A DNA stretch of 64,000 bases from Pseudomonas mendocina (GTDB taxonomy: Bacteria > Pseudomonadota > Gammaproteobacteria > Pseudomonadales > Pseudomonadaceae). The notes beneath the pieces were generated by a model that saw nothing but the letters and a program-made list of their open reading frames with translations, had not been told where the DNA came from and searched no databases. The stretch covers positions 2,170,001 to 2,234,000 of the forward strand of contig CP148074.1 in NCBI GenBank assembly GCA_037482215.1, written 5' to 3'. How positions within the stretch are numbered: position 1 is the stretch's first letter; each line of letters starts with the position of its first letter. A program made the translations under genes and the position numbers. Positions 1 to 64,000 of this stretch are shown one piece after another.

Positions 1-2
1 CT

Positions 3-35
3 GAGACGATTTATGATGCTCTTCACAGCGAGTAG
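3..35 (+). CDS. uvrC: C-terminal tail of excinuclease ABC subunit C (partial)
   Basis: The frame starting at base 3 reads ETIYDALHSE and stops at TAG (33-35). This matches the usual end of UvrC (…AE.IY..LH..), and in pseudomonads uvrC directly precedes pgsA. Only eleven codons lie in the window, so the call rests on the short tail plus gene order. UvrC is the dual-incision nuclease subunit of nucleotide excision repair. Confidence 0.6.
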   Translation, partial: ETIYDALHSE

Positions 36-68
36 AATCCCAGCCTTTCTCCACATCAAGTTGTGCCG

Positions 69-629
69 ATGAATATCCCCAATTTACTTACCGTTCTCCG
101 TGTTCTGCTGATTCCGGTATTTATTCTGCTGTTTTACGTGCCGTTCAGTTGGAGCTACTGGGCGGCAAGTCTTGTTTTTGCAATTGCTGCGGCTACTGAC
201 TGGTTAGATGGCTACTTGGCTCGTCGATGGCAGCAAAGCACGCCATTTGGAGCTTTTTTGGATCCTGTCGCTGACAAACTGATGGTGGCTGTTGCCCTGG
301 TCTTACTTGTCGAGGAACATTCAAATCTATGGTTGACATTACCCGCTGTTATCATCATTGGTCGCGAGATCGTCGTTTCGGCGTTGCGTGAGTGGATGGC
401 GGAGCTTGGTGCCCGTGCTCAAGTTGCCGTTTCGAATATGGGAAAATGGAAGACTGCTGCACAGATGGTTGCGCTCATAATCCTGCTTGCAAATCCTTCC
501 GCCATGACCCTTTGGGTGGGGCTGGGATATGCGCTTCTGATGGTTGCTGCCGTGCTGACACTCTGGTCCATGGTTCAGTACTTGTTAGCCGCTTGGCCCC
601 ATCTGCAGATAACCACTGAAAAGAAATAA
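69..629 (+). CDS. pgsA: CDP-diacylglycerol--glycerol-3-phosphate 3-phosphatidyltransferase
   Basis: PgsA makes phosphatidylglycerol-phosphate, the first committed step of phosphatidylglycerol and cardiolipin synthesis, in the inner membrane. The CDP-alcohol phosphotransferase signature DG-x2-AR-x8-G-x3-D-x3-D is complete in the stretch [10 protein letters not shown]…[12 protein letters not shown]. Several hydrophobic helices surround it and the length (186 aa) is normal. An in-frame GTG at 63 exists, but the ATG at 69 gives the conserved [11 protein letters not shown] start and is preferred. It follows uvrC by about 30 bp and is followed by a tRNA cluster, the usual Pseudomonas arrangement. 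Confidence 0.96.
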
Positions 630-648
630 ACTTTTTTGAATCAAGGGC

Positions 649-676
649 TTGACGTATCGTTCTGAAGATATAGAAT
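649..676 (+). promoter_or_regulatory. sigma70 promoter of the tRNA-Gly/Cys/Leu cluster
   Basis: TTGACG (649-654) and TAGAAT (671-676) are separated by 16 bp. They stand 20 bp upstream of tRNA-Gly, the expected position for a stable-RNA promoter. Confidence 0.65.
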
Positions 677-695
677 GGCCCCGTCAACACGACAA

Positions 696-771
<76 letters not shown>

Positions 772-810
772 ATTTTTAACGGGCCGTTTATACGGTCCGT
801 TTAGTTTAAA

Positions 811-884
811 GGCTGAGTAGCAGAGTGGTTATGCACCGGATTGCAAATCCGTGAACGCCGGTTCGATTCCGACCTCAGCCTCCA
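811..884 (+). tRNA. tRNA-Cys (GCA)
   Basis: The 74-nt cloverleaf has acceptor GGCTGAG pairing with CTCAGCC, anticodon GCA in GGATTGCAAATCC, T loop TTCGATT and an encoded CCA. Confidence 0.97.
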
Positions 885-890
885 TTTAAA

Positions 891-927
891 AAAGCCTCGT
901 AGATCCATGATCTCCGAGGCTTTTTTA
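891..927 (+). terminator. rho-independent hairpin between tRNA-Cys and tRNA-Leu
   Basis: GCCTCG (894-899) and CGAGGC (915-920) form a stem that is followed by a run of six T. The upstream A-run makes it potentially bidirectional. Confidence 0.7.
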
Positions 928-995
928 TAGTAAATGGAAGCCTTGCGACAGGTGGGCGGTCTGTATATAGTCCTTATTCGCAATGCAGCGCTACC

Positions 996-1082
996 GCCCG
1001 AATGGCGAAATCGGTAGACGCAAGGGACTTAAAATCCCTCGAGGGTAACCTCGTGCCGGTTCGACCCCGGCTTCGGGCACCA
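996..1082 (+). tRNA. tRNA-Leu (TAA), prophage integration target
   Basis: This 87-nt class II tRNA has acceptor GCCCGAA/TTCGGGC, anticodon TAA in CTTAAAA, a long variable arm (CGAGGGTAACCTCG) and an encoded CCA. Its 3' part from base 1022 is the phage attachment core, so integration leaves the gene complete. Confidence 0.97.
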
Positions 1083-1084
1083 TA
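1022..1084 (+). repeat. attL core (63-bp direct repeat, left copy)
   Basis: The sequence is identical over 63 bases to 58675-58737. It runs from the anticodon arm of tRNA-Leu through the CCA and two further bases. Mismatches begin immediately on both sides (C/T before, T/C after). Confidence 0.95.
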
Positions 1085-1152
1085 TTTCACAAGGGTTTCA
1101 GAGTTTGACCATCTCTAAAATCTTTTCCGCAATTCTGACGTTGTTCCGCAAT

Positions 1153-2184
1153 TCAGCGGGTAGGCGTCACTTTCTTGCCTCGACGGTTTCTGATGTAGTG
1201 CTCAGTCATGGCCACAGTTGTGTGGCCTAACTGATCGCGCACCTTCATGATGTCACCGCTGTTATCCGCTTTATCCGTACCTGCTTTGGCACGTAGATCC
1301 CGGAACTGAAATTCAGCTTTCGGTATGCCAGCTAGCTTCCTTGCTTTATCAAAACGAGTGCGCAGCATCGACTGGGTCATCGGCACGCCGCCTTCGGTAA
1401 CAATTAAGCGTGTCGAATACACTTTGCTGCTGGCCTTTCTGGTCTTGATACGGCAGATGAGTTCTGCAAGTTCGCCGACAATGCTGATGCGCCGCTTTGC
1501 TTTGGTCTTAGACTGGGCGACCTCCAGGCTGTCTTCCTTGATGTGGCGCTCGTCCATTCGTAGGGTGTCGCTAGGGCGTTGCCCGGTCAAATAAGCTAGG
1601 TCCATCGCATCCCGTAGCCCCTCGTCAGCGTGTTCGTACACCGCATCGTATAGGGCGTCCTCGATGTAGACGTCCCGTCCTGTTTCCTTGTGTCCCTTCA
1701 CGCCCGCGCACGGGTTAGCCAAAGAGGTGTAGCCGACCTCGCGTGCATAGTTCCATATTGCGCTGAGCAGGGCTTTCTCACGGTTGGCGCGAACCGGTGC
1801 AGTTTTGCCTCTGTACCGGAGATACTGCTTTACATGCTGCGGCTCTATTGCTTCCAACGGAGCTGGGGGGGCATTGAAGAACTCCAGCAGTCGGTTCAGT
1901 TCCTGTCGATTCTTGGTCTGCGTTGCCGGTGCCTTTGTGGGGACCACCTCCAGGAAATACTGGTCTGCCACATATTTGAACGTAAGCACCTCTCTGACCT
2001 TATCGGCAGATGCCCGATCACGTTCCAGTTTGGCGTACTCCATTATGGCCAGGCCGTAGTCTGTGCCTAGGGGCTTTTCCTTTCTCGGCCGACCGCCAAG
2101 ATCGTAGAAGTAGTAGGTGGTGTTCCCGCGCTTGCGCTCACGCAGGCGCGGGATGCTTCCGGGTTTAGTTGGACGTCGTCCCAT
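1153..2184 (-). CDS. Phage tyrosine integrase
   Basis: A 343-aa site-specific recombinase expected to recombine phage and bacterial att sites in tRNA-Leu. The catalytic set is visible: R203 in the TGQR box, R298 in FRDLRAK (the usual first His of HxLR is Asp, as in several phage integrases), H321 in QLGHTT and nucleophile Y330 in TEHYIR. Residues about 65-150 form the SAM-like core-binding domain, and the basic N terminus is an arm-type domain. It reads toward attL and ends about 70 bp from it. Its ATG directly abuts the stop of the excisionase-like gene. Confidence 0.95.
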   Translation of the reverse strand: MGRRPTKPGSIPRLRERKRGNTTYYFYDLGGRPRKEKPLGTDYGLAIMEYAKLERDRASADKVREVLTFKYVADQYFLEVVPTKAPATQTKNRQELNRLLEFFNAPPAPLEAIEPQHVKQYLRYRGKTAPVRANREKALLSAIWNYAREVGYTSLANPCAGVKGHKETGRDVYIEDALYDAVYEHADEGLRDAMDLAYLTGQRPSDTLRMDERHIKEDSLEVAQSKTKAKRRISIVGELAELICRIKTRKASSKVYSTRLIVTEGGVPMTQSMLRTRFDKARKLAGIPKAEFQFRDLRAKAGTDKADNSGDIMKVRDQLGHTTVAMTEHYIRNRRGKKVTPTR

Positions 2185-2397
2185 TTATCCTACCTTCCTT
2201 GGTTGCCAGGCGGATTTGATATCAGGTGTTTCTGTACCGGTACTGGTGATGGCCTGCGTGGTCACGCTCGGCCAGCCGTTGAGTTTGATTGTGTGGCGGA
2301 TGCCGTTCTTCTTCAGGACAGATATCTGACCGGCCTTTGTGCGTGCGCCAGTCAGCTCGCACACCTGGTCATGGCTCAGAAATTCGATAGAACTCAT
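2185..2397 (-). CDS. DUF4224 excisionase-like protein
   Basis: A 70-aa basic protein opening FLSHDQVCELTGARTKAGQ and containing LKKNGIRHTIKLNGWPSVT. This is the pattern of DUF4224 proteins that precede phage integrases and act, or are thought to act, as recombination directionality factors. A GAGGT ribosome site lies seven bases before the ATG. The gene touches int with no gap, so the two are probably co-transcribed and coupled. Confidence 0.8.
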   Translation of the reverse strand: MSSIEFLSHDQVCELTGARTKAGQISVLKKNGIRHTIKLNGWPSVTTQAITSTGTETPDIKSAWQPRKVG

Positions 2398-2938
2398 GGG
2401 CAGTACCTCGCTGCCCGCGCGGTAAGCGCGGAGTGTATGTTGGCGGTGGGGACGGTGGACTGCGAGGCCCGGTTAGAGCCTTAAATGGTTCAGCTCTTGA
2501 CGCAGAGAAACTGCTTCAAGGTGTGGAAGATCTCCACGAGTTCGGCGGGTACGAACTTTCGATTAGCTCGATGTTTCGTTCAGTAATTTCTGAATCTCTC
2601 CGTTAAGAGGGATTGTAGGAGGGGAAAGAGATACTGTTCCGTACAGGCCTCCTACCAAATAGCAGGGTAAGATCGAGAAACAGTCGCCTGACAAGAGATT
2701 GGTAGAGTTTCATAATCAGGGACGGTGATCCGACCATGACGGGCGGAGTTGTTGTCGTGTGCTCCTCCGCACATGACCTATGGCGGAAGAAATATTGTTG
2801 GTACGCAGTTAATCATGCACGGCTCGGTAGATGTGTAAACTATCTTGCCTAGACGGCGCGCTTAATAAGTGGCGGCCAGTTCATATGGATGGGAGGCTTA
2901 AGGCAGAGTGCTCGCAGCCTCCAGCAAGGAATGAGCAA
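2398..2938. other. Non-coding stretch between excisionase and toxin gene
   Basis: No convincing reading frame was found. The inverted repeat GTAGGAGG…CCTCCTAC (about 2617-2656) could be a recombination-protein or regulator site. The region should hold the promoter of the leftward int operon and that of the rightward toxin gene. A frame upstream of 2939 is open back to an ATG at 2831, but it lacks a ribosome site. Confidence 0.4.
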
Positions 2939-4093
2939 GTGACTGAAATAAAATACTCAACAGACTCACGGGGCGAGCGTGTGCCGGTGCCTCTCCCAAC
3001 CAGACCTGCAAATCCTGGCTCGCCACAGCCAGCAAGTAAGTCATCCCAGGCATCTATTACAGTGCGAGAAGATAGTGCACCGGTAAGCATGGTGGAGCCG
3101 GGGTTCTATATTGTTCCGCGTAGTATGACCCCAGCTGAACTGCACCGAAATTTGTTCGATGCAATTCCACCAGCAGCAATGGTGAAGTTCAGTGCACTAA
3201 ACCCTGGCTTAGAGGGAACGATTAAAGCTGGCAGTATGATTGTGCTGAGTGATCCAAATAATACCTCCTGCACATATCAAGAAGCCCAGCTGATGCAGGC
3301 TGCTCAGAAGGTCAAAGTGGCCCTTTCCACGCTGACTCCCGATGAAGCAAATTTCATGGTCCGCCACCGGGCTGAAATTGCCAGTTTTACTGGCCAAGTT
3401 TCGACTTGGGGAGGGGTAAGTACTGCAACGCTTGGGGCACACCTAGACAACTTGCGCGGAACCCTGCAAGCAATTGAAACCCTGCATCAGGATAACTACC
3501 GTTTATATGGTCATCTCAAGGCTCCTGAGTTTTTCGAAGAGCGTAGGCGACTGCTCACTCAATTGGATGCACATCTGCTGAATTCAGCGCGTGTACGGGC
3601 TAAAACCACCTTGGGAGATCACCCTAAACTCAAGTCGACTCTAGGTATTTCAAGCCAAAGCTTGGTCTACCACTGGGATAAAGCTGGTGCTCCGGGCCAA
3701 ATACCAGGATATGCCACCCATGTAGACAGCATAGGTCGTGCCGCCAAGTACATGTCGGCTGGTGGTTACATAGCTATTGGTATCGGAGGTATTTCCTCAG
3801 GGCTGGCAATACAGGATGTCTGTAGCGCTGATCCTAGCAGCAAGGCCTGTGAGAAAATTAAACTCACTGAAGGGGGAAAGTTTGTTGGAAGCGTAGCAGG
3901 AGGTTACCTAGGCGGGAAACTAGGGATCGCTGCTAGTGGCCCTTTATGTTTGGCCCTTGGACTATCTACTGGACTTGGGGGGGTAGCCTGTGTTGCCGTT
4001 GTTGTGGGATCAGGGACGTGGGTTGGAACGAGCGCAGGAACAGGGGTAGGTGAGTTTACCGGCGAGAAAGTCTATGAGGTAACATCGCCGTGA
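2939..4093 (+). CDS. Putative pore-forming toxin/effector with glycine-zipper C terminus
   Basis: A 384-aa protein from the GTG at 2939, which has an AAGGA ribosome site eight bases upstream. An ATG at 2831 is possible but has no such site. The N terminus is proline-rich (PVPLPTRPANPGSP), the middle is helical, and the last ~90 residues are hydrophobic and glycine-rich (GGYIAIGIGGISSG, GGYLGGKLG, LGLSTGLGGVACVAVVV), resembling glycine-zipper or membrane-inserting segments. A small membrane protein overlaps its stop codon. I recognise no named family. A secreted or contact-delivered bacterial toxin carried as a phage accessory gene is inference from architecture and pairing. Confidence 0.6.
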   Translation: MTEIKYSTDSRGERVPVPLPTRPANPGSPQPASKSSQASITVREDSAPVSMVEPGFYIVPRSMTPAELHRNLFDAIPPAAMVKFSALNPGLEGTIKAGSMIVLSDPNNTSCTYQEAQLMQAAQKVKVALSTLTPDEANFMVRHRAEIASFTGQVSTWGGVSTATLGAHLDNLRGTLQAIETLHQDNYRLYGHLKAPEFFEERRRLLTQLDAHLLNSARVRAKTTLGDHPKLKSTLGISSQSLVYHWDKAGAPGQIPGYATHVDSIGRAAKYMSAGGYIAIGIGGISSGLAIQDVCSADPSSKACEKIKLTEGGKFVGSVAGGYLGGKLGIAASGPLCLALGLSTGLGGVACVAVVVGSGTWVGTSAGTGVGEFTGEKVYEVTSP

Positions 4094-4479
4094 CCAGTAT
4101 TGATGAATGGCCACCGTTGGTTGCCTTGCTCTTTATGGTGGGGCCTATATTACTGGCCCTCATAGTCTTAAGTATCGACCTATACCTCATCCGATATCAC
4201 CTTGAGGCCGTTCTGGAGCGCCTGAAGGGTAGTTCTTACGTTTCTACATGGTCTGCTGGCTTACGTAAGCAGGGGGTCGGGGGGCGAATAGTACTCCTGA
4301 CAATGATTAGCGGTTTACTCGTATGCCCTGGGCCTGGTATCCGGGCGGGCAAACTAAGCCCAGTTGAAATTCGAGATTTCCCATCTCCGCTGAGGCGCTT
4401 GCTAATAGGCCAACTGGCATTAGCCTGCTTCGCATTTGGCTGGTTGCTGCTGGGAGCTGCCTTGATAAAGTTCAAGTAA
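4090..4479 (+). CDS. Small membrane protein, candidate immunity partner
   Basis: A 129-aa protein starting at a GTG that overlaps the toxin stop (GTGA), a sign of translational coupling. It has a strong N-terminal transmembrane helix (ALLFMVGPILLALIVLSI), a weaker segment at about residues 68-82, and a C-terminal helix (LALACFAFGWLLLGAALI). Pore-forming bacteriocins and effectors usually have multi-span immunity proteins in the inner membrane, which fits. The family is not recognised. Confidence 0.6.
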   Translation: MTSIDEWPPLVALLFMVGPILLALIVLSIDLYLIRYHLEAVLERLKGSSYVSTWSAGLRKQGVGGRIVLLTMISGLLVCPGPGIRAGKLSPVEIRDFPSPLRRLLIGQLALACFAFGWLLLGAALIKFK

Positions 4480-4608
4480 AACCTCTGCCCGTTCTGCGTG
4501 AAACACTTCCCCTTGGGATTCGTTTCTATGCGAACCACTCAGCTCGCCAACACAGCGTGCGCTTGCGACTTCAAGGCCGCTGCATATCGATGCATAAACA
4601 ATAGGCAT
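4480..4608 (-). pseudogene. N-terminal stub of a second C5-cytosine methyltransferase
   Basis: On the minus strand an ATG at 4608, with GAGGA six bases upstream, begins MPIVYASICSGLEVASA. This is the motif I start of phage C5 methyltransferases (…YASICSGIEAA…). After about 17 codons the similarity ends and the frame runs into the antisense of the membrane-protein gene. The stub lies directly downstream of the intact methyltransferase. Replacement of the rest of the gene by the toxin/immunity cassette would explain it. Confidence 0.55.
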
Positions 4609-4632
4609 GAGCGATCCTCGCCGAGTGCGCTG

Positions 4633-5649
4633 TTAGGTGCCCACTGCCTCTAAGTAGGTTTCGATAAAGATTTGCGCTTGATGCGCGTTGACAGCGTTTC
4701 CGTAGGCGCGCAATCGTCCCACTCGGGCGGGAGTCCCATGAGCCAGCGGGAATGTGCCGGGTTCAACTGGCCGCCACTTTCCATCCCGGCAGAGGAGCCA
4801 ATCAGCATTTGACCAGAAGCCGTTAGTCGGGCTGGCTGTGGGTTTCCGCGAAGCAGCGAAACCGTTTCTGATAACCCCATCATTCCGGGTCGCGGCTGAA
4901 CATTGCCCTGCTTGATTGCGTCTGTTGCCGTGCAAGTCGGCCAGCCTGACAGCATCACGAAGTCGTTTAGATTCGCCCCGTGGCGGGTTGGTCCCATTGC
5001 TCTTTTCGCTTGTCCTCCACCGGAGCTGTCGCTCGCCTGTGTCGTAGGCCATCCGGCTAGATATGCCTGTCTCGGAAGCTGATCTATCCGCGCCTCGCCG
5101 TCTCTTTTTGCCGTCATTCCCGGTGTGTCCTTCCAGTCCCTCGCCATGGGCGTGACCCACCCAGTACGCTCGGTCTCGGATGTGCGGGGCACCGACGCCC
5201 GCAGACGGGAAAGCAATCGCCCCGAAGGCAAAGCCCAATCCTTCCAAGTCAGCCGATACAAGGTCGATCCAATGGTTAGCGTTTTTGCTCGCAACCTGTT
5301 CACCAAAAACGACTGGAGGTCGGCACTCGCTGATGAGATGAAAGAAGTGCGGCCATAGGTGCCGCTCGTCAGCAAACCCAGCTCCTTTGCCTGACGAGCT
5401 GAAAGGCTGGCACGGGCAACTTCCGGTCCAAACAGAAAGGTCATCTGGCCATCCTGCTCGACGTAGAGCGAGACTCCAGACGCCGACTCCTGCAAAGAAG
5501 TGGCATTGGGTGTAAGGGCGTAGGTCATCAGGTTTCACATCCTCTATTGAGCGCTGATCCACATCACCAGGAGCGATGTGTCCGGCAGCGATAAGATTTT
5601 GAAGCCACTGGGCGGCGTAGGGTGCAATTTCGTTGTAGTAAGCAGGCAC
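4633..5649 (-). CDS. C5-cytosine DNA methyltransferase
   Basis: A 338-aa enzyme that transfers a methyl group from SAM to C5 of cytosine, probably protecting phage DNA from host restriction. Motif I is [13 protein letters not shown], motif IV is [12 protein letters not shown] (catalytic C80), motif VI is GEQVASK (EQV replaces ENV), motif VIII is IRDRAYWVG and motif X is [10 protein letters not shown]. The central part (about 175-260) is low-complexity and corresponds to where a second reading frame is conserved. It is the last gene of the leftward operon. No matching endonuclease is seen. Confidence 0.93.
4650..5528 (-). CDS. Overlapping-frame phage protein (292 aa) inside the methyltransferase gene
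   Basis: The frame lies entirely within the C5-methyltransferase gene, same strand, shifted. It starts at ATG 5528 with AGAGGA 11 bases upstream. Its protein is not random: repeated W-x-T units ([35 protein letters not shown]), [13 protein letters not shown], and a C-terminal stretch [21 protein letters not shown] recognise that last stretch from a phage protein family that accompanies cytosine methyltransferases (LNP…WLMG.P..W). Function is unknown; a target-recognition or accessory role is speculation. Both frames appear to be real. Confidence 0.65.
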
Positions 5650-5685
5650 GGTGATCCCTCACAAGTGGCACGCCATTAGTGAAAA

Positions 5686-5702
5686 TTCAACAATTCGTTG
5701 AA
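5686..5702. promoter_or_regulatory. Palindromic operator candidate between divergent genes
   Basis: TTCAAC-aattc-GTTGAA is a perfect 6-bp inverted repeat. It sits between the start of the C5-methyltransferase (minus strand, 5649) and the start of the plus-strand ORF at 5734. The position suits a repressor acting on one or both. Confidence 0.4.
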
Positions 5703-5733
5703 TTAAGTATTTGATATAACTGTAAAAAACAGG

Positions 5734-6117
5734 TTGAAAAGGAAAATCACCTGCTTCATGGTTGTCGCCGGGATAAACCAAAATGAGGTGGTAGCAATAG
5801 TGATCGTAAGGAAGGTAGGTGTAGCTGTTGCTATTTTTAAACGCCGGAAGTACGCGCTAGTTGACTGGGATTATTTCAGAATGCCAGAGGAAAATGATCC
5901 GTTTCTCAAAGACCATGCTCAAGAGCTTTGGAGTGCCATAGTGCTGATTCACCATGAGTTTGCGAATAAAAAATCGATGCTTGATGGCAGTGGATTAGTA
6001 GGTCGTATGGATAATTTATTGATTGATAGCGCCGATCTGGCAGCCTCAAAAATATCTACTCTGTTCGATCATTACGTATCGGTAAGAAATGCCCTTTGGG
6101 TACAAGGTGAAACATAG
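5734..6117 (+). CDS. Hypothetical protein, isolated plus-strand gene in the leftward operon
   Basis: A 127-aa frame from TTG 5734 (alternative ATG 5758 gives 119 aa, MVVAGINQNEVVAIV). No clear ribosome site is seen for either start. It is AT-richer than its neighbours and is the only plus-strand gene between two minus-strand methyltransferase genes, as expected of an independently transcribed accessory gene. The C-terminal half is helical and charged. No family is recognised, and it could be a chance frame. Confidence 0.4.
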   Translation: MKRKITCFMVVAGINQNEVVAIVIVRKVGVAVAIFKRRKYALVDWDYFRMPEENDPFLKDHAQELWSAIVLIHHEFANKKSMLDGSGLVGRMDNLLIDSADLAASKISTLFDHYVSVRNALWVQGET

Positions 6118-6192
6118 GGCAGAACCTGTAAGGTTTCGTGATTCTTGGTTGCTTGCAGGTTGTGTCGGGCTGGGAAGGCTGGTTTGGTAGCT

Positions 6193-7248
6193 TTAGGCGA
6201 TATCGAGGAAGACATCCATCTGAGCTGCTCCGTCCTGCCAAGCCTGGCGCAGCCTAGCCTTTGCCATTCCAGCGTAATCTGGGTTGAGCTCGCATAGAAC
6301 TGAACGCCTTCCTTCCTGCATTGCAACCAAAGCGGTTGTGCCAGCACCTCCAAACGGATCAAGCACCAGGCCACCACGCGGGCAACCAGCAAGAATGCAG
6401 GGGCGAATCAAGTCGGGCGGAAATGTTGCGAAGTGTGCACCCTTAAAACTGTGGGTTGGCACAGTCCAGACGCTGCGTTTATTGCGTTCCTGCGGCATGA
6501 TTGCCAATGCCGAGTCCATCGACTCGTTGTCCTTTACCCGGCCTCGGTTACGTTCTTCCTTGTCGGTACCGTGCCCCCAGCCAACGCCATTGGATTTTCT
6601 GGCTACTGCCTTCATGTTGCCGTTTGTCTTCGCGCCACCGTTAGCTCGCTGGCTACCGACTTGGGCGGCAACATCTTGCGCAAGCCGGGCGTGTGTATTT
6701 GGCGAGCATGGTTCAAGGATTGCCTGCTGGTCAAAGTAGTAGTTGCGCTTCTTGCTGAGCAGGAAAATGTACTCATGAGACTTGGTGCAGCGATCGCGCA
6801 CGCTCTCGGGCATGGGGTTCTGCTTGTTCCAGATAATGTCCTGGCGCAGGTACCAGCCTGAGTCCTGGAGGGCCAATGCTAAGCGCCACGGCATACCCAT
6901 TAGGTCTTTCACCTTAATGCCGTTGGGAACTGGCTTCCTGTCAGGCGATAAAGCTGCACGGTCTCGCCGGAAGGTAAGGTTTCCTGTTGATTTCGCCGCA
7001 TAGCTGTCGCCCATATTCACCCATGCAGTACCGTCGTCACGAAGCACCCGGCGCACTTCAATGAAAACTTCGACCAGGCGTGCAATGAATTCTGCCGGTG
7101 TCTGCTCAAGACCTATCTGACCATCTACACCATAGTCCCGAAGCCCGTAATACGGTGGGCTTGTGACACAGCACTGGACAGACTTGTCGGGCATGTCCCG
7201 AAGCAGCTCTAAGCAGTCGCCTATCAATATCTGATGAGAGGAGTTCAC
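6193..7248 (-). CDS. N6-adenine/N4-cytosine DNA methyltransferase
   Basis: A 351-aa protein of the N6_N4_Mtase family. The catalytic motif IV TSPPYYGLRDYG comes near the N terminus and the SAM-binding motif I LDPFGGAGTT near the C terminus, the beta-class order. TSPPY-type motifs occur in both N6-adenine and N4-cytosine enzymes, so the target base is uncertain. The GTG at 7248 has GGAG six bases upstream. A longer frame reaching 7368 would overlap the exonuclease and lacks conserved residues. It probably protects phage DNA from restriction, together with the C5 enzyme. Confidence 0.9.
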   Translation of the reverse strand: MNSSHQILIGDCLELLRDMPDKSVQCCVTSPPYYGLRDYGVDGQIGLEQTPAEFIARLVEVFIEVRRVLRDDGTAWVNMGDSYAAKSTGNLTFRRDRAALSPDRKPVPNGIKVKDLMGMPWRLALALQDSGWYLRQDIIWNKQNPMPESVRDRCTKSHEYIFLLSKKRNYYFDQQAILEPCSPNTHARLAQDVAAQVGSQRANGGAKTNGNMKAVARKSNGVGWGHGTDKEERNRGRVKDNESMDSALAIMPQERNKRSVWTVPTHSFKGAHFATFPPDLIRPCILAGCPRGGLVLDPFGGAGTTALVAMQEGRRSVLCELNPDYAGMAKARLRQAWQDGAAQMDVFLDIA

Positions 7249-7319
7249 GTCTTTCTCCAGCTCATGCGCCAGCAAACTGCAGCTAGTGCTGAGGTCTGAG
7301 GGATTGGTTTGGTGTGGCG

Positions 7320-7937
7320 CTAGGCAGCGGCGAGGCGGTGCTGAAGAGCGAAATAGACGCGTGCACATCCTTCGGTATCGGTACGGGCACGGTGGGCACC
7401 GACCAGCTCCTCACCTAGCAGGTGCTGGTGGGCCTCTGCCAGGGTTGGAGTCTTGAACTGATTGCGAAAGCGCGAGCGCAGCATGGCCTCGGTTGGTGGT
7501 AACTGGCAGATCGGTTTTGCGTTAATGGCGGTGCAGTAGCTGGGGCCTGTCCGGAAAGCGTTGGCGGCCTCTTCGCCACGGTACCGCATAAGTGCAATAC
7601 GTAGAATGCGGTCATCGAAGCTACAGTTATGGGCGACGCGTAGACCTGCACGTTCGTGGATGGCCAGGAAACCCTCCACTGCATCAGCTTCGGGAATACC
7701 CAAATCCATTGCTATTTCTGTGGTGATGCCGTGGATGGCGGCTACCTCGTCGGGGATCACCCAGCCGTCGGGCCGGATGATGGTCTCGAAACTGTCGATC
7801 AGCTCGCCGGATGGGCTGTAGAGCAGGGCGGCAATATCCACTAGGTGGGGCTGACGTGGGTCTTCGCTCGGTTCTTTCCAGAGTGGAAAACCGGTGGTTT
7901 CAGTGTCGAAGATGTTGAGATTGTCGGTAGGGCTCAT
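7320..7937 (-). CDS. DEDDh 3'-5' exonuclease (RNase T/DnaQ family)
   Basis: A 205-aa exonuclease with the three DEDDh motifs: Exo I IFDTETTG, Exo II VAHNCSFDDR, and Exo III with His and Asp in GAHRARTDTEGCARVY. Such phage enzymes trim 3' ends during replication or recombination. An AAGGAG ribosome site lies seven bases before the ATG. It is in the leftward recombination operon just downstream of the SbcC-like ATPase. Confidence 0.9.
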   Translation of the reverse strand: MSPTDNLNIFDTETTGFPLWKEPSEDPRQPHLVDIAALLYSPSGELIDSFETIIRPDGWVIPDEVAAIHGITTEIAMDLGIPEADAVEGFLAIHERAGLRVAHNCSFDDRILRIALMRYRGEEAANAFRTGPSYCTAINAKPICQLPPTEAMLRSRFRNQFKTPTLAEAHQHLLGEELVGAHRARTDTEGCARVYFALQHRLAAA

Positions 7938-7997
7938 GTCTTGCTCCTTTCCGGTTGGCGGGATGCCATCCGTGCGATGAGTTGCTTCAATGCTATT

Positions 7998-9758
7998 TCA
8001 CGCGGCTGCACTAATTGGTGCTGCGATCTGGCCGCCTTCGATCCAGACCTGCTGGATGCCGCTTGGGACTTTGGGTAGGGCTTCTTTCATGGTCCCGGTC
8101 AGGATGGCGGTATCCATTTCTCCGGCTTGGGTCAGGTTGCGCAGCAGAGTAAGAATCTGCGGACGTGCTGACGGCTGAAGTACGTCGAAACGATCCAAGG
8201 TCACGATGCCCAGGCCAGACTGGCGGGCGATGGTTACGGCCAGCAGTGCGTCACAGCGCCATTTTTCGGACTCACTGAGCAGGCCATATAGGCGGCCTCC
8301 GTAGGTGATTTCGATATCGTCGCGGATATGCACCTGAGCCCATTTCGCCATGTCGGATATGGTGCTGAGCATGGTATTTACTGGTTCCAAAGCTGATTTC
8401 AAGATGTCACCGGGGATGCCATCAGGAGCGAGACCCTCAGCGATTTTCACCCAGGCTTTGACCTGTTCGTGATGCGATGTTGCTTTTGCGATCATCGTTT
8501 CACGCCCGATGTTAAGGGCCATGGCGTCCTGCAAAGCTTGGTGCTTGGCGCTCAGCTTGTCGCGTTCCTGGCGCAGCTCGTTGATCATCTGTTCGGCGTT
8601 GGCGATAGCCTCAGCAGTTGGCGCTGTGGCAGATTCTTGCTCCAAGACGGCAAGTTGATCTGCGGCACTGGTGCACTCGTCTAGGTCACGCCTGCTGTTC
8701 TGCACTGCACGCAGAGCGCTTTCCAGATAGCCGTTGTATTCGGCCACCCGCTTGGCCGCTTCCGGATCAGCGACTTTCTCTGATTCAACGTAGGCACGGA
8801 GGCTGAAGTGCTCGTCAGTTGCTGCTCGATGCAGCTCCAGCGAACCTTTGCAGTGTGGGCATTCCAACGGAGTAAGCAGAGGGCTCGTTTCGGCAGCACG
8901 CCGAGCTCCAGCCAACTTGGCATCCCACTCGTTTCGATGCTTCTCGTCTTCGGCCAGCTTGATTTTACGGCGTGGCATTTGGTCGACCAGGGTGCGCAGT
9001 TGGTCGATACGTTGTTGGCGTTGGACTGCTGAGGCTGCGTTGGCCAGATGACCGCCGAGGGTCTGTTGGGCCTCGGCCATGTCTTGGTTGATGACATTTA
9101 ATTGCTCAAACGCCTGATCAACTTGTGCCTGGTCTATACCGCTGATCTGGATTGCTTCCGGCTCCCAGTCTTCGGCTTTCTCGCTGCCGTAGGCCTCACC
9201 AGTAATTGCTTTCCAGGCACCACGCGCCTCGGCGGCATATTCCTTGGCTTGCTCGGCAGCAGCGGGGAAGCCTGCGCGTAACATGGGTTTGATTTTCTCG
9301 ACCAAAGTGGCGTCTGCGCCGCGTGCGAGCAAGCGCTTGGCCGCTTCGTTTGGGCTAGCGCTGGAGCCGGTCAGATCAAACAGCAATTTGCGGCGATCTT
9401 TGCCATCCAAGGCGGCAAACTTGGACGCATCGAGCACAAATGGCAGGTATGGGGTGTCGATCAAAGGCGCGGTGTTGCCCTTGGGCAGCATGGCCCAGGA
9501 TGCCTGTTCATCACCGTTTGGGTCGATCCAAGTGATGTGGGATTCGCTTTTCTTTTGACCTTCGGTGATCAGCTGGGGCAGATCCTTTTTCTTTGATACG
9601 CGGCGAGGTTCGCCAGTCAGAGCCATGCTGATGGCATCCATCAGCGAGGATTTACCCGCTCCGTTGTTACCGGAGACAAGCAGCACAGGCTCAGAAACAA
9701 CAAGGGCCGCATGACGCAGCCCCTGAAAGTTGGAAATGGTGATAGATGAGATACGCAT
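7998..9758 (-). CDS. SbcC/Rad50-like AAA ATPase
   Basis: A 586-aa protein with an N-terminal P loop GNNGAGKSS (residues 30-38), a long central coiled coil carrying one CPHC zinc-hook motif (about residue 297), and a C-terminal ATPase half with a Walker-B-like GIVTLDRFD (about 517). This is a short version of the SbcC/Rad50 layout. No SbcD-type nuclease is encoded next to it; the adjacent DEDDh exonuclease may be its partner (inference). It starts a few bases after the FtsK-gamma gene. Confidence 0.88.
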   Translation of the reverse strand: MRISSITISNFQGLRHAALVVSEPVLLVSGNNGAGKSSLMDAISMALTGEPRRVSKKKDLPQLITEGQKKSESHITWIDPNGDEQASWAMLPKGNTAPLIDTPYLPFVLDASKFAALDGKDRRKLLFDLTGSSASPNEAAKRLLARGADATLVEKIKPMLRAGFPAAAEQAKEYAAEARGAWKAITGEAYGSEKAEDWEPEAIQISGIDQAQVDQAFEQLNVINQDMAEAQQTLGGHLANAASAVQRQQRIDQLRTLVDQMPRRKIKLAEDEKHRNEWDAKLAGARRAAETSPLLTPLECPHCKGSLELHRAATDEHFSLRAYVESEKVADPEAAKRVAEYNGYLESALRAVQNSRRDLDECTSAADQLAVLEQESATAPTAEAIANAEQMINELRQERDKLSAKHQALQDAMALNIGRETMIAKATSHHEQVKAWVKIAEGLAPDGIPGDILKSALEPVNTMLSTISDMAKWAQVHIRDDIEITYGGRLYGLLSESEKWRCDALLAVTIARQSGLGIVTLDRFDVLQPSARPQILTLLRNLTQAGEMDTAILTGTMKEALPKVPSGIQQVWIEGGQIAAPISAAA

Positions 9759-9763
9759 GGCAA

Positions 9764-10819
9764 TCAGTCCATTTTGAGTTCCAAGTCGTCCAGTGAAATG
9801 GCGACCCGGTAGGTGTTGTTTGTGGGCACTGCGGCTTCGCTCTGAAGAACAATGGTGCCGTCGTCAAGCATGCGGATTAACAGCCCTTGAGCTGTTGCCT
9901 GGTCGATGGCCAGGCGACTTTGCAGATAGTCAAAAGTGACCTCTGGGGATGCTTTAGCCAGCAGTGCTTTTACGTCGCTGTAGCTGTAGCTGCCGTACTT
10001 TGCCGGTGGTGTACCGGTCGGGTTGGCTTGGCCACCGCTCTCGTTTTCTGGTGGTGCGGATACCAGTACTCGGCGGGTGCCGTTCTCGTCAGCAGGGCCA
10101 ACAACACGGTCGGCTTCCATGGCTTCAATGATGCGCGCGGCGCGGTTGTAGCCGACTTTCAGCTCGCGCTGAAGGACGCTGATAGCCGGGCGGCGCTCAC
10201 GTATCACAAACTGTATGGCTTCCGTGTAGAGCGGGTCTTGATTGCCTGGCCCGGTTTCAGCTTCCGCGTTGGCTACGTCATCTTCAAAGTCGCCAGTTTG
10301 CTGCTCGCCCAGCAATTCACCTTGATCAGGATCGGGTTTCACTTCCTCCATGCCCCCGAGGTGGTCGGCTGCATTGGCCACCACCAGCAAGCAGACCTTG
10401 CCTTGGCTGTCGATCAGCTCATGGCGCATTGGGTCAAACTGGCTGACCTTGAATGTGGCCTTGATTCCTTCCTTGATGGCGACTGACTCAAGAATTCCGC
10501 TGATAGTCGGGTTGCCACCGGCAGCGATCAGTTTTACAGCATGAGTGGTGGCGCGGGTGACGGTGGAGGTCAGGCGTTCAATCACGGCTGCCTGCTTCTT
10601 CTCGTTCAACTTCGGCCAGACGTCCGGTAGCGCACGGATCTCTTGAAGGAGCACTTGCAGCAAGTCGCGCCCCAGGGTTTCGCTCGACAACTGAACAGGG
10701 GAGAGTTTGGGGTGCTCGTCAGTTAGTTCGACCGATTCGGTCAAGGACTCGGCCACCTGCTCGGTGACTTGTTGGACGGTTTTAGGTTCGGCGCGTACTG
10801 CTGCGGCTGCTTTTGTCAT
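9764..10819 (-). CDS. Phage protein with FtsK gamma-like winged-helix domain
   Basis: A 351-aa protein. The segment DPLYTEAIQFVIRERR-P-AISVLQRELKVGYNRAARIIEAM and the following ~20 residues (about 195-255) match the DNA-reading gamma domain of FtsK, which binds KOPS sequences and activates XerD in the host. No FtsK motor or membrane domain is present. The N-terminal half is helical with an acidic linker. The C terminus (YSYSDVKALLAKASPEVTFDYLQSRLAIDQATAQGLL) looks like a second winged-helix domain. It sits between the SbcC-like ATPase and RecT genes, so a role in DNA recombination or segregation is likely. Confidence 0.75.
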   Translation of the reverse strand: MTKAAAAVRAEPKTVQQVTEQVAESLTESVELTDEHPKLSPVQLSSETLGRDLLQVLLQEIRALPDVWPKLNEKKQAAVIERLTSTVTRATTHAVKLIAAGGNPTISGILESVAIKEGIKATFKVSQFDPMRHELIDSQGKVCLLVVANAADHLGGMEEVKPDPDQGELLGEQQTGDFEDDVANAEAETGPGNQDPLYTEAIQFVIRERRPAISVLQRELKVGYNRAARIIEAMEADRVVGPADENGTRRVLVSAPPENESGGQANPTGTPPAKYGSYSYSDVKALLAKASPEVTFDYLQSRLAIDQATAQGLLIRMLDDGTIVLQSEAAVPTNNTYRVAISLDDLELKMD

Positions 10820-10828
10820 GGGTAGGTC

Positions 10829-11029
10829 TCACAGGTTGGCGATGCGTTCGAGGTTTTCCAGCTGGGAATCACTCAGGTACATCTCGCCACGCCAGCGCTG
10901 GTAGTTCGCGCTGATATCGGTGGTGAATTTGATTTCCCAGTTATTGGAGGCGTTGAGTTCGGCTGCTGCGAGTAGTGAGGTGAACTCGTCTAGGCGGGTA
11001 AATTGCTCGATAACTGTGCGTGCGACCAT
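10829..11029 (-). CDS. Small conserved-looking phage protein
   Basis: A 66-aa helical protein (MVARTVIEQFTRLDEF…LENLERIANL) in tight register between recT and the FtsK-gamma gene. Only a weak GGGGT ribosome site is seen. Function is not recognised. Confidence 0.65.
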   Translation of the reverse strand: MVARTVIEQFTRLDEFTSLLAAAELNASNNWEIKFTTDISANYQRWRGEMYLSDSQLENLERIANL

Positions 11030-11035
11030 GAGCGG

Positions 11036-12001
11036 TTACCCCATGTCCAGTTCTTCGGATTCGCCTGCCTGCGGCTGAGCTTGTTTCGGTTGCTGGGCTG
11101 CCGGAGTGGTTTCGGACGTGCGCGTTATTTCGCCACTCACCAGGTCCACTTGTTCGTCAGGGGTATGCGACAAGGACGGCTGATCATCGTCAGCGCCGGT
11201 GGGCGCGTCATCATCAACTACTTGGTATTCGCCGCTCAGCACGGCGTCGAGTGACTGGGTGTCGTGATCGACTTTGCTGTCTAACGCGGCAGCAGTGGCC
11301 AGCTCAATGCTAACCGGCAGGTACTTGAACAGTCGCCGCAGAACGGTTTTGCGGCCCATTTCCACGAAGTGCTGGCCCCAGACTGTGCTGCCTTTGTCGC
11401 GGGCGAATTTGTAATTCTGGCTGGCGTCGCGGATCTCCTCGATCTGTGCGCGGCTCATGACCTCGAAGGCGTAGCCGCCGCCGACCAATTTGGCCACCGC
11501 ATAGAAGGCAATCACGTCACCGCGTGCACCGAGAGCCGGTCGGTGCATCAACTTTTCATCTAGGCCGTACTCGTACTCGAATTGGTCCTTCTGGCACACC
11601 TCATGTGCCGAGATGCTGACGATCTGCCCGGAACGTCGAGCAAGGTCTACCAGGCCTTTGTAGCCGAAGACAATTTGCACTTCGGTCTTACCCGCTCGTT
11701 TGTTGTCGAACGGGATTAGGTAGGCGTGACCAAGGGGAGTGTTTGGCTCCAGACCAAGCTGTGAACACTGAACGATGGCGCCGAACAGTGACTCAACAGT
11801 GCAATTCATTAGTTTTGGTGTTGTACGCATGGCGCCGAGGGCGATTTTCAGCATGCGGTCGGCATTAACGTGCTGCGGCAACACGGCCATCAGCGTTGCT
11901 TTCTGACTCTCGAAGAACTTCTTAACGTTGCCGATACCGGCATCTTTCGCCACCTGCTTAGAGGTAGTGCGCAGGTCTGCGAGCTGGGTTGCTTGGGACA
12001 T
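11036..12001 (-). CDS. recT: RecT single-strand annealing protein
   Basis: A 321-aa RecT-family recombinase that anneals complementary strands in phage recombination. Recognisable features are ALGAMRTTPKLMNCTVESLFGAI, QLGLEPNTPLGHAYLIPF, VQIVFGYKGLVDLARRSG and GRKTVLRRLFKYLPVS. The last ~70 residues are an acidic, proline- and glutamine-rich tail typical of phage RecT. AGGAG precedes the ATG. It lies immediately downstream of the exonuclease gene, the usual RecE/RecT pairing. Confidence 0.95.
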   Translation of the reverse strand: MSQATQLADLRTTSKQVAKDAGIGNVKKFFESQKATLMAVLPQHVNADRMLKIALGAMRTTPKLMNCTVESLFGAIVQCSQLGLEPNTPLGHAYLIPFDNKRAGKTEVQIVFGYKGLVDLARRSGQIVSISAHEVCQKDQFEYEYGLDEKLMHRPALGARGDVIAFYAVAKLVGGGYAFEVMSRAQIEEIRDASQNYKFARDKGSTVWGQHFVEMGRKTVLRRLFKYLPVSIELATAAALDSKVDHDTQSLDAVLSGEYQVVDDDAPTGADDDQPSLSHTPDEQVDLVSGEITRTSETTPAAQQPKQAQPQAGESEELDMG

Positions 12002-12022
12002 GGCTGTCTCCTAGTGAGGTGG

Positions 12023-12832
12023 TCAATCGTGATAAGGGCAAGTCGCCCAGCGTGGGCAGTACCGTGCACTACAGAGCATGCTCTGCGGGTTCGGTGGGAA
12101 GTGGCCGCTGCGGAACATGTCTGCGGCGAACTGGATCAGTCCGGGGAAGCTTTCACTGCCGACCATCAGTTCACGTGCGCCGATGATTTCGCCGGTAGCG
12201 GCTTCGGCTTTGCCTTTGGTCTTGAGGCCAATGATCTCAGCCGGGGCTGTGCAGCGCTGGCCGGTGGTGTGCTCATACAGCAGCTCGTAGGTGCCAATCT
12301 GTGGCTTGTGGCCTTTTGTTTTGGCCACGCCTTCGGCTGTTACCGCCGCGGTACCAGTCTTCACGTCAGCAATACCAACGCCTTCACCATGTCGACGAAT
12401 GCGGGCACGGTCGAGCGTGCCGGTCAGCCGAACGATCTGGCCGTCGCCGCAGTTGATCTCAAGCGGCTTGGTTTCCATCTCTACCGCGACAAACTCATAG
12501 TGCGGGCTAATGTCGTTGCAGTACCGGATGTGGAGGGCCAGGCCGGTAGCTTCAGCATCGCGTGGTGTGAGGTCTGCACCTCGCCAGTCAACATCGAACT
12601 CGGGGTGGCGCAGGGTCTGGACGAAAACCTCGGCCGCATCGTCTGCCGACACGTCCTGTCCGTTTACGCGTGCGATATCGAATGCTGCGGTGCCAGCGTG
12701 AATAGCAGTCCCTAGCAGGGCGCGTGGGCTACTAGGTGATTTGATACCCAACAGGTGAACCCCTTCCCAGCGGTAAGCGCAGTCGAACAGCGATCCCCAC
12801 GACGAGGCTCGCACGGTAATAGTGGTACTCAC
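12023..12832 (-). CDS. RecB/Cas4-like PD-(D/E)XK exonuclease with Fe-S cluster
   Basis: A 269-aa nuclease expected to make 3' overhangs for RecT. Motifs are LGTAIHAG (GTxxH), LTGTLDRARI and GIADVKTG (D…DxK), and a following Q-x3-Y helix. Four cysteines, one near the N terminus (DCAYRW) and three near the C terminus (LCSARYCPRWATC), fit the Fe-S clamp of Cas4/AddB-type nucleases. It starts at a GTG that overlaps the TGA of the small upstream gene. Confidence 0.9.
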   Translation of the reverse strand: MSTTITVRASSWGSLFDCAYRWEGVHLLGIKSPSSPRALLGTAIHAGTAAFDIARVNGQDVSADDAAEVFVQTLRHPEFDVDWRGADLTPRDAEATGLALHIRYCNDISPHYEFVAVEMETKPLEINCGDGQIVRLTGTLDRARIRRHGEGVGIADVKTGTAAVTAEGVAKTKGHKPQIGTYELLYEHTTGQRCTAPAEIIGLKTKGKAEAATGEIIGARELMVGSESFPGLIQFAADMFRSGHFPPNPQSMLCSARYCPRWATCPYHD

Positions 12833-12969
12833 GACCTTGCCTCAAACCGCAAGACACACAGTCCACCGCTGTAGATGATGAATGTTGGCTCGCCGTAGCC
12901 ATGACGCTTTGCCAGTGCCATGGCGATTGCTTTGGTTTTACCTGCTATTTCGTGAGTGTGTGATTTCAT
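12829..12969 (-). CDS. 46-aa phage protein
   Basis: The protein is short (MKSHTHEIAGKTKAIAMALA… ending GGLCVLRFEARS). Its ATG follows a strong AAAGGAG ribosome site and overlaps the stop of the upstream gene (ATGA). Its own stop overlaps the exonuclease GTG (GTGA). The double overlap and ribosome site argue that it is genuine. Function is unknown. Confidence 0.75.
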   Translation of the reverse strand: MKSHTHEIAGKTKAIAMALAKRHGYGEPTFIIYSGGLCVLRFEARS

Positions 12970-13283
12970 TGTCCGAACTCCTTTCGAACCTTTTGATCAA
13001 TAGCCAGCGCAACCGACTCTTGAAGCGGCCCGGCGATTAGCGACACGTTTTGCCTGGCCATAAAGCGCGGCTCTACGTCCAGCAGGGACATGAGTTGCGT
13101 CCAGAACTCTTTGCGCTGGGCTACAGGAGCGCAGCACATGGCGTCCTCAATGTCGCGCCATTCCAGTTCATCGCGAGCCTGATCAGATCGAAGATCGAAA
13201 GACCGGCTTGCATCTTCATCACGCGCTATCGAGGTGTAATACACGGCCTCAAGCGCCCCAGCATTGCTGATTGCGTGATTCAT
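12966..13283 (-). CDS. Hypothetical protein, first gene of the leftward operon
   Basis: A 105-aa protein starting MNHAISNAGALEAVYYTSIARDED from ATG 13283, with GAGGT seven bases upstream. An in-frame start at 13304 lacks one. It is acidic and helical, with no known domain seen. It is the first gene downstream of the leftward promoter. Confidence 0.75.
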   Translation of the reverse strand: MNHAISNAGALEAVYYTSIARDEDASRSFDLRSDQARDELEWRDIEDAMCCAPVAQRKEFWTQLMSLLDVEPRFMARQNVSLIAGPLQESVALAIDQKVRKEFGQ

Positions 13284-13367
13284 GATTGATACCTCAAATC
13301 GCACTGGTCAGCCGCCAGAGCAGGGGCGATTAGCCGGGCTGGCGTCTGCCGGTGCGATTATTGAGTA

Positions 13368-13396
13368 AGAAAAAAGAACCCCGGCGAACCGGGGTG
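13368..13396 (-). terminator. Rho-independent terminator on the minus strand
   Basis: CCCCGG-cgaa-CCGGGG read on the minus strand is followed by a T-rich tail (TTCTTTTTTCTT). It lies upstream of the first leftward gene and downstream of the leftward promoter. It would end a short leader RNA unless antitermination or read-through occurs. Confidence 0.75.
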
Positions 13397-13860
13397 AATG
13401 GTTGCCCAAGCGGGCAGGGAGGGATGCTTATTTGGCTGGGTTCTTAATAGTCGATGCGTCGCCGCACGTTCGGCCTTTCTTCTCCCGACTATCTGTATGT
13501 GTGAGCCGTGACCTGCGCACAGACAGTAGAACCCATGCGAATAGGTGCCGGTTGCTGCCCGGCGGCACCTGCCCACAGACCGAGCTGTAGGCTTATGCCA
13601 GCTTCCCGTTTACGGGGCGCGCTGCTTTGGGTGTATTCGTGAGGTTCTTTCCCAAAGCGCCCGGTCGCCCAGGCGCTTCAGTGAGAGCTTTAGTTACTCG
13701 CCACGCTCAGCTACTGGCTTCTTGCGCAGCTTCGATAAATGTCAAAGAACATCTCCATACGGAGCCAGTCGATCCCTTGACTAGGGGCTGGGGGATCGCT
13801 TCGCCTGTCCCGTGCTAGCCGGTGTGTCCGGCTTGTTAAGGCTACCATCCATTTGTAGGG
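13397..13860 (-). other. Structured leader / possible small RNA of the leftward operon
   Basis: No convincing protein was found. Several hairpins are present, for example GGTGCCG…CGGCACC at about 13546-13571 and GCCCGGTCGCCCAGGC near 13660. A short minus-strand frame ending REKKGRTCGDASTIKNPAK stops just before the terminator and could be a small peptide. GGGCAGGG at 13412-13419 matches the GGGNAGGG KOPS consensus. The stretch lies between the leftward promoter and a terminator, so it is transcribed, probably as a leader or regulatory RNA. Confidence 0.45.
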
Positions 13861-13873
13861 CGGCATGGATGTA

Positions 13874-13938
13874 ACAATATCTGCGGTAATATTAATCGTC
13901 AAGACTTGCGGTATTAATTATTTATTCGCGGTAATATT
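13874..13938 (-). promoter_or_regulatory. Leftward early promoter with three repressor operators (OL-like)
   Basis: On the minus strand TTGACG (13902-13897) and TATTGT (13879-13874) are 17 bp apart. Three copies of the motif GCGGTAATATT or GCGGTATTA occur at 13883-13893 (in the spacer), 13908-13916 (just before the -35) and 13928-13938. The same motif occurs at the cI/cro intergenic region, so the CI-type repressor probably controls this promoter. Confidence 0.75.
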
Positions 13939-14545
13939 TAAACTCCCGTATGTGCTGCTTAGAAGCTGAGCATGCTGGTTGAGGGGGCTAATCCATTACG
14001 CGTGTCCAACATGCACAAACGCTGCAGTCTGGCCGTCTCGCTACCGTGGCGTTGTTGGCATGCTCAATTTCTTCGAGCGGGCGATCCCAGTCTGCAGGAA
14101 ATCAGCGGGGGGAGGGGGATCAAGCTCACCTGGTGCGCAATCTGAGCTTGCGGCGTGCTGAGCAAGTGATTCACGCATCGTGGTAGGTGCTGATAAGAGG
14201 AGATTTGTCGCTGGTGCGATAGAGGCACTCTGTGTTCTGGGTGAGCGACTTCCTTGCTTTTGCTGTATTTGTATCCGGCAATGTAGGAGCAAGTGGCCAC
14301 TCTGAAGTAGGTGTGTAAAGTTTTGGTATGGGGAGGCCTGGCATGAGAAAGCGATCCCGCCGGGCTCTGGTTGCTTAGCTGTTGTGGCCCGGTTCGGTAT
14401 GTTAGGTGGAAATGACATCCAGCTTAGGTGGGTAAGTTGGGGATTGATCACGCCAGCTCGGGCTACGTCGATGTTGAGGGCGAGCTGATAAGTCGATAAA
14501 TGTGAGCTTATTAGGAGTCATGCTGATGCCTGTATTAGGGCCGAC
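13939..14545. other. Region without a supported gene
   Basis: Reading frames here are short and have no ribosome sites or recognisable protein sequence on either strand. Palindromic words such as GCATGC and AGCTGATAAG recur. The content may be a decayed gene or regulatory DNA between the OL-like promoter and the ImmR-like promoter. Confidence 0.35.
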
Positions 14546-14592
14546 TTGACTGATAATCAGTAAATGGCTAATATGTTCTCTAAAAAGAGAAC
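14546..14592 (+). promoter_or_regulatory. Promoter and palindromic operator of the XRE/ImmA pair
   Basis: TTGACT (14546-14551) and TAATAT (14569-14574) are separated by exactly 17 bp. The palindrome GTTCTC-TAAAAA-GAGAAC (14575-14592) overlaps the expected start of transcription. It is an ideal site for autorepression by the XRE protein encoded 60 bp downstream. Confidence 0.75.
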
Positions 14593-14650
14593 TTTGTTTC
14601 TTTTTTGGTAAGGCTGTGGTGCTAGTGAATGCACTTCTGAGGGTTTGCAC

Positions 14651-15019
14651 ATGAGACTTACACCGTTTGGAGAGGCTTCAAGGCTGCTTCGAATGAAGTT
14701 CGACCTTTCACTGAAGGCGATGGCTGAGGCGATGAGCATCAGTTCCGCCCACTTGAGCGGTATCGAATATGGCGAAAAGCGGCTTTCTGATAAGCATGTT
14801 GAGTCCGCAATAGATTTTTTCAGGCCCATGGTGAGTGAAGACCAGTTGATGGATTTGCAGATAGCCGCAGAGCAGTCGAAAGATATTGTGAACACTGCGG
14901 AACTGGATGCAGATGCGCGGGGGTTGGTGGCTGCTTTTGCCAGGAGGCTGCAGGAGGGAGCCGCTCCTTCTGATGAAATCAGAGAGTGGATTAATGCACG
15001 AAAAGGCAGAGGAGAATGA
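14651..15019 (+). CDS. XRE-family transcriptional regulator (ImmR-like)
   Basis: A 122-aa protein with an N-terminal helix-turn-helix (LRMKFDLSLKAMAEAMSISSAHLSGIEYGEKRLS) and a helical C terminus. ATG 14651 follows GAGGG at seven bases; a TTG two codons upstream is less likely. It is followed by an ImmA/IrrE metalloprotease gene, the arrangement in which the protease cleaves or inactivates the regulator (ICEBs1 ImmR/ImmA is the known case). It probably represses its own promoter through the palindrome at 14575-14592. Confidence 0.85.
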   Translation: MRLTPFGEASRLLRMKFDLSLKAMAEAMSISSAHLSGIEYGEKRLSDKHVESAIDFFRPMVSEDQLMDLQIAAEQSKDIVNTAELDADARGLVAAFARRLQEGAAPSDEIREWINARKGRGE

Positions 15020-15022
15020 GCA

Positions 15023-15619
15023 TTGACAACGCTCTTAACTAGCGTAGGGCCTAAGAGCCCTTCAGGCCTTAAAGTTAAGGCACAGAGCTACGCTTCGCTT
15101 GAGGAGGTAGCCGACGGAATTAGAGGGGCGCTACCTCTGCAGCAGGGACAGCCATTCAATTTGGACTGCAAACGTATCCTCGAAAAGACGCTACCTCAGG
15201 CTGGGTTTAACTACAAAATTGTGGAGAGTGTAGACCTAGATGAATGTGCGGCTTTCACGATTCCAGAAATGGAGTTGGTAGTGTTTCGTGAGGATATCTA
15301 CGAAATGCTCCAAAGAGATAACGTCTTTGGGCGCAGTACTGTTGTGCACGAAATGGCCCACATTGTACTGAAGCATGCCGTAACGCTCAGTCGTGGAGCG
15401 CAGCTCGGCAAACACAAATTTTATGAAGATTCCGAGTGGCAGGCTAAAGCGTTGACAGCAGCGATTATGATGCCAATTCAGGCATGTAGAGAGGCAGCTG
15501 GAAAGCCTGCTGTGCTTGCAGAAATGTGTGGAACTAGTGTGCAGAGTGCAACGTTCCGGCTGGATAACCTCGTTAGGAATGGAAGAGTTGCGGGACAGCG
15601 GCATCTGTTCTGGCAATGA
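15023..15619 (+). CDS. ImmA/IrrE-family metallopeptidase
   Basis: A 198-aa zinc protease with the HExxH motif H109-E-M-A-H113 inside VVHEMAHIVLKH and the downstream acidic helix EDSEWQAKALTAAIMMP, standard for ImmA/IrrE. The start is a TTG with GAGGAG nine bases upstream, four bases after the regulator's stop. In known systems the protease relieves repression after DNA damage. Its target could be the neighbouring XRE protein or the CI-type repressor (inference). Confidence 0.9.
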   Translation: MTTLLTSVGPKSPSGLKVKAQSYASLEEVADGIRGALPLQQGQPFNLDCKRILEKTLPQAGFNYKIVESVDLDECAAFTIPEMELVVFREDIYEMLQRDNVFGRSTVVHEMAHIVLKHAVTLSRGAQLGKHKFYEDSEWQAKALTAAIMMPIQACREAAGKPAVLAEMCGTSVQSATFRLDNLVRNGRVAGQRHLFWQ

Positions 15620-15671
15620 CTTGAAGTGTGTGTAATTGAAGTTGGCGCTTCAATTTACGAAGGTAGGCACA

Positions 15672-15764
15672 ATGAGAGCTGCTTACCCTTGCAGTGTGGC
15701 TGCGGCGGAAAGGTTAGCCATTTCCTCGCAGAAAGCAAGAAAAAATGCTCTCGTAAGGAGGTGA
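15672..15764 (+). CDS. Possible 30-aa peptide
   Basis: The ATG follows AAGGT by seven bases and encodes MRAAYPCSVAAAERLAISSQ plus ten more residues. Its stop lies inside the ribosome site of the next start. It may be a coupled leader peptide; this is weak evidence. Confidence 0.3.
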   Translation: MRAAYPCSVAAAERLAISSQKARKNALVRR

Positions 15765-15773
15765 AAATGAGCT

Positions 15774-15905
15774 ATGACCAAAAAACCGGCCCCTAAAGGC
15801 TTTCGTTGGGTATGTTGCCGCTATCGCCGAGTGAAAAACTCCGATCGCATGCTCGACGCTTGGGACTATGGCCATGAAGCTTGGTGCTTCTTGGTTAAAG
15901 CCTAG
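15774..15905 (+). CDS. 43-aa basic phage protein
   Basis: Encodes MTKKPAPKGFRWVCCRYRRV… ending HEAWCFLVKA, rich in aromatic and basic residues like a real small phage protein. A strong AAGGAGG site is ideally placed for an overlapping ATG at 15767 that encodes only nine residues (MSYDQKTGP). The 43-aa frame starts seven bases later, so translation may depend on the mini-frame. Confidence 0.55.
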   Translation: MTKKPAPKGFRWVCCRYRRVKNSDRMLDAWDYGHEAWCFLVKA

Positions 15906-15917
15906 ATCGAGAGGCAA

Positions 15918-15955
15918 TAAAAAAGCCCAGGAGTGCGGCTAACACTTCTGAGCCT
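15918..15955 (-). terminator. Terminator-like hairpin, minus strand
   Basis: On the minus strand a 13-bp stem (one mismatch, two G-U pairs) ends in TTTTTT. It could end leftward transcripts coming from the HIRAN/HipA genes. Confidence 0.5.
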
Positions 15956-16088
15956 TGGTGAGGTGAACAGGGGTCTACCGAACCACCCTGATCATACTCA
16001 GATGTCTTGGGGAAGACTTCTGCAGTGTAGTGCTCGCACAGGATTAGGGCAAGCCAAAACCCCTCCACATTTTTGTGAGGAACGTGTC

Positions 16089-16208
16089 ATGTTTCGTTCT
16101 TATTCGAAAAGCGTGTGGGTTCGTCGTTACCGCCGGTTCCGTTTTGGCAGGTGGGAAGACGTTTGCCAGCATTGGCGGTCACATCCAGGACAACTTTATC
16201 TGTTCTGA
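16089..16208 (+). CDS. 39-aa basic phage protein
   Basis: MFRSYSKSVWVRRYRRFRFG… ends HPGQLYLF. GAGGA lies seven bases before the ATG and is itself part of a small hairpin (CCTCCACA…TGTGAGG) that may limit access. It has the composition of a short accessory phage protein. Function is unknown. Confidence 0.6.
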   Translation: MFRSYSKSVWVRRYRRFRFGRWEDVCQHWRSHPGQLYLF

Positions 16209-16213
16209 TTCTT

Positions 16214-16239
16214 GCGGGTGGTGCTGAGACACCACCCGC
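16214..16239 (+). terminator. Strong hairpin after the 39-aa gene
   Basis: GCGGGTGGTG…CACCACCCGC forms an 11-bp near-perfect stem followed by an AT-rich tail (ATTTATT). It is probably a terminator with a weak U-tract. Confidence 0.5.
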
Positions 16240-16263
16240 ATTTATTCCTGTAGAGGCATGCAA

Positions 16264-16620
16264 GTGTATATACATATTTCAGCAATAGAGCGAAGCCTTC
16301 GACTATATATCCAGCCATTACTATTGGTACTACTCGGTGGAGTTGGGATGTGCTTGGCGGGTTATTGGGGGCATAGCCCATCTGGGATTAAGGCGGCGCT
16401 CGGTGCGGTCATGAAGTACTGTTTCATTGGTTCAGTTCTTCTGTGCCTATCGGGGATGGTATGGGCTGCGTGGCGTGCCTACTTGGCGTTTCGATGGAGC
16501 AATGGCGAGCCACTTGGTGGCTGCAATAGCTGTGGAGGCACAATGCGCCACCTAACAGGCAGATATGGCAGCTACAGTAAATGCTTGATGTGTGGATGCA
16601 AGCGGAAGGGGCACCACTAG
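16264..16620 (+). CDS. Two-span membrane protein with C-terminal zinc ribbon
   Basis: A 118-aa protein. Helices at PLLLVLLGGVGMCLAGYW and CFIGSVLLCLSGMVWAAWRAY are followed by a cytoplasmic zinc-ribbon-like tail (CNSCGG…CLMCGC). The GTG at 16264 has AGAGG seven bases upstream; the ATG at 16258 is too close to it. It is likely an accessory gene expressed from the prophage. No named family is recognised. Confidence 0.65.
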   Translation: MYIHISAIERSLRLYIQPLLLVLLGGVGMCLAGYWGHSPSGIKAALGAVMKYCFIGSVLLCLSGMVWAAWRAYLAFRWSNGEPLGGCNSCGGTMRHLTGRYGSYSKCLMCGCKRKGHH

Positions 16621-16666
16621 CCATTTCAAAAAGCCCGCAATAGCCGGCTTGGTGGGCTAGAGCCTA

Positions 16667-16697
16667 AACCTGCAAGGAGGCTCCTCTCCTGCAGGTT
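16667..16697. terminator. Hairpin between convergent genes
   Basis: AACCTGCA and TGCAGGTT enclose a further GGAG/CTCC pairing. It lies between a plus-strand and a minus-strand gene end. There is no clear U-run, so terminator function is tentative. Confidence 0.4.
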
Positions 16698-16742
16698 GGC
16701 ATCTGTTTTGGGGACTATTTAATATGGCGTCAGTACTGGCTG

Positions 16743-17438
16743 CTATAAATATTTAACCAAAAGAATAATTCCGATCTTTGACTTAAATAAGTATTTTTTA
16801 AGGATGGTGCCTTTCACAGTGCCTTCATTTAAAAGTTTTTTGAATCCTGGAGTCATTGCCTTATTGATATAACCAATAACCACGTTGTTGTGCTCAACTT
16901 TGATTGCGTTCTCATCATGCTCGTTGTTCTCATCCAGCACGAATTCTACCGCATCCCCTTCGGCAATATTGTTCTGTGGTTTAACGTAGTGATGTGCACC
17001 TGACAACTCGATAATGAAGTCTAAGGGTGCTTTGGCATCAGTAAAGTCCGGGCATAATTCGAATGTATCGCTTGCGAGGCGTGCCCCTGTATAACCCAAT
17101 AGCGAGAAAGGTGAGCCTGAGAAATTCTCTGGCAAATTGTATTGCCCTAGATATTCGTTGAAGTCCTCTCGCTTTCTTGGCGGTATTCGGCGCAAGAAAA
17201 CATCTAATGCCCTTGGCTGCGATTCTGCTTTGCCGTCTTCGAAGGCAGGAAACTCATGAAATCCTTCATTTAAGGCTGCCTCAAAGTCGACAGTGCCTTT
17301 TAGGTATCTAAAAAAGGCGTCGTCACCTTTCCGAATTAGCTCACCAACCACCCGCCGATGACGAGGTTTGGTTTCATCAGAGTGATGCCAAACAAGCAAA
17401 AGTCGTGATGGCTCATAAATATGTTCGATTACGCTCAT
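16743..17438 (-). CDS. HipA N-domain-like/HIRAN domain protein
   Basis: A 231-aa protein. Residues 1 to about 105 (LLLVWHHSDETKPRHRRVVGEL… FLRRIPPRKREDFNEYLGQY) resemble the N-terminal subdomain of HipA. The C-terminal ~95 residues are a HIRAN domain (IELSGAHHYVKP…GDAVEFVLDENNEHDENAIKV…IGYINKAM), which in HLTF binds 3' DNA ends. It overlaps the upstream kinase gene by four bases (ATGA), so the two products are made together. AT-rich composition suggests recent acquisition. This split HipA with a DNA-end sensor could be a toxin/antitoxin or anti-phage pair. Confidence 0.75.
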   Translation of the reverse strand: MSVIEHIYEPSRLLLVWHHSDETKPRHRRVVGELIRKGDDAFFRYLKGTVDFEAALNEGFHEFPAFEDGKAESQPRALDVFLRRIPPRKREDFNEYLGQYNLPENFSGSPFSLLGYTGARLASDTFELCPDFTDAKAPLDFIIELSGAHHYVKPQNNIAEGDAVEFVLDENNEHDENAIKVEHNNVVIGYINKAMTPGFKKLLNEGTVKGTILKKYLFKSKIGIILLVKYL

Positions 17439-18409
17439 GCCAGTTTTTCCATAAGTAACACTGCGCGCCTTTTCGTCAGTTTAAGAATAAAACCAGCACG
17501 CTCTGGGGTGAGATTAGCACCTTCTAGCGTCTGGATGGCAACCATCTGATCGAGAGCCGCCTCAAGCGCAGAAAAGTCAAATTTCTTAAGCTTCTTCAAC
17601 AGGAGTGATTTGACCTCAGGGAGCTTTTCAAGCAGGTCAAAACCACTAAGATGCCCGATTCTGTCGGACGACTTCCGATTGTGCCGGAGGTGGTGTCGAC
17701 CTCTGTAGATGTATCTGTCTAGTGCAGGCTGATCCCATTTTGTGAATTTTGATGCGAGCAGCTCGTGCGCTAGACTGGTTCCGTTGTCAAACCACGGGGC
17801 AAATCGCCACTTGATATCAAATTTTTCTCCACGTCGCCTGGCGACGCTTTTCGAAACTTCAACAGCTCTCAATATATGCCCCCAGTTATCTTGGTGGCGA
17901 TCAGTGTTTCCTATGAGAGCGTCGAAGAGCATCATGCTCCAGAATTCATATATTTGATTTCTCCCAAGTACGCGGTTATTAAATGAATCGGCATCAACTA
18001 TGTTGTGCTGTGTGCCCTTTTCTCTGTCAAAGTCAGGAATTATCTTGTATAAGAAATTACCTGCAGAGAAAAATGACTCTTTACCTTCACTATAAAACCA
18101 TGGGCTGAGTGCGCCGCTTTGGTTCTTTGTAGAGTCTATAGCTGCATAGCAAGGAGGTGCGTTAACTTCAAGTAATACTGCAATTTGGTAAGCTATTATT
18201 TCGGCCCAGTATTGTTCTGGGTATTTTTTATCAGAGCGCTTAAACATGTGTCGCCAATCGGGCTGAATAAAATCTTGCTCAGGCTCCAAAGGTGAAAAAA
18301 CAGTTCTTTTAGGGCGCGCGCCCTCAGGGTAAGCAGCTGAGAACTCCGCATCTTCAGGCCAGTCTTTAATATCAATTACGACGTCTTGTACTCTGATTGT
18401 AGATACCAA
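17435..18409 (-). CDS. HipA-like serine/threonine kinase lacking the N-subdomain
   Basis: A 324-aa protein with HipA C-domain catalytic features: LFDALIGNTDRHQDNWG (D170, D174) and FAPWFDNGTSLA (metal-binding D208). In HipA toxins this kinase phosphorylates a translation factor or tRNA synthetase. The usual N-terminal subdomain is missing and appears to be supplied by the next gene, as HipS is for HipT. No HipB-like gene is adjacent; the nearest DNA-binding protein is CI. The start is TTG 18409 with AGGGAT upstream. AT-rich. Confidence 0.8.
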   Translation of the reverse strand: MVSTIRVQDVVIDIKDWPEDAEFSAAYPEGARPKRTVFSPLEPEQDFIQPDWRHMFKRSDKKYPEQYWAEIIAYQIAVLLEVNAPPCYAAIDSTKNQSGALSPWFYSEGKESFFSAGNFLYKIIPDFDREKGTQHNIVDADSFNNRVLGRNQIYEFWSMMLFDALIGNTDRHQDNWGHILRAVEVSKSVARRRGEKFDIKWRFAPWFDNGTSLAHELLASKFTKWDQPALDRYIYRGRHHLRHNRKSSDRIGHLSGFDLLEKLPEVKSLLLKKLKKFDFSALEAALDQMVAIQTLEGANLTPERAGFILKLTKRRAVLLMEKLA

Positions 18410-18451
18410 TGGTGATATCCCTATGACGACTAATATTATTATCTGATGGAT

Positions 18452-19165
18452 CTATGTTCTTGCTTTGCTCGGCGGCACAATCGCCCCAACGTAGTGAATG
18501 TGTTCTAACTTCTCTGCTGGGATCGTACGTCTACCATACGCATCATTGATCGACATGACGCTGATTTCGGTGTCGTTTGCGTAAAGCAGCTCCTTGAGCA
18601 TGTTTTCACCATCAGTAAGACGAATCATGACGTACTCACCTGGTACAACGCTGCGGTTTGGCTCAATCACTGCGATCCATCCTGAGCGGATAGCAGGGGC
18701 CATGCTGTCGCCTCTTAGGCGAAGTGCATAAGCGCCTGGATCGCTGGACGGAACGTCCACAACTCCTTCGCAGTCATCCAGTCCTGACCAGTACCCCTCT
18801 GGCCCCATTTGCGCAGTGCCAACGATCCTGACTGCCCGAAATTGGGAGGTAATTGGTGGGCCTGGCTCGACGGTTGATGATGCATCAGCCATCCGAGCAA
18901 TTTCTTCAGCCAACCTAGGGCTGAAGTCGCTAACAGGGACTTGTAAATAGCGAGCAAACACTGAGGCTGCTTCAGCATTCAAAGCATTCTTGCCCGTCAG
19001 GTAGTGGCTCGCCGCACTCTGGGTTTTTGCCTTTAAGCCCTCGATCGCGATTTTTTCCTGGGTCACTCCAAGACTTTTCTTCTTCGACTTATAGATGGCA
19101 TTGAGCGCCGCGCATTCGCGAATCTCAAGGTCGGTCAGTGGGCGTTTTTTCGGGTTCATATTCAT
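18452..19165 (-). CDS. CI-type repressor, LexA/S24 peptidase family
   Basis: A 237-aa prophage repressor. The N-terminal helix-turn-helix (SLGVTQEKIAIEGLKAKTQSAASHYLTGK) is followed by a linker and a S24 domain with catalytic S154 (RGDSMAPAI) and K191 (NMLKELLY). It should self-cleave with RecA after DNA damage, probably near VGTAQMG, although no classical Ala-Gly is obvious. It is divergent from cro with the operator cluster between them and probably also acts at 13883-13938. Confidence 0.93.
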   Translation of the reverse strand: MNMNPKKRPLTDLEIRECAALNAIYKSKKKSLGVTQEKIAIEGLKAKTQSAASHYLTGKNALNAEAASVFARYLQVPVSDFSPRLAEEIARMADASSTVEPGPPITSQFRAVRIVGTAQMGPEGYWSGLDDCEGVVDVPSSDPGAYALRLRGDSMAPAIRSGWIAVIEPNRSVVPGEYVMIRLTDGENMLKELLYANDTEISVMSINDAYGRRTIPAEKLEHIHYVGAIVPPSKART

Positions 19166-19182
19166 CTTGTGACTCTATTCCC

Positions 19183-19240
19183 GCCGGTAATAACTGTCTA
19201 ATACCGCAGGGCTTGATTTAATAAAGACCGCGGGTAATAC
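19183..19240. promoter_or_regulatory. OR-like operator cluster with divergent cI/cro promoters
   Basis: Three motif copies occur: CCGGTAATA (19184-19192), inverted TAATACCGC (19199-19207) and CGCGGGTAATAC (19229-19240). The rightward promoter is TTGATT (19213-19218), 16 bp, TAATAC (19235-19240). As at 13874-13938, one operator covers the promoter and one sits just upstream of the -35, the pattern of lambda OR/OL. Confidence 0.75.
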
Positions 19241-19268
19241 TTTTGCCACTAACAGAGTGGAGAGGGCT

Positions 19269-19475
19269 ATGAAACGTACCCCTTTGAATGAGTTTGTTGC
19301 TGAGCGCGGCCAAATCAACGCGGCTGTAGTGCTTGGAGTCACGCAGGGTGCGATCAGCAAAGCCTTGCGCATGAAGCGCGAAATTCATGTGAATCAGCAT
19401 GACGACGGCACATTTTCAGCCGATGAGCTAAGGCCATTTCCGTCTCAGGTACTAGCCAAGGCATCAGTAGCCTAG
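19269..19475 (+). CDS. cro: Cro-like repressor
   Basis: A 68-aa protein aligned by eye with lambda Cro: MKRTPLNEFVAERGQINAAV…GVTQGAISKALRMKREI and a C-terminal DGTFSADELRPFPS. It is a small dimeric helix-turn-helix repressor that shuts off cI and early transcription. ATG 19269 follows GGAGAGG; an upstream in-frame GTG (19257) is inside that site. It is the first gene of the rightward operon. Confidence 0.88.
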   Translation: MKRTPLNEFVAERGQINAAVVLGVTQGAISKALRMKREIHVNQHDDGTFSADELRPFPSQVLAKASVA

Positions 19476-19486
19476 GAGGAATCCAA

Positions 19487-20080
19487 ATGACTCCCCGCGA
19501 AAAAGAAATTGCATTGGAGGCAGCAGGACGCAGCAGCGATCCATCTGGCCACGCCAAGCGAATGCTGGAAGCCGAGGCGGTGCTGCGAGGCGAACGGCCG
19601 CCATTTGTTGTGTGGCCAGATGAGATGAGCCATGAGGACAAGGCCGCTTGGCTCGAAGCACAAGCGACACTTGAGAGCGACCGAGTGATCAGCCTGGATG
19701 AATTTGTGGCCAGGGGCCGATCAGCGGTTACTGCTGACCAGCCAGCTTGGCGGCTGAGCAAGGACGACGGGTTACAAATCAGCAAACAGACAGAACAGGT
19801 GCCGCCATTTGTAGCTGCTCTGCGCGAGATCATTCGTCCTGACGAGGGTTTTCCGGGACCAGGCGGAACGTCGCCCGAAAAGACTCCGGGCTTGGTGATT
19901 TGTCCGAAGCCATCAAAATCACTTCTCCGCTTGAAAGAGTGGCTGCTTAGCGCGTGGCGATATCGGCCAGAGCGGGTGTTATGTGTGGCGGTGGTACTGC
20001 TGCTATTGCTTGGAATTTCCGGATCAGCTCTGTGGCTAGCTCTGACTGCTCTTGGTGAAGTCCGGAGCAAATTATGGTGA
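19487..20080 (+). CDS. Hypothetical protein with C-terminal membrane anchor
   Basis: A 197-aa protein after a strong AGGAGG site. The first ~150 residues are charged and soluble (DEMSHEDKAAWLEAQATLESD). One transmembrane helix (VLCVAVVLLLLLGISGSALWLAL) lies at about residues 164-186, so the N-terminal part is probably cytoplasmic and tail-anchored. No family is recognised. The 3' end overlaps a minus-strand gene. Confidence 0.65.
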   Translation: MTPREKEIALEAAGRSSDPSGHAKRMLEAEAVLRGERPPFVVWPDEMSHEDKAAWLEAQATLESDRVISLDEFVARGRSAVTADQPAWRLSKDDGLQISKQTEQVPPFVAALREIIRPDEGFPGPGGTSPEKTPGLVICPKPSKSLLRLKEWLLSAWRYRPERVLCVAVVLLLLLGISGSALWLALTALGEVRSKLW

Positions 20081-20150
20081 GCGCATCGTGCATTGCCTGT
20101 TGCCGCAGGTGCAGTGCCAGCAGCATTTCTGCCATCTCTTTCAGTTCCAT
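19947..20150 (-). CDS. 67-aa coiled-coil protein, antisense to the previous gene end
   Basis: ATG 20150 has a near-perfect GGAGG six bases upstream. The product MELKEMAEMLLALHLRQQAM continues as a heptad-like helix and looks like a genuine small protein. It converges on and overlaps the tail-anchored gene by about 130 bp. Expression against the rightward early operon would make it a lysogeny-phase gene (inference). Confidence 0.5.
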   Translation of the reverse strand: MELKEMAEMLLALHLRQQAMHDALTIICSGLHQEQSELATELIRKFQAIAAVPPPHITPALADIATR

Positions 20151-20252
20151 GTCGGGCCTCCGTGTCCGTTGGTTGTGTGAGAACTCCAACGCTACCACGC
20201 CGCGCCTGACACCTATTTGTACTTTTCATCCCAACCCCGAGGCATATCCAAG

Positions 20253-20603
20253 GTGAAACTCCGAGAAGATCGCCGGCGTAAAGCGCCCGGCACCCACTTA
20301 ACCGAGCTGATCAAGCTGCGGGTCTGCGAGGCAGACCAGGCTGAACTGATCGAGGCCGCCAAACTAAGTCATGCCGAGAACCTGACGGGCTATGCCCGTG
20401 ATTGCATGTTCATAGGGCACAGGCTTCAGCAAGGGGGCCAGCAGGCACAGATATTTGCCGCAGTTCTGTTGCAGCAGCGCGCTCATGTGCTGGCTGCGCT
20501 GTTTCGCGGCGAACAACTAACACCCGATCAGCTCAGTGCTGCGCTGGCCAGTTTGGCGCAGCAGGCTCTGGGCGAGAGTGTTGACGAACTGAAGACGGCC
20601 TGA
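20253..20603 (+). CDS. Hypothetical DNA-binding-like protein (ribbon-helix-helix type)
   Basis: A 116-aa protein from GTG 20253 (GAGG nine bases upstream). The first basic stretch and LIKLRVCEADQAELIEAAKLSHAENLTGYARD resemble the MobC/ribbon-helix-helix pattern of a strand followed by two helices. The remainder is helical and glutamine/alanine-rich. It is upstream of replication genes, so a regulatory role is plausible but unproven. Confidence 0.6.
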   Translation: MKLREDRRRKAPGTHLTELIKLRVCEADQAELIEAAKLSHAENLTGYARDCMFIGHRLQQGGQQAQIFAAVLLQQRAHVLAALFRGEQLTPDQLSAALASLAQQALGESVDELKTA

Positions 20604-20631
20604 AAGGCCCTAGCTAAAGGAGGGGAGCGTC

Positions 20632-20826
20632 ATGTTCTCGAGCCAAGTATGCGATGCAGCGCTGATGCAGCTCAGTGCAGGTGAAATACAGGCGTTAGAG
20701 CAGGAGGCAGTGCGACGTGGCTGCACCCCTCGCGAGGCCATGCTGGCCGTAGCTCTGGAGAGCTTGCAGCAACAGCTTTACGCGCTGGCACAGAGTGGTC
20801 GGCGATTGGAGCTGGTGAGGGGTTGA
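20632..20826 (+). CDS. Small helical phage protein
   Basis: A 64-aa protein (LMQLSAGEIQALEQEAVRRG…ALAQSGRRLELVRG) with an AAAGGAGGGG ribosome site. It ends three bases before the replication-initiator gene. Function is unknown. Confidence 0.7.
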   Translation: MFSSQVCDAALMQLSAGEIQALEQEAVRRGCTPREAMLAVALESLQQQLYALAQSGRRLELVRG

Positions 20827-20829
20827 TGT

Positions 20830-21666
20830 ATGGGGGCGTACCAGATCAACGATGAGGAGCGTGAGGCATTGCGTGGCTTGCCGATGCTAGCCCGCGAGAT
20901 CTACGTCTTTGGTTTACGCCCATTTATGGATTACGCCTCGGGTGTTGTCGGTGCGAGGCGTGGTGTGTCGTGGAAGTCCATCGCTGAAGAGCTGTATGTC
21001 GAACCCCACCAGGGTATTAAAGGGGGGGAGCCCAGTGAGAAGGAGCTTCGCCGCGCACTTATGTGGTTACAGCGAGTGGGCCTGCTAGGCCCTAATCAGG
21101 CTGAGCGCCGACTTATTTTTGAGCTGCTGTTGGCATCACGGGATAAATCCGCCCAAAAAAAAGTGGGCAGTAAGTGGGCAGATGAAGTGGGCAGGGAAGA
21201 GGGCAGTCAGCAGCCCAGTAACGACAAGGCTTTGCAGGAAAAAGAGGGCAGTCAAGTGGCAGGGGGTGAATTGCCAAAAGTGGGCACACCTCCGGTATCC
21301 GGTCTTCCTCCTAATCCTCCTCCTAGCGAAATCGCACAAAGATTCCAAATGCACGACACCTGGCAGCCTTCACCCAAAGGCTGGAAGGCAACGTGTGTTC
21401 GCAGAGCTATCAACCCTGAATCGCTCACGGAGGACCTGTTCAGAGAGTTTCTCAGCTACTGGATCAACCGCCCCGATAAGTGTCAGTCCCAAGGCCAGTG
21501 GGAACATGAACTGGCTCAATCACTCCAGCGGAAGGTGCGCAATGACGAAGCCAACAATCAACGCCGAGGCGCCGAGCAAAGCAGCTTCAATCACGGCAGC
21601 AGTAGTCTCGCAGATGAGCTCAATGACACCAGCTGGGCAGACAGGCTCCAGCTCCATGAAGGCTGA
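20830..21666 (+). CDS. Replication protein with DnaT-like C-terminal domain
   Basis: A 278-aa protein. The N-terminal ~100 residues look like a winged-helix domain (GVSWKSIAEELYVEP…KELRRALMWLQRVGLLG). A variable linker follows. Residues about 175-240 (TWQPSPKGWKATCVRRAINPE…FREFLSYWINRP…WEHELAQSLQR) match the single-strand DNA-binding DnaT domain. It occupies the position of lambda O and would organise primosome assembly at the phage origin. The next gene starts inside it. Confidence 0.8.
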   Translation: MGAYQINDEEREALRGLPMLAREIYVFGLRPFMDYASGVVGARRGVSWKSIAEELYVEPHQGIKGGEPSEKELRRALMWLQRVGLLGPNQAERRLIFELLLASRDKSAQKKVGSKWADEVGREEGSQQPSNDKALQEKEGSQVAGGELPKVGTPPVSGLPPNPPPSEIAQRFQMHDTWQPSPKGWKATCVRRAINPESLTEDLFREFLSYWINRPDKCQSQGQWEHELAQSLQRKVRNDEANNQRRGAEQSSFNHGSSSLADELNDTSWADRLQLHEG

Positions 21667-22336
21667 GCGCAAGCATGAGCTGACTCTGCGTGTGAATTTG
21701 CTGTTCACCGAGATGCAGTCTCTCAAGCCATTGCTGTTTCGCCACAGTTGGCCATCCAGAGAGCGCCTGAACGCTGCGAAGACTCAATACATGGCCGTTC
21801 GTGAGTTTCGCCAGCTCACCGATGCGCAGTTCAAGTTCGGGCTGGATCGTCTGCGTGCCACGATGAAATATCCCAGCGCACCCTCTGAGTTCCTGGAGCT
21901 CTGTCGTAACCCTGAACCTGAAGCTCTTGGGGCACCATCTCGTGACGAGGCTTATGCCCAGGTGCTGCGTTACGAAACTGCTCCCGCTGACAGGCGGGAT
22001 CTTTCGGTGATGCATCCAGCCACTTACTGGGCTTGGAGGCAGATGAATCATTCGGTTTGGCGAAAGCTTTCAGCTGAGCGCCATGAGAAAGCGTTCTACA
22101 GCGCTTACCAGCGCGCTATGAAAGCGGCCTTAGCAGGCGAGAAGTTTCCTGCCCCTCCGAAGCAGTTAGCAGGAAAGGGCGGTGATATGTGTCCAGAAGT
22201 CGCCGCAACTGACGCCGTTCAGGAACAGCGCCTGCAGGCACGCATTCTTCAGCAAGGTATTCCGGCAGGTGTATCTGCCAGGCAGCAATTGCTCAGTTCG
22301 CTGGGGATCAAGCGCGGAGATGCGAAACATGCCTGA
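21542..22336 (+). CDS. Lambda P-like replication protein (helicase loader type)
   Basis: A 264-aa protein from ATG 21542, which has GGAAGG six bases upstream. The first 125 bp overlap the DnaT-like gene in another frame. The core LRVNLLFTEMQSLKPLLFRH…QLTDAQFKFGLDRLRATMKYPSAPSEFLELC follows the phage P-protein pattern ending P.P..F...C. It probably recruits host DnaB. The reading frame is open far upstream of 21542 without meaning. Confidence 0.8.
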   Translation: MTKPTINAEAPSKAASITAAVVSQMSSMTPAGQTGSSSMKAERKHELTLRVNLLFTEMQSLKPLLFRHSWPSRERLNAAKTQYMAVREFRQLTDAQFKFGLDRLRATMKYPSAPSEFLELCRNPEPEALGAPSRDEAYAQVLRYETAPADRRDLSVMHPATYWAWRQMNHSVWRKLSAERHEKAFYSAYQRAMKAALAGEKFPAPPKQLAGKGGDMCPEVAATDAVQEQRLQARILQQGIPAGVSARQQLLSSLGIKRGDAKHA

Positions 22337-22775
22337 TCTGCGCCCCATTGAGTTCACCGTGCCGGGCGAACCCCAAGGCAAAGGCCGGCCACGTATCGGT
22401 CGTGTAGGCCCGCACGCACGCATGTTCACACCCACGAAGACGGTGGCTTATGAGGGCCTGGTAGCGCTAGCTGCGCAGGAGGCCATGGCTGGGCGTGAGC
22501 TCATGACTGGCCCCGCACTGATTGAGCTGTACATCTTCCATGGCGTCCCTCAGTCCATGTCGAAAAAGCGGAAGGCACTTGCCTTGGCCGGTGAGATCAA
22601 GCCCATGAAGAAACCGGACACGGATAATGTGCTCAAGGCCATCTGCGACGGCTGCAACGGCGTAGTGTGGCGCGATGACGTGCAGAACACCGACGGCATG
22701 TTCCGGAGGCGTTATTCGGAAACGCCCTGCGTGCGAGTGCGCATTGTGCCGCTCTACAACGGGGAAGAACTGTGA
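22329..22775 (+). CDS. rusA: RusA-family Holliday junction resolvase
   Basis: A 148-aa endonuclease that cuts four-way junctions left by RecT recombination. Family marks are FTVPGEPQGKGRPR at the start and the catalytic acidic cluster KKPDTDNVLKAICDGCNGVVWRDDVQ. ATG 22329 has GGAG nine bases upstream and overlaps the end of the P-like gene. Confidence 0.92.
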   Translation: MPDLRPIEFTVPGEPQGKGRPRIGRVGPHARMFTPTKTVAYEGLVALAAQEAMAGRELMTGPALIELYIFHGVPQSMSKKRKALALAGEIKPMKKPDTDNVLKAICDGCNGVVWRDDVQNTDGMFRRRYSETPCVRVRIVPLYNGEEL

Positions 22776-22893
22776 AAAGTGCGCAACAGCCCGGTGCGCG
22801 CTTGCGAACGCTTGGTAACGCTGCGGTGAGTAGGGATGCAATGTGGTACCGAAATTCAGTTACTGCGCAAATGACGCGCAGTTTGGGGGCTGT

Positions 22894-23496
22894 ATGAGAC
22901 TGATCAGTGCGCGGCAGGCCTGGCACGACTGCATGTACAACAGCAGCACGACAATGCTTCAGAACCTAGTTGATCGCTCAATCTGGGGCCAGGTGCAGTT
23001 CAGCGAGATCGACAGCAGCCTGCATTGCATTGCGCACCAGGCACTGGCGGGGCGCTTTCAGCATGCAATCGCATCTTTGCCGCTTGCGTTGCAGTGCTAC
23101 GGTCACAACCTGTACGCGCCAGAGGTTAGTACGCGGCAATCCAACCAGTGGTTTGAGGTTGCACATGCGTTGCTTTGGGAAAGTTGGGATAAACGCGCTG
23201 AGCTGACCGAGGAGAAACAACGCCTAGCGCAGTGGGTTGCCGCCGGCGTGCTGTACCGCTATCGCTTCATGGTACAGGGCGGCATGGGTAATCCTGATCC
23301 GCTTGCAGAACCGCGCCTGTTCCGTGGTTGGTTGCTTGAGCGGCACAGTGTGCGCCTCGACCGGCGTAATTGGTCTCGGGAATGGGGTTGGATCGTGCAG
23401 GAGTTGTTCAGGGTGTGTGATCGGCTGGATCGGCTGGCGCTGGGACCTTTGGCGTCGGTGCTTATGCAGGAGCGTGGCATGACGGTAGCTGCCTGA
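22894..23496 (+). CDS. Hypothetical phage protein, candidate late regulator
   Basis: A 200-aa protein starting MRLISARQAWHDCMYNSS from ATG 22894 after GGGGGCTGT. It is helical with many Trp/Arg residues (RRNWSREWGWIVQELFRVCDRLDRLALGPLASVLM). It follows rusA at the end of the early operon, where lambdoid phages keep the Q antiterminator. I recall similar proteins from Pseudomonas phages but no assigned function; late control is inference from position. Confidence 0.65.
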   Translation: MRLISARQAWHDCMYNSSTTMLQNLVDRSIWGQVQFSEIDSSLHCIAHQALAGRFQHAIASLPLALQCYGHNLYAPEVSTRQSNQWFEVAHALLWESWDKRAELTEEKQRLAQWVAAGVLYRYRFMVQGGMGNPDPLAEPRLFRGWLLERHSVRLDRRNWSREWGWIVQELFRVCDRLDRLALGPLASVLMQERGMTVAA

Positions 23497-23538
23497 GATA
23501 CGATGACAGCCAGATGATACTCCCACCCAGGGTTAAAC

Positions 23539-24444
23539 ATGCTCGAAAAGATAGGTCACATAAAAAATCCACTGACAGTTATCGCTCTATTCGCAGGTAT
23601 TGCAGAAGTAAGTGGGGCAGCTGTACTTCCCTTTATTGAGCGGCCAGTACAAGAAACTTACGTTTGGTTTCTGATGGGTTTTCCTTGCCTGATAGTCCTG
23701 TTGTTCTATATCACTTTGTGGTGGAAGCATCATGTGCTTTATGCCCCAGGTGACTACAGGGACGAGTCAAATTTCACGAATATGTTTAGGGCCGGTTCTG
23801 CACAAGCAATCGCTGAGAAGTCAGACTTAGAAATTGATCAAATTATCATTGATGAGCAGTTTGAGGCGGCTGAGGTCGATCCAGTTTCGAATCCACCTCG
23901 TACACAACCCGAAGATGAAGTGCCGCTTAATCGGGAATTTGTTGTAAATACTGAAGATACAGATGCCACAGTAGGGATTTCGGATTTTAAAGAGTCGATT
24001 GCCAATGAAAATTTTCGACGTAAACGGTACGAAATATCAGGCAAGGTATATAGTGCAGAGAATTTAGCGTTAAAAAAATTATCAAATGAGATGGGTGTTG
24101 AACTTGTTAAAAACGTCTCACCCTTGGGGATGCCAAAGATTATTTTTGATGCAGTTGCTGAAGTAGATGGGGAGTTGGTAGTTTTTGAGATTAAGCTGGT
24201 CCGGTTTGAAATGGATAAGCGCAGTATTAGTGCGATTTTGAAAAAGGTAGATAGCTTTTATGAGGCATTAAGCTTTAAAGATCGTATTAGGTTCAGGTTT
24301 GTATTTGTAATTGTTGTAGAGGATCAAGATGTGGGCTTGGTGAGTGTTGGGCGCATTGCTAATATCGCAGCGACCTATAGGTTTAATATAAAGCTTGTGA
24401 AGTATAACCTAGCAGACCTAGAGTCTGCGTTTGGCGAAGCTTGA
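23539..24444 (+). CDS. Membrane-anchored PD-(D/E)XK nuclease-like protein
   Basis: A 301-aa protein. Two transmembrane helices lie in residues 10-62 (PLTVIALFAGIAEVSGAAVL; WFLMGFPCLIVLLFYITLWW), then an acidic linker. A restriction-endonuclease-like fold follows with E174 (SAENLALKKL), D204 (IIFDAVAEVDG) and E217-x-K219 (VVFEIKLV). It is AT-rich, separately placed after the early operon, and followed by a terminator, the mark of an accessory gene. It could act on incoming DNA at the membrane (superinfection exclusion) but this is inference. Confidence 0.7.
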   Translation: MLEKIGHIKNPLTVIALFAGIAEVSGAAVLPFIERPVQETYVWFLMGFPCLIVLLFYITLWWKHHVLYAPGDYRDESNFTNMFRAGSAQAIAEKSDLEIDQIIIDEQFEAAEVDPVSNPPRTQPEDEVPLNREFVVNTEDTDATVGISDFKESIANENFRRKRYEISGKVYSAENLALKKLSNEMGVELVKNVSPLGMPKIIFDAVAEVDGELVVFEIKLVRFEMDKRSISAILKKVDSFYEALSFKDRIRFRFVFVIVVEDQDVGLVSVGRIANIAATYRFNIKLVKYNLADLESAFGEA

Positions 24445-24531
24445 TAATGAGTGTAGTGCTTGACACCCCGTGCCACTCGGAGCAGGATACTTTCAACGTG
24501 TGAAGTAACGACTGCACACCGCCCAATCTGA

Positions 24532-24557
24532 AACCCGGCCACCGCGCCGGGTTTTTT
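24532..24557 (+). terminator. Rho-independent terminator
   Basis: AACCCGGC-caccgc-GCCGGGTT followed by TTTT, about 90 bp after the nuclease-like gene. Confidence 0.85.
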
Positions 24558-24981
24558 ATTACCTGCAACTTTGCAACACCCGTAGCCAGGGCGGCCCTGC
24601 GGGGGAGCCTGGACGCTCCCAGCCAGCGGTGGGGCGCTCACCGAAAAACACTGGCAGCCCGCGCAGGCTTTTTCACGGGTTGCTCCGGGCCGGGCGCGTG
24701 TGGCGGATGACGAGACCGATGCGATGGGGTGTTGGCGTCAGGCGCAGCTATGGCGGACAGCTGGAAAGACAGCACCACATTCCTAGATACACCCTGACCC
24801 CATTCTCTACGTAAAGAATGGGGTGTCCGTGTATGTCACCAGAATACGGCCCCGCCGAGAGGCGTCGCCGTGGTCACGTCGAGAGACGTTGCCAACCCGC
24901 CGACTTCGGTCGGCACCCTTTCCCTGAAGTCCGCACAAAGTGGGCTCATCACCAGGGCTGAAAAGTCCCAGGAGATGCTTC
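24558..24981. other. Structured non-coding region before the lysis genes
   Basis: No gene is supported. A long hairpin ACCCCATTCT…AGAATGGGGT (24797-24824) and a UUCG tetraloop hairpin GCCGAC-TTCG-GTCGGC (24899-24914) are clear. The region should contain the late promoter and, if present, its antitermination or activation site. A packaging-initiation site near here is possible, as terminase lies 1.4 kb downstream. Confidence 0.5.
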
Positions 24982-25371
24982 ATGAGGTCAAATACCATGC
25001 CTGAGCCAACCTCGGCTGCTGCTGGCGGCATTGCGTTGTACAAGCTGGGTGTGCTTGGACTTCTGGTCGCACTGGCCGCTGCGATAGTTGTCATGGCCAT
25101 GACTGTGCCTAAGACCGTCCGTGAATTCACAGTCGCGCTGATCAGTACGCTGATGTTCAGCCTAGGCGGTGGCGCCGGTGTGATCCGCTGGTATGAGTTA
25201 CAGCACTGGGCAAACGATCAATTCGGGCTGATCGCGTTACTTGGCCTGGTATTCGTTTGTGGGCTACCCGGTTGGGTCGTTGTCCGCGCATGGTTTGTGT
25301 ATGCCGAGAAGCGCCGCACTGCCTCCCTGGTGGAGATTCTGCGTGAACTCAAGAGGGCTATCGGGATATGA
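24982..25371 (+). CDS. Phage holin
   Basis: A 129-aa protein with three hydrophobic helices (KLGVLGLLVALAAAIVVMAM; FTVALISTLMFSLGGGAGV; LIALLGLVFVCGLPGWVVV) and a charged C terminus, resembling LydA-type holins. It permeabilises the inner membrane at the end of infection. ATG 24982 has GGAG seven bases upstream. Its stop overlaps the endolysin start, and Rz/Rz1 follow, giving a complete lysis cassette. Confidence 0.82.
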   Translation: MRSNTMPEPTSAAAGGIALYKLGVLGLLVALAAAIVVMAMTVPKTVREFTVALISTLMFSLGGGAGVIRWYELQHWANDQFGLIALLGLVFVCGLPGWVVVRAWFVYAEKRRTASLVEILRELKRAIGI

Positions 25372-25790
25372 GCCAGTTCCAGCTGAGTAGGCGTAGCGAG
25401 CAGCGCTTAGAGGGAGTGCACCCAGACTTGCAGGGGGTAGTTCGTTTGGCCATCACCCTGACCGAAGTGGACTTCAGCGTCACTGAGGGCGTTCGCACGG
25501 CTGAGCGTCAGAAGGTGCTTGTGGCCAAAGGCGCAAGCACCACAACTAACAGCCGCCATATCCCTAAGAAGCCGGCTGCCAGGCCTGAGCTTGGTGCTGT
25601 TTCTCATGCTGTGGATTTGGCCGCAATGATCGGTACCGAGGTGCGCTGGGACTGGCCGCTGTATCACAAGCTTGCCGAGGCAATGAAGACAGCGGCCTCA
25701 AAGCTGAAGGTGCCCATTGTGTGGGGCGGCGATTGGAAAACCTTTAAGGACGGTCCGCACTTCGAGCTGGATCGAAAGTTTTACCCATGA
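25368..25790 (+). CDS. M15-family peptidoglycan endopeptidase (endolysin)
   Basis: A 140-aa L-alanyl-D-glutamate/VanY-like peptidase. The start SEQRLEGVHPDLQGVVRLAI, the TEGVRTAERQ motif, zinc ligands in SHAVDLA and the terminal GGDWKTFKDGPHFELD define the family (T5 Lys type). There is no signal peptide, so it needs the holin. The start ATG overlaps the holin stop. Confidence 0.93.
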   Translation: MSQFQLSRRSEQRLEGVHPDLQGVVRLAITLTEVDFSVTEGVRTAERQKVLVAKGASTTTNSRHIPKKPAARPELGAVSHAVDLAAMIGTEVRWDWPLYHKLAEAMKTAASKLKVPIVWGGDWKTFKDGPHFELDRKFYP

Positions 25791-25861
25791 TCGCCAAGAG
25801 CACATGTCTTGAGTCCGAAGTGCTTAATGCGCCAGCCACTGACGATAAGAGCCTCGACTGA
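25787..25861 (+). CDS. Possible 24-aa coupling peptide between endolysin and Rz
   Basis: The ATG overlaps the endolysin stop (ATGA) and the stop overlaps the Rz start (TGATG). The peptide begins MIAKSTCLESEVLN. It may exist only to keep ribosomes moving from lysin to spanin, or be chance. Confidence 0.3.
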   Translation: MIAKSTCLESEVLNAPATDDKSLD

Positions 25862-26238
25862 TGCAAATCAATCTAATGCGTGCCCTTGTGCTGTTGAGTC
25901 TGGCTGTTATCAGCAGTGTATTTGGTTGGCAAATGCATGTCTGGAAGGTCGGTTACGACGAAGCCGCGCAGTTGAAGGCTGATCAGGCACAGGAAAAACT
26001 GGCGCGTGAGCTGGTATCCCAAGTGGCCGAGAAAACTACCGAGGCCATTGCGGGTATCAAGGTGACAAACACCACCATCTACCAGCGTACTCGTCAGGAG
26101 GTCGTTCGTGAGCCGATGGACCCTAATTGCCGCATTCCTGCTAGCTGGATGCACAACATCAACGCCGCCCGTGCCGGTGAGCTTCGACCAGAGCCTTCTG
26201 GAGTTGTGCCCCGATCTACAGCAGGTGCCAGTAAATGA
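25861..26238 (+). CDS. Rz: Rz-like inner-membrane spanin
   Basis: A 125-aa protein with one N-terminal transmembrane helix (LMRALVLLSLAVISSVFGW) and a periplasmic helical region (AAQLKADQAQEKLARELVSQVAEK). With Rz1 it fuses inner and outer membranes in the last step of lysis. The Rz1 frame starts inside it. Confidence 0.85.
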   Translation: MQINLMRALVLLSLAVISSVFGWQMHVWKVGYDEAAQLKADQAQEKLARELVSQVAEKTTEAIAGIKVTNTTIYQRTRQEVVREPMDPNCRIPASWMHNINAARAGELRPEPSGVVPRSTAGASK

Positions 26239-26365
26239 AGATGGTACCGGCGACCCAGCCGAGCTGACCTTATCGGATGTAGCCGCCTCCGGAATGTATC
26301 TGGAGTGTAAGCGCCGTCATCAGGGGCTGGTTGAGGCTGTGCAGGGGCAGGCCAGTCAACTCTGA
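26108..26365 (+). CDS. Rz1: Rz1-like outer-membrane spanin lipoprotein
   Basis: An 85-aa frame overlapping the Rz gene, starting at GTG. The signal peptide MSRWTLIAAFLLAGC has a lipobox LLAGC, so Cys15 would be lipidated. The mature part begins proline-rich (TTSTPPVPVS). The nested arrangement is typical of spanin pairs. Confidence 0.88.
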   Translation: MSRWTLIAAFLLAGCTTSTPPVPVSFDQSLLELCPDLQQVPVNEDGTGDPAELTLSDVAASGMYLECKRRHQGLVEAVQGQASQL

Positions 26366-26413
26366 TGGGATGGCTGTGTCGCCTGCTTCAACTTATCGGG
26401 AGTGAATAGCGCA

Positions 26414-26980
26414 ATGATCAGCCGCGACCGTCAGCGCTACGACTGGGCTGCGGTCGAGCGCGATTACCGTACGGGGGGATACAGCAACCGTGAGTTGAGC
26501 CGCGTGCATGGGCCGTCTGAGGCGGCTATCCGCAAGCGAGCAGCCGATGGTTGCTGGTCCCGTGATCTGTCAGAGCAAATTCGCCAGCGCGTTCGTGAGA
26601 AAACAAACCGTGCGGCAGCAGCTGAGGTTGTTCAGTCGGTAACTGATGCTGAGATCGTCGAAAACGCAGCTGCTGTGGGCGCTTCGGTGGTGCAGAGCCA
26701 TCAACGCATTATCCGCCGTGCTAAGGATCTGACTGACAAGCTGATGGATTTGCTTGAGAAGCAGCTGGCCGATGGCAAGGTTAAGGTCCAGGTACGCGGT
26801 GGTGCAGTGGTTGAGATCGACCTGCCGCTGGACTACGTGGGTAAGGCGCTGGGCAATGCAACCGTTGCCATGGATCGTGCTATTCGCTTGGAGCGCCAGG
26901 CCTATGGATTGGACGAGGAAAGTAGCAGGGGCACCGGCAAGTCATTGGATGAGTTGCTGGCCGAGGTGGCAGGGGAATGA
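26414..26980 (+). CDS. Terminase small subunit
   Basis: A 188-aa protein with an N-terminal helix-turn-helix (YDWAAVERDYRTGGYSNRELSRVHGPSEAAIRKRAADGCW) for recognising the packaging site, and a helical C terminus. It directly precedes and overlaps the large subunit gene. ATG 26414 is preferred to GTG 26402 because the only GGAG lies between them. Confidence 0.82.
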   Translation: MISRDRQRYDWAAVERDYRTGGYSNRELSRVHGPSEAAIRKRAADGCWSRDLSEQIRQRVREKTNRAAAAEVVQSVTDAEIVENAAAVGASVVQSHQRIIRRAKDLTDKLMDLLEKQLADGKVKVQVRGGAVVEIDLPLDYVGKALGNATVAMDRAIRLERQAYGLDEESSRGTGKSLDELLAEVAGE

Positions 26981-28647
26981 TCCCTCGTGAGTTGCGAGCC
27001 ACCGTAGTACGTGAGGGGGAGGAGCTGCTGGAGTTGCACCGCCGTAAGGAACTGAAGGGCAAAAAGCTACTTCTGCGGGCTTTGTGCAATAAATGGTACC
27101 GGCTAAACACGCTCTACAAGATTAAGGACAAAGATGGCAGGGTCCGGCGTTTCAAACCGAACGACGCACAACGGCAGCGTTACACCGACGGCCACTGTCG
27201 TGATCTCATTCTCAAGGCGCGGCAGTTAGGCTTTACCACGTTCGAGATGATCGACTCGCTGGATGACTGCCTCTGGACGCCGAACTTCAGTGCAGGCTGT
27301 ATTGCGCACCGCCTGGACAGCGCCAAGGACATTTACCGCAACAAGATCAGGCTCGCTTACGAAAAACTGGCCCAGGACACAGCTTGGCAAGCAATCTTCA
27401 AGTTGATCGGGTTGCGTTTTCCCAAGCCCAAAAGTGACAAAGATCTGGGCTATGTATTCGATAACGGATCAAGCATTCAGGTGTCCACCGGATACCGCGG
27501 CGACACCTTACAGCGCCTGCATGTATCCGAGTTTGGGAAGATATGTCGGAAATACCCGGACAAGGCGCAGGAGATCGTTACCGGTGCGTTTGAGGCGGTA
27601 GGCCTTGGCAACCAGGTGACGCTGGAAAGTACGGCCGAGGGGCGCGAAGGCTATTTCTTCGACTATACCCAGATCGCCAGGCGTCTACTGGCCAGCGGCA
27701 AGCTTCCCTCATTGATGGATTGGCAGTTCCACTTCTTTCCGTGGCACCAGGAACCGGCCTATCAATTGCCCCCGAGCGGCATCGCCGTTCCGCAGTGGAT
27801 GCGCGAGTACTTCTCTCAGCTCGAAACAAAGTTCGGTATTCGTACCTCCGCTGCACAGCAAGCCTGGTACGCGAAGAAGGCGGAGAGCCTGCACGATGAT
27901 ATGAAGCGTGAGTACCCGTCTGTACCCGACGAGGCGTTCGCGCAAAGTGTCGATGGTGCTTACTACATGCAGCAGATGCTCTGGCTGCGTAAGAACGGGA
28001 GAATCACCACCAAGTGCAGGCTTACGCCAGTGCTACCCGTGCACACGGCATGGGACTTGGGTATGAGCGACGCCATGTCCATCGTCTTCTTTCAGATCGT
28101 AGGGCGTGAGGTGCATATCATCGACTACCTGGAAGACAGTGGTGAGGGTATCGAGTACTACGCCACTGAGCTGAAGAAGAAGGGCTACAGCTACGGCAAG
28201 CACTTTGGCCCGCACGACTTGGCTGTGCGTGAGATCGGTACGGGTAAGTCGCGATATGAAGTTGCCTTACAGCACGGCATTCGATTTGAGGATCCTGTTC
28301 CGCGCATTAGCAGCCATGCGGAAGGTATCCAAGCGGTTCGGTCCTTCCTGCCGTTCTGCTGGTTTTCTGAGACCACGCTGGATGACAGCGCACCGGACGC
28401 AGCCGCATCTACGGGAGTCGACCGGCTGATTGACTGCCTTGATAGCTACCGGAAAGAGTGGGACGACAAGCTCGGCCGCTACAAGGATATTCCTCGGCAC
28501 GACTGGGCCAGCCACGGTGCTAAAGCTTTTGAAACAATGTCACGCTGTGGCGTGTTCGAACTGGCCGGTGTCGTCGGCACACCGCTGCCGAGCAGCAGCA
28601 TCCCAACCACACACCAGAGCCAGGGCAGCTGGAGCGCTTATACATGA
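26977..28647 (+). CDS. Terminase large subunit
   Basis: A 556-aa packaging motor. The Walker-A-like KARQLGFTT is the variant seen in phage terminases. Downstream are RLDSAKDIYRNKIRLAY, STGYRGDTLQRLHVSEFG (Walker B region) and a C-terminal RNase H-like nuclease with TAWDLGMSDAMSIVFF and HFGPHDLAVRE. Overlaps at both ends (ATGA) place it in a packed packaging operon. Confidence 0.93.
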   Translation: MIPRELRATVVREGEELLELHRRKELKGKKLLLRALCNKWYRLNTLYKIKDKDGRVRRFKPNDAQRQRYTDGHCRDLILKARQLGFTTFEMIDSLDDCLWTPNFSAGCIAHRLDSAKDIYRNKIRLAYEKLAQDTAWQAIFKLIGLRFPKPKSDKDLGYVFDNGSSIQVSTGYRGDTLQRLHVSEFGKICRKYPDKAQEIVTGAFEAVGLGNQVTLESTAEGREGYFFDYTQIARRLLASGKLPSLMDWQFHFFPWHQEPAYQLPPSGIAVPQWMREYFSQLETKFGIRTSAAQQAWYAKKAESLHDDMKREYPSVPDEAFAQSVDGAYYMQQMLWLRKNGRITTKCRLTPVLPVHTAWDLGMSDAMSIVFFQIVGREVHIIDYLEDSGEGIEYYATELKKKGYSYGKHFGPHDLAVREIGTGKSRYEVALQHGIRFEDPVPRISSHAEGIQAVRSFLPFCWFSETTLDDSAPDAAASTGVDRLIDCLDSYRKEWDDKLGRYKDIPRHDWASHGAKAFETMSRCGVFELAGVVGTPLPSSSIPTTHQSQGSWSAYT

Positions 28648-28997
28648 GCAAGATTTACGTCGACGCCAACCAAGGAGCCGTCTTTATTGCTACAAAAGTC
28701 TCCGTTTTCGCTGTTGCTTCGGCACGCCTGCGAACTGACATCGGCGCAGTACAGATCGACAACGTATTGGTGCGCGAGGCTAGCGGTCAGCTGCCCGCAG
28801 TGCGTCTATCTTTCGAAATGCCAGAGGCCCTCGGCGTGGAGTTGCTGGTGAAACTGGACGAGTTTGCAGCTGATCCAGCTGGTTACCTTTTTGACCTGTT
28901 CGATAATCTGCAAGGCATTCGCCACGCGGCGTTGATGCGCCGCAGCGGTCGTAAAGATGAGGTGTCTGCGGTCTATGAGGCCATGAAGCATGCGTGA
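28644..28997 (+). CDS. Hypothetical protein between terminase and portal
   Basis: A 117-aa protein coupled to both neighbours by overlaps. Mixed alpha/beta composition; FEMPEALGVELLVKLDEFAADPAGYLFDLF is its most distinctive part. No family is recognised. A head-assembly accessory is suggested by position only. Confidence 0.65.
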   Translation: MSKIYVDANQGAVFIATKVSVFAVASARLRTDIGAVQIDNVLVREASGQLPAVRLSFEMPEALGVELLVKLDEFAADPAGYLFDLFDNLQGIRHAALMRRSGRKDEVSAVYEAMKHA

Positions 28998-31167
28998 CAT
29001 GGGGCTTCTAGGCTTCACTCCGGCCAGTACATTGATCGCTCAAGAGCAGGCGCGCCAAGATCAATTGCAGCAGCGTGCAGCTCTCGAAAGTTCGCTGGCC
29101 AGTCACATTCGCCGCTGTTTTGAAGCCGCCAAGACTACTAAGCAGGAGATTGAGCGCCGCCTAATCGACTGCGCGCAGCGGCAGAAGGGTATTTATCCAG
29201 CCGACAAACTCACAGCAATTCGTGCTCAGGGCGGTAGTGAGCTTTATCCGAAACTAACAACAACCAAGTGCCGGGCCGCTGCTGCATGGATTCGTGACAT
29301 CTTGATGCCAACTACTGGCCGCCCATGGGGGTTGGACCCTACGCCGGTGTCGGATATTCCGCAGGGAGTGCTGGAGGCATTCAAGCAGACATTGATGGGG
29401 CGCTTGCAGCAGGACCCTCAAGCTGCGCAGTCGCTGACCCGAGAAACCTTGGAGCAGATGCTGCTTGAGGAGATCGACAAGCGTGCTCGGTCGGCCGCAG
29501 ACGCGCATCAGGATCTGATTGCCGACCAGCTTGCGGAGGGTGGTTGGGATGACGCGCTTGAGATGTTTATTGATGACTTTGCAACCTACCCAGTAGCTAT
29601 TCTGAAAGGGCCATACCTGCAAAAAACACCGGATTTGGGGTGGGGGCAGGGATGGGAGTTGATTGAAACTGAGGTCGTTAAACCACAATTCAAGCGGGTC
29701 AGCCCCTTCGATATTTACCCCTCAGCGGACTCATCGGATGTCGATGATGGGGCTTATATCATTGAGCGGGAGCGCTATACCCGGCGGGGGCTGAACAAAC
29801 TGCGCGGTGTGCCTGGCTATTCCGAGGACGCTATCCGCAAAGTGTTGCTTGAACATGGGCGCGGTGGTCTGCGCAATTGGCTGGCAGTAGATGGCCAGCG
29901 GGCGGTGATCGAAGATCGCAGTGGTGATTGGCTCAACAATCACGGTGAGACCATTGAAGGCTTGATCTACTGGGGCAGCGCTCAAGGCCTGATGTTGCTG
30001 CAATGGGGAGTTCCTGCCGAACAGATTCCAGATCCGCTGGATGAGTACGAGATCGACGCTATTCTGATCGGGCAGCACGTTATCCGCTGCGTGATCAACC
30101 GTAACCCGCTTGGGGCCAGACCCTACAATGCTGCCAGCTTCCAGCCGGTACCGGGATCGTTCTGGGGCATGGCCATTCCCGAACTGATGAACGACGTGCA
30201 AGACATGTGCTGTGCGACTGCCCGTGCTCAGGCCAATAACATGGCATTTTCGTCTGGTCCGCAGGTTGAGATCGACGAGACACGACTGATGCCGGGAGAA
30301 AACCCGAACATTATGTTCCCGCTCAAACGCTGGCGAACTAAGTCAGTTATGAGTCAGACCACGCCATCGCCCGCAATTCGTTTTTTCCAGCCGGCCAGTA
30401 TGGCGGGTGAGCTGATGGGCGTTTACAGCGAGTGGGAAAGGCGTGCCGACGATGCCACCAATATCCCTCGTTATATATACGGCAGCGAGAAGATCGGTGG
30501 CGCTGGAAATACTGCGAGCGGCCTGTCAATGCTGATGGAGTCGGCTAATAAGGGCATCAAGGATGCGATCCGTCATATCGACCGCGGTCTTGTGCGTCGA
30601 GTCATTCACGCGCTCTGGCTGTTTAACATGCGTTACTCGAATAATCAGGCCATCAAAGGTGACTGCCGGGTAGTAGCACGCGGCTCCAGCGCTATGTTGC
30701 AGCGTGAACAGACCCAGATGCTGCGGCAGCAGTTTTTGCAAGGGACCGCTAACCCCGTGGACATGCAGATTCTCGGTGTTGAGGGCAGGGCAAAGTTGCT
30801 GCGAGCCGTGGCGGAAATCCTCGATATGCCAGGCCTTGTGCCCAGTGACGAAGAGATCAGTTCCCGGATTGCCCAAGAGAACGCTCAGCAAGGCCAGCAA
30901 ATGGAGCAGGCTGCCCAACTAGAGCAACAGCGTGTCACCGCTGAGGTGGACAACACGCAGGCCGCGGCCGAGAAAACCCGAGCGGAAACTCAGGAAATTC
31001 TTTTCGAACTTGGCGCGACAGCAGCACTACTGAAAGGACGCGGAAATGCAACCGGAAGAGCAGCAAATCAAAGCGCTGGCTCGCCTGCAATCGGACGCCA
31101 CTCCGGATTGGCAGACGTTCCTTCAGTTGATCCGAGAACGCAGGGAGTTGGCACGTACGGACCTTGA
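28990..31167 (+). CDS. Portal (head-tail connector) protein
   Basis: A 725-aa protein of podovirus portal size. The core includes YPKLTTTKCRAAAAWIRDILMP, FDIYPSADSSDVDDGAYIIERERYTRRG, GSFWGMAIPELMNDVQ and NTASGLSMLMESANKGIKDAIRHIDRGLV. The C-terminal ~120 residues form a Gln/Glu-rich coiled coil that may be the internal barrel. Start 28990 has GAGG nine bases upstream and overlaps the previous gene; the next gene begins within its 3' end. Confidence 0.92.
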   Translation: MRDMGLLGFTPASTLIAQEQARQDQLQQRAALESSLASHIRRCFEAAKTTKQEIERRLIDCAQRQKGIYPADKLTAIRAQGGSELYPKLTTTKCRAAAAWIRDILMPTTGRPWGLDPTPVSDIPQGVLEAFKQTLMGRLQQDPQAAQSLTRETLEQMLLEEIDKRARSAADAHQDLIADQLAEGGWDDALEMFIDDFATYPVAILKGPYLQKTPDLGWGQGWELIETEVVKPQFKRVSPFDIYPSADSSDVDDGAYIIERERYTRRGLNKLRGVPGYSEDAIRKVLLEHGRGGLRNWLAVDGQRAVIEDRSGDWLNNHGETIEGLIYWGSAQGLMLLQWGVPAEQIPDPLDEYEIDAILIGQHVIRCVINRNPLGARPYNAASFQPVPGSFWGMAIPELMNDVQDMCCATARAQANNMAFSSGPQVEIDETRLMPGENPNIMFPLKRWRTKSVMSQTTPSPAIRFFQPASMAGELMGVYSEWERRADDATNIPRYIYGSEKIGGAGNTASGLSMLMESANKGIKDAIRHIDRGLVRRVIHALWLFNMRYSNNQAIKGDCRVVARGSSAMLQREQTQMLRQQFLQGTANPVDMQILGVEGRAKLLRAVAEILDMPGLVPSDEEISSRIAQENAQQGQQMEQAAQLEQQRVTAEVDNTQAAAEKTRAETQEILFELGATAALLKGRGNATGRAANQSAGSPAIGRHSGLADVPSVDPRTQGVGTYGP

Positions 31168-31279
31168 GATTGCCGTCGGCGTTGAAAGTATTGCCCGGTT
31201 GCAGGGACGTGCGCAGGCCTATGCGGAATTGTTGCAGGACATTGAGTCGGCTCGTGAAAACGCTCGGTACTTGATCTAA
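31046..31279 (+). CDS. Small helical protein overlapping the portal gene end
   Basis: A 77-aa protein (LIRERRELARTDLEIAVGVESIARLQGRAQAYAELL) with AAAGGA upstream of its ATG. It overlaps the last 122 bp of the portal gene in another frame. It resembles small virion or assembly proteins found behind podoviral portals. A terminator follows. Confidence 0.7.
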   Translation: MQPEEQQIKALARLQSDATPDWQTFLQLIRERRELARTDLEIAVGVESIARLQGRAQAYAELLQDIESARENARYLI

Positions 31280-31297
31280 CTAATCAGCCCTCACAAC

Positions 31298-31330
31298 AAA
31301 GCCCCTTGGATTCGTCTCAGGGGCTTTTTT
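31298..31330 (+). terminator. Rho-independent terminator between portal and scaffold
   Basis: AAGCCCCT…AGGGGCTTTTTT. It would lower transcription of the portal unit relative to the strongly needed capsid genes, or be read through by antiterminated complexes. Confidence 0.85.
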
Positions 31331-31427
31331 GTGGGCGCGCTCCCGGCCTTGGCCATGGCTGGAGAACCCGCAATACCCACAACCTGTGAACCCCGGCAAG
31401 TGTCGGCTCACCACTACGGAGACACGT

Positions 31428-32396
31428 ATGACCAGCACAATGCTACCCCGCAACATCCAGGTCCAAGCTGAGGCCGCAGACGCCGCAATCGCTGCCCTCA
31501 ATCAGCCCGAGCAAGAGGGAAACCCCGCACCCGCGGCTCCCGATGAGCCCACGGCGACTGAGCCGACTCAGCCCGTAGCAGCCACCGTCCCGCAAGAACC
31601 CGCCCCACAGGCAACTGAAATCCGGGATGCGGCCTATTGGCAGCACCGCTTCAGCGTACTGAAGGGTAAGTACGATGCGGAAGTACCGCCACTTCAACGC
31701 CAAGTTTCTGAGCTGACACGCCAACTGCAAGAGGCTAAGCAGGAATTGCCTGCTGCAAGCGCTCCGCAGCGTGCGCAGGACGCCATAGCAGACTTGAGCA
31801 AAGAAGAACTGGAGCAGTTCGGCCCCGAGCTAATAGCCGTCATCCAGCGCATTGCCAGCAAGGCAGCAGGTCCGGCCAGTACGGTCGGCGCTGCCGAGGT
31901 GGAAACGTTGCGTCAGGAGGTTGGCCAGCTTCGAGATGAGCGGCAGCAGGACGCTACCGCGCGCTTTTGGACCGATCTGGAGCAAGCAGTCCCGAACTTT
32001 CGGCAGATCAACGATGACCAGCAGTTCCATGCGTGGCTCGGTGAGATCGACCCGTTCAGTGGAGTGCCGCGGCAGCAATTGCTGATCAACGCACAGAAGG
32101 AACTCAGTGCATACCGCGTGGCGGCGCTCTTTAACGCCTACACGCAAGCTACATTCGCCGCCGCCAAGCCGCCCGGTACTCAGCCGCCCCCAATCCCTCC
32201 GGAACAGGTCCAGCCGGCAGCCAGCCGTGTTGGGGCCGAAACTCTCCAGCCTGCTACGCAGCAGCGTATGTGGAGTTCTGCCGATATCAGCCAGTTCTAC
32301 AAGGATAAGGCAGCGGGCAAGTACCTGCCGGCGGACGCGGCGGCACTCGAAACCGATATTTTCGCCGCCCAATCGCAGGGCCGCATCACCCAATAA
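31428..32396 (+). CDS. Capsid scaffolding protein
   Basis: A 322-aa acidic protein, proline/alanine-rich at both ends, with a central coiled coil (LKGKYDAEVPPLQRQVSELTRQLQEAKQEL). It lies immediately before the coat gene, as scaffolds do. ATG 31428 has CGGAG six bases upstream; the open frame back to 31329 crosses the terminator and is not coding. The assignment rests on composition and position. Confidence 0.78.
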   Translation: MTSTMLPRNIQVQAEAADAAIAALNQPEQEGNPAPAAPDEPTATEPTQPVAATVPQEPAPQATEIRDAAYWQHRFSVLKGKYDAEVPPLQRQVSELTRQLQEAKQELPAASAPQRAQDAIADLSKEELEQFGPELIAVIQRIASKAAGPASTVGAAEVETLRQEVGQLRDERQQDATARFWTDLEQAVPNFRQINDDQQFHAWLGEIDPFSGVPRQQLLINAQKELSAYRVAALFNAYTQATFAAAKPPGTQPPPIPPEQVQPAASRVGAETLQPATQQRMWSSADISQFYKDKAAGKYLPADAAALETDIFAAQSQGRITQ

Positions 32397-32440
32397 CTGC
32401 GGTCCAGTAACGCCGGGAGGCGTCACACAGGAGAAACACC

Positions 32441-33385
32441 ATGGCCGGTCCTATCCGCGCACCAGGTCACCCCAACGTAAGTTCTACCAGTACGGTCGGA
32501 TTTATTCCGGCCATCTGGTCGGGCAAGTTGGTCGAGAAACTCTACGCCGCCACTGTCTTCGGTGAGATCGCAAACACCGATTACGAGGGCGAGATCAAGC
32601 AGAAGGGCGATACCGTCGAAATCCGCACGGTGCCCAATATTGTCATCAAGGACTACCAGATCGGTGGCGGCCTCACCTACGAGAAACCGACGTCCGATAA
32701 GGTGACCTTGCAGATCGATCAGGCGAAGTACTTTGCCTTTGAGGTCAACGACGTTGATGCCTACCAGGCTGACATCAAGCTCATGGACGAGTTTTCCAAT
32801 GACGGTGGCGAGCAGATGAAAATCGCCATCGACACAAGCTTGCTGGGTAAACATTACTCCGATGCGCACGCCGAAAACTCCGGCGGTAACGCGGGTGCAA
32901 AGAGTGGTGGTTTCAACTTGGGGGCCGCAGGCGATCCCGTGGTGGTCACAAAAGCCACAGTCCTGGATCTGCTCGTCGACTGCGCGACCGTACTGGATGA
33001 GCAGAACGTCCCGGAAACAGGTCGTTGGATCATTCTGCCGGCCTGGATGTCCGGCATGTTGAAAAAGTCCGACTTGCGAGATGCGGGCATCATGGGCGAC
33101 GCCCAATCGGTGATCCGTAATGGCAAGCTGGGTGTACTGGACCGTTTTACGGTCTACAACAGCAATAACCTGTCGGTGGTGAATGATGTTGCTGCCGGCA
33201 ATAAGAAGTGCACCCACATCCAGTTCGGTCATAAGAAGGCACTGACTTTCGCCAGCCAAATGACCCAGATGGAGACCCTACCGAACCCGAGCGACTTCGG
33301 GAAATTGGTGCGCGGTCTGAACGTCTACGGCTCCAAGTGCATCGACTCGAAAGCGCTTGGTCATCTCTACGCCACCAAGGGCTGA
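32441..33385 (+). CDS. Major capsid protein
   Basis: A 314-aa protein. Segments such as GFIPAIWSGKLVEKLYAATVFGEIANTDYEG, KGDTVEIRTVPNIVIKDYQ and FALEV-like FAFEVNDVDAYQ with a C-terminal CTHIQFGHKKALTFASQM match HK97-fold coat proteins of phages. It has an AGGAG site and follows the scaffold. Confidence 0.9.
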   Translation: MAGPIRAPGHPNVSSTSTVGFIPAIWSGKLVEKLYAATVFGEIANTDYEGEIKQKGDTVEIRTVPNIVIKDYQIGGGLTYEKPTSDKVTLQIDQAKYFAFEVNDVDAYQADIKLMDEFSNDGGEQMKIAIDTSLLGKHYSDAHAENSGGNAGAKSGGFNLGAAGDPVVVTKATVLDLLVDCATVLDEQNVPETGRWIILPAWMSGMLKKSDLRDAGIMGDAQSVIRNGKLGVLDRFTVYNSNNLSVVNDVAAGNKKCTHIQFGHKKALTFASQMTQMETLPNPSDFGKLVRGLNVYGSKCIDSKALGHLYATKG

Positions 33386-33438
33386 GCCCGCTTCGGGAGT
33401 CGTCCTCGGGGCGGCTCTCGTTAACTTGGAGTGAATCC

Positions 33439-33924
33439 ATGTACGAGCAAGAATTGATTGCTGCGGTGAAGGCCGCGAAGACCAAGGACGAGCTGGAAAT
33501 TTTGGTGAAGCAAGAGCTGGGCATCGACTTGGACAAACGCCGCAAGCTGGAGGATCTGCGGGGTGACATTCTAGCCGGTCTGGGGGCCGTCCTGGAAAAC
33601 GTGCATCAGGAGCCGAATAGCTCCGAGGATTCGCAGCTCAATGGCCAAACAAATCAGGCCACAGGGCAAGAGCAGGAGGGCGCCGTACTGACCGAGCCGC
33701 AAACGCCAGTAACGGTGGTGGCTGAGGCTCCGATGGTTGGCCAGCCCGAGCCTACGAACAGTCTGTTGGACGAGGCAGAGCTGCCCGAGTTGGAAGAAGA
33801 GGGCGGTGAGTGGGAACTGGAGGAAACTGCACCGGCTAACCGCCTGCTGCGCAACCGAGAGAACGGCCGCGAGTTTATCTGGACCCCTGAGCTGGCAAAG
33901 CTTAGCCACATGGAAGAGGTCTAA
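33439..33924 (+). CDS. Acidic head-associated protein
   Basis: A 161-aa protein starting MYEQELIAAVKAAKTKDELEILV with GGAG seven bases upstream. The central part is a long acidic, glutamine-rich linker (ELPELEEEGGEWELEET) and it ends FIWTPELAKLSHMEEV. Function is unknown; a head or neck role is suggested by position. Confidence 0.7.
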   Translation: MYEQELIAAVKAAKTKDELEILVKQELGIDLDKRRKLEDLRGDILAGLGAVLENVHQEPNSSEDSQLNGQTNQATGQEQEGAVLTEPQTPVTVVAEAPMVGQPEPTNSLLDEAELPELEEEGGEWELEETAPANRLLRNRENGREFIWTPELAKLSHMEEV

Positions 33925-33927
33925 AGA

Positions 33928-34599
33928 ATGACTGTGACTGTGGGAGATGTCCTGCGGCGTGCACGGACGATCTTGCAGGAGCGTAGCAAGGACGGTACGC
34001 GCTGGACTAACAAGGAGCTGCTCGACTGGCTAAATGAGGCGTACAGCGTTGTGATCGGTATTCGCCCTGGTGCGAATACTGTGACCGCAGAAGTTACTTG
34101 TGTCGCAGGAACCCGGCAGACCATTCCGAGCGGGCACGAGCGCCTGCTGTCTGTGTTGCACAACACTGCTCAGCAGGCCAAAGGGCTAGTCATAACCCCC
34201 ATTCTGCGTGCTGAGCTGAATGCCATGCGTCCGCGCTGGCATGGCGAAACGCCCAGCATAGCCATCGAGCACTATGTATTTGAGGAGGATGAGCCGCGAA
34301 TCTTTTACGTCTACCCGCCTTCAGCAACTGGGGCGAAGGTGCTGGTCAGTTGTTCGGCTGTGCCGACACCACATGCTGTAGCGCAAGCCTCGACCGACTC
34401 GACTGAGGCAATTCGGCTTCCGGATACCTACGGGCCGATCCTGCTGGACCTTGTGCTGGCGAGAGCCTTCACCAAGGACGCGGAGGGCGGTGCTAACCAG
34501 GCTCGCGCCAACTCGCATCTACAGGCCGCCCAGAGCGCACTCGGGCTCAAACTCCAGGGTGATGGAGCCGCTAGCCCTAACGCAGAGAGCGCGCAATGA
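33928..34599 (+). CDS. Head-tail adaptor-like protein
   Basis: A 223-aa protein. TVGDVLRRARTILQERSKDGTRWTNKELLDWLNEAYSVV is typical of podovirus adaptor proteins (DUF6682-like), followed by a beta-rich part with YVFEEDEPRIFYVYPP and a helical end. It would sit between portal and nozzle. It overlaps the next gene (ATGA). Confidence 0.75.
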   Translation: MTVTVGDVLRRARTILQERSKDGTRWTNKELLDWLNEAYSVVIGIRPGANTVTAEVTCVAGTRQTIPSGHERLLSVLHNTAQQAKGLVITPILRAELNAMRPRWHGETPSIAIEHYVFEEDEPRIFYVYPPSATGAKVLVSCSAVPTPHAVAQASTDSTEAIRLPDTYGPILLDLVLARAFTKDAEGGANQARANSHLQAAQSALGLKLQGDGAASPNAESAQ

Positions 34600-35156
34600 A
34601 TATCAATGACCTGATTGACCAGTTGCAGCCAGACTTTCCGGGCTGCCCGCGAGCAACTCTGCGGGACATGCTGCGCTGGGCACAGCGTGAGCTGTGCAGT
34701 GAGGGGAACGTGTGGGTGCACAGCGATGGACTTGCTGTTGTGGCTGCCCAATCCGACTCTCCGGCGATTGAGATCCCGCCCGGAGCCGATGTTCTGCGAA
34801 TTTTTTGGCTGAGGGACGCCGGTCGAGAGCTGGCTCCGGGGGATGCGTTCTGGCAACCGACTGCCAGTACCGTGGAGTTTCGCCATCCGCCTACGAGCGA
34901 TGAACTGGACGGGGCGCTCGTTTGCCAGCCGATCCTGGGTCGCGATATGCCCGCCGAACTGCTTGGGCGTTGGTCGGAGGTTCTGATTCATGGTGCTAAG
35001 TATCGGCTGTTCAGTATGCCGCAGCCATGGCGCGACTTGGCGCTAAGCGACTTCCACAACCGGTATTTCGTGGCTGCTCAGGCTGACGCTAGGCATCTGG
35101 CCTTAACCGGACACCAACAAGGAAACCTGCGTATGCAGGTGCCGCGTTTCCTGTAA
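34596..35156 (+). CDS. Neck/tail structural protein
   Basis: A 186-aa protein beginning NINDLIDQLQPDFPGCPRATLRDMLRWAQRELCSEGNVW. The N-terminal helices echo the preceding adaptor (LLDWLNEAYS) and the second half has LLGRWSEVLIHGAKYRLFSMP. Probably a neck component; not further assigned. Confidence 0.7.
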   Translation: MNINDLIDQLQPDFPGCPRATLRDMLRWAQRELCSEGNVWVHSDGLAVVAAQSDSPAIEIPPGADVLRIFWLRDAGRELAPGDAFWQPTASTVEFRHPPTSDELDGALVCQPILGRDMPAELLGRWSEVLIHGAKYRLFSMPQPWRDLALSDFHNRYFVAAQADARHLALTGHQQGNLRMQVPRFL

Positions 35157-35198
35157 CGGTTTTTCAAACACCCAAAATCTAGCCCGGGAGGGCCGATT

Positions 35199-35627
35199 AT
35201 GTCTGCTGCGTCTAACTACCTTGAATCTGCTCTGCTTGAGCACTTCCGTGGCACTCAGCTGCCGTTACCCTCTAACTTCTTTGTCGCACTGCACACGGCT
35301 GATCCGACCGATGCTGCTCTGAAAACTGAGGTAAGTGCTGCGGTTTGGCCTTCGTATGTCCGCCAATCTGTAGGCACACCGCTGTCATCTGCGTGGACGG
35401 CCTCCGCCGACGAAGCTGGTGGTGGGAAACAAATCACCAACGCCAATACCTTGAATTTCCCGGCGAATAACGGTGCTACCTCTGTTCAAGTTACTCATTT
35501 CTCTATCTGGGATTCGGGTAGTAGCGGAAATATGTGGGCACACGCCCCGCTGACAGCGCCCAAGACTATCGACCCAACCGATATATTTTCGGCCATCCCT
35601 GGCGCTTTGCGTCTGATCTCCCGCTAA
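35199..35627 (+). CDS. Tail fibre-associated virion protein
   Basis: A 142-aa protein: NYLESALLEHFRGTQLPLPSNFFVALHTADPTDA… VTHFSIWDSGSSGNMWAHAPL. This pattern (LE..LL.H.....Y.P......AL....P...) belongs to a phage family often labelled tail fibre protein. AGGAGGG-like ribosome site upstream. It opens the fibre gene block. Confidence 0.75.
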   Translation: MSAASNYLESALLEHFRGTQLPLPSNFFVALHTADPTDAALKTEVSAAVWPSYVRQSVGTPLSSAWTASADEAGGGKQITNANTLNFPANNGATSVQVTHFSIWDSGSSGNMWAHAPLTAPKTIDPTDIFSAIPGALRLISR

Positions 35628-35637
35628 GGGGTATCCC

Positions 35638-36783
35638 GTGCGCCTGAACGGTTCCGCACTCAATGAGCGCAGGCTCAATGCTGGTAGGAGAGTGCCTGTC
35701 CTTGGCTCGGGACAGGCACTGTTCAGCGTCTCAACCGAGATACTGGCAAGGCGAGTCGTCCACGGTACTGGCGCAGCGGTAAAGCTTCTTGCGGGGGACT
35801 TTCTGGCGAGTGCTGTGCGCCGGACGACGGGCGAGTGGGTCACTCTTGTCAATGCAACTCTTATCGAGACAGTGGCCCGTAATGGAAGCGGCGAGGCCGT
35901 ATTCAATCTTGCGGCTGATCTTTTCTACTCTCGGACAGTTCTAGGCTCCGGCTTTGCGGTGTTTGGCCTAGAGATGCTGGGCCATGTCGGCATAGTTTTC
36001 ATCGAAGGTGAAGCGTTCATTCGACCGATGCAGGTTGAGATGACATCGGCCAAGCGCGTGATGGTGTTGGGGGCTGCTGATATTGCCGTTGGCGGTTCTC
36101 TGATGCCCTCGGCAATTCGACTAAGCGTTGTTGAGCTTGTGCCATCACATCTCACTGGTGATTTAGAGGCCTCGCATATTGATGCGGCAGGCGTACGGCA
36201 CATTGGCTTCTCGGGGGGCACTCCACTGGAGTTGGACCTACAGGATTCAGGAATGCTTCGGCAGGCCTTCGTCGGCTCTCTTGACTTTGAACTGCTGGGC
36301 TCTGGTAGCGGCTCTCTGATTAAGCCAACCCTGGCGGGGGCTGCGGAGTTCGGAGTGCAAGTGCTTGGAGGTTTCCATGCCATCCGGCCGATTAGCGGCT
36401 TAGCGGTGCTGGAACAGCACATGGTGACTGACGGTGCGGTGATTGTGCGCGGTGAAGGTATAGCCGTGCTGTCTCTGCTCACATTCGGTACTGGCTATAA
36501 GCGCACGTATCCAGACTTAGAGGCAACGATCGTTCGAATAGACAGCTCAATGAGTGGTACCCGAGTGATAACTAGCTCTGGGGCAGCAGTGACTGAGCTG
36601 GAGGCTTTGGGCGTTGGTGTGCGCCGACGTGTAGGCAGAGGCACAGCGGTGTTTGATTTTCTCGGAGAGTCCGATAGCTACATCAACCCGAATGCCTTTG
36701 ATCCAACGGAAGAAATCTTTTCTCGGTTGGTAATACCGCGAAATTTTGTGCGTCTGCCGGCCATCCGCGAATGGAGACGATGA
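35638..36783 (+). CDS. Virion protein built of G-x-G/A beta repeats
   Basis: A 381-aa protein from GTG 35638 with AAGGGG upstream. Units such as LGSGQALFSVST, HGTGAAVKLLAG, NGSGEAVFNLAA, LGSGFAVFGLEM and RGTAVFDFLGE recur about every 33-36 residues, so it is probably a solenoid or repeated beta-hairpin structure. The C-terminal 30 residues (FDPTEEIFSRLVIPRNF) differ. Likely part of the tail or fibre base; family not recognised. Confidence 0.7.
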   Translation: MRLNGSALNERRLNAGRRVPVLGSGQALFSVSTEILARRVVHGTGAAVKLLAGDFLASAVRRTTGEWVTLVNATLIETVARNGSGEAVFNLAADLFYSRTVLGSGFAVFGLEMLGHVGIVFIEGEAFIRPMQVEMTSAKRVMVLGAADIAVGGSLMPSAIRLSVVELVPSHLTGDLEASHIDAAGVRHIGFSGGTPLELDLQDSGMLRQAFVGSLDFELLGSGSGSLIKPTLAGAAEFGVQVLGGFHAIRPISGLAVLEQHMVTDGAVIVRGEGIAVLSLLTFGTGYKRTYPDLEATIVRIDSSMSGTRVITSSGAAVTELEALGVGVRRRVGRGTAVFDFLGESDSYINPNAFDPTEEIFSRLVIPRNFVRLPAIREWRR

Positions 36784-37065
36784 ATGAAATTAGGGACCTT
36801 TACTAAACAGCCGTCAGAGCGGCTGAGCAAGTCGATTGTGTACGACGAGGCTTTGGACGAAGGCGACGAGATCGCAGTTGTGATGTCCTGTTTGGTTGAT
36901 AGCGCAGATCTAGCGGTGGTGCCGACCTTGGTCGACGGCAACCGGGTGCGGCTTTGGGTCAGTTCAGGTGTTGACGGTGCCATATACAAGATCACCGTCA
37001 GGGTGCAAACCGCTGGCGGTGAAATTTTCGAGGACGAATTGTTCTGTAGGGTACGAGAAGTATGA
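36784..37065 (+). CDS. Small beta-rich tail/fibre adaptor protein
   Basis: A 93-aa protein: GTFTKQPSERLSKSIVYDEALDEGDEIAVV…VSSGVDGAIYKITVRVQTAGGEIFEDEL. An Ig-like domain of phage fibre-attachment proteins is likely. It starts immediately after the repeat protein and overlaps the next gene. Confidence 0.72.
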   Translation: MKLGTFTKQPSERLSKSIVYDEALDEGDEIAVVMSCLVDSADLAVVPTLVDGNRVRLWVSSGVDGAIYKITVRVQTAGGEIFEDELFCRVREV

Positions 37066-38249
37066 CGCAGCGATATATCAACAATTACGCCTCTGCCTTA
37101 GTGGGTGACGTTTCGGTTGGGGATGCTCTGCTGGTCGTTGCCAGTTCGGCTGGGCTACCTGTACTAGCTGCTGGGGATCATTTCTTGCTAACGCTCATCA
37201 AGCAGGATGGCAATGGTAACGAGACGGCCTGGGAGGTCGTCAAGGTGACCTCATGGAACGGAACTACCCTAACAATATCGCGTGCTCAAGAGGGTACAAA
37301 GGCAAGGCTCTGGCTGGATGGCTCGCTGATCGAGGCCAGGCTGACTGCGGGTGGAATGGATGGTAAGCAGGATCTGATTGCCCTCAGCACTGCCGGGCAG
37401 TTCTACGCTGGAGATAAGACATGGCGTGATCTTTCTAGCGCAGTACTGGCTGTGATTTTGTCTGGATTACAGACCGGTGCGAATTCCCCTATCAGTGCAA
37501 CTGATGGCTTGCTTGCCGGTATTGCCAAATTACAGGCTCAGATTAGCGCTCGTGCACCGCTGGCATCGGCATCTCTAACCGGTACTCCTACAGCACCGAC
37601 CCCTGCACTGGGGACAAACACCAACCAGATTGCAACTATGGCCGCGGTACAGGCTGCAATTGCTGCTTTGGTCAGCTCATCACCTGCAGCATTGGACACA
37701 CTCAAAGAGCTGGCTGCTGCGTTAGGAAACGACCCCAATTTCGCGACAACCATGGTTAATGCTCTGGCTGGGAAGCTTGGTATCAGCGCCAACGCAGTAT
37801 CAGCAAGCAAGTTGGTGGCTGCGCGCACAATATCCCTGGTTGGCGATGTGATTGGATCGATCAGTACTGATCTATCCGGAAACGTCAGTATGGCCACCTC
37901 CATGAATGATTCTGGATGGCTGACTCCGACGCTGGTGAACTCATTCACCCTCAGTGGCATGGCAGAGCCGCTGCGATTTCGTAGATTTGGGGGGCGGGGG
38001 ACATTGATGGGGCAGTTTAAGCGTGTAGATGCTCCGACTTTTGGCTTGCAAGCGATGACGCTTCCGGCGGGTTATCGCCCTGACAAATATGTTCCGATTA
38101 TCTGCACCGTGTACTCAGACAATCTCCAATGGAAGCTTGGAGATCTCGCCCTTAGCACTGATGGGCGTCTTACTATAGGTCTTCTCGGTGTTCCTGCTAG
38201 CGCCAATGCATCTTGGGCATTTTGTGCGAGTTACGAGGTGGCTTCATGA
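37062..38249 (+). CDS. Tail fibre protein
   Basis: A 395-aa protein. The N-terminal attachment part (NNYASALVGDVSVGDALLVV, ETAWEVVKVTSWNGTTLTISRAQEGT) is followed by the fibre-shaft motif ALDTLKELAAALGNDPNFATTMVNAL found in many phage fibres, and a receptor-type C terminus. It overlaps a chaperone-like gene, the usual fibre/chaperone pairing. Confidence 0.88.
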   Translation: MTQRYINNYASALVGDVSVGDALLVVASSAGLPVLAAGDHFLLTLIKQDGNGNETAWEVVKVTSWNGTTLTISRAQEGTKARLWLDGSLIEARLTAGGMDGKQDLIALSTAGQFYAGDKTWRDLSSAVLAVILSGLQTGANSPISATDGLLAGIAKLQAQISARAPLASASLTGTPTAPTPALGTNTNQIATMAAVQAAIAALVSSSPAALDTLKELAAALGNDPNFATTMVNALAGKLGISANAVSASKLVAARTISLVGDVIGSISTDLSGNVSMATSMNDSGWLTPTLVNSFTLSGMAEPLRFRRFGGRGTLMGQFKRVDAPTFGLQAMTLPAGYRPDKYVPIICTVYSDNLQWKLGDLALSTDGRLTIGLLGVPASANASWAFCASYEVAS

Positions 38250-38629
38250 GATTCGAACTGGACAGCACCGGTCGCTTCCTCTGTGACTGCCCTGATAAGA
38301 ATGTTGTGTTGACGAATTGGTCCTCCACTCGGCCCCTCCAGCCTTGTGACTCGCCTCGCAAACTAGGCCCACGCCTCGAAACCGGCGAGTGGGTAGGGCA
38401 GTGGGTTGATGATGGGGCAAAGCTGCAACCAGTCGACCCAGTCGCCGAACGGCTTTGGCGTGACAGCGAACTGACAAGAGCCGACAAAGCGATTTGGGCT
38501 CAGGAAGACCTGGGGCTGGACTCAACCGCTTGGCGGGCCTACCGGGTGCAATTGAGGGATTGGCCGCAATCTGCTCTGTTCCCCAATCCAACCCATCGAC
38601 CCAAGCCCCCAGCTGGTAGTTTTGTATGA
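38246..38629 (+). CDS. Tail fibre assembly chaperone-like protein
   Basis: A 127-aa protein. The end WRDSELTRADKAIWAQEDLGLDS…YRVQLRDWPQSALFPNPTHRPKPP follows the W…L…R…RDWP…P…RP.P pattern of phage tail-fibre assembly proteins. The start overlaps the fibre stop (ATGA); an earlier ATG at 38213 has no ribosome site. Confidence 0.82.
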   Translation: MRFELDSTGRFLCDCPDKNVVLTNWSSTRPLQPCDSPRKLGPRLETGEWVGQWVDDGAKLQPVDPVAERLWRDSELTRADKAIWAQEDLGLDSTAWRAYRVQLRDWPQSALFPNPTHRPKPPAGSFV

Positions 38630-40251
38630 AGCTGGCCCTGGCTGCTTTCCGTGGTGAAATTCCAATTGCAGATGAGCGTTTATTGCCTGATCAGAATGCT
38701 CAGGTTGCACGTAACGTATATCTGCGTCGCGGAACCCTGAAGCCTGAGCGTGCGCCTGCAAAATTAGCTGGTCTTCCCAGTGTTATCGCTCCATCGACTC
38801 TGTATCGCTACCCAGGCGGGAATAATGGTGCAGGTTATTGGCTGGTATGGGGGGGAGGAAAACAGGTCAGTGTGATCAAGTCTTTGCTGGCAAATGATGC
38901 ATGGAGCAGAGTTTATTGGACTGGTGATGGTTACCCAAAGATGGGCGGGATCGGTCAGATCACTTCTGGCAGTGGCCCATACCCGAGTAGCAGTTTTCGC
39001 TTAGGAGTGCCGGTTCCTGCCGAGTCACCAGTTGTCTCGGTTCCAGGTGACCGGGTTGAACAGGACAAGCAGCCACTTACTGCTGTGCAGGCCAGCTATG
39101 TCGTGACGCTCATTAGCCGGTTTGGTGAAGAGGGCCCGCCATGCCTGCCAAGCAATCCTGCCATTCGTTGGGATATGGTCAGTGGTGCCCCCGCAGGTGG
39201 TGATCTAGTGCTGGCGTTGCCGGGGGTCCCAAGTGGACCACATGACATAGTAAGCAAGCGTATTTATCGCGCAGAGTCAGCTGGCGTATTTCAAGAGGTG
39301 GCCACCGTTGCGGCTGCACTGGGTACATACACGGATAACGTGTATAGCGAGTCCATGGGGGTATCGCTGCCATCGCTGGAGTGGGATATGCCTGACGATC
39401 GCCTGATCGGGCTTACGGCGTTGCCAGGCGGATTCATGGCCGGCTTCTTTGAAAACACTCTGTGTTTCAGTGAAGCATACATGCCTCACGCTTGGCCGGT
39501 TTCCTACCAGATAGCCATTCCCGAGACCATTGTAGGCATCGCTGCTGTGGCTGGAGGTCTAGTAGTGGTTACCAATGGGCGCCCACATTTGATCAGCGGG
39601 TCATCACCGGCTGGTATGGCTGACTCGTTACTCGATGAGCTTCAGCCCTGTGTCTCCAGGCGGTCACTTGTAGATATGGGTGAATACGCTGTTTATGCAT
39701 CGCCGAGTGGTTTGGTGGCCATAGGCGGAGGTGAGGCTCAGCTGTTAACTTCGCAGATGATTTCAAAGGAACAGTGGCAAGCGCTTAAGCCTGAAACAAT
39801 TCATGCATACCGTTATGACGGGCGCTACTTGGCCTTCTATCAAGGCGGCTGCTTTTCTTTCACACCTGGCGATGGCTTCGAGTTCTACGACGTGAACGCC
39901 TCGGGTGGCTACTTCGATCTGGACAAGGACACGCTGTGCTTGATCCAGGGAAACAGCATTGTCGGCTGGGGGAAGGGGGCAGCTATGACAATGCGATGGC
40001 GCTCCAAGATATACGAGGTTTCACCCAGTTCAGGGGGGTTCTCCTGCGCCAAAGTAATTGCACGCGACTACCCGGTGACGCTACGTCTGCTGGCCGACGG
40101 AGAGGTTGCCGCTGAGCTGGAGATCGAAGATAAGCGTCTAGTACGCCTACCTCCGGGGTATGTAGATTCCCGCGACTGGGAAATTGAAGTCGAGGGCACC
40201 TGTGAGGTGCAGTCGATTCAAGTAGCAACCTCGGCTTCCGAGATTGTGTAA
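38626..40251 (+). CDS. Large tail (nozzle-like) structural protein
   Basis: A 541-aa beta-rich protein opening LALAAFRGEIPIADERLLPDQNAQVARNVYLRRGTLKPER, a start I associate with podoviral tail proteins. Repeated blade-like segments (FFENTLCFSEAYMPHAW, VVTNGRPHLISGSSP, YASPSGLVAIGG) suggest a beta-propeller. It probably forms the tail nozzle or hub. Assignment is by pattern. Confidence 0.75.
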   Translation: MKLALAAFRGEIPIADERLLPDQNAQVARNVYLRRGTLKPERAPAKLAGLPSVIAPSTLYRYPGGNNGAGYWLVWGGGKQVSVIKSLLANDAWSRVYWTGDGYPKMGGIGQITSGSGPYPSSSFRLGVPVPAESPVVSVPGDRVEQDKQPLTAVQASYVVTLISRFGEEGPPCLPSNPAIRWDMVSGAPAGGDLVLALPGVPSGPHDIVSKRIYRAESAGVFQEVATVAAALGTYTDNVYSESMGVSLPSLEWDMPDDRLIGLTALPGGFMAGFFENTLCFSEAYMPHAWPVSYQIAIPETIVGIAAVAGGLVVVTNGRPHLISGSSPAGMADSLLDELQPCVSRRSLVDMGEYAVYASPSGLVAIGGGEAQLLTSQMISKEQWQALKPETIHAYRYDGRYLAFYQGGCFSFTPGDGFEFYDVNASGGYFDLDKDTLCLIQGNSIVGWGKGAAMTMRWRSKIYEVSPSSGGFSCAKVIARDYPVTLRLLADGEVAAELEIEDKRLVRLPPGYVDSRDWEIEVEGTCEVQSIQVATSASEIV

Positions 40252-40271
40252 CTGCTTGCCGTGAGGCACCT

Positions 40272-41483
40272 ATGACAAACAAGAGAACTACGCTACCGCC
40301 GCTGCCGCCTGGAGTTCCGTCCGAGCTTCGCCCGCTTTTCCAGGCACTTAAGGAAATTATCGAAACTGGCGAGGGTATGAGGGGCGACAAGCTTGATCGC
40401 AAGCTGACCGTGGGCGATATGCTGGATGGCGGTTTGGCCAAGCTGCGCATCCCTGGGAACCCAGATGGTGGACTGATCCCAAGTACACCGCTTCCGGACA
40501 TGTCGATGCCGCCTGCACCGACTGGATTTTCAGCAGATGGTAGCTTTTTTGGCATGGTGCATCTGAGCTGGGATACGCCACAGGAAATCTACAACAACCA
40601 TGCATTTACCAATATCTATCGCTCCGAGGTCGATAACATCGGACAGGCCAAGATCATTGGCCGGGAAGCGGGGATGTTCTACAGCGACAAGGTGCGTGAC
40701 GACGTCGTGAGCGTCGACAATCCTCTGGACATGCCAGGCTTCTTCTACTGGGTTTCTTTCACAAGCACCTCAAATGTTGAGGGACCACCGAATTCGCCCA
40801 ATGGCACATTCGCCAAGCCACTGCCTGACGCTAAGTATTTATTGGGCCAGCTGTCTGGCCAACTGGGTGAGTCCGAGCTTGAGCAAGCGCTGCGCAGTCG
40901 CTTGGACGGTTTTGGATCAAGTATTCAGCAACAAGCCGAAGCCGTTAAGGGATTGTCGGCTCAGTTCACTCTCAAACTGGACGTGAATGGCTATGTCTCA
41001 GGCTTCGGTGCAGCCAATGATGGTAAGACAGCCGACTTTGCAGTACTAGCTGACCGGTTTTGGATTGCAAGGCCAGGAGCTAAAAGCTCAGCAGTGAAGC
41101 CGTTTATGGTGGTCGATGGAAAGGTGTACATCGACAGTGCATTTATCCGCGAGGCCTCTATTCAAGAGGGGCAACTGGGACCAATCACGTTCGGCAAGTT
41201 ATTCGATGCTACAGGTAGGCCGGTCACCACTCTGGCGGGGAAGTTGCGAGCAGACATGCTTGATGTTGATAGCTTAAGGGTCGGTGATGCCAATATTGCG
41301 GGCGTTCTCAAGTCCAGCCAGACAGGGGCGAACGGGCGACCACGCTGGGCTCTAGACAAGAATGGTGGTCTGGAGTTGAACAGTGCCGGTACAAGTGGCC
41401 GGATGGAGGTACGTGAGAACGTCATCAAGGTATTTGATGGAAACGGCGTTAAGCGGGTACAGCTAGGGAACTTGACCGTATGA
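40272..41483 (+). CDS. Tail tip/fibre protein with lambda J-like C-terminal domain
   Basis: A 403-aa protein. A fibronectin-III-like domain (residues about 80-180: PPAPTGFSADGSFFGMVHLSW…NIYRSEVDN) is followed by helices. Then comes LKLDVNGYVSGFGAANDGKTADFAVLADRFWIARPG… KPFMVVDGKVYIDSAFIREASI, the DUF1983-type segment found at the end of lambda J-like central fibres. Finding it in a short-tailed phage suggests fibre-module exchange with siphoviruses. Followed by two smaller coupled genes. Confidence 0.82.
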   Translation: MTNKRTTLPPLPPGVPSELRPLFQALKEIIETGEGMRGDKLDRKLTVGDMLDGGLAKLRIPGNPDGGLIPSTPLPDMSMPPAPTGFSADGSFFGMVHLSWDTPQEIYNNHAFTNIYRSEVDNIGQAKIIGREAGMFYSDKVRDDVVSVDNPLDMPGFFYWVSFTSTSNVEGPPNSPNGTFAKPLPDAKYLLGQLSGQLGESELEQALRSRLDGFGSSIQQQAEAVKGLSAQFTLKLDVNGYVSGFGAANDGKTADFAVLADRFWIARPGAKSSAVKPFMVVDGKVYIDSAFIREASIQEGQLGPITFGKLFDATGRPVTTLAGKLRADMLDVDSLRVGDANIAGVLKSSQTGANGRPRWALDKNGGLELNSAGTSGRMEVRENVIKVFDGNGVKRVQLGNLTV

Positions 41484-41827
41484 GCTACGGGCTGCTCATT
41501 CGTGATGCAACTGGCCGAGAGATCATCAATTCCGAAACGTTTACCGTTCGGCAGGTCGACACCATTGTGCTGTCGGGGGGCATTACGTCCGAGGTTTTGC
41601 GTTTCCAAGCTGTGAATGCTGCCGCCGGCATGTTCGCTGTAGCCGCTCCGGCAACTGAGCTCATGTCAACATGGATCTACGACGGTCGCTACGGTGCTCA
41701 GGGGCACTTCGTGGGAACCGACATTCCGGCGATCAGGGTTGGTGACGGTTTTATCGAGCTTTTTCCTCCTATGTGGGGTGGCACATATATGCGTGACGTC
41801 ATCATTTATTTGTTCGCCAATTTATGA
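41480..41827 (+). CDS. Small tip protein with YGL(x)n domain
   Basis: A 115-aa protein starting SYGLLIRDATGREIINSETFTVRQV. The opening motif resembles that of the next protein (DYYGFFARGEAGNLIIGPDHPVLARYF), as in tip proteins of lambda-like phages where Y-G-[LF] modules recur. Beta-rich, probably receptor-proximal. Confidence 0.68.
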   Translation: MSYGLLIRDATGREIINSETFTVRQVDTIVLSGGITSEVLRFQAVNAAAGMFAVAAPATELMSTWIYDGRYGAQGHFVGTDIPAIRVGDGFIELFPPMWGGTYMRDVIIYLFANL

Positions 41828-42678
41828 GCGACTACTACGGATTCTTTGCTCGCGGTGAAGCGGGCAATTTGATCATAGGCCCGGACCACCCGGTACTGGC
41901 CCGGTATTTCGGCGGTGACATCAAGGTTACCCACTTACCGGCAACCCCATACAGCGACCAAGGCATTGCGTCTTGCCTGATAAGTTATGGCCGTGCCTTC
42001 ACCACGTTGCACCCGCCTATGGTCTTTGGCGTTCCAAACTTGTACTACAAGGGTGGGGCAGTCGGACGCTTCTCACATATCGGTAGACCAGGCGCTTGGA
42101 CAGGCTTTCGCGTCATCTTCATTACGTCGATTCGTTACACGCATGACACGTTCAACTACATATATGCCGCGCAGATCGGTCAACATACCGGCTGGAGCTA
42201 TAGGGTTTGCGGCTTTGAAGCTCCTCAGAGCGGTGATGAGTACGGCATGCGCGTCTGGGATGGGAAGGGTAAGTTGGTATTCGACAGCGGCTGGCCGATC
42301 ACTCCGTTCCGGGGGTTGCTGAAAAACTGGCAGCAGGCCGAGGGCGGTTATTACACGCCAGGTGCCTACTGGGGTTCCAGTTTCTGGAACTCTACAAGCA
42401 TTGATGATGCTGATCGCTACGGCCTTTATCGGCATGCCTGGGGAGCGAGGGATGGCGATATGGGCATTCTATTGTCTCAGCTTTGCACGATGGTGGTGAT
42501 GGCCGACACGGGTGATAAAAACACTCAAATCAAGACGATACCAATGATCGGCTTCGAGGGGGTGGACCGCGCTAATATCAGCTGCTCACTTGCATACGGG
42601 ACAATCCAGCATGCTGGTACGGCAGGCCCGGCGCTCAATAACTTCGGCCTTCTGACTGCCGATTTCAGTCGCACATAA
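41824..42678 (+). CDS. Receptor-binding tip candidate
   Basis: A 284-aa protein sharing the YG-x-F/L N-terminal module with its neighbour. The rest is beta-rich and aromatic (WSYRVCGFEAPQSGDEYGMRVWDGKGKLVFDSGWP). Its place at the end of the fibre block suggests host recognition. No family call beyond the module. Confidence 0.65.
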   Translation: MSDYYGFFARGEAGNLIIGPDHPVLARYFGGDIKVTHLPATPYSDQGIASCLISYGRAFTTLHPPMVFGVPNLYYKGGAVGRFSHIGRPGAWTGFRVIFITSIRYTHDTFNYIYAAQIGQHTGWSYRVCGFEAPQSGDEYGMRVWDGKGKLVFDSGWPITPFRGLLKNWQQAEGGYYTPGAYWGSSFWNSTSIDDADRYGLYRHAWGARDGDMGILLSQLCTMVVMADTGDKNTQIKTIPMIGFEGVDRANISCSLAYGTIQHAGTAGPALNNFGLLTADFSRT

Positions 42679-42718
42679 CACTTGCTAGTCTAGGTTTACT
42701 CATTGTCGGGAGACAACG

Positions 42719-43189
42719 ATGCCACGTCCTGAGGAGCGCGAGTTTCTTCAACATGTTCTGCAACAGCAGCCCGCGCCAATTCTGTTCTGCGAAACGCTGT
42801 TTCGCATCTCTCAAACCCTTGACGATCTGATAGACCGGGATCGCCCTGTATCCGACGACATGATTTACGCCGCCTTCTGGGAGGCGCTGATTGAGTTGCC
42901 GGCGAATCCCTTTTACCGCACACATGAGCCCTATCTGCGCCCGTTAATGGCCGCTGCGTTGCAGGACTGGCGTGACAGCGTGAGGCTTGAGCGTAGCGGC
43001 GATTATCACTGCCAGACTCTGGCGTTTGTGTTGCGTGATCAACTTACCAGTTTGGTGGTGCAGTGCGCGTATCTGGTGGGTGGCAAGGGCTGGATGCAGC
43101 AGGTGTCGGAAGACGTGCGCATGCACTTCCACGAAGACTCTCTGCAAGGCTACATCGACGGCCTCGACAAAGGGAGGGCTTCAGCATGA
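42719..43189 (+). CDS. Helical virion-associated protein
   Basis: A 156-aa helical protein (ILFCETLFRISQTLDDLIDRD… HCQTLAFVLRDQLTSLVVQCAYLVGGKGWM). It opens the block of probable ejection proteins and overlaps the next gene (ATGA). Function unknown. Confidence 0.65.
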   Translation: MPRPEEREFLQHVLQQQPAPILFCETLFRISQTLDDLIDRDRPVSDDMIYAAFWEALIELPANPFYRTHEPYLRPLMAAALQDWRDSVRLERSGDYHCQTLAFVLRDQLTSLVVQCAYLVGGKGWMQQVSEDVRMHFHEDSLQGYIDGLDKGRASA

Positions 43190-43848
43190 GTGGTGGTGGA
43201 GGCGGTAAAGCCGACAATACAATCAAGGACACCCCTGAGCAGCGCTATGCCGCACAAGTAGCGGCTGAGAAGTGGAACTACGCCCAACAAGTGTTGGCAC
43301 CGCTTGAGGACGAATATATGCGTCGGGTCGATGACCTCGACTCCCCAGAGCGCATGAGTTATCTGCGTGGGGTTACGACCCAGGCCTCGCAGGCACAGCT
43401 CAGCAAAGGGCTTGCTGATATTGGCGACCAGTTGGGGCAAGGGGGGATCAACCCGAACAGCGGTCGCTGGAGCGGCACGATGGATGATTTCGCTGGAGAA
43501 AGTGCGCAGCAGGGCGGCGAGACCATGGGGCGTGCGCAGTTTCAGCAGACAACGGAGAAGATCCGAGGCTTGCAGAATGTCGTCGCCATTGGGTCAGGTC
43601 AGTCAGGTCAGGCGCAGAGCGGGCTCAGTGATATCGCTTCTCAGTCGGCTGCCGACGCTCGCCAGGATTCTGCGACGGCGTTTAACCGTCGTTCTGCCAA
43701 TTTGCAGTTGCTCGGGGGGATCGCCGGTGCGGGAGCTAACTTCGCCATGGCCAAGTTGAGCACTCCAAACGGAAATGGGGTTGGACTGAACATGCAGGGC
43801 CAGACACAGCCTCTGACCAATAACCCGGTCTACGTGAGGAACATGTAA
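43186..43848 (+). CDS. Internal virion (ejection) protein candidate
   Basis: A 220-aa protein, Gly-rich at the start (MSGGGGGKADNT), then helical and Gln/Ala-rich (YLRGVTTQASQAQLSKGLADIGDQLG) with a hydrophobic LLGGIAGAGANFAMA segment near the end. The composition matches podoviral proteins ejected into the cell. ATG 43186 has GGGAGGG upstream. Confidence 0.7.
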   Translation: MSGGGGGKADNTIKDTPEQRYAAQVAAEKWNYAQQVLAPLEDEYMRRVDDLDSPERMSYLRGVTTQASQAQLSKGLADIGDQLGQGGINPNSGRWSGTMDDFAGESAQQGGETMGRAQFQQTTEKIRGLQNVVAIGSGQSGQAQSGLSDIASQSAADARQDSATAFNRRSANLQLLGGIAGAGANFAMAKLSTPNGNGVGLNMQGQTQPLTNNPVYVRNM

Positions 43849-44282
43849 TGGCAAGCATCTTAATAGATGCCAATAAGGCATTTCAGGGGGATCAGGGCGC
43901 TTCTGACGTACTTGGCCAGTTGTATCGCGCACAGTGGGACGACTGGAAAACACGGTTTCGCCCTTACATCGACCAGCTGGCAGACATTGCAAACTCATCA
44001 ACCTTCGCACGACAGCAGGGTGAAATGGCTTCTGCGGCTGTTAATACCAGCTACGCAAACACCAGTGAGGCGCTGAAGATGCAGCGTGCTGGTATGGGAT
44101 TGCAGCTTACGCCAGCACAGAGTGCGGTGGAGCAACGCAAACTCTCGCTGGGACGCGCTGCTGATTCGGCCGCGGCCTTCAATCAGGCATCCATTTCGGC
44201 CCGAGACCTTCAGGACAACATCCTCGCCGGTGGGATGGGGCTTTCCAACATCCCGAATACCGGGCAAGTACAGCAGGGGTAA
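43848..44282 (+). CDS. Internal virion (ejection) protein candidate
   Basis: A 144-aa helical protein (WDDWKTRFRPYIDQLADIANSSTFARQQGEMASAAVNTSYANTSE). The start overlaps the previous stop by one base (TAATG). Probably part of the same internal core as its neighbours. Confidence 0.7.
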   Translation: MASILIDANKAFQGDQGASDVLGQLYRAQWDDWKTRFRPYIDQLADIANSSTFARQQGEMASAAVNTSYANTSEALKMQRAGMGLQLTPAQSAVEQRKLSLGRAADSAAAFNQASISARDLQDNILAGGMGLSNIPNTGQVQQG

Positions 44283-44288
44283 GAGGCT

Positions 44289-44540
44289 ATGGGATATGGA
44301 TTACTCGGTTTGAAGCAAGAAATGGAAGGCGAAGCGCTCCAGGGCTTGAAGGAACTGGGCCAACAACAGCAGCAGAACAAGTTTGCGCAGGAACAGCAGC
44401 AACAAGCGCAAAAAACTCAGCGTAAGCAGTCGCAGGTAGGTATGGCAACAACTGGTGCCATGATGGGCGCTCAGGCCGGCGGCCCATGGGGGGCGGCTAT
44501 TGGCGGAGCTGTCGGTCTGCTAGCTGGCTCGTTTATGTAA
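44289..44540 (+). CDS. Small ejection protein with glycine zipper
   Basis: An 83-aa protein: Gln-rich coiled coil (LGQQQQQNKFAQEQQQQAQK) followed by GMATTGAMMGAQAGGPWGAAIGGAVGLLAGSFM, a glycine-zipper membrane segment. Suited to helping DNA cross the inner membrane. Confidence 0.7.
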   Translation: MGYGLLGLKQEMEGEALQGLKELGQQQQQNKFAQEQQQQAQKTQRKQSQVGMATTGAMMGAQAGGPWGAAIGGAVGLLAGSFM

Positions 44541-44550
44541 GGGGACGATG

Positions 44551-45771
44551 ATGAGCGGACTTGATACGCGCGGTGCTTGGGATGGTTTCCGTGAAGGCTT
44601 CCAGTTGATGGATAACTACCGAGCGCGTCAGGAGGCGCAGCAGAACGCTGATGAGCAGATAGCCATGCAGCAACGCGGCCTAAATATGCGCGAGCGTGAA
44701 ATGCTGGAGCAGAGAGGCCTTGCAGAGCGACGTTTCGGCTTGGACGAGCGGCAACTTAGCCAACAACAGAACCAGTTTGATCAGCGCCATGCTCTGGACG
44801 AGCGGCAGATGGATATTTCCAGCAAGCAGTTCGATCGGCAGATGCGTGCTGATAATCGGAGGTTCAGTCTTCAGGAACGAGAGTTGGGTATGCGGCAGCA
44901 GGAGCGCAACGATGAGCGAGACATGCAAATCTTGCGCGCCGGTTACGGGAAGATTGCTGAAGGGCAAGAGCTGGGGGACGATGAGGTTGAAACCTTCAAG
45001 CGCTATCCATGGCTGTCACCTGCGCATGTGGCGGATCCACGCATGGAGGCTGCGGTGAAACGGGCTGGCGAGGTGTTGGACCCGAACAACCCGGCTGATG
45101 CTAACGATCCAGAGTCGCTAGAAGCGATCAACTACATGTTTGGGCCGAACGTCCAGCGTGGTGATGGTGGGAGGAAGCGCATTGTCGGTGTCTATCCAGG
45201 CCAGAGACCCGGCACCATCGCCTTTGAACTCGAAGTAATTGGCGCGGATGGCAAGACGTATAACGCTCCCATGACCAAAAGTCGGAGTAGCGCCGATGAT
45301 GACGAAGTGCTGCAAGTGCCGATAGAAAATTTGGTTAATCGCGTAGCAGGCTACAAATCTCTACAGGGAGTACTGCAATCGTCCGGTGGACGAGAACGTG
45401 CCGTAGCCCTTGGGCAGCGCTTAGGATTCGTCAACCAATTCGACGACAAGGAAGCTCCTGCCGACGTGAAAACGGCGAGATGGTTGGTCAATTCAGGTGC
45501 AGCTCCGGATGTCCAGTCAGCCTGGTCGATGGTGCGTGGTGCGCGCGGTAAGAACCGTCAGGACTTCGCTCTGGATTATGCAAAGATGATCAGCAGCAAC
45601 CAGGACCCATTGGCCGAATCGCGAGTATCGAGCGATCAGGCATTTCAAGCAGGCCTAGAGATGTTTGACCGTCTGAACGGGCCTCAGCAGCAAAGAGCAC
45701 CGGCATCCGCTGCACAGCAACGAGCCGCCCCAGACGCCGATAACGAGATCCGTGCGCTGGGCCTCTGGTAA
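44551..45771 (+). CDS. Coiled-coil internal virion protein
   Basis: A 406-aa protein (ATG 44551; another ATG directly upstream at 44548). Residues about 35-130 are a repetitive coiled coil with recurring LDERQ/FDRQ/LQERE units, followed by a mixed domain. It precedes the giant polyvalent protein and probably joins it in the ejected core. Confidence 0.72.
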   Translation: MSGLDTRGAWDGFREGFQLMDNYRARQEAQQNADEQIAMQQRGLNMREREMLEQRGLAERRFGLDERQLSQQQNQFDQRHALDERQMDISSKQFDRQMRADNRRFSLQERELGMRQQERNDERDMQILRAGYGKIAEGQELGDDEVETFKRYPWLSPAHVADPRMEAAVKRAGEVLDPNNPADANDPESLEAINYMFGPNVQRGDGGRKRIVGVYPGQRPGTIAFELEVIGADGKTYNAPMTKSRSSADDDEVLQVPIENLVNRVAGYKSLQGVLQSSGGRERAVALGQRLGFVNQFDDKEAPADVKTARWLVNSGAAPDVQSAWSMVRGARGKNRQDFALDYAKMISSNQDPLAESRVSSDQAFQAGLEMFDRLNGPQQQRAPASAAQQRAAPDADNEIRALGLW

Positions 45772-45807
45772 CTGCTGAACACATTCCATCACTGCCGGGA
45801 GGCAACG

Positions 45808-48800
45808 ATGACGAATAACGGCCAACCCCGCCGCTGGGCGGATGTGGCAGCCAGCGAGCCATTCCGCTCCTTGGCCCCAGAGCGCCAAGAGCGCGCTCGT
45901 CAACTTTACTTTCAGGATGTGGTGCTGCCTCGCGTGCCGGCTGGCATGGAGGGGCGGGCGCGTGAGTTGTACGACCAAGACACGCTAGGCTCCATTACGC
46001 AGCCAATCGAGGCCCAGGGCGAACTGGGGGCCACGGACTTTGCTAAGGAGGCCGGTGCTGGCCTGCTAAAGGGCACCGGTGCTGTCGTCAGTGGTCTGGG
46101 CGATATGATCCGACCAGAAGACTCTGGGTTGTCAGATACGCTACCTGATGGCACCAAACTACCAGAGCCGTGGAGCATACGAGAGACTGTGGCCAATGTG
46201 GTCGACCCGGCCGCGCGTGCCGTAGGGGGCTGGCTGGACGAGAAGGGGCAGGCTGTCGCAGATAGTAAAAGTCAGCCCGCCAAAGACGCTCTTGCGAAGA
46301 GCACGCCGTCCGGAGATGTTCTGGATCCCGAGACTTGGAGCATGGGCGAAGCCCCGAGTCTGGCGGGTTACGGTTTACAGATGGCGGGTCTGCTTGGGCA
46401 GTTCGCACCGCAGGCTGGTGTGATGCTCGCAACTCGCGGAAAGGCCGAGGCACCGGCCATGATGGCCGTGGGTGGTCTACAGTCCGGCGGTTCCGCTGCC
46501 AACGAAGTTGAGCAGCGTATTACCGATACTTCTGACTTAGACCTGTTGGCTAATTCGTCAGTGTATCGAGAGATGCGTAGCCAAGGCGCGACGGAAGAAG
46601 AAGCAAGACAGAAGCTCTCCATCTTAGCGCGTGATGGAGCTTTCGATGGCGCGGCGCCAGTCGGTGCTGCTGGTGGCCTGGCTACCCAGTTTGCCCTTGG
46701 GCCACTGCAACGCATTGTTGGCGGCGGGGTAGGCCGACGTCTGGGATATGGCCTTGCTATAGACGCGCCAACAGAAGGTTTGCAAGAGGTCGCCGAGTCT
46801 GTAGCGGCGAGGGCTTCGACTAACAAGGCCATCGGCGAGCAGCGCAGTCTGACCGAAGACACCTTTGCCGACGCTGTACTGGGCGCTATTGGTGGAGCAG
46901 GCCATGCCACGCTCGGTGCCGCATTGGGTGAGGGTAAAACACAGCGGCACCAGGCTCAGGGTCGCGCGGATGCAGAGTTCGAGGCCACACCCGAGCCGTT
47001 GGCTCTGCCTGCCCCAGGGGTATCTTCACTACCAGCGCCTGAGAAAGTGTTTTATGGCGATGCTCAGGGCAACCTGCAAGACATCGGCCCTGTGCGGAAT
47101 GTGGATGGCGAGCGGCAGCCGGACCAGCAGGCTCGCAGTTGGGTCAATCCGAAGCACGATCCGGCCAACATGGGCGGTGGCTCGGGTATGGACCAGCAGG
47201 CGCCGACAGCCACGTCTCGTGATCGTAGCCAGATCGAGCTTCTGCACAAGCCAAACGGCAAACCGTTCGACGCACCTAAGGGGGCCGAAGCAAGCAAGGC
47301 ATTTCGCGAGGCTCGAGCTGCTGGTCGGCAGCCTCGAGTTGTCCCTGTGGATGGTGGCTATGCGATCCAGGTGCAGCAGGATCTGGTAAGTCAGGCGATG
47401 CGCCCACTGGACATAAAAGCCAACGAGGCAGCTACCTCGCCGACCAACGATCTGCCGTCACCGTCAGCGGCTCAGATCGAAGCGGGTAACTACAAGAAGG
47501 GGAAGGTGCGGGTACACGGACTGGAGCTGTCGATTGAGAATCCGCGTGGCTCCGAGCGTAGCGGTAAGCGTCCGGACGGCAGCGAATGGCGCCATACCAT
47601 GAGCGATCACTATGGCTATATCCGACGCACCACTGGTACCGACGGTGAGCAGGTGGATGTCTATTTGGGGCCGCAGGCAGAGAGCGATCAGGTGTTCGTT
47701 GTTGATCAGCTCAACCAGCAAGACGGTAGTTTCGATGAACACAAGGTAATGCTCGGTTTCCCTGACGAGGAGTCGGCCGTAGCCGCGTACCGTAGCAACT
47801 TTGACGCCGACTGGCAGATGGGCAAGGTCTCGGCTATGCCCGTGGCCGAGTTCAAGGAGTGGCTGAAGGGCGGAGACCTGGCGAAACCGGTGGCGGCAAC
47901 AGAAGAAGAGGGCTCACCGGTTCCGCAGCCCTTTGCCGAGACTGTCCCGAAAGACAAGATCGTGGATTTCGGCGAGAAGATCGGCGGAGCCCGTAAGGAC
48001 CGGGCGGTTTCTACTGGCCCGCGTCCTGCCCGTGCAGGTGACAGTGATGCCCGCCCTGCATGGGCTCGCCGTTTCGATATTTCGCAGGTGGTTAGCAGTG
48101 CTAATCCAGCAGAGGTTGGACGCTGGGAGGTGCGCGATAGCCGCAGCAAGGATTGGATGAAGCGGTCCAGAAGGGTAGGAAGCTATGCCACGCGAGAGGA
48201 AGCTGAACAAGCTGTGCCATTGATTGCAGTGGCCCGCAAACATCGTGTTGTGTCGCAGCGCCAGGGCGACGGTGATGGTTTTGAAATCTGGCGAACCATC
48301 AATGATCACAAGCAGGTGAAGGTCGTCGACCAGGTATTTCCGACTCGGTTGGAGGCCATGGAGTACATGGCTTCCAATGCGCAGCGGATCATTGAGACCA
48401 ACACAACCTTTGGTGAGGCCGACCTGCCGCGCCCTGAAAGTGCTCAGCGCATTGGCGCTGCTCGCCGTGATGGGCCAGTTAAGGACAGCGCATTTACCGA
48501 CACCTTCGGTTTTCGTGGGGTTGAGTTCGGTAATTGGAATAATCAGGAAGAGCGGCAGCAACTGCTCGATGATGCCTACGATGGCTTGCTGGACTTGGCT
48601 GAAGTGATGGGCATTCCACCGAAGGCGATCAGCCTTAACGGCGAACTGGCGCTTGCATTCGGTGCCCGTGGCCATGGACTGAGCGGTGCCCGTGCACACT
48701 ACGAACCAGCGAAGGCCGTTATCAATCTAACCAAAATGAACGGTGCTGGGTCCCTGGCGCATGAGTGGTTCCACGCGCTTGACCATTATTTCGGTCGGCA

Positions 48801-51800
48801 GGACGGAAAGGCCTCTGCCGAGTGGGTGGTAGACAAGGACGGCACACGCTCCTTGAAGACTTCCGGATCGTTTGAGACTGAGGGAGCTAGCTCTGGTTTT
48901 CGCAGGTCTGGCTCCGGTGTGCGCTTGGAAGTGCGCCAGGCTTACACCACGCTGATGGACACCATGCAGCGTAAGGCTGAGCAGTACGTTGAGGACACTG
49001 CGCGGGCCGACTCTTTTGTAGCCCGCTCCCGCAAGGAGGTAGCCGACCGGTTAGCGCGTCTGCGTACGGATCTGGCTGAGCAGAAGAACCCGCAATACTC
49101 GAAGCGCCATAACAGGCCAGCTAGCGCCGAACAGTTGGCAGAATTCGATACTGTGGCCCAGCAGATTATTGATGGTGTGCAACTGGAGACTGATCTGCGC
49201 TCGACTAAGCCTGACGCGAAGTTGACGCGCCGCAATGCTCTCAGCGGCATGCGCTGGACTAACGATGCACTGGAACAGATCAGCTCAATCTATAAGGCCG
49301 TGCGGGGTCGCAGTGGATTCAATGCCGACAATAATGGGGAGCTTGATCGCCTGCGAGGTGTCATGTCTGGTTACTCGTCGCGTCTAAAGATGCTGGCCGA
49401 TGCACAAGATGGCAGTACGAAAACCAAGCAACTACCGACGCGCTTTGCCATGGACGCCAAGGAGCTGGACCAGGGCCGTGGCACCAACTACTGGACTACC
49501 CCGCACGAGATGGCGGCGCGTGCCTTCCAAGGTTACGTCGAGGATATGATTGCGGAGCGAGGCAATAGCAGTCCGTTCTTGAACTACGGCCCGGAAAACG
49601 CAGGAATTATTACGCCTTGGGGCTGGAAACGGCCGTTCCCAGCAGGAGAGGAACGCAAGGCGATCAATGAGGCTTTTAGCAAGCTGGTCGATGTCATCGA
49701 GACTCGTGAAACCGAGGAAGGGGTACAACTATACCGCCAGGATTCCGAGGAGCCGGACACAACCGAACAGGGCGCAAAGGTCTCAGCTGAGCAGTTGCGT
49801 GACGCCCTGAAGGTTTCTCCGGAACTTGCTGGCGTTGAGGTTGTGCAAGACTTTGATGACTTACCACTATCGACCCGTACCCGTGCCAAGCGTGATGGTG
49901 TAGCCCCACAGGACTTACGCGGTGTGCGCAGTTCCGGAAAAACGTACGTGGTCGCAGGTAACCACGTCAGCGTGGCCGATGCTATCTACACCGCAGTGCA
50001 TGAAGAGGTCGGGCACCGTGGTATTCATGGCCTGCTGGGCGACGAACTGGACGCCACTATGGAGCGCCTTTACTCCAGCCAGCAGTCTACGGCCAAGGGC
50101 CGGCAACGCATTGGACAGATCCGAGACGCCTATGCATCTGTGCTGATGCGGTTGGATCCTAAACAGCAGCGACTGCTGGTGGCTCAGGAGATAGTGGCGC
50201 ACCTGCTTGAGGACGGTGACCGGCCAACCATGTTGCAGCGGGTGCTGTCGAAGATCCGCGAGCTGCTGCGCAAGATGTTTCCACAAGTGCCTTGGACCTA
50301 CACCGATATCTTGGCTTTGGGCGAGCAATCGCGGGCTTGGTTGCGCCAGCAGAACGGCAAGCAGGACGTCGATAGCGCGGTGCTGTATTCGCGCCGGGGC
50401 TGGTCCGAGGAGTTCCCGGATGCTGTGCTGGCGCATCCACTCAGCTTCCTGAACAACCACCCGGACTACGAGGCGGCCAAACCTGGCGATGATGCCGCCG
50501 CGCTGCGTGTAGCCCGCGACGCCGTGACCCCCGCGTTCGTGGAGCAGGTGCGTAGGCTGATTCCGAAAGACAGCGAGCCGCGAATCGTGCCGGTTTTGGC
50601 AGTTGAAGGTGCTGGCAAGAACCGAATTCCGCTGATGGCAGCGGAGGTGCTAGCTCAGCGCTTAGGACTGAAGGTTGAGGCAGAGCTGATGCAGCAACAG
50701 AAGATCGGCCGTACCAGGGCCAGCGCTTTGGAGCGCATCGCAAAGCAGCCAACCTTCGCCGGCAAGGTGGTGGCTGGAGACTTCCTGATCCTCGATGACA
50801 CCCTGACTCAGGGCGGCACCCTGGCGCAGCTGAAGACCCATATCGAGGACAGCGGTGGTCGGGTAGTCGGGGCCGTCTCCTTGACCGGCAAGAACTACTC
50901 CCGCAAGCTATCGCTTGATCCATCCACTCTGGCGGAAGTCCGTGACAAATACGGCAGCATCGAATCCTGGTGGCGTGACACCTTCGGCTACAGCTTCGAA
51001 GGCCTCACCCAATCTGAAGCTCGAACACTCCTCACGTTCGACAAGGGACAGTTATCGCCTGAGCGACTCCGAGATCGAATCACTGCGGCGCGAGATGAAG
51101 GCCTCTTCCGAGTGGGCCAAGAAGCAACTAGCAATAGACCCGGAACTGAAGCACCTGTAGATCCCGGCGAGAACCTTTACTCGCTGTTTGGCGTCCGCCG
51201 ACCACACATTAGTGATGCCCATCCCGACCTCAATGCTGACGAGCAGGACGCATTGCGCAAGATTGCGCCGCGTACAGTTCACCAACGCGCCGTTGACTGG
51301 TACCGAGAGCACACTGACCGCCTAATGACCAAGCTCCGTCGGGGGGTGGTCGACAAATATGCTGCACTCAAAGACATGGACGAGGCGCTGAGCGGCAGCG
51401 ATTTTCTTGATTCCTCGATCACATCCAGCGCCTGGGTACTGGCCCGAATGGCACCGTCTGCTGTTGGTGCGCTCAATGCCATGATGCACAACGGTCGTAT
51501 CATTCTTGACCAGCAGCAGAAGGTCATTGGCATGCGCGATGACGGCAGCCTGGGGCTGGGTGAAGTGTTTTCACGCTTAGGGGATGCCTCTGAGATTGAG
51601 CGCTTCATGGGCTGGATAGCTGGCAACCGTGCCGCCAAGTTGGCCGCAGAAGGGCGTGAAAATCTGTTCGATGCCAAGGACATTGCTGCCCTGAAAGGTA
51701 TTAATCGTGGCACCACCGCCGATGGCCGCAACCGTTCCAAGGTCTATGACGAGGTATTCCGCGAGTTCCAGCAGTACCGCGATGACGTACTGGCCATCGC

Positions 51801-53373
51801 TGAACAGACCGGCATCATAAGCTCGGAGAACCGTGCCATTTGGCGGGACGAGTTCTATGTACCGTTCTATCGGGTGATGGACGAGGAGGCCAAGGCAACC
51901 GGCCCGCGTGCGGCCAAGGGGCTGAGTCGGCAGGAGGCGTACAAGAAACTGAAGGGGGGTAAGCAGAACCTCAATGATCTGCTGGAAAATACTCTGATGA
52001 ACTTCCATCACCTGCTGACCGCTAGCCTGAAGAACCAGGCTGCCCAGCAAGCTCTTACTAACGCCAAGCAGCTGGGTATTGCCAAGGTTGTTCCGGAGGC
52101 GGCACGCGATCCAAAGACGTCTACCTTTGTGCTCAAAGGCGGCGATCGGGTGTTCTACCAGGTGGATGACGCGCTGGTATTTGAGGCGCTCACTTCGCTG
52201 GCAGACCCAGGCCTCAACAACTTCGCGGTGCGCGCGATGGCCATGTTCAAGAGGGTCTTCACTAACATGACCACCATTACGCCTCAGTTCATTTTGGCCA
52301 ACTTCCTGCGCGACTCAGTCCAGGCCGCCGCCACCACACCGGTTAGCAAAAACGTGGCCGCTAACATGTTTCAAGGCATCAAAAGCTTCCGCGACGAGAA
52401 AACCCGTGCCCAGATGTTGGCCAGTGGCGGTGCATTTAGCTTCGGGCACATATATGGCTCCGACCCTGAAGAGGTAAAGGCTGGTCTGCGTCGGGGGCTA
52501 CGTGGCGCTAAGTTGGTAGACGGACCGAAGTTGGTTCCGAAGTTATTGGCTGCTGGGTGGGATGCTTATAACTCATTCGCAAACTCTGCCGAGAACGCGA
52601 ACCGTGCAGCAGCCTACCAGCAGAACCATGATAAGGGCGCGTTACGAGCCTCTTATGAGGCTCGCGACTTAATGGACTTCAGTCAAGAAGGTGCTTGGCC
52701 GGCAGTGCGCTTCCTGATCCGGGTTGTTCCGTTCCTAAATGCTCGATTGCAGGGATTGGACAAACTGTACCGGTCTGGCGTCAAACCTGCTGTGCTCACT
52801 GCCTTCGGAAAGGGAACGGCCAGCGACCGACAAGCTGCTGCCCGTTTCGGCTTAGTAACCGGTGCCCTAGCCATGGCCAGCATGCTGCTCTACTTGTCCA
52901 ACCACGACGACGAGGAATACCGGAAGCTTGAGGATTGGCAGAAGGATAGCTACTGGTTCTTCCGCATCGGTGATCAGGCGTTTTTCATCCCGAAGCCTTT
53001 CGAGGTAGGTGCTGTGTCGACCCTGACCGAGCGTCTGGCTGAGCAAGTTGTGGATGACAAGGCCAGTGGCAGGCTATTCCGAGCGCGTCTTTGGGCGATG
53101 GTTACGCAAACCTTCGCCTTCTCTCCCGTGCCACAAGCGTTCCAGCCTTCGCTCGACGTGTACTCCAACAAGGATGCTTTCACCGGTCGGCCTATTGAGA
53201 GTGCGGGTATGGAAAGGATGAGCCCGACATTACGAGCTAGGGCCAGTACCACAGCTCCTGCGCACATGATCTCAGAGGCAACCTCGATTCTGGGTGACGA
53301 CTTAACATTATCGCCTTTACAGGCTGACCACCTGATTCAGGGATATTTGGGGCAGGATATTTGGGGCAGGTAG
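45808..53373 (+). CDS. Giant polyvalent virion protein (ejected; interrupted by amber codon)
   Basis: A 2521-aa multi-enzyme protein. Residues ~550-690 resemble the phage pyrophosphatase-like domain (AQIEAGNYKKGKVRVHGLELSIENP, HYGYIRRT, FDEHKVMLGF). ~750-1310 is a large polyvalent domain with HExxH at 985-989 (AHEWFHALDHYFG). HEEVGH at 1398-1403 is a second metallopeptidase-like motif. ~1590-1690 is phosphoribosyltransferase-like (LILDDTLTQGGT, 1661-1671). ~1790 to the end resembles LPD38, with a membrane helix near 2350. Such proteins enter the host with the DNA and are thought to protect it. TAG stops the frame at 53371-53373, but the same frame stays open beyond. Confidence 0.88.
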   Translation: MTNNGQPRRWADVAASEPFRSLAPERQERARQLYFQDVVLPRVPAGMEGRARELYDQDTLGSITQPIEAQGELGATDFAKEAGAGLLKGTGAVVSGLGDMIRPEDSGLSDTLPDGTKLPEPWSIRETVANVVDPAARAVGGWLDEKGQAVADSKSQPAKDALAKSTPSGDVLDPETWSMGEAPSLAGYGLQMAGLLGQFAPQAGVMLATRGKAEAPAMMAVGGLQSGGSAANEVEQRITDTSDLDLLANSSVYREMRSQGATEEEARQKLSILARDGAFDGAAPVGAAGGLATQFALGPLQRIVGGGVGRRLGYGLAIDAPTEGLQEVAESVAARASTNKAIGEQRSLTEDTFADAVLGAIGGAGHATLGAALGEGKTQRHQAQGRADAEFEATPEPLALPAPGVSSLPAPEKVFYGDAQGNLQDIGPVRNVDGERQPDQQARSWVNPKHDPANMGGGSGMDQQAPTATSRDRSQIELLHKPNGKPFDAPKGAEASKAFREARAAGRQPRVVPVDGGYAIQVQQDLVSQAMRPLDIKANEAATSPTNDLPSPSAAQIEAGNYKKGKVRVHGLELSIENPRGSERSGKRPDGSEWRHTMSDHYGYIRRTTGTDGEQVDVYLGPQAESDQVFVVDQLNQQDGSFDEHKVMLGFPDEESAVAAYRSNFDADWQMGKVSAMPVAEFKEWLKGGDLAKPVAATEEEGSPVPQPFAETVPKDKIVDFGEKIGGARKDRAVSTGPRPARAGDSDARPAWARRFDISQVVSSANPAEVGRWEVRDSRSKDWMKRSRRVGSYATREEAEQAVPLIAVARKHRVVSQRQGDGDGFEIWRTINDHKQVKVVDQVFPTRLEAMEYMASNAQRIIETNTTFGEADLPRPESAQRIGAARRDGPVKDSAFTDTFGFRGVEFGNWNNQEERQQLLDDAYDGLLDLAEVMGIPPKAISLNGELALAFGARGHGLSGARAHYEPAKAVINLTKMNGAGSLAHEWFHALDHYFGRQDGKASAEWVVDKDGTRSLKTSGSFETEGASSGFRRSGSGVRLEVRQAYTTLMDTMQRKAEQYVEDTARADSFVARSRKEVADRLARLRTDLAEQKNPQYSKRHNRPASAEQLAEFDTVAQQIIDGVQLETDLRSTKPDAKLTRRNALSGMRWTNDALEQISSIYKAVRGRSGFNADNNGELDRLRGVMSGYSSRLKMLADAQDGSTKTKQLPTRFAMDAKELDQGRGTNYWTTPHEMAARAFQGYVEDMIAERGNSSPFLNYGPENAGIITPWGWKRPFPAGEERKAINEAFSKLVDVIETRETEEGVQLYRQDSEEPDTTEQGAKVSAEQLRDALKVSPELAGVEVVQDFDDLPLSTRTRAKRDGVAPQDLRGVRSSGKTYVVAGNHVSVADAIYTAVHEEVGHRGIHGLLGDELDATMERLYSSQQSTAKGRQRIGQIRDAYASVLMRLDPKQQRLLVAQEIVAHLLEDGDRPTMLQRVLSKIRELLRKMFPQVPWTYTDILALGEQSRAWLRQQNGKQDVDSAVLYSRRGWSEEFPDAVLAHPLSFLNNHPDYEAAKPGDDAAALRVARDAVTPAFVEQVRRLIPKDSEPRIVPVLAVEGAGKNRIPLMAAEVLAQRLGLKVEAELMQQQKIGRTRASALERIAKQPTFAGKVVAGDFLILDDTLTQGGTLAQLKTHIEDSGGRVVGAVSLTGKNYSRKLSLDPSTLAEVRDKYGSIESWWRDTFGYSFEGLTQSEARTLLTFDKGQLSPERLRDRITAARDEGLFRVGQEATSNRPGTEAPVDPGENLYSLFGVRRPHISDAHPDLNADEQDALRKIAPRTVHQRAVDWYREHTDRLMTKLRRGVVDKYAALKDMDEALSGSDFLDSSITSSAWVLARMAPSAVGALNAMMHNGRIILDQQQKVIGMRDDGSLGLGEVFSRLGDASEIERFMGWIAGNRAAKLAAEGRENLFDAKDIAALKGINRGTTADGRNRSKVYDEVFREFQQYRDDVLAIAEQTGIISSENRAIWRDEFYVPFYRVMDEEAKATGPRAAKGLSRQEAYKKLKGGKQNLNDLLENTLMNFHHLLTASLKNQAAQQALTNAKQLGIAKVVPEAARDPKTSTFVLKGGDRVFYQVDDALVFEALTSLADPGLNNFAVRAMAMFKRVFTNMTTITPQFILANFLRDSVQAAATTPVSKNVAANMFQGIKSFRDEKTRAQMLASGGAFSFGHIYGSDPEEVKAGLRRGLRGAKLVDGPKLVPKLLAAGWDAYNSFANSAENANRAAAYQQNHDKGALRASYEARDLMDFSQEGAWPAVRFLIRVVPFLNARLQGLDKLYRSGVKPAVLTAFGKGTASDRQAAARFGLVTGALAMASMLLYLSNHDDEEYRKLEDWQKDSYWFFRIGDQAFFIPKPFEVGAVSTLTERLAEQVVDDKASGRLFRARLWAMVTQTFAFSPVPQAFQPSLDVYSNKDAFTGRPIESAGMERMSPTLRARASTTAPAHMISEATSILGDDLTLSPLQADHLIQGYLGQDIWGR
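53341..53368 (+). repeat. 14-bp perfect tandem duplication at the amber stop
   Basis: GGATATTTGGGGCA occurs at 53341-53354 and again at 53355-53368. It is followed at once by GGTAGGGG, which contains the TAG. Slipped-strand duplication in a G-rich tract probably created or accompanies the interruption. Confidence 0.9.
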
Positions 53374-53376
53374 GGG

Positions 53377-53832
53377 TTGGGGGCTGGCATTATCGACACA
53401 ATCTGGCGCACAGCCAAAGGTGAGGAGGAACCGGCTAAGCGCTGGCACGAGTACCAGCCAATCCGGCGCTTCTACAAGGATCTGGGTGCACCGGCGTCGT
53501 ATGACCGCTACAGCACGCTGTTTTACGAGGGGCTAAAGGAATCGGGGCGGGTCTATGCCGACGTGAAGCGTCTGCAAGAGCTGGGGCGAGTGAATGAAGC
53601 AAGGGAGTTGATAGGCGAGAAACGCGGCATCTTGGCCATGCGCAAGCCGCTGGGCCAATTGCAGCGACAGTTGAGCGTGATAAACGCCCGGATGGACGTC
53701 GTGCGGCTCAGTGCATGGGGCGGGGAGAGGAAACGGAGGGAATTAGACCGCCTGCAAGTAATCAAGAGTCGATTGTTAGAATTCACAGGAAAGCGCCTAG
53801 AAACTATTCAGATGGTTGAACGGAAGAGTTAA
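53377..53832 (+). CDS. C-terminal fragment of the giant polyvalent protein
   Basis: 151 codons from TTG 53377 in exactly the same frame as the giant protein, one codon after its TAG. The sequence (EPAKRWHEYQPIRRFYKDLG… STLFYEGLKESGRVYADVKRL, then a helical tail) is what LPD38-type proteins carry at their end. It is therefore probably the severed C terminus rather than a separate gene. Separate translation from the TTG (AGGTAGGGG upstream) or amber read-through could still supply it. Confidence 0.7.
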   Translation: MGAGIIDTIWRTAKGEEEPAKRWHEYQPIRRFYKDLGAPASYDRYSTLFYEGLKESGRVYADVKRLQELGRVNEARELIGEKRGILAMRKPLGQLQRQLSVINARMDVVRLSAWGGERKRRELDRLQVIKSRLLEFTGKRLETIQMVERKS

Positions 53833-53905
53833 AGTAAGTATTAATAAACCCTCAATGAATCGCCCCGGGTTTCGTGGAGGCCTCAACTCTTGAGAAGATG
53901 AGGCC

Positions 53906-54229
53906 ATGAAAAAGACTACGACCTACTCCCCTGAAGTCCGTGAACGTGCCGTGCGCATGGTTCTGGAACACCTGAACGACTACCCCTCCGAGTGGGCCGC
54001 CATTGAAGCCATCGCGCCGAAGATTGGCTGTGCAGCGCAAACGTTGCATGGCTGGATTCGCCGCCATCAGACCGACGCAGGCCAGCGTCCAGGCCCGACC
54101 ACCGAAGAGCGCGAACGCATCAAGGCGTTGGAGCGGGAGAACCGGGAATTGCGCAAGGCCAATGAAATTCTGCGTCTGGCCAGTGCGTATTTTGCCCAGG
54201 CGGAGCTCGACCGCCGCACCAAGTCCTGA
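53906..54229 (+). CDS. IS3-family transposase OrfA
   Basis: A 107-aa protein with helix-turn-helix ([15 protein letters not shown]…[23 protein letters not shown]) and a leucine-zipper-like tail ([23 protein letters not shown]). It binds the IS ends. Its stop overlaps the orfB frame, which lies at -1. Confidence 0.95.
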
Positions 54230-55128
54230 GGGCTTTTGTCGATCAGTACCGTGACCGTCTCGGGGTCGAGTCGATCTGCCGTGTCTTGCAGATCGCCCCG
54301 TCCGGTTACCGCAGACATGCGGCCCAACTGCGCAATCCGGCACTGCGTTGTTGCCGTGCTCAGCGCGATGAGGCGTTGAGCTTGGAGATCCAGCGCGTGT
54401 GGGATACCAACATGCAGTGCTATGGCGCGGTGAAGGTTTGGAAGCAGTTACTGCGAGAGGGCCTCAAGGTCGCCAGATGTACGGTGGAGCGGCTAATGCG
54501 GCGAGCTGGGTTGCAGGGAATTAGGCGTGGCCAGGTTGTACGGACGACGGTGGCCGGCGACAAGTCGCTGTGTCCGCTGGATCGTGTCCAACGCCAGTTC
54601 CATGCTGAGCGTCCGAACCAGCTGTGGGTGTCGGATTTCACCTATGTCTCGACCTGGCAAGGCTGGCTGTACGTGGCGTTCGTGATTGACGTCTTTGCAC
54701 GGCGCATCGTCGGCTGGCGAGTCAGTACCAGCATGAAGACCGACTTCGTGCTGGATGCCCTGGAGCAAGCGCTGTACGCCCGACAGCCACATCGTATGGG
54801 TGGCCTGATTCACCATAGCGACCGTGGCAGTCAGTACGTCTCGATCCGCTATACCGAGCGGCTGGCAGAGGCCGGCATTGAGCCTTCGGTTGGCAGCAAG
54901 GGCGACAGCTACGACAACGCCTTGGCCGAGACTATCAACGGGCTGTACAAGGCTGAACTGATTTACCGGCAGTCATGGAAGAGTCGTGAAGCTGTTGAGA
55001 TGGCGACCTTGAAATGGGTGCACTGGTACAACCACCAGCGGCTGTTGAGCTCAATCGGGTATATCCCGCCTGCGGAGGCTGAGGCAAACTTCCACCAGCA
55101 ACAAGCAAGTCAGGCCATGGCGGCCTGA
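54226..55128 (+). CDS. IS3-family transposase OrfB (DDE catalytic domain)
   Basis: In the -1 frame relative to OrfA, the sequence reads [20 protein letters not shown] and continues to 55128. It is normally made as an OrfAB fusion by programmed -1 frameshift, since no good start codon precedes it (TTG 54286 is possible). Catalytic residues: D in [10 protein letters not shown] in [12 protein letters not shown] and E in [15 protein letters not shown]. It appears intact. Confidence 0.93.
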
Positions 55129-55200
55129 CTTAAACGAAACGGCCTCCACGAAACCCGGGGCGATTCACAAGAATATTAAAAACTCTGCCAGAGAATCCAT

Positions 55201-56145
55201 ATGGAAAACGCTCCAAAGGTGTTTGTCAGTCATGCAAGTGAAGATAAAGAGCGCTTTGTCATGGACTTTGCACATAAGCTTAGGTCCAATGGGGTTGACG
55301 CTTGGCTTGATAAGTGGGAGATGAAGCCAGGAGATAGTTTGATTACAAAGATATTTGAGGAAGGCATAAAAAATGCCAAGGCGGTGATTGTTGTTCTTTC
55401 CAGATATAGTGTTGAAAAACCATGGGTTAAGCATGAACTAGATGCCGCTTGTGTGAAACGGATAAATAGTGGCAGCAAATTGATTCCAGTTGTTATTGAT
55501 GACTGTGAAGTACCTGAAGTATTGCAGGCAACACTTTGGGAAAAAATCAGTGATACTTCTTCATATCAACAGAATTTTGATCGAATTCTCGCTTCAATCT
55601 TTGGCGCTTCTGACAAACCCGCCTTGGGGGCTCCTCCTTCCTTTGTTTCGAGTTTTGGTATAGGAGTAGGGACGTTCAATAATGTAGATAGCTTTGTTTG
55701 TAAGTCAGCCTGTGAGTTTGCCCTTAGGTCTGGTTCAAAACAAATCGAGCTTGCGGCATTCTGTAATGATGATGGGTTTATAGTTCCTGAAGGTGAGCTA
55801 AAAAACTCGATTGAGTATCTAGGTGAGTACGGGACGTTTGAACTTAAGCATCACCTCGGGGGAGGCTTTCCTTTAATATTTATATCTGATTCAGGATTTG
55901 AGCTGTATGCTCGTGAGCATGTGGAGAACTATAGTAGTGTTTTTCAATCAGTAGTTTCACATATAGTGAATAATCATCTTTTGATGCTTTCGCATATTAA
56001 GAGCAAGCTCGATGTCAATCCGTTTTTGATTGAGCATATAATAAGAATTCTTGAGGGGGCAGGCGAAATCAAGGTTTCTTGGTTTCTAAGTGGGGACTGT
56101 TCTATCGACTGGGTTTCTCAATCTTTACGCAGGTCTCTTAGATAG
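55201..56145 (+). CDS. TIR-domain protein (candidate anti-phage defence gene)
   Basis: A 314-aa protein. Residues 1 to about 140 are a TIR domain: KVFVSHASEDKERFV (box 1), GVDAWLDKWEMKPGDSL, VIVVLSRYSVEKPWVKHELDAA with candidate catalytic E79, and LIPVVIDDCEVP. Bacterial TIR domains are usually NAD-cleaving or signalling effectors that kill infected cells. Residues ~150-314 are of unknown type and may sense the trigger. It is AT-rich, between an IS and the right prophage end, a common place for lysogen-expressed defence genes. No partner gene is adjacent. Confidence 0.82.
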   Translation: MENAPKVFVSHASEDKERFVMDFAHKLRSNGVDAWLDKWEMKPGDSLITKIFEEGIKNAKAVIVVLSRYSVEKPWVKHELDAACVKRINSGSKLIPVVIDDCEVPEVLQATLWEKISDTSSYQQNFDRILASIFGASDKPALGAPPSFVSSFGIGVGTFNNVDSFVCKSACEFALRSGSKQIELAAFCNDDGFIVPEGELKNSIEYLGEYGTFELKHHLGGGFPLIFISDSGFELYAREHVENYSSVFQSVVSHIVNNHLLMLSHIKSKLDVNPFLIEHIIRILEGAGEIKVSWFLSGDCSIDWVSQSLRRSLR

Positions 56146-56149
56146 TTAT

Positions 56150-56280
56150 TGACGTCTACCGGTGCCCGAATAAATTCTGTGAAGGCTAAGCCGCTAAATG
56201 GAAGCACGGGCACTTTCACCATGACTGCAATAGCTAGAGGATGCCGATATGGCTGATCAATTGCAGCCCTGTGTTTCAGA
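56150..56280 (-). pseudogene. Decayed partial copy of the 75-aa membrane gene
   Basis: The plus-strand words GGCACTTTCACC, GATAGC/AATAGC, GGCTGATCAAT and CAGCCCTGT occur in the same order here and in 57655-57740, with an internal deletion. Read on the minus strand, AIAVMVKVPVLPFSGLAF resembles AIAILVKVPMLLFGAIAL of the intact gene. A gene duplication followed by decay is the simplest reading. Confidence 0.5.
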
Positions 56281-56310
56281 TATAGGCAGTGCGTGCGGAC
56301 GGTGTAGATG

Positions 56311-56371
56311 CACTGCTAACAAGAACAGTTTCGGCATGAGGGGGGAAGCCCCCTCAACCTTGTTAGCAGTG
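56311..56371. repeat. Nested inverted repeats after the antirepressor gene
   Basis: CACTGCTAACAAG (56311-56323) and CTTGTTAGCAGTG (56359-56371) are a perfect 13-bp inverted repeat. It encloses a second hairpin GAGGGGG…CCCCCTC (56338-56355). It abuts the stop codon of the minus-strand gene at 56372. It may act as a structured terminator. Confidence 0.6.
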
Positions 56372-57259
56372 TCAAATTGCGTACCTCTGAGGCGAGGCTG
56401 ATTCTTTTTGAAGTGCAGATATAGCTGAAAGAAGTCGTTCCACCTCAGTGCGATACGTCCGCACCTCCCACCAAGCCGCATCTACGTTATATCCATTGCG
56501 GGCAAGTTCTGCCAACACCAGTTCGCAGGGCGAGCTGTAGGGACACAGATCTTTAAGGGTTAAGTCAAGGTAGTGTCCGTACGGCTGGCGAGTGATGAGC
56601 ATATCTGGCCGGCGAATCGTCAGGAACTCCAGTGGGTAATCGACATTGAGCCGAGGGAGGGCTATGGGAACCTTATTGGATATCCATTCACCTTCATAGA
56701 CATTGTAAGACGCTATGAAATTACGAGCTGCATCCAGCTGGGATGACGGAATGTCCTTCGCTCTGATCACGCAGAAAGCGCGGTGCACCTGTTGCCACAA
56801 ATGGTTTTTCGCAGCCCGCTTGGCCCCACCTTTTAAGTTGCGCAGTTTGCCATCCAGAACGGCTGCCAGACAGTTGAAACCGGTAGCGCCGATAGTTTGG
56901 TCAACACTGGCGAGGCTCTTGCTGGGTGACACGGCGTAGAAGCCATATTTACGAATCGCCGGGAGGATTTCGGCAGTGACCCACCTTTTAAAACGCTTGG
57001 CTTCAGTTTTCCGGCTACGCAGAATAGCTGTGTAAAGACCTGATTCGTTAATGACCAGCATTTCCTGATCGCCGCCGGGGGTACGCACAATCTGCGTACC
57101 CTTTTCGTCGTCATCCAGATTACGAGTCATGTCACCTGCGATTCGATACTTCAAGGCAGATGAAACGTCGGAAGCCACAAACCAAGGCTGTTCGTCGATT
57201 AGCAAGGTGCGGATTACACGAGCATCAAATTGGAATAGTAGTACTTGAGTTGTATGCAT
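56372..57259 (-). CDS. BRO-N family antirepressor
   Basis: A 295-aa protein. The N-terminal BRO domain is clear: VIRTLLIDEQPWFVASDVSSAL, NLDDDEKGTQIVRTPGG, EMLVINESGLYTAILRSRKTEAKRFKRWVTAEILPAIRKYG. The C-terminal half (HRAFCVIRAKDIPSSQLDAARNFIASY) resembles the variable effector part of phage antirepressors. Such proteins inactivate repressors to trigger lytic growth. GGAG lies seven bases before the ATG. It is far from cI, so its target may be another prophage's repressor. Confidence 0.85.
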   Translation of the reverse strand: MHTTQVLLFQFDARVIRTLLIDEQPWFVASDVSSALKYRIAGDMTRNLDDDEKGTQIVRTPGGDQEMLVINESGLYTAILRSRKTEAKRFKRWVTAEILPAIRKYGFYAVSPSKSLASVDQTIGATGFNCLAAVLDGKLRNLKGGAKRAAKNHLWQQVHRAFCVIRAKDIPSSQLDAARNFIASYNVYEGEWISNKVPIALPRLNVDYPLEFLTIRRPDMLITRQPYGHYLDLTLKDLCPYSSPCELVLAELARNGYNVDAAWWEVRTYRTEVERLLSAISALQKESASPQRYAI

Positions 57260-57601
57260 GATTGCTCTCCATAGCTTGAGGCGTTGGTCACAGCTGCGGT
57301 TAACGAACTGTATTCAGGCTGTCCGGCTGGGGGCTATGGAACCCGGTACATCGAAGGTTTCTCGTTTACAGCGGCATATAACAGGCACGAAAAACTCTGT
57401 CCCGGTTTGTCCTACATAGATCTACAGACGACCAGGCCCGGCCGCTGAATTGTGAGCGGCTCCATCAGGTAACTCTGAGAGAGAGACTGGCGTCAATTTT
57501 TCGGCATGAGCGGCTGCATCGTTCAGTGAGTTGGGCAGCAAGTACTGATAGGGGGATTGCTAGTGAGGATGTATGGCATAGCAGTGGGATCATCAGTACC
57601 A
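57260..57601. other. No supported gene
   Basis: The stretch between the antirepressor and the small membrane gene has only short or shadow frames. It should hold the antirepressor promoter. Confidence 0.35.
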
Positions 57602-57829
57602 CTACCGACTGTTGCGCCCAGCCTGAAAACAGATCAGTGCAATGGCACCGAAAAGAAGCATTGGCACTTTCACCAGGATCGCGATAGCCATGCAGAACAG
57701 TGGGATGCCTGCCAGGCTGATCAATAGCCAGCCCTGTATTGTCTGCCAGTGCTTGGGCATTTGGGTCATCACCAAACCGCCCAGAAAGAGGAGGCCGGTC
57801 ACCCCAGCCCCGAACTCGAGCAATGTCAT
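57602..57829 (-). CDS. Small two-helix membrane protein
   Basis: A 75-aa hydrophobic protein: LLEFGAGVTGLLFLGGLVM, GWLLISLAGIPLFCMAIAIL and PMLLFGAIALICF. Its ATG follows directly on the stop of the upstream (secreted-type) gene, so the two form a unit. A decayed copy lies at 56150-56280. Family not recognised; a superinfection-exclusion type role is possible. Confidence 0.6.
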   Translation of the reverse strand: MTLLEFGAGVTGLLFLGGLVMTQMPKHWQTIQGWLLISLAGIPLFCMAIAILVKVPMLLFGAIALICFQAGRNSR

Positions 57830-58173
57830 TTAATAGCAGCCGTATTGATTGCAACTGGACTGGTAGGAGTTGCCGTCGGAGTCGGTGCCGCTGTTGTAGG
57901 TAGTGTCGCCAATGCGCGTGCTGGTGCCGTTCCAGCTGCCGCCTCCGGCCGAGGTGCCATTATGATAAGTGGTGTTGCCGACGGTGTTGCTGGTCTGATT
58001 CCAGGTGGAACCATTGGCACCGTAGCCTTGTACGTTTGTGGTATTGCCGAAGCGCTGGACGTTATAGGTGTTGCCAGCGTTGTCGGTGCAGGTACTGATG
58101 CTGTCGGAGCCTACGCAGTTTGCGAAGGCAGGCGAGGTTATACCAGGATCAAGCAGACAAAAGTCCATGTCAT
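57830..58173 (-). pseudogene. Secreted Asn/Gly/Thr-repeat protein with frameshifted signal peptide
   Basis: The mature part (NCVGSDSISTCTDNAGNTYN… QSSCNQYGCY) contains 25-30-residue repeats around GNTTY/G-x-S-W-N and resembles exported Pseudomonas proteins. The best start, ATG 58173 with GGAG seven bases upstream, reads MTWTFVCLILV and then stops. The continuing SPAFA|NC part of the signal peptide is in another frame, entered from ATG 58168 as MDFCLLDPGITSPAFANC, which is not a signal peptide. A 1- or 2-base indel within the first 15 codons explains this. Confidence 0.6.
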
Positions 58174-58287
58174 GACCGTGCTCCGTGCGGGTAGTGTCGA
58201 TCGAGTGTAGAGCGCGTGATGACGAAGTGATAGGCCCTCGCATCAGCTCTGGTTTGCCCTTGCGGCTGGTCAGTATTGCTTCTGGAG

Positions 58288-58464
58288 CTACGAGATGGGG
58301 GCCTGAAGCACCGTCTCCGGAGGTCTTGACGGGTTTTCGACCTGCGGCGAGTCAGAGATTACAAGCTCTTCACTCACCGATGTTGCCAGTGCAATCAGGA
58401 GTTGGTTTGTTTTTTTCTGCTCTGCAACTAGCTGCTCAAGCAGCTCGCGCTCTGACTCATTCAT
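58288..58464 (-). CDS. 58-aa phage protein
   Basis: MNESERELLEQLVAEQKKTN begins a short helical protein ending ETVLQAPIS. The upstream GGGA is only a weak ribosome site. The regular amphipathic helix (ERELLEQLVAEQKKTNQLLIALA) supports a real gene. It is the gene nearest attR. Confidence 0.55.
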   Translation of the reverse strand: MNESERELLEQLVAEQKKTNQLLIALATSVSEELVISDSPQVENPSRPPETVLQAPIS

Positions 58465-58674
58465 AGCAATCCCATGCGTTTAGATTGCGCGTAACGTAGC
58501 CGTGACGGGATGGGATTGCATTGAGAGAATCCTGATTGATTGCCGATCTGACTACTATGAGCAGGCTTCCGCAATCTTTATTCCCCCCTTGCCAGTGCTG
58601 GGCTAGAGAGGAGCGTGTCAACTATTATTGCGGAACGAAAATATACGTAAGTTTTTGTTTTACAAACAAACGCT

Positions 58675-58737
58675 AAGGGACTTAAAATCCCTCGAGGGTA
58701 ACCTCGTGCCGGTTCGACCCCGGCTTCGGGCACCATA
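58675..58737 (+). repeat. attR core (63-bp direct repeat, right copy)
   Basis: An exact copy of 1022-1084: the 3' part of tRNA-Leu from the anticodon arm to CCA plus TA. Without the 5' part it is not a working tRNA gene. Confidence 0.95.
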
Positions 58738-58760
58738 CTTAAGCACCTATTTGTGCTTTA

Positions 58761-58787
58761 AAAACCGGCTTAAAGCCGGTTTTTTTA
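58761..58787 (+). terminator. Host terminator downstream of attR
   Basis: AACCGGCTTAAAGCCGGTTTTTTT. Before integration this ended the tRNA-Gly/Cys/Leu transcript; it now lies 57 kb away from the intact tRNA gene. Confidence 0.85.
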
Positions 58788-58908
58788 TGCCTGAGGAACC
58801 TGCAGCAGCACTTTTGATCTCATACTCTTGTCGCATCACTCATCAGTTGTAAGGCTTTTTCTGCCTGATAAAATGAGTAAATTTTTTCAATCCTACTCAA
58901 GGTCAAAC

Positions 58909-59748
58909 ATGATTAAAAAATGCTTGTTCCCAGCAGCTGGCTACGGAACCCGTTTTCTGCCAGCTACTAAGGCTATGCCCAAGGAAATGCTGCCAATCGT
59001 GAACAAGCCGTTAATTCAGTACGGCGTGGAAGAGGCGCTTGAGGCGGGGTTGACGGAGATTGCAATGATCACTGGGCGCGGTAAACGTGCGCTTGAGGAT
59101 CACTTTGACATCAGCTATGAGCTTGAGAACCAAATTCGTAACACTGATAAAGAAAAATACCTCGTCGGTATTCGTCGACTCATTGATGAGTGCAGCTTTT
59201 CGTATACCCGCCAAGTTGAAATGAAAGGCCTGGGCCACGCTATTCTTTGTGGTCGGCCACTGATTGGTGATGAGCCGTTCGCCGTGGTGTTGGCGGATGA
59301 CCTATGCCTGAATCTTGAGGGTGACGCGGTTCTGACTCAAATGGTCAAGCTGTACAACCAGTTCCGCTGCTCAATTGTGGCAATTCAGGAAGTGCCGCCG
59401 GAAGAAACTAATAAGTATGGTGTGATCGCTGGTGAGATGATTCGTGAGGACATCTATAGGGTAAACAGCATGGTTGAGAAGCCTAAGCCTGAGGATGCTC
59501 CTTCCAACCTAGCGATTATCGGTCGCTATATCCTGACTCCGGATATCTTTGAGCTCATTGAGCAGACCGAGCCAGGTAAAGGCGGAGAGATACAAATCAC
59601 CGATGCGCTGATGAAGCAAGCTCAGGCTGGTTGCGTCATGGCTTACAAGTTTAAGGGCCGCCGTTTTGACTGTGGTGGCGCAGAGGGTTATATCGAGGCG
59701 ACCAATTTCTGCTTTGAAAACCTTTACAAAACAGGCAAAGCCTACTGA
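58909..59748 (+). CDS. galU: UTP--glucose-1-phosphate uridylyltransferase
   Basis: A 279-aa cytosolic enzyme making UDP-glucose for lipopolysaccharide and exopolysaccharide. The N-terminal nucleotidyltransferase signature LFPAAGYGTRFLPATKAMPKEMLPI is complete, with VVLADDLCLNLEGD and GKGGEIQITDALMKQ further on. ATG 58909 follows AAGG; the frame is open upstream without conserved sequence. A terminator follows. Confidence 0.96.
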   Translation: MIKKCLFPAAGYGTRFLPATKAMPKEMLPIVNKPLIQYGVEEALEAGLTEIAMITGRGKRALEDHFDISYELENQIRNTDKEKYLVGIRRLIDECSFSYTRQVEMKGLGHAILCGRPLIGDEPFAVVLADDLCLNLEGDAVLTQMVKLYNQFRCSIVAIQEVPPEETNKYGVIAGEMIREDIYRVNSMVEKPKPEDAPSNLAIIGRYILTPDIFELIEQTEPGKGGEIQITDALMKQAQAGCVMAYKFKGRRFDCGGAEGYIEATNFCFENLYKTGKAY

Positions 59749-59770
59749 TCCGTTGAGTCAGGCAGGAGCG

Positions 59771-59795
59771 AACAGCCACCTTCGGGTGGCTGTTT
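59771..59795 (+). terminator. galU terminator
   Basis: AACAGCCACC-TTCG-GGTGGCTGTTT, a UUCG tetraloop hairpin 23 bp after the galU stop. Confidence 0.85.
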
Positions 59796-59882
59796 GCATT
59801 CAGGTTGCTGCAAGGCTGAGTGTGTCGGAGAGGGTGTTTTGGCAACCTTGGGGTATGCTTGGTTATGGCCGGAGAAATAGAA

Positions 59883-61244
59883 ATGACTTACGACTTTGAT
59901 CTGTTTGTAATTGGTGCGGGCTCTGGGGGCGTGCGCGCAGCACGCTTTGCAGCAGGTTATGGCGCCCGTGTTGCTGTAGCTGAGAGCCGTTATTTAGGTG
60001 GCACATGTGTCAATGTGGGATGCGTACCAAAAAAGCTTTTTGTATACGGTGCGCACTATGCCGAGGATTTCGAGCAGGCACGCGGTTATGGCTGGCAGTT
60101 GGCGGAGGGGGGGCGCTTTGACTGGGCAACACTGGTTGCCAATAAGGACAAGGAAATCGCACGGCTCAATGGAATCTACCGCAACCTGCTGGTCAACAGT
60201 GGCGTTACCCTGCTTGAAGGGCACGGTCGCATCACTGGCGACCATGAAGTCGAAGTTAGTGGTAAGCGCTACACTGCAAAAAATATCTTGATCGCCACTG
60301 GCGGATGGCCTCAGGTACCGGCTATTCCAGGTGCTGACCTGGCTATTACCTCAAACCAGGCTTTCTATCTTAAAGATCTGCCTGACAGGGTTCTCGTAGT
60401 GGGTGGTGGCTATATTGCTGTTGAGTTCGCTTCGGTCTTTCATGGATTGGGAGCGCATACGTCGTTGCTGTATCGCGGTGAGTTGTTTTTGCGTGGATTC
60501 GATGAGGCAGTCCGGCAACACTTGAGGGATGAACTGCTCAAGCGCGGGATGGATCTGCAGTTCAATACGGATATCACCCGGATTGACAAGCAAGCTGATG
60601 GAAGTCTGCTGGCCACGCTTAAAGATGGCAGAACACTAGAGACCGACTGCATCTTCTTTGCGACAGGCCGGAAGCCGATGCTGGATAACCTGGGCCTTGA
60701 GAATACAGATGTTGAGTTGGATGAGAGGGGGTTCATTAAGGTCAATGATGAGTATGAAACCTCTACGCCATCGATTCTTGCCATTGGCGATGTTATCGGG
60801 CGCGTCCAACTAACGCCTGTTGCTTTGGCTGAAGGAATGGCTGTGGCGCGTAGGCTTTATAAACCTGACGAGTACCGTTTGGTGGATTATCGGATGATCC
60901 CGACAGCCGTTTTCAGCTTGCCGAATATCGGTACTGTTGGTTTATCTGAAGAGCAAGCAAGGGAAGATGGCTATTCCATCAAGGTGTACGAGAGCCGATT
61001 CCGCGCAATGAAGCTGACCATGACCGACTGCCAAGAACGAACTTTGATGAAGCTGGTGGTCGATGCTTCGACAGACCGGGTTCTGGGATGTCATATGGTC
61101 GGGCCGGAAGCGGGGGAGATTATTCAAGGCTTGGCAGTTGCGCTTAAGGCGGGGGCTACCAAACAGATTTTTGACGAAACAATTGGTGTACATCCCACTG
61201 CTGCAGAAGAGTTTGTAACGATGCGTACTCCGGTGTCGAACTAA
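59883..61244 (+). CDS. gor: Glutathione reductase
   Basis: A 453-aa NADPH-dependent flavoenzyme reducing glutathione disulfide. The FAD-binding [17 protein letters not shown], redox-active [18 protein letters not shown]-binding [19 protein letters not shown] and the C-terminal His-Glu dyad region [14 protein letters not shown] are all present. ATG 59883 has GGAG eight bases upstream. Confidence 0.96.
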
Positions 61245-61248
61245 GGAA

Positions 61249-61872
61249 ATGGAGACACTCTTCTATTTAGCCGATCTTTTCGGTGTCGCCGTGTTTGCGA
61301 TTACGGGAGCACTCATGGCGGGGCGTAAGTCCATGGACTTGTTCGGAGTGCTGGTTATTGCCATCGTCACGGCCTTGGGGGGCGGGACGATGCGCGATCT
61401 TATTCTGGATAATCATCCGGTAAGCTGGATTCGCAACGATCTTTATATTTTGGTGGCCTCGGTTGCTGCCATTGGCACTGTATTGTGGGTGCGAATGACT
61501 CGGCCAATTCACGAGAAAGGGCTGCTTGTGGCGGATGCATTCGGTCTTGCGGTGTTTACCGTGATTGGTTGTGAGGTGGCATTACAGAACCAGGTTCCAT
61601 ACAGCACCGCAGTGATTATGGGTGTTATGACGGGGGTTGCGGGCGGGGTGATGCGGGATGTGATCTGCAACGAAATTCCCTTGATATTCCAGAAAGAGAT
61701 CTACGCGACAGCCTGTCTGGTTGGAGCTTTTGTGTTTATCAGCATGCGTGAATTTGCTACGGTTCACTGGCTCGATACCACTGTTGCAATGTTGTCGGTG
61801 CTTATCATCCGCCTGGCAGCCATTCACTGGCATATCAGTCTTCCGCGATTCCATCTGCTCGACAGGGATTGA
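61249..61872 (+). CDS. TRIC/UPF0126 family membrane protein
   Basis: A 207-aa protein with about seven hydrophobic helices in two homologous halves, each with a conserved glycine turn: GVAVFAITGALMAGRKSMDLFGVL…GGGTMRDLILD and GLAVFTVIGCEVAL…GGVMRDVICNEIP. This is the trimeric intracellular cation channel-like family (E. coli YadS). It follows gor by four bases and is probably co-transcribed. Confidence 0.92.
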   Translation: METLFYLADLFGVAVFAITGALMAGRKSMDLFGVLVIAIVTALGGGTMRDLILDNHPVSWIRNDLYILVASVAAIGTVLWVRMTRPIHEKGLLVADAFGLAVFTVIGCEVALQNQVPYSTAVIMGVMTGVAGGVMRDVICNEIPLIFQKEIYATACLVGAFVFISMREFATVHWLDTTVAMLSVLIIRLAAIHWHISLPRFHLLDRD

Positions 61873-61881
61873 TAAGGTAAG

Positions 61882-61906
61882 GGGCAGAGGGGTTATGCCT
61901 CTGCCC
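61882..61906. terminator. Hairpin between convergent genes
   Basis: GGGCAGAGG-ggttatg-CCTCTGCCC lies between the TRIC stop and the rdgC stop. The stem is strong but has no T-run, so termination is probable rather than certain. Confidence 0.55.
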
Positions 61907-61916
61907 GCTAGCGCCG

Positions 61917-62837
61917 TCAGATGCCTTCTGGGGTGTCCTCACCGCCTAGGGCTTCAAAGAGTGCAGGAAGGAAGTCTACAAGCGTCATCATCATGAGCGT
62001 GAAGCTCGCGTCTTGCTGGGCAAGTGCGTCATCACCGCCGTCCTGTTCGGCCTGCTCTTGGAGCAGATCCTCAAAGCGCAGGCGTTTGATGGCCAGCTTG
62101 TCATCTAGTACGAAGGATAGTTTGTCCTGCCAGGCAAGAGACAGCTGTGTCACTTGTTTACCGGCACTCATGTGTTGCTGGATTTCATCGCTGGTCAGAT
62201 CCTGACGTTTGCAGCGTACGACACCGCCATCCTCGTGGGTGTCCCGCAGCTCACACTCATCCAGTACATGGAAATCTGGAGCTGACTGCTGCGTCTTGAC
62301 CCAGTCGGTGAGGGTCGTAGATGGGGCGATCTTTACTGTCAACGGGCGAACTGGGAGTGAGCCTAATGCTTCACGCAATGTCGATAACAGGTCTTCGGCG
62401 CGTTTGTGGCTTGAGCTGTCGACCAGAATAAGGCCTTGCTTAGGCGCAATAGCAGCGAAGGTCGCGGACTTACGGATAAAGGCGCGGGGCAGGAAGGTTT
62501 GGACGATGTCATCTTTGATCTGATCGCGTTCCTTTTTGTAGACCTTGCGCATTTGCTCGGCTTCGATTTCGTCGACTTTCTCTTTTAAAGCATCGCGAAC
62601 CACGCTGCCCGGCAGAATGCGTTCTTCTTTACGCGCAGCTACGAGCAGGAAGTCGCCACTCACATGCACCAGAGGTGCATCTGCACCCTTGCCCAGTGCA
62701 GGGATGAAGCCATATGTGCTGAGTTCCTGGCTGGCGCAAGGGCGTGCTTCCTTGGTAGCCAGGGCGCGATCTAGGGTGTCGGCATCAAGAGCAATATCTT
62801 GGGTTAGGCGGTAGACCAGCAGGTTGCGAAACCACAT
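61917..62837 (-). CDS. rdgC: Recombination-associated protein RdgC
   Basis: A 306-aa ring-forming DNA-binding protein that limits RecA activity. Recognised from [71 protein letters not shown] and [20 protein letters not shown]. The start at 62837 gives the standard RdgC N terminus; an ATG six codons upstream also exists. Confidence 0.95.
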
Positions 62838-63042
62838 ATACGCGTGAATCTCCATATAAGCCTGCGCTTAGCAGGGTAGAAAAGGCATCAACGATCTGGT
62901 GGAGCAGATAGTGTCTGAACCTGAGATGAAATCACAGTTCATGCCTGTTTAGTTATTAAGATGCATTATTCATCTGCAGGCGCATCAGGCCAAGTGCTGG
63001 CTAAGTCTTTGGAATATTTGGTATTTTTTTTGGAAATAGCGC

Positions 63043-63071
63043 TTGCCAAGCTCGGGCTTGCTCTCTACAAT
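63043..63071 (+). promoter_or_regulatory. sigma70 promoter of tRNA-Val/tRNA-Asp
   Basis: TTGCCA (63043-63048), 17-bp spacer, TACAAT (63066-63071), followed after a GC-rich start region by tRNA-Val at 63093. Confidence 0.7.
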
Positions 63072-63092
63072 GCGCCCCACTTCGAGAGTGAA

Positions 63093-63168
63093 GGGTGATT
63101 AGCTCAGCCGGGAGAGCATCTGCCTTACAAGCAGAGGGTCGGCGGTTCGATCCCGTCATCACCCACCA
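63093..63168 (+). tRNA. tRNA-Val (TAC)
   Basis: A 76-nt cloverleaf with acceptor GGGTGAT/ATCACCC, anticodon TAC in CTTACAA, T loop TTCGATC and an encoded CCA. Confidence 0.97.
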
Positions 63169-63185
63169 ATCTCTTTAAGTTACGC

Positions 63186-63262
63186 GCAGCGGTAGTTCAG
63201 TCGGTTAGAATACCGGCCTGTCACGCCGGGGGTCGCGGGTTCGAGTCCCGTCCGCTGCGCCA
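63186..63262 (+). tRNA. tRNA-Asp (GTC)
   Basis: A 77-nt cloverleaf with acceptor GCAGCGG/CCGCTGC, anticodon GTC in CTGTCAC, T loop TTCGAGT and an encoded GCCA end. It lies 17 bp after tRNA-Val. Confidence 0.96.
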
Positions 63263-63438
63263 TTTCCCTTCTTTTCCCCTCCTGTGATACATATTCCTCT
63301 ACCTATCCTTAAGTTCAGCTAAATATTTGAACTTATGCGATTTTTCTTATTCCAAAGCCCATAGCCAGTAAACATAGCGGCCTGTTAAGCTCGTGGTTTT
63401 ATAACTGTGCCTCAAGGCGTACCGAACAAGGATCAAGC

Positions 63439-64000
63439 ATGAAACAACATCGTTTAGCCGCGGCGGTTGCCCTGGTAGGACTGGTTCTGACTGGTTGTGA
63501 TTCGCAAACAAGCGAAATCAAACTCGAAACAGCACCTCAGAAAGCCTCCTACGGCATAGGTTTGAACATGGGCAAAAGCCTGGCTCAGGAAGGCATGGAT
63601 GATCTGGACCCTAAAGCAGTAGCTTTGGGCATCGAAGACGCCATTGGCAAGAAAGAGCAGCGTCTAAAAGATGAAGAGCTGATTGAGGCGTTTGCTTTCC
63701 TGCAAAAACGTGCTGAAGAGCGTATGACTGCTATCAGTGAAGAGTCGGCTAAGGCTGGCAAGAAGTTTCTTGAAGAGAACGGCAAGCGCGAAGGTGTTGT
63801 GACCACCGAAAGCGGCTTGCAATATGAAGTGATCAAGAAGGCTGATGGTGCGCAGCCTAAACCGTCTGATGTGGTTACCGTTCATTATGAAGGTAAATTG
63901 ACAGATGGCAGTGTTTTCGACAGCTCCGTCGAGCGCGGTAGCCCAGTCGATCTGCCCGTTGGTGGTGTGATTCCAGGCTGGGTAGAAGGCCTGCAACTCA
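63439..64000 (+). CDS. FKBP-type peptidyl-prolyl isomerase lipoprotein (Mip/FkpA-like), partial
   Basis: The start of a secreted isomerase, cut by the window end. The signal peptide MKQHRLAAAVALVGLVLTGC has a lipobox LTGC. A helical dimerisation region follows (KASYGIGLNMGKSLAQ… AFLQKRAEERMTAI). The FKBP domain begins at SGLQYEVIKKADG and continues VTVHYEGKLTDGSVFDSS and GGVIPGWVEGLQL. AAGGAT precedes the ATG. It would assist folding of periplasmic or outer-membrane proteins. Confidence 0.93.
   Translation, partial: MKQHRLAAAVALVGLVLTGCDSQTSEIKLETAPQKASYGIGLNMGKSLAQEGMDDLDPKAVALGIEDAIGKKEQRLKDEELIEAFAFLQKRAEERMTAISEESAKAGKKFLEENGKREGVVTTESGLQYEVIKKADGAQPKPSDVVTVHYEGKLTDGSVFDSSVERGSPVDLPVGGVIPGWVEGLQL

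Follow-up and report, generated by a model that had tools for sequence, protein, structure and literature searches.

A prophage-borne hipIN-type kinase and HIRAN partner in Pseudomonas mendocina

A 64,000-nucleotide stretch of Pseudomonas mendocina DNA (hereafter the window) carries two overlapping genes, encoding a HipA-type kinase and a HIRAN-containing partner, that together are a new prophage member of hipIN/PDC-M03 and not a new system. The hipIN module was defined in 2021 by Gerdes, Baerentsen and Brodersen as a small kinase, HipI, followed by HipN, in which a HipS-like domain is joined to HIRAN (PMC8262856). The same paper describes hipL, a fused kinase-HipS-HIRAN form called monocistronic, and suggests that HIRAN, on recognising the ends of phage DNA, activates the kinase and so brings about abortive infection. 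The adjacent window proteins also match the two PADLOC models of PDC-M03, a computational two-gene phage defence candidate (PDC-M03A, E 2.1e-33; PDC-M03B, E 8.3e-31; PADLOC coverage rules not applied). Consequently, the novelty that a sequence-only reading had attributed to the pair is lost, as both the architecture and the DNA-end hypothesis were already published and the PADLOC models exist. The system is thus already characterised by description, as hipIN and PDC-M03, but not by experiment: in the open-licence literature no experimental test of hipIN or hipL was found, and no paper found there names PDC-M03. New here are the presence of the HIRAN partner at 43 of 43 related viral loci (at one of them cut by the contig end), a repressor-first gene order in six of 28 split representatives, the loss of an arginine in one branch, and a linkage to exonuclease genes in 13 of 39 representatives.

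Anatomy of the two-gene unit and its prophage setting

The kinase matches Pfam HipA_C (E 1.4e-7), and its relationship to CtkA and HipT was found by profile. Approximately 29 residues precede the GAR loop, and the core kinase motifs are present and N-subdomain-1 is absent. In an alignment of 37 kinase homologues, drawn from the 120 matches listed of 577 found, N168, D170, R171, H172, Q173, N175, W176 and G177 of the catalytic loop and D208, N209 and G210 of the Mg-binding motif are invariant, and position 174 is Asp in 31 homologues and Glu in six. The match and the intact catalytic motifs agree with the earlier proposal of a split HipA-type kinase devoid of its N-subdomain. The fold family and motifs lead us to expect that HipI is catalytically active, as a Ser/Thr-type kinase like HipA and CtkA. 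The same genome has two additional HipA_C matches, at contig positions 4704670-4705377 and 4652968-4653630; their frames, of 437 and 454 amino acids, correspond in size to full-length HipA.

The structure of the window HipN was predicted with a pLDDT of 91.2 and contains the HipA-N/HipS-like segment fused to HIRAN that had been read from the sequence (Table 1). Pfam detects no HTH in this protein, which is termed a putative antitoxin in PMC8262856. Both genes are spanned by a single 547-position profile, PHROG 26212, whose function is unassigned there; the kinase aligns to positions 5-310 (E 2.7e-55) and the partner to positions 317-533 (E 9.9e-37). The three domains are therefore in the same order as in HipL and collinear across the gene junction, and the start Met of the partner is retained within the fusion. 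HipL, however, is one protein, whereas the window has two reading frames joined by a stop/start overlap. On the kinase side, structural modelling used a fused relative as a stand-in for the window kinase and for its complex with HipN.

Table 1. Coordinates of the hipIN-type unit, its upstream repressor and the exonuclease genes linked to related modules
Feature	Position	Strand	Description or basis
hipI-like kinase gene	17435..18409	minus	324 aa, TTG start, without N-subdomain-1
Catalytic loop, residues 168-177	17879..17908	minus	kinase homologue alignment
Mg-binding DNGTS motif, residues 208-212	17774..17788	minus	kinase homologue alignment
ATGA stop/start overlap of kinase and hipN-like genes	17435..17438	minus	
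hipN-like gene	16743..17438	minus	231 aa, HipS-like domain and HIRAN
HipS / HipA N-subdomain-like domain, residues 10-131	17046..17411	minus	predicted structure
HIRAN domain, residues 136-231	16746..17033	minus	predicted structure; H149 at HLTF R71 position
CI/S24-type prophage repressor	18452..19165	minus	Pfam Peptidase_S24 5.6e-16; PHROG 4 repressor 1.5e-30
Rv2179c-like DEDD exonuclease gene	L048 5440-5991; L065 5437-5991		precedes hipL or split pair

The ATGA overlap and the AT-richness of the pair were likewise read correctly, as none of 312 window stretches of equal size is as low in GC. A programmed frameshift joining the two genes was considered and rejected: the A-run that precedes the junction in the window is not kept in two relatives (L006 and L007), and both keep the stop/start overlap. 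This pattern favours translational coupling over frameshifting, and the two genes are probably linked in that way.

Comparison with characterised and described Hip systems places the pair closest to hipIN. A small kinase without N-subdomain-1, a downstream HipS-like and HIRAN partner, the gene order and membership in proteobacteria are all shared (PMC8262856). The window differs in the loss, throughout its branch, of the residue equivalent to HLTF R71, and its kinase is 3 aa above the 279-321 aa range given for small families (PMC8262856). Similar to HipBST (7ab3) and Legionella HipS-HipT (8ezr), the kinase lacks the N-subdomain, which is found on a separate protein. In contrast to HipBST, with its B-S-T order, its HTH gene and no HIRAN described, the window kinase precedes the HipS-like gene, and the HTH protein encoded upstream is a repressor of the CI/S24 type. 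In hipBA, HipA carries its own N-subdomain and is preceded by hipB, whereas the window kinase is without that subdomain and the repressor gene lies upstream. The distinction from both systems that had been drawn from the sequence therefore holds.

The position beside a prophage repressor was also confirmed, as the CI/S24 gene lies 42 bp upstream of the kinase gene on the same strand. This layout suggests that repressor and kinase/HIRAN pair are carried on one transcript. No terminator-like site was found on the minus strand between 16500 and 19600, in a scan that itself performed at chance level, and promoter and terminator scans gave sites no commoner than in shuffles. The prophage is marked by RecT (PHROG 148) and by a gene with replication-initiation similarity, and the DNA around the pair is shared with 29 phage records, all of Pseudomonas. 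On the plus strand, opposite to the repressor, positions 14645-15619 hold an HTH gene (Pfam HTH_3 1.2e-4, just under the cut-off); after it comes a gene for an ImmA/IrrE (M78) metallopeptidase-like protein, and the two may be a second regulatory or toxin-antitoxin-like pair nearby.

Distribution of the family and its gene neighbourhoods

A scan of viral contigs for the kinase pattern returned 43 loci, which are not all independent and whose prophage location partly reflects the viral collection searched. All 43 have a HIRAN partner, with 15 fused, 27 split and one split with the partner cut by the contig end. A single protein query found only one locus in the contig scan, an alignment being the better query. 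The protein search yielded 34 full-length fused proteins for alignment (from the 120 matches listed of 322 found), some of which are identical to viral-contig proteins. Within the genus, a full-length partner is present in three of 398 genomes, that of the window among them, and six more match it partially, mainly in the HIRAN region. Relatives with kinases 60-75% identical keep both genes intact. Reading 19 kb of one relative (G333, locus L019) by eye revealed no recognisable prophage gene.

Clustering at 95% identity reduced 52 kinases to 39 representatives, 11 fused and 28 split. A kinase tree of 43 rows was built solely from sequences found here, and not from those of PMC8262856, in which HipI is placed in main clade XI; it includes 36 of the 39 representatives (L055, L057 and L059 were left out) and seven fused database proteins. 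The fused label, carried by 15 rows, requires two changes, and none of 500 shuffles gave as low a number, a result that near-copies help. Fused and split forms are mixed in one 34-row group (100/100), and the nine rows outside it, including a copy from a Clostridioides phage, are split. The window belongs to a split group of seven rows (100/100), in which the nearest relative is L005 (100/99), a locus that resembles L004 of Stutzerimonas xanthomarina.

A search with five repressor queries placed a CI-type repressor immediately upstream, on the same strand, in six of the 28 split representatives (the window, L020, L006, L022, L071 and L076; gaps of 14-103 nt) and found none in that position in the other 22; Gram-positive-type loci (L082-L089 and L002) were looked at less closely. 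Six more have a repressor within approximately 4.4 kb, located upstream in L005, L075 and L078 and downstream on the other strand in L062, L068 and L069, with the L068 and L069 assignments made by similarity to L071 only. A 147-aa match to a repressor query approximately 3.5 kb downstream in L007 was not counted; by eye this frame comes just before a UmuC-like frame, making it more likely UmuD-like than a repressor.

Several of these neighbourhoods hold other genes. In L005, positions 4929-7445 include, between the CI-like gene and hipIN, a HipA_2-like kinase (Pfam 6.9e-5, below the cut-off) that overlaps a PHROG 14695 protein, DUF3037-like by eye, so that this immunity region has two Hip-type pairs. 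Two distantly related loci, L007 (3555-4193) and L078 (5277-5897), have just upstream of the kinase a gene of PHROG 3989 (function unassigned) with weak similarity to NAD-dependent DNA ligases. In Clostridioides phage phiCDKH02 (L002, 4875-6485), HipA-domain and HIRAN-domain genes lie between ImmA/IrrE and integrase in the lysogeny module.

In all 11 fused representatives and in two split ones, the module is preceded at a distance of 3-19 nt by the end of a DEDD exonuclease gene. The two linked exonuclease proteins that were scanned are Rv2179c-like (6.8e-57 and 5.1e-50). Where flanks were read, by annotation or by eye, these modules are in P2-like prophages, between a replication gene and a portal gene. 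Among 5,426 E. coli genomes, the whole hipL cassette is present in 61 and the linked exonuclease also in 61, at no less than 99% identity, which probably reflects a single prophage lineage and is therefore counted as one event. The Rv2179c-like family is itself common in phages (648 records, 596 of them over 80% of the query), and the kinase was detected in two phage records; the linkage is therefore not taken as a general phage feature. In the two of the 648 records that were inspected besides phage 899, no Hip gene is annotated adjoining the exonuclease, although one record begins with the exonuclease gene and the other has it close to the end. A nuclease partner for the window pair was also rejected, as Rv2179c-like matches occur at three places in the genome and none in the window. 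According to a 2025 study, deoxydinucleotide-specific DEDD nucleases (diDNases) adjoin HipA and HIRAN genes in Gram-positive bacteria, in approximately one third of the diDNase genes in two main contexts (PMC11706625).

The HIRAN pocket and candidate functions

The fold of the window HIRAN domain resembles that of HLTF/Rad5 HIRAN. The pocket of HLTF HIRAN is bordered by Y72 and Y93 and holds one single-stranded dinucleotide (PMC4666394), and the R71E mutation prevents binding to 3'-OH ends (PMC11366124). In a profile alignment with numbering anchored on these residues, HLTF R71, Y72, Y93 and D94 correspond to H149, H150, H174 and D175 of the window, so that His replaces the Arg and both Tyr. 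Among 35 aligned HipN rows (of 91 matches), Asn172 is invariant and 34 rows keep Asp175; at position 150, 19 rows have His, 15 Tyr and one Phe, and position 174 is variable. Arg is absent at position 149 from all 21 rows closest to the window, itself included (one has Lys), and present in all 14 more distant rows, as well as in 34 of 34 aligned fused HipL proteins (from the 120 matches listed). The loss of this Arg, taken with the R71E result, weakens the literal form of the earlier proposal, in which HIRAN senses DNA 3' ends; with its changed pocket, the window's branch is less likely than HipL to act as a simple 3'-end sensor. The other part of that proposal, a HIRAN-gated kinase, remains plausible.

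It is proposed, with slightly better than even confidence, that the pair is a prophage kinase module in which HipN holds HipI off until an infection cue acting through HIRAN frees the kinase and protects the lysogen. The HipS-like half of HipN would supply the missing N-subdomain in trans and, judging from the fold, the co-occurrence and the natural fusion, HipN probably docks on the kinase and restrains it as HipS does HipT. The HIRAN half would probably read a nucleic-acid cue arising from infection by another phage or from broken DNA. Such a cue would alter docking, and the freed kinase would arrest growth through phosphorylation of a host target, for which an aminoacyl-tRNA synthetase is a candidate given the characterised HipA kinases. 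Lying behind cI, the pair may well be expressed in the lysogen and hence protect it from superinfection; rexAB of lambda is a parallel for expression in the lysogen from this position.

The same anatomy, the toxin-antitoxin-like overlap and the location next to the repressor would also suit an addiction or lysogeny-maintenance system, in which HipN neutralises HipI, the kinase acts upon prophage loss or HipN decay, and HIRAN serves autoregulation or DNA localisation and not infection sensing. HipS is indeed the antitoxin of HipBST (PMC8262856). We consider this account rather unlikely, as the kinase gene precedes that of the putative antitoxin, an arrangement that appears to fit coupling and not antitoxin excess, HipN has no Pfam-detectable HTH, and the fused forms at 15 of the 43 viral loci are unable to lose the antitoxin separately. 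A remnant devoid of function is very improbable: low GC and rarity in the genus are what such a remnant might show, but the frames are intact, the catalytic residues are invariant, and both genes persist in the relatives noted above.

The HLTF dinucleotide pocket, together with the published diDNase linkage, allows a bolder reading, which we regard as improbable, in which HIRAN-coupled Hip kinases sense products of DNA breakdown. The pocket would bind short single-stranded deoxy-oligonucleotides or dinucleotides released by phage nucleases or host enzymes, and the ligand would loosen the HipS-like domain to free the kinase. Linked DEDD nucleases, where present, would set the ligand level and so reset or tune the signal, with diDNases in this role in Gram-positives and Rv2179c-like exonucleases in P2-like prophages. 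The closeness of the exonuclease gene to every fused representative is in keeping with this idea, but the abundance of that family in phages relative to the kinase is not, nor are the His residues at both tyrosine positions and the absence of such a nuclease beside the window pair. The Pseudomonas-type branch would then represent a variant in which the pocket is altered and a dedicated nuclease is lacking.

Significance

The hipIN and hipL genes, which occur on numerous prophage contigs, are predicted kinase modules; should the proposed action hold, they would join a kinase toxin and nucleic-acid sensing in one small unit. The prophage copy described here, its close relatives and the fused forms (approximately 547 aa) of P2-like enterobacterial phages, among them those of E. 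coli, offer simple test material. The most interesting point is the ligand, given the changed pocket here and the repeated DEDD nuclease linkage in the wider family; arginine loss in one branch and nuclease linkage in another lead to specific ligand predictions.
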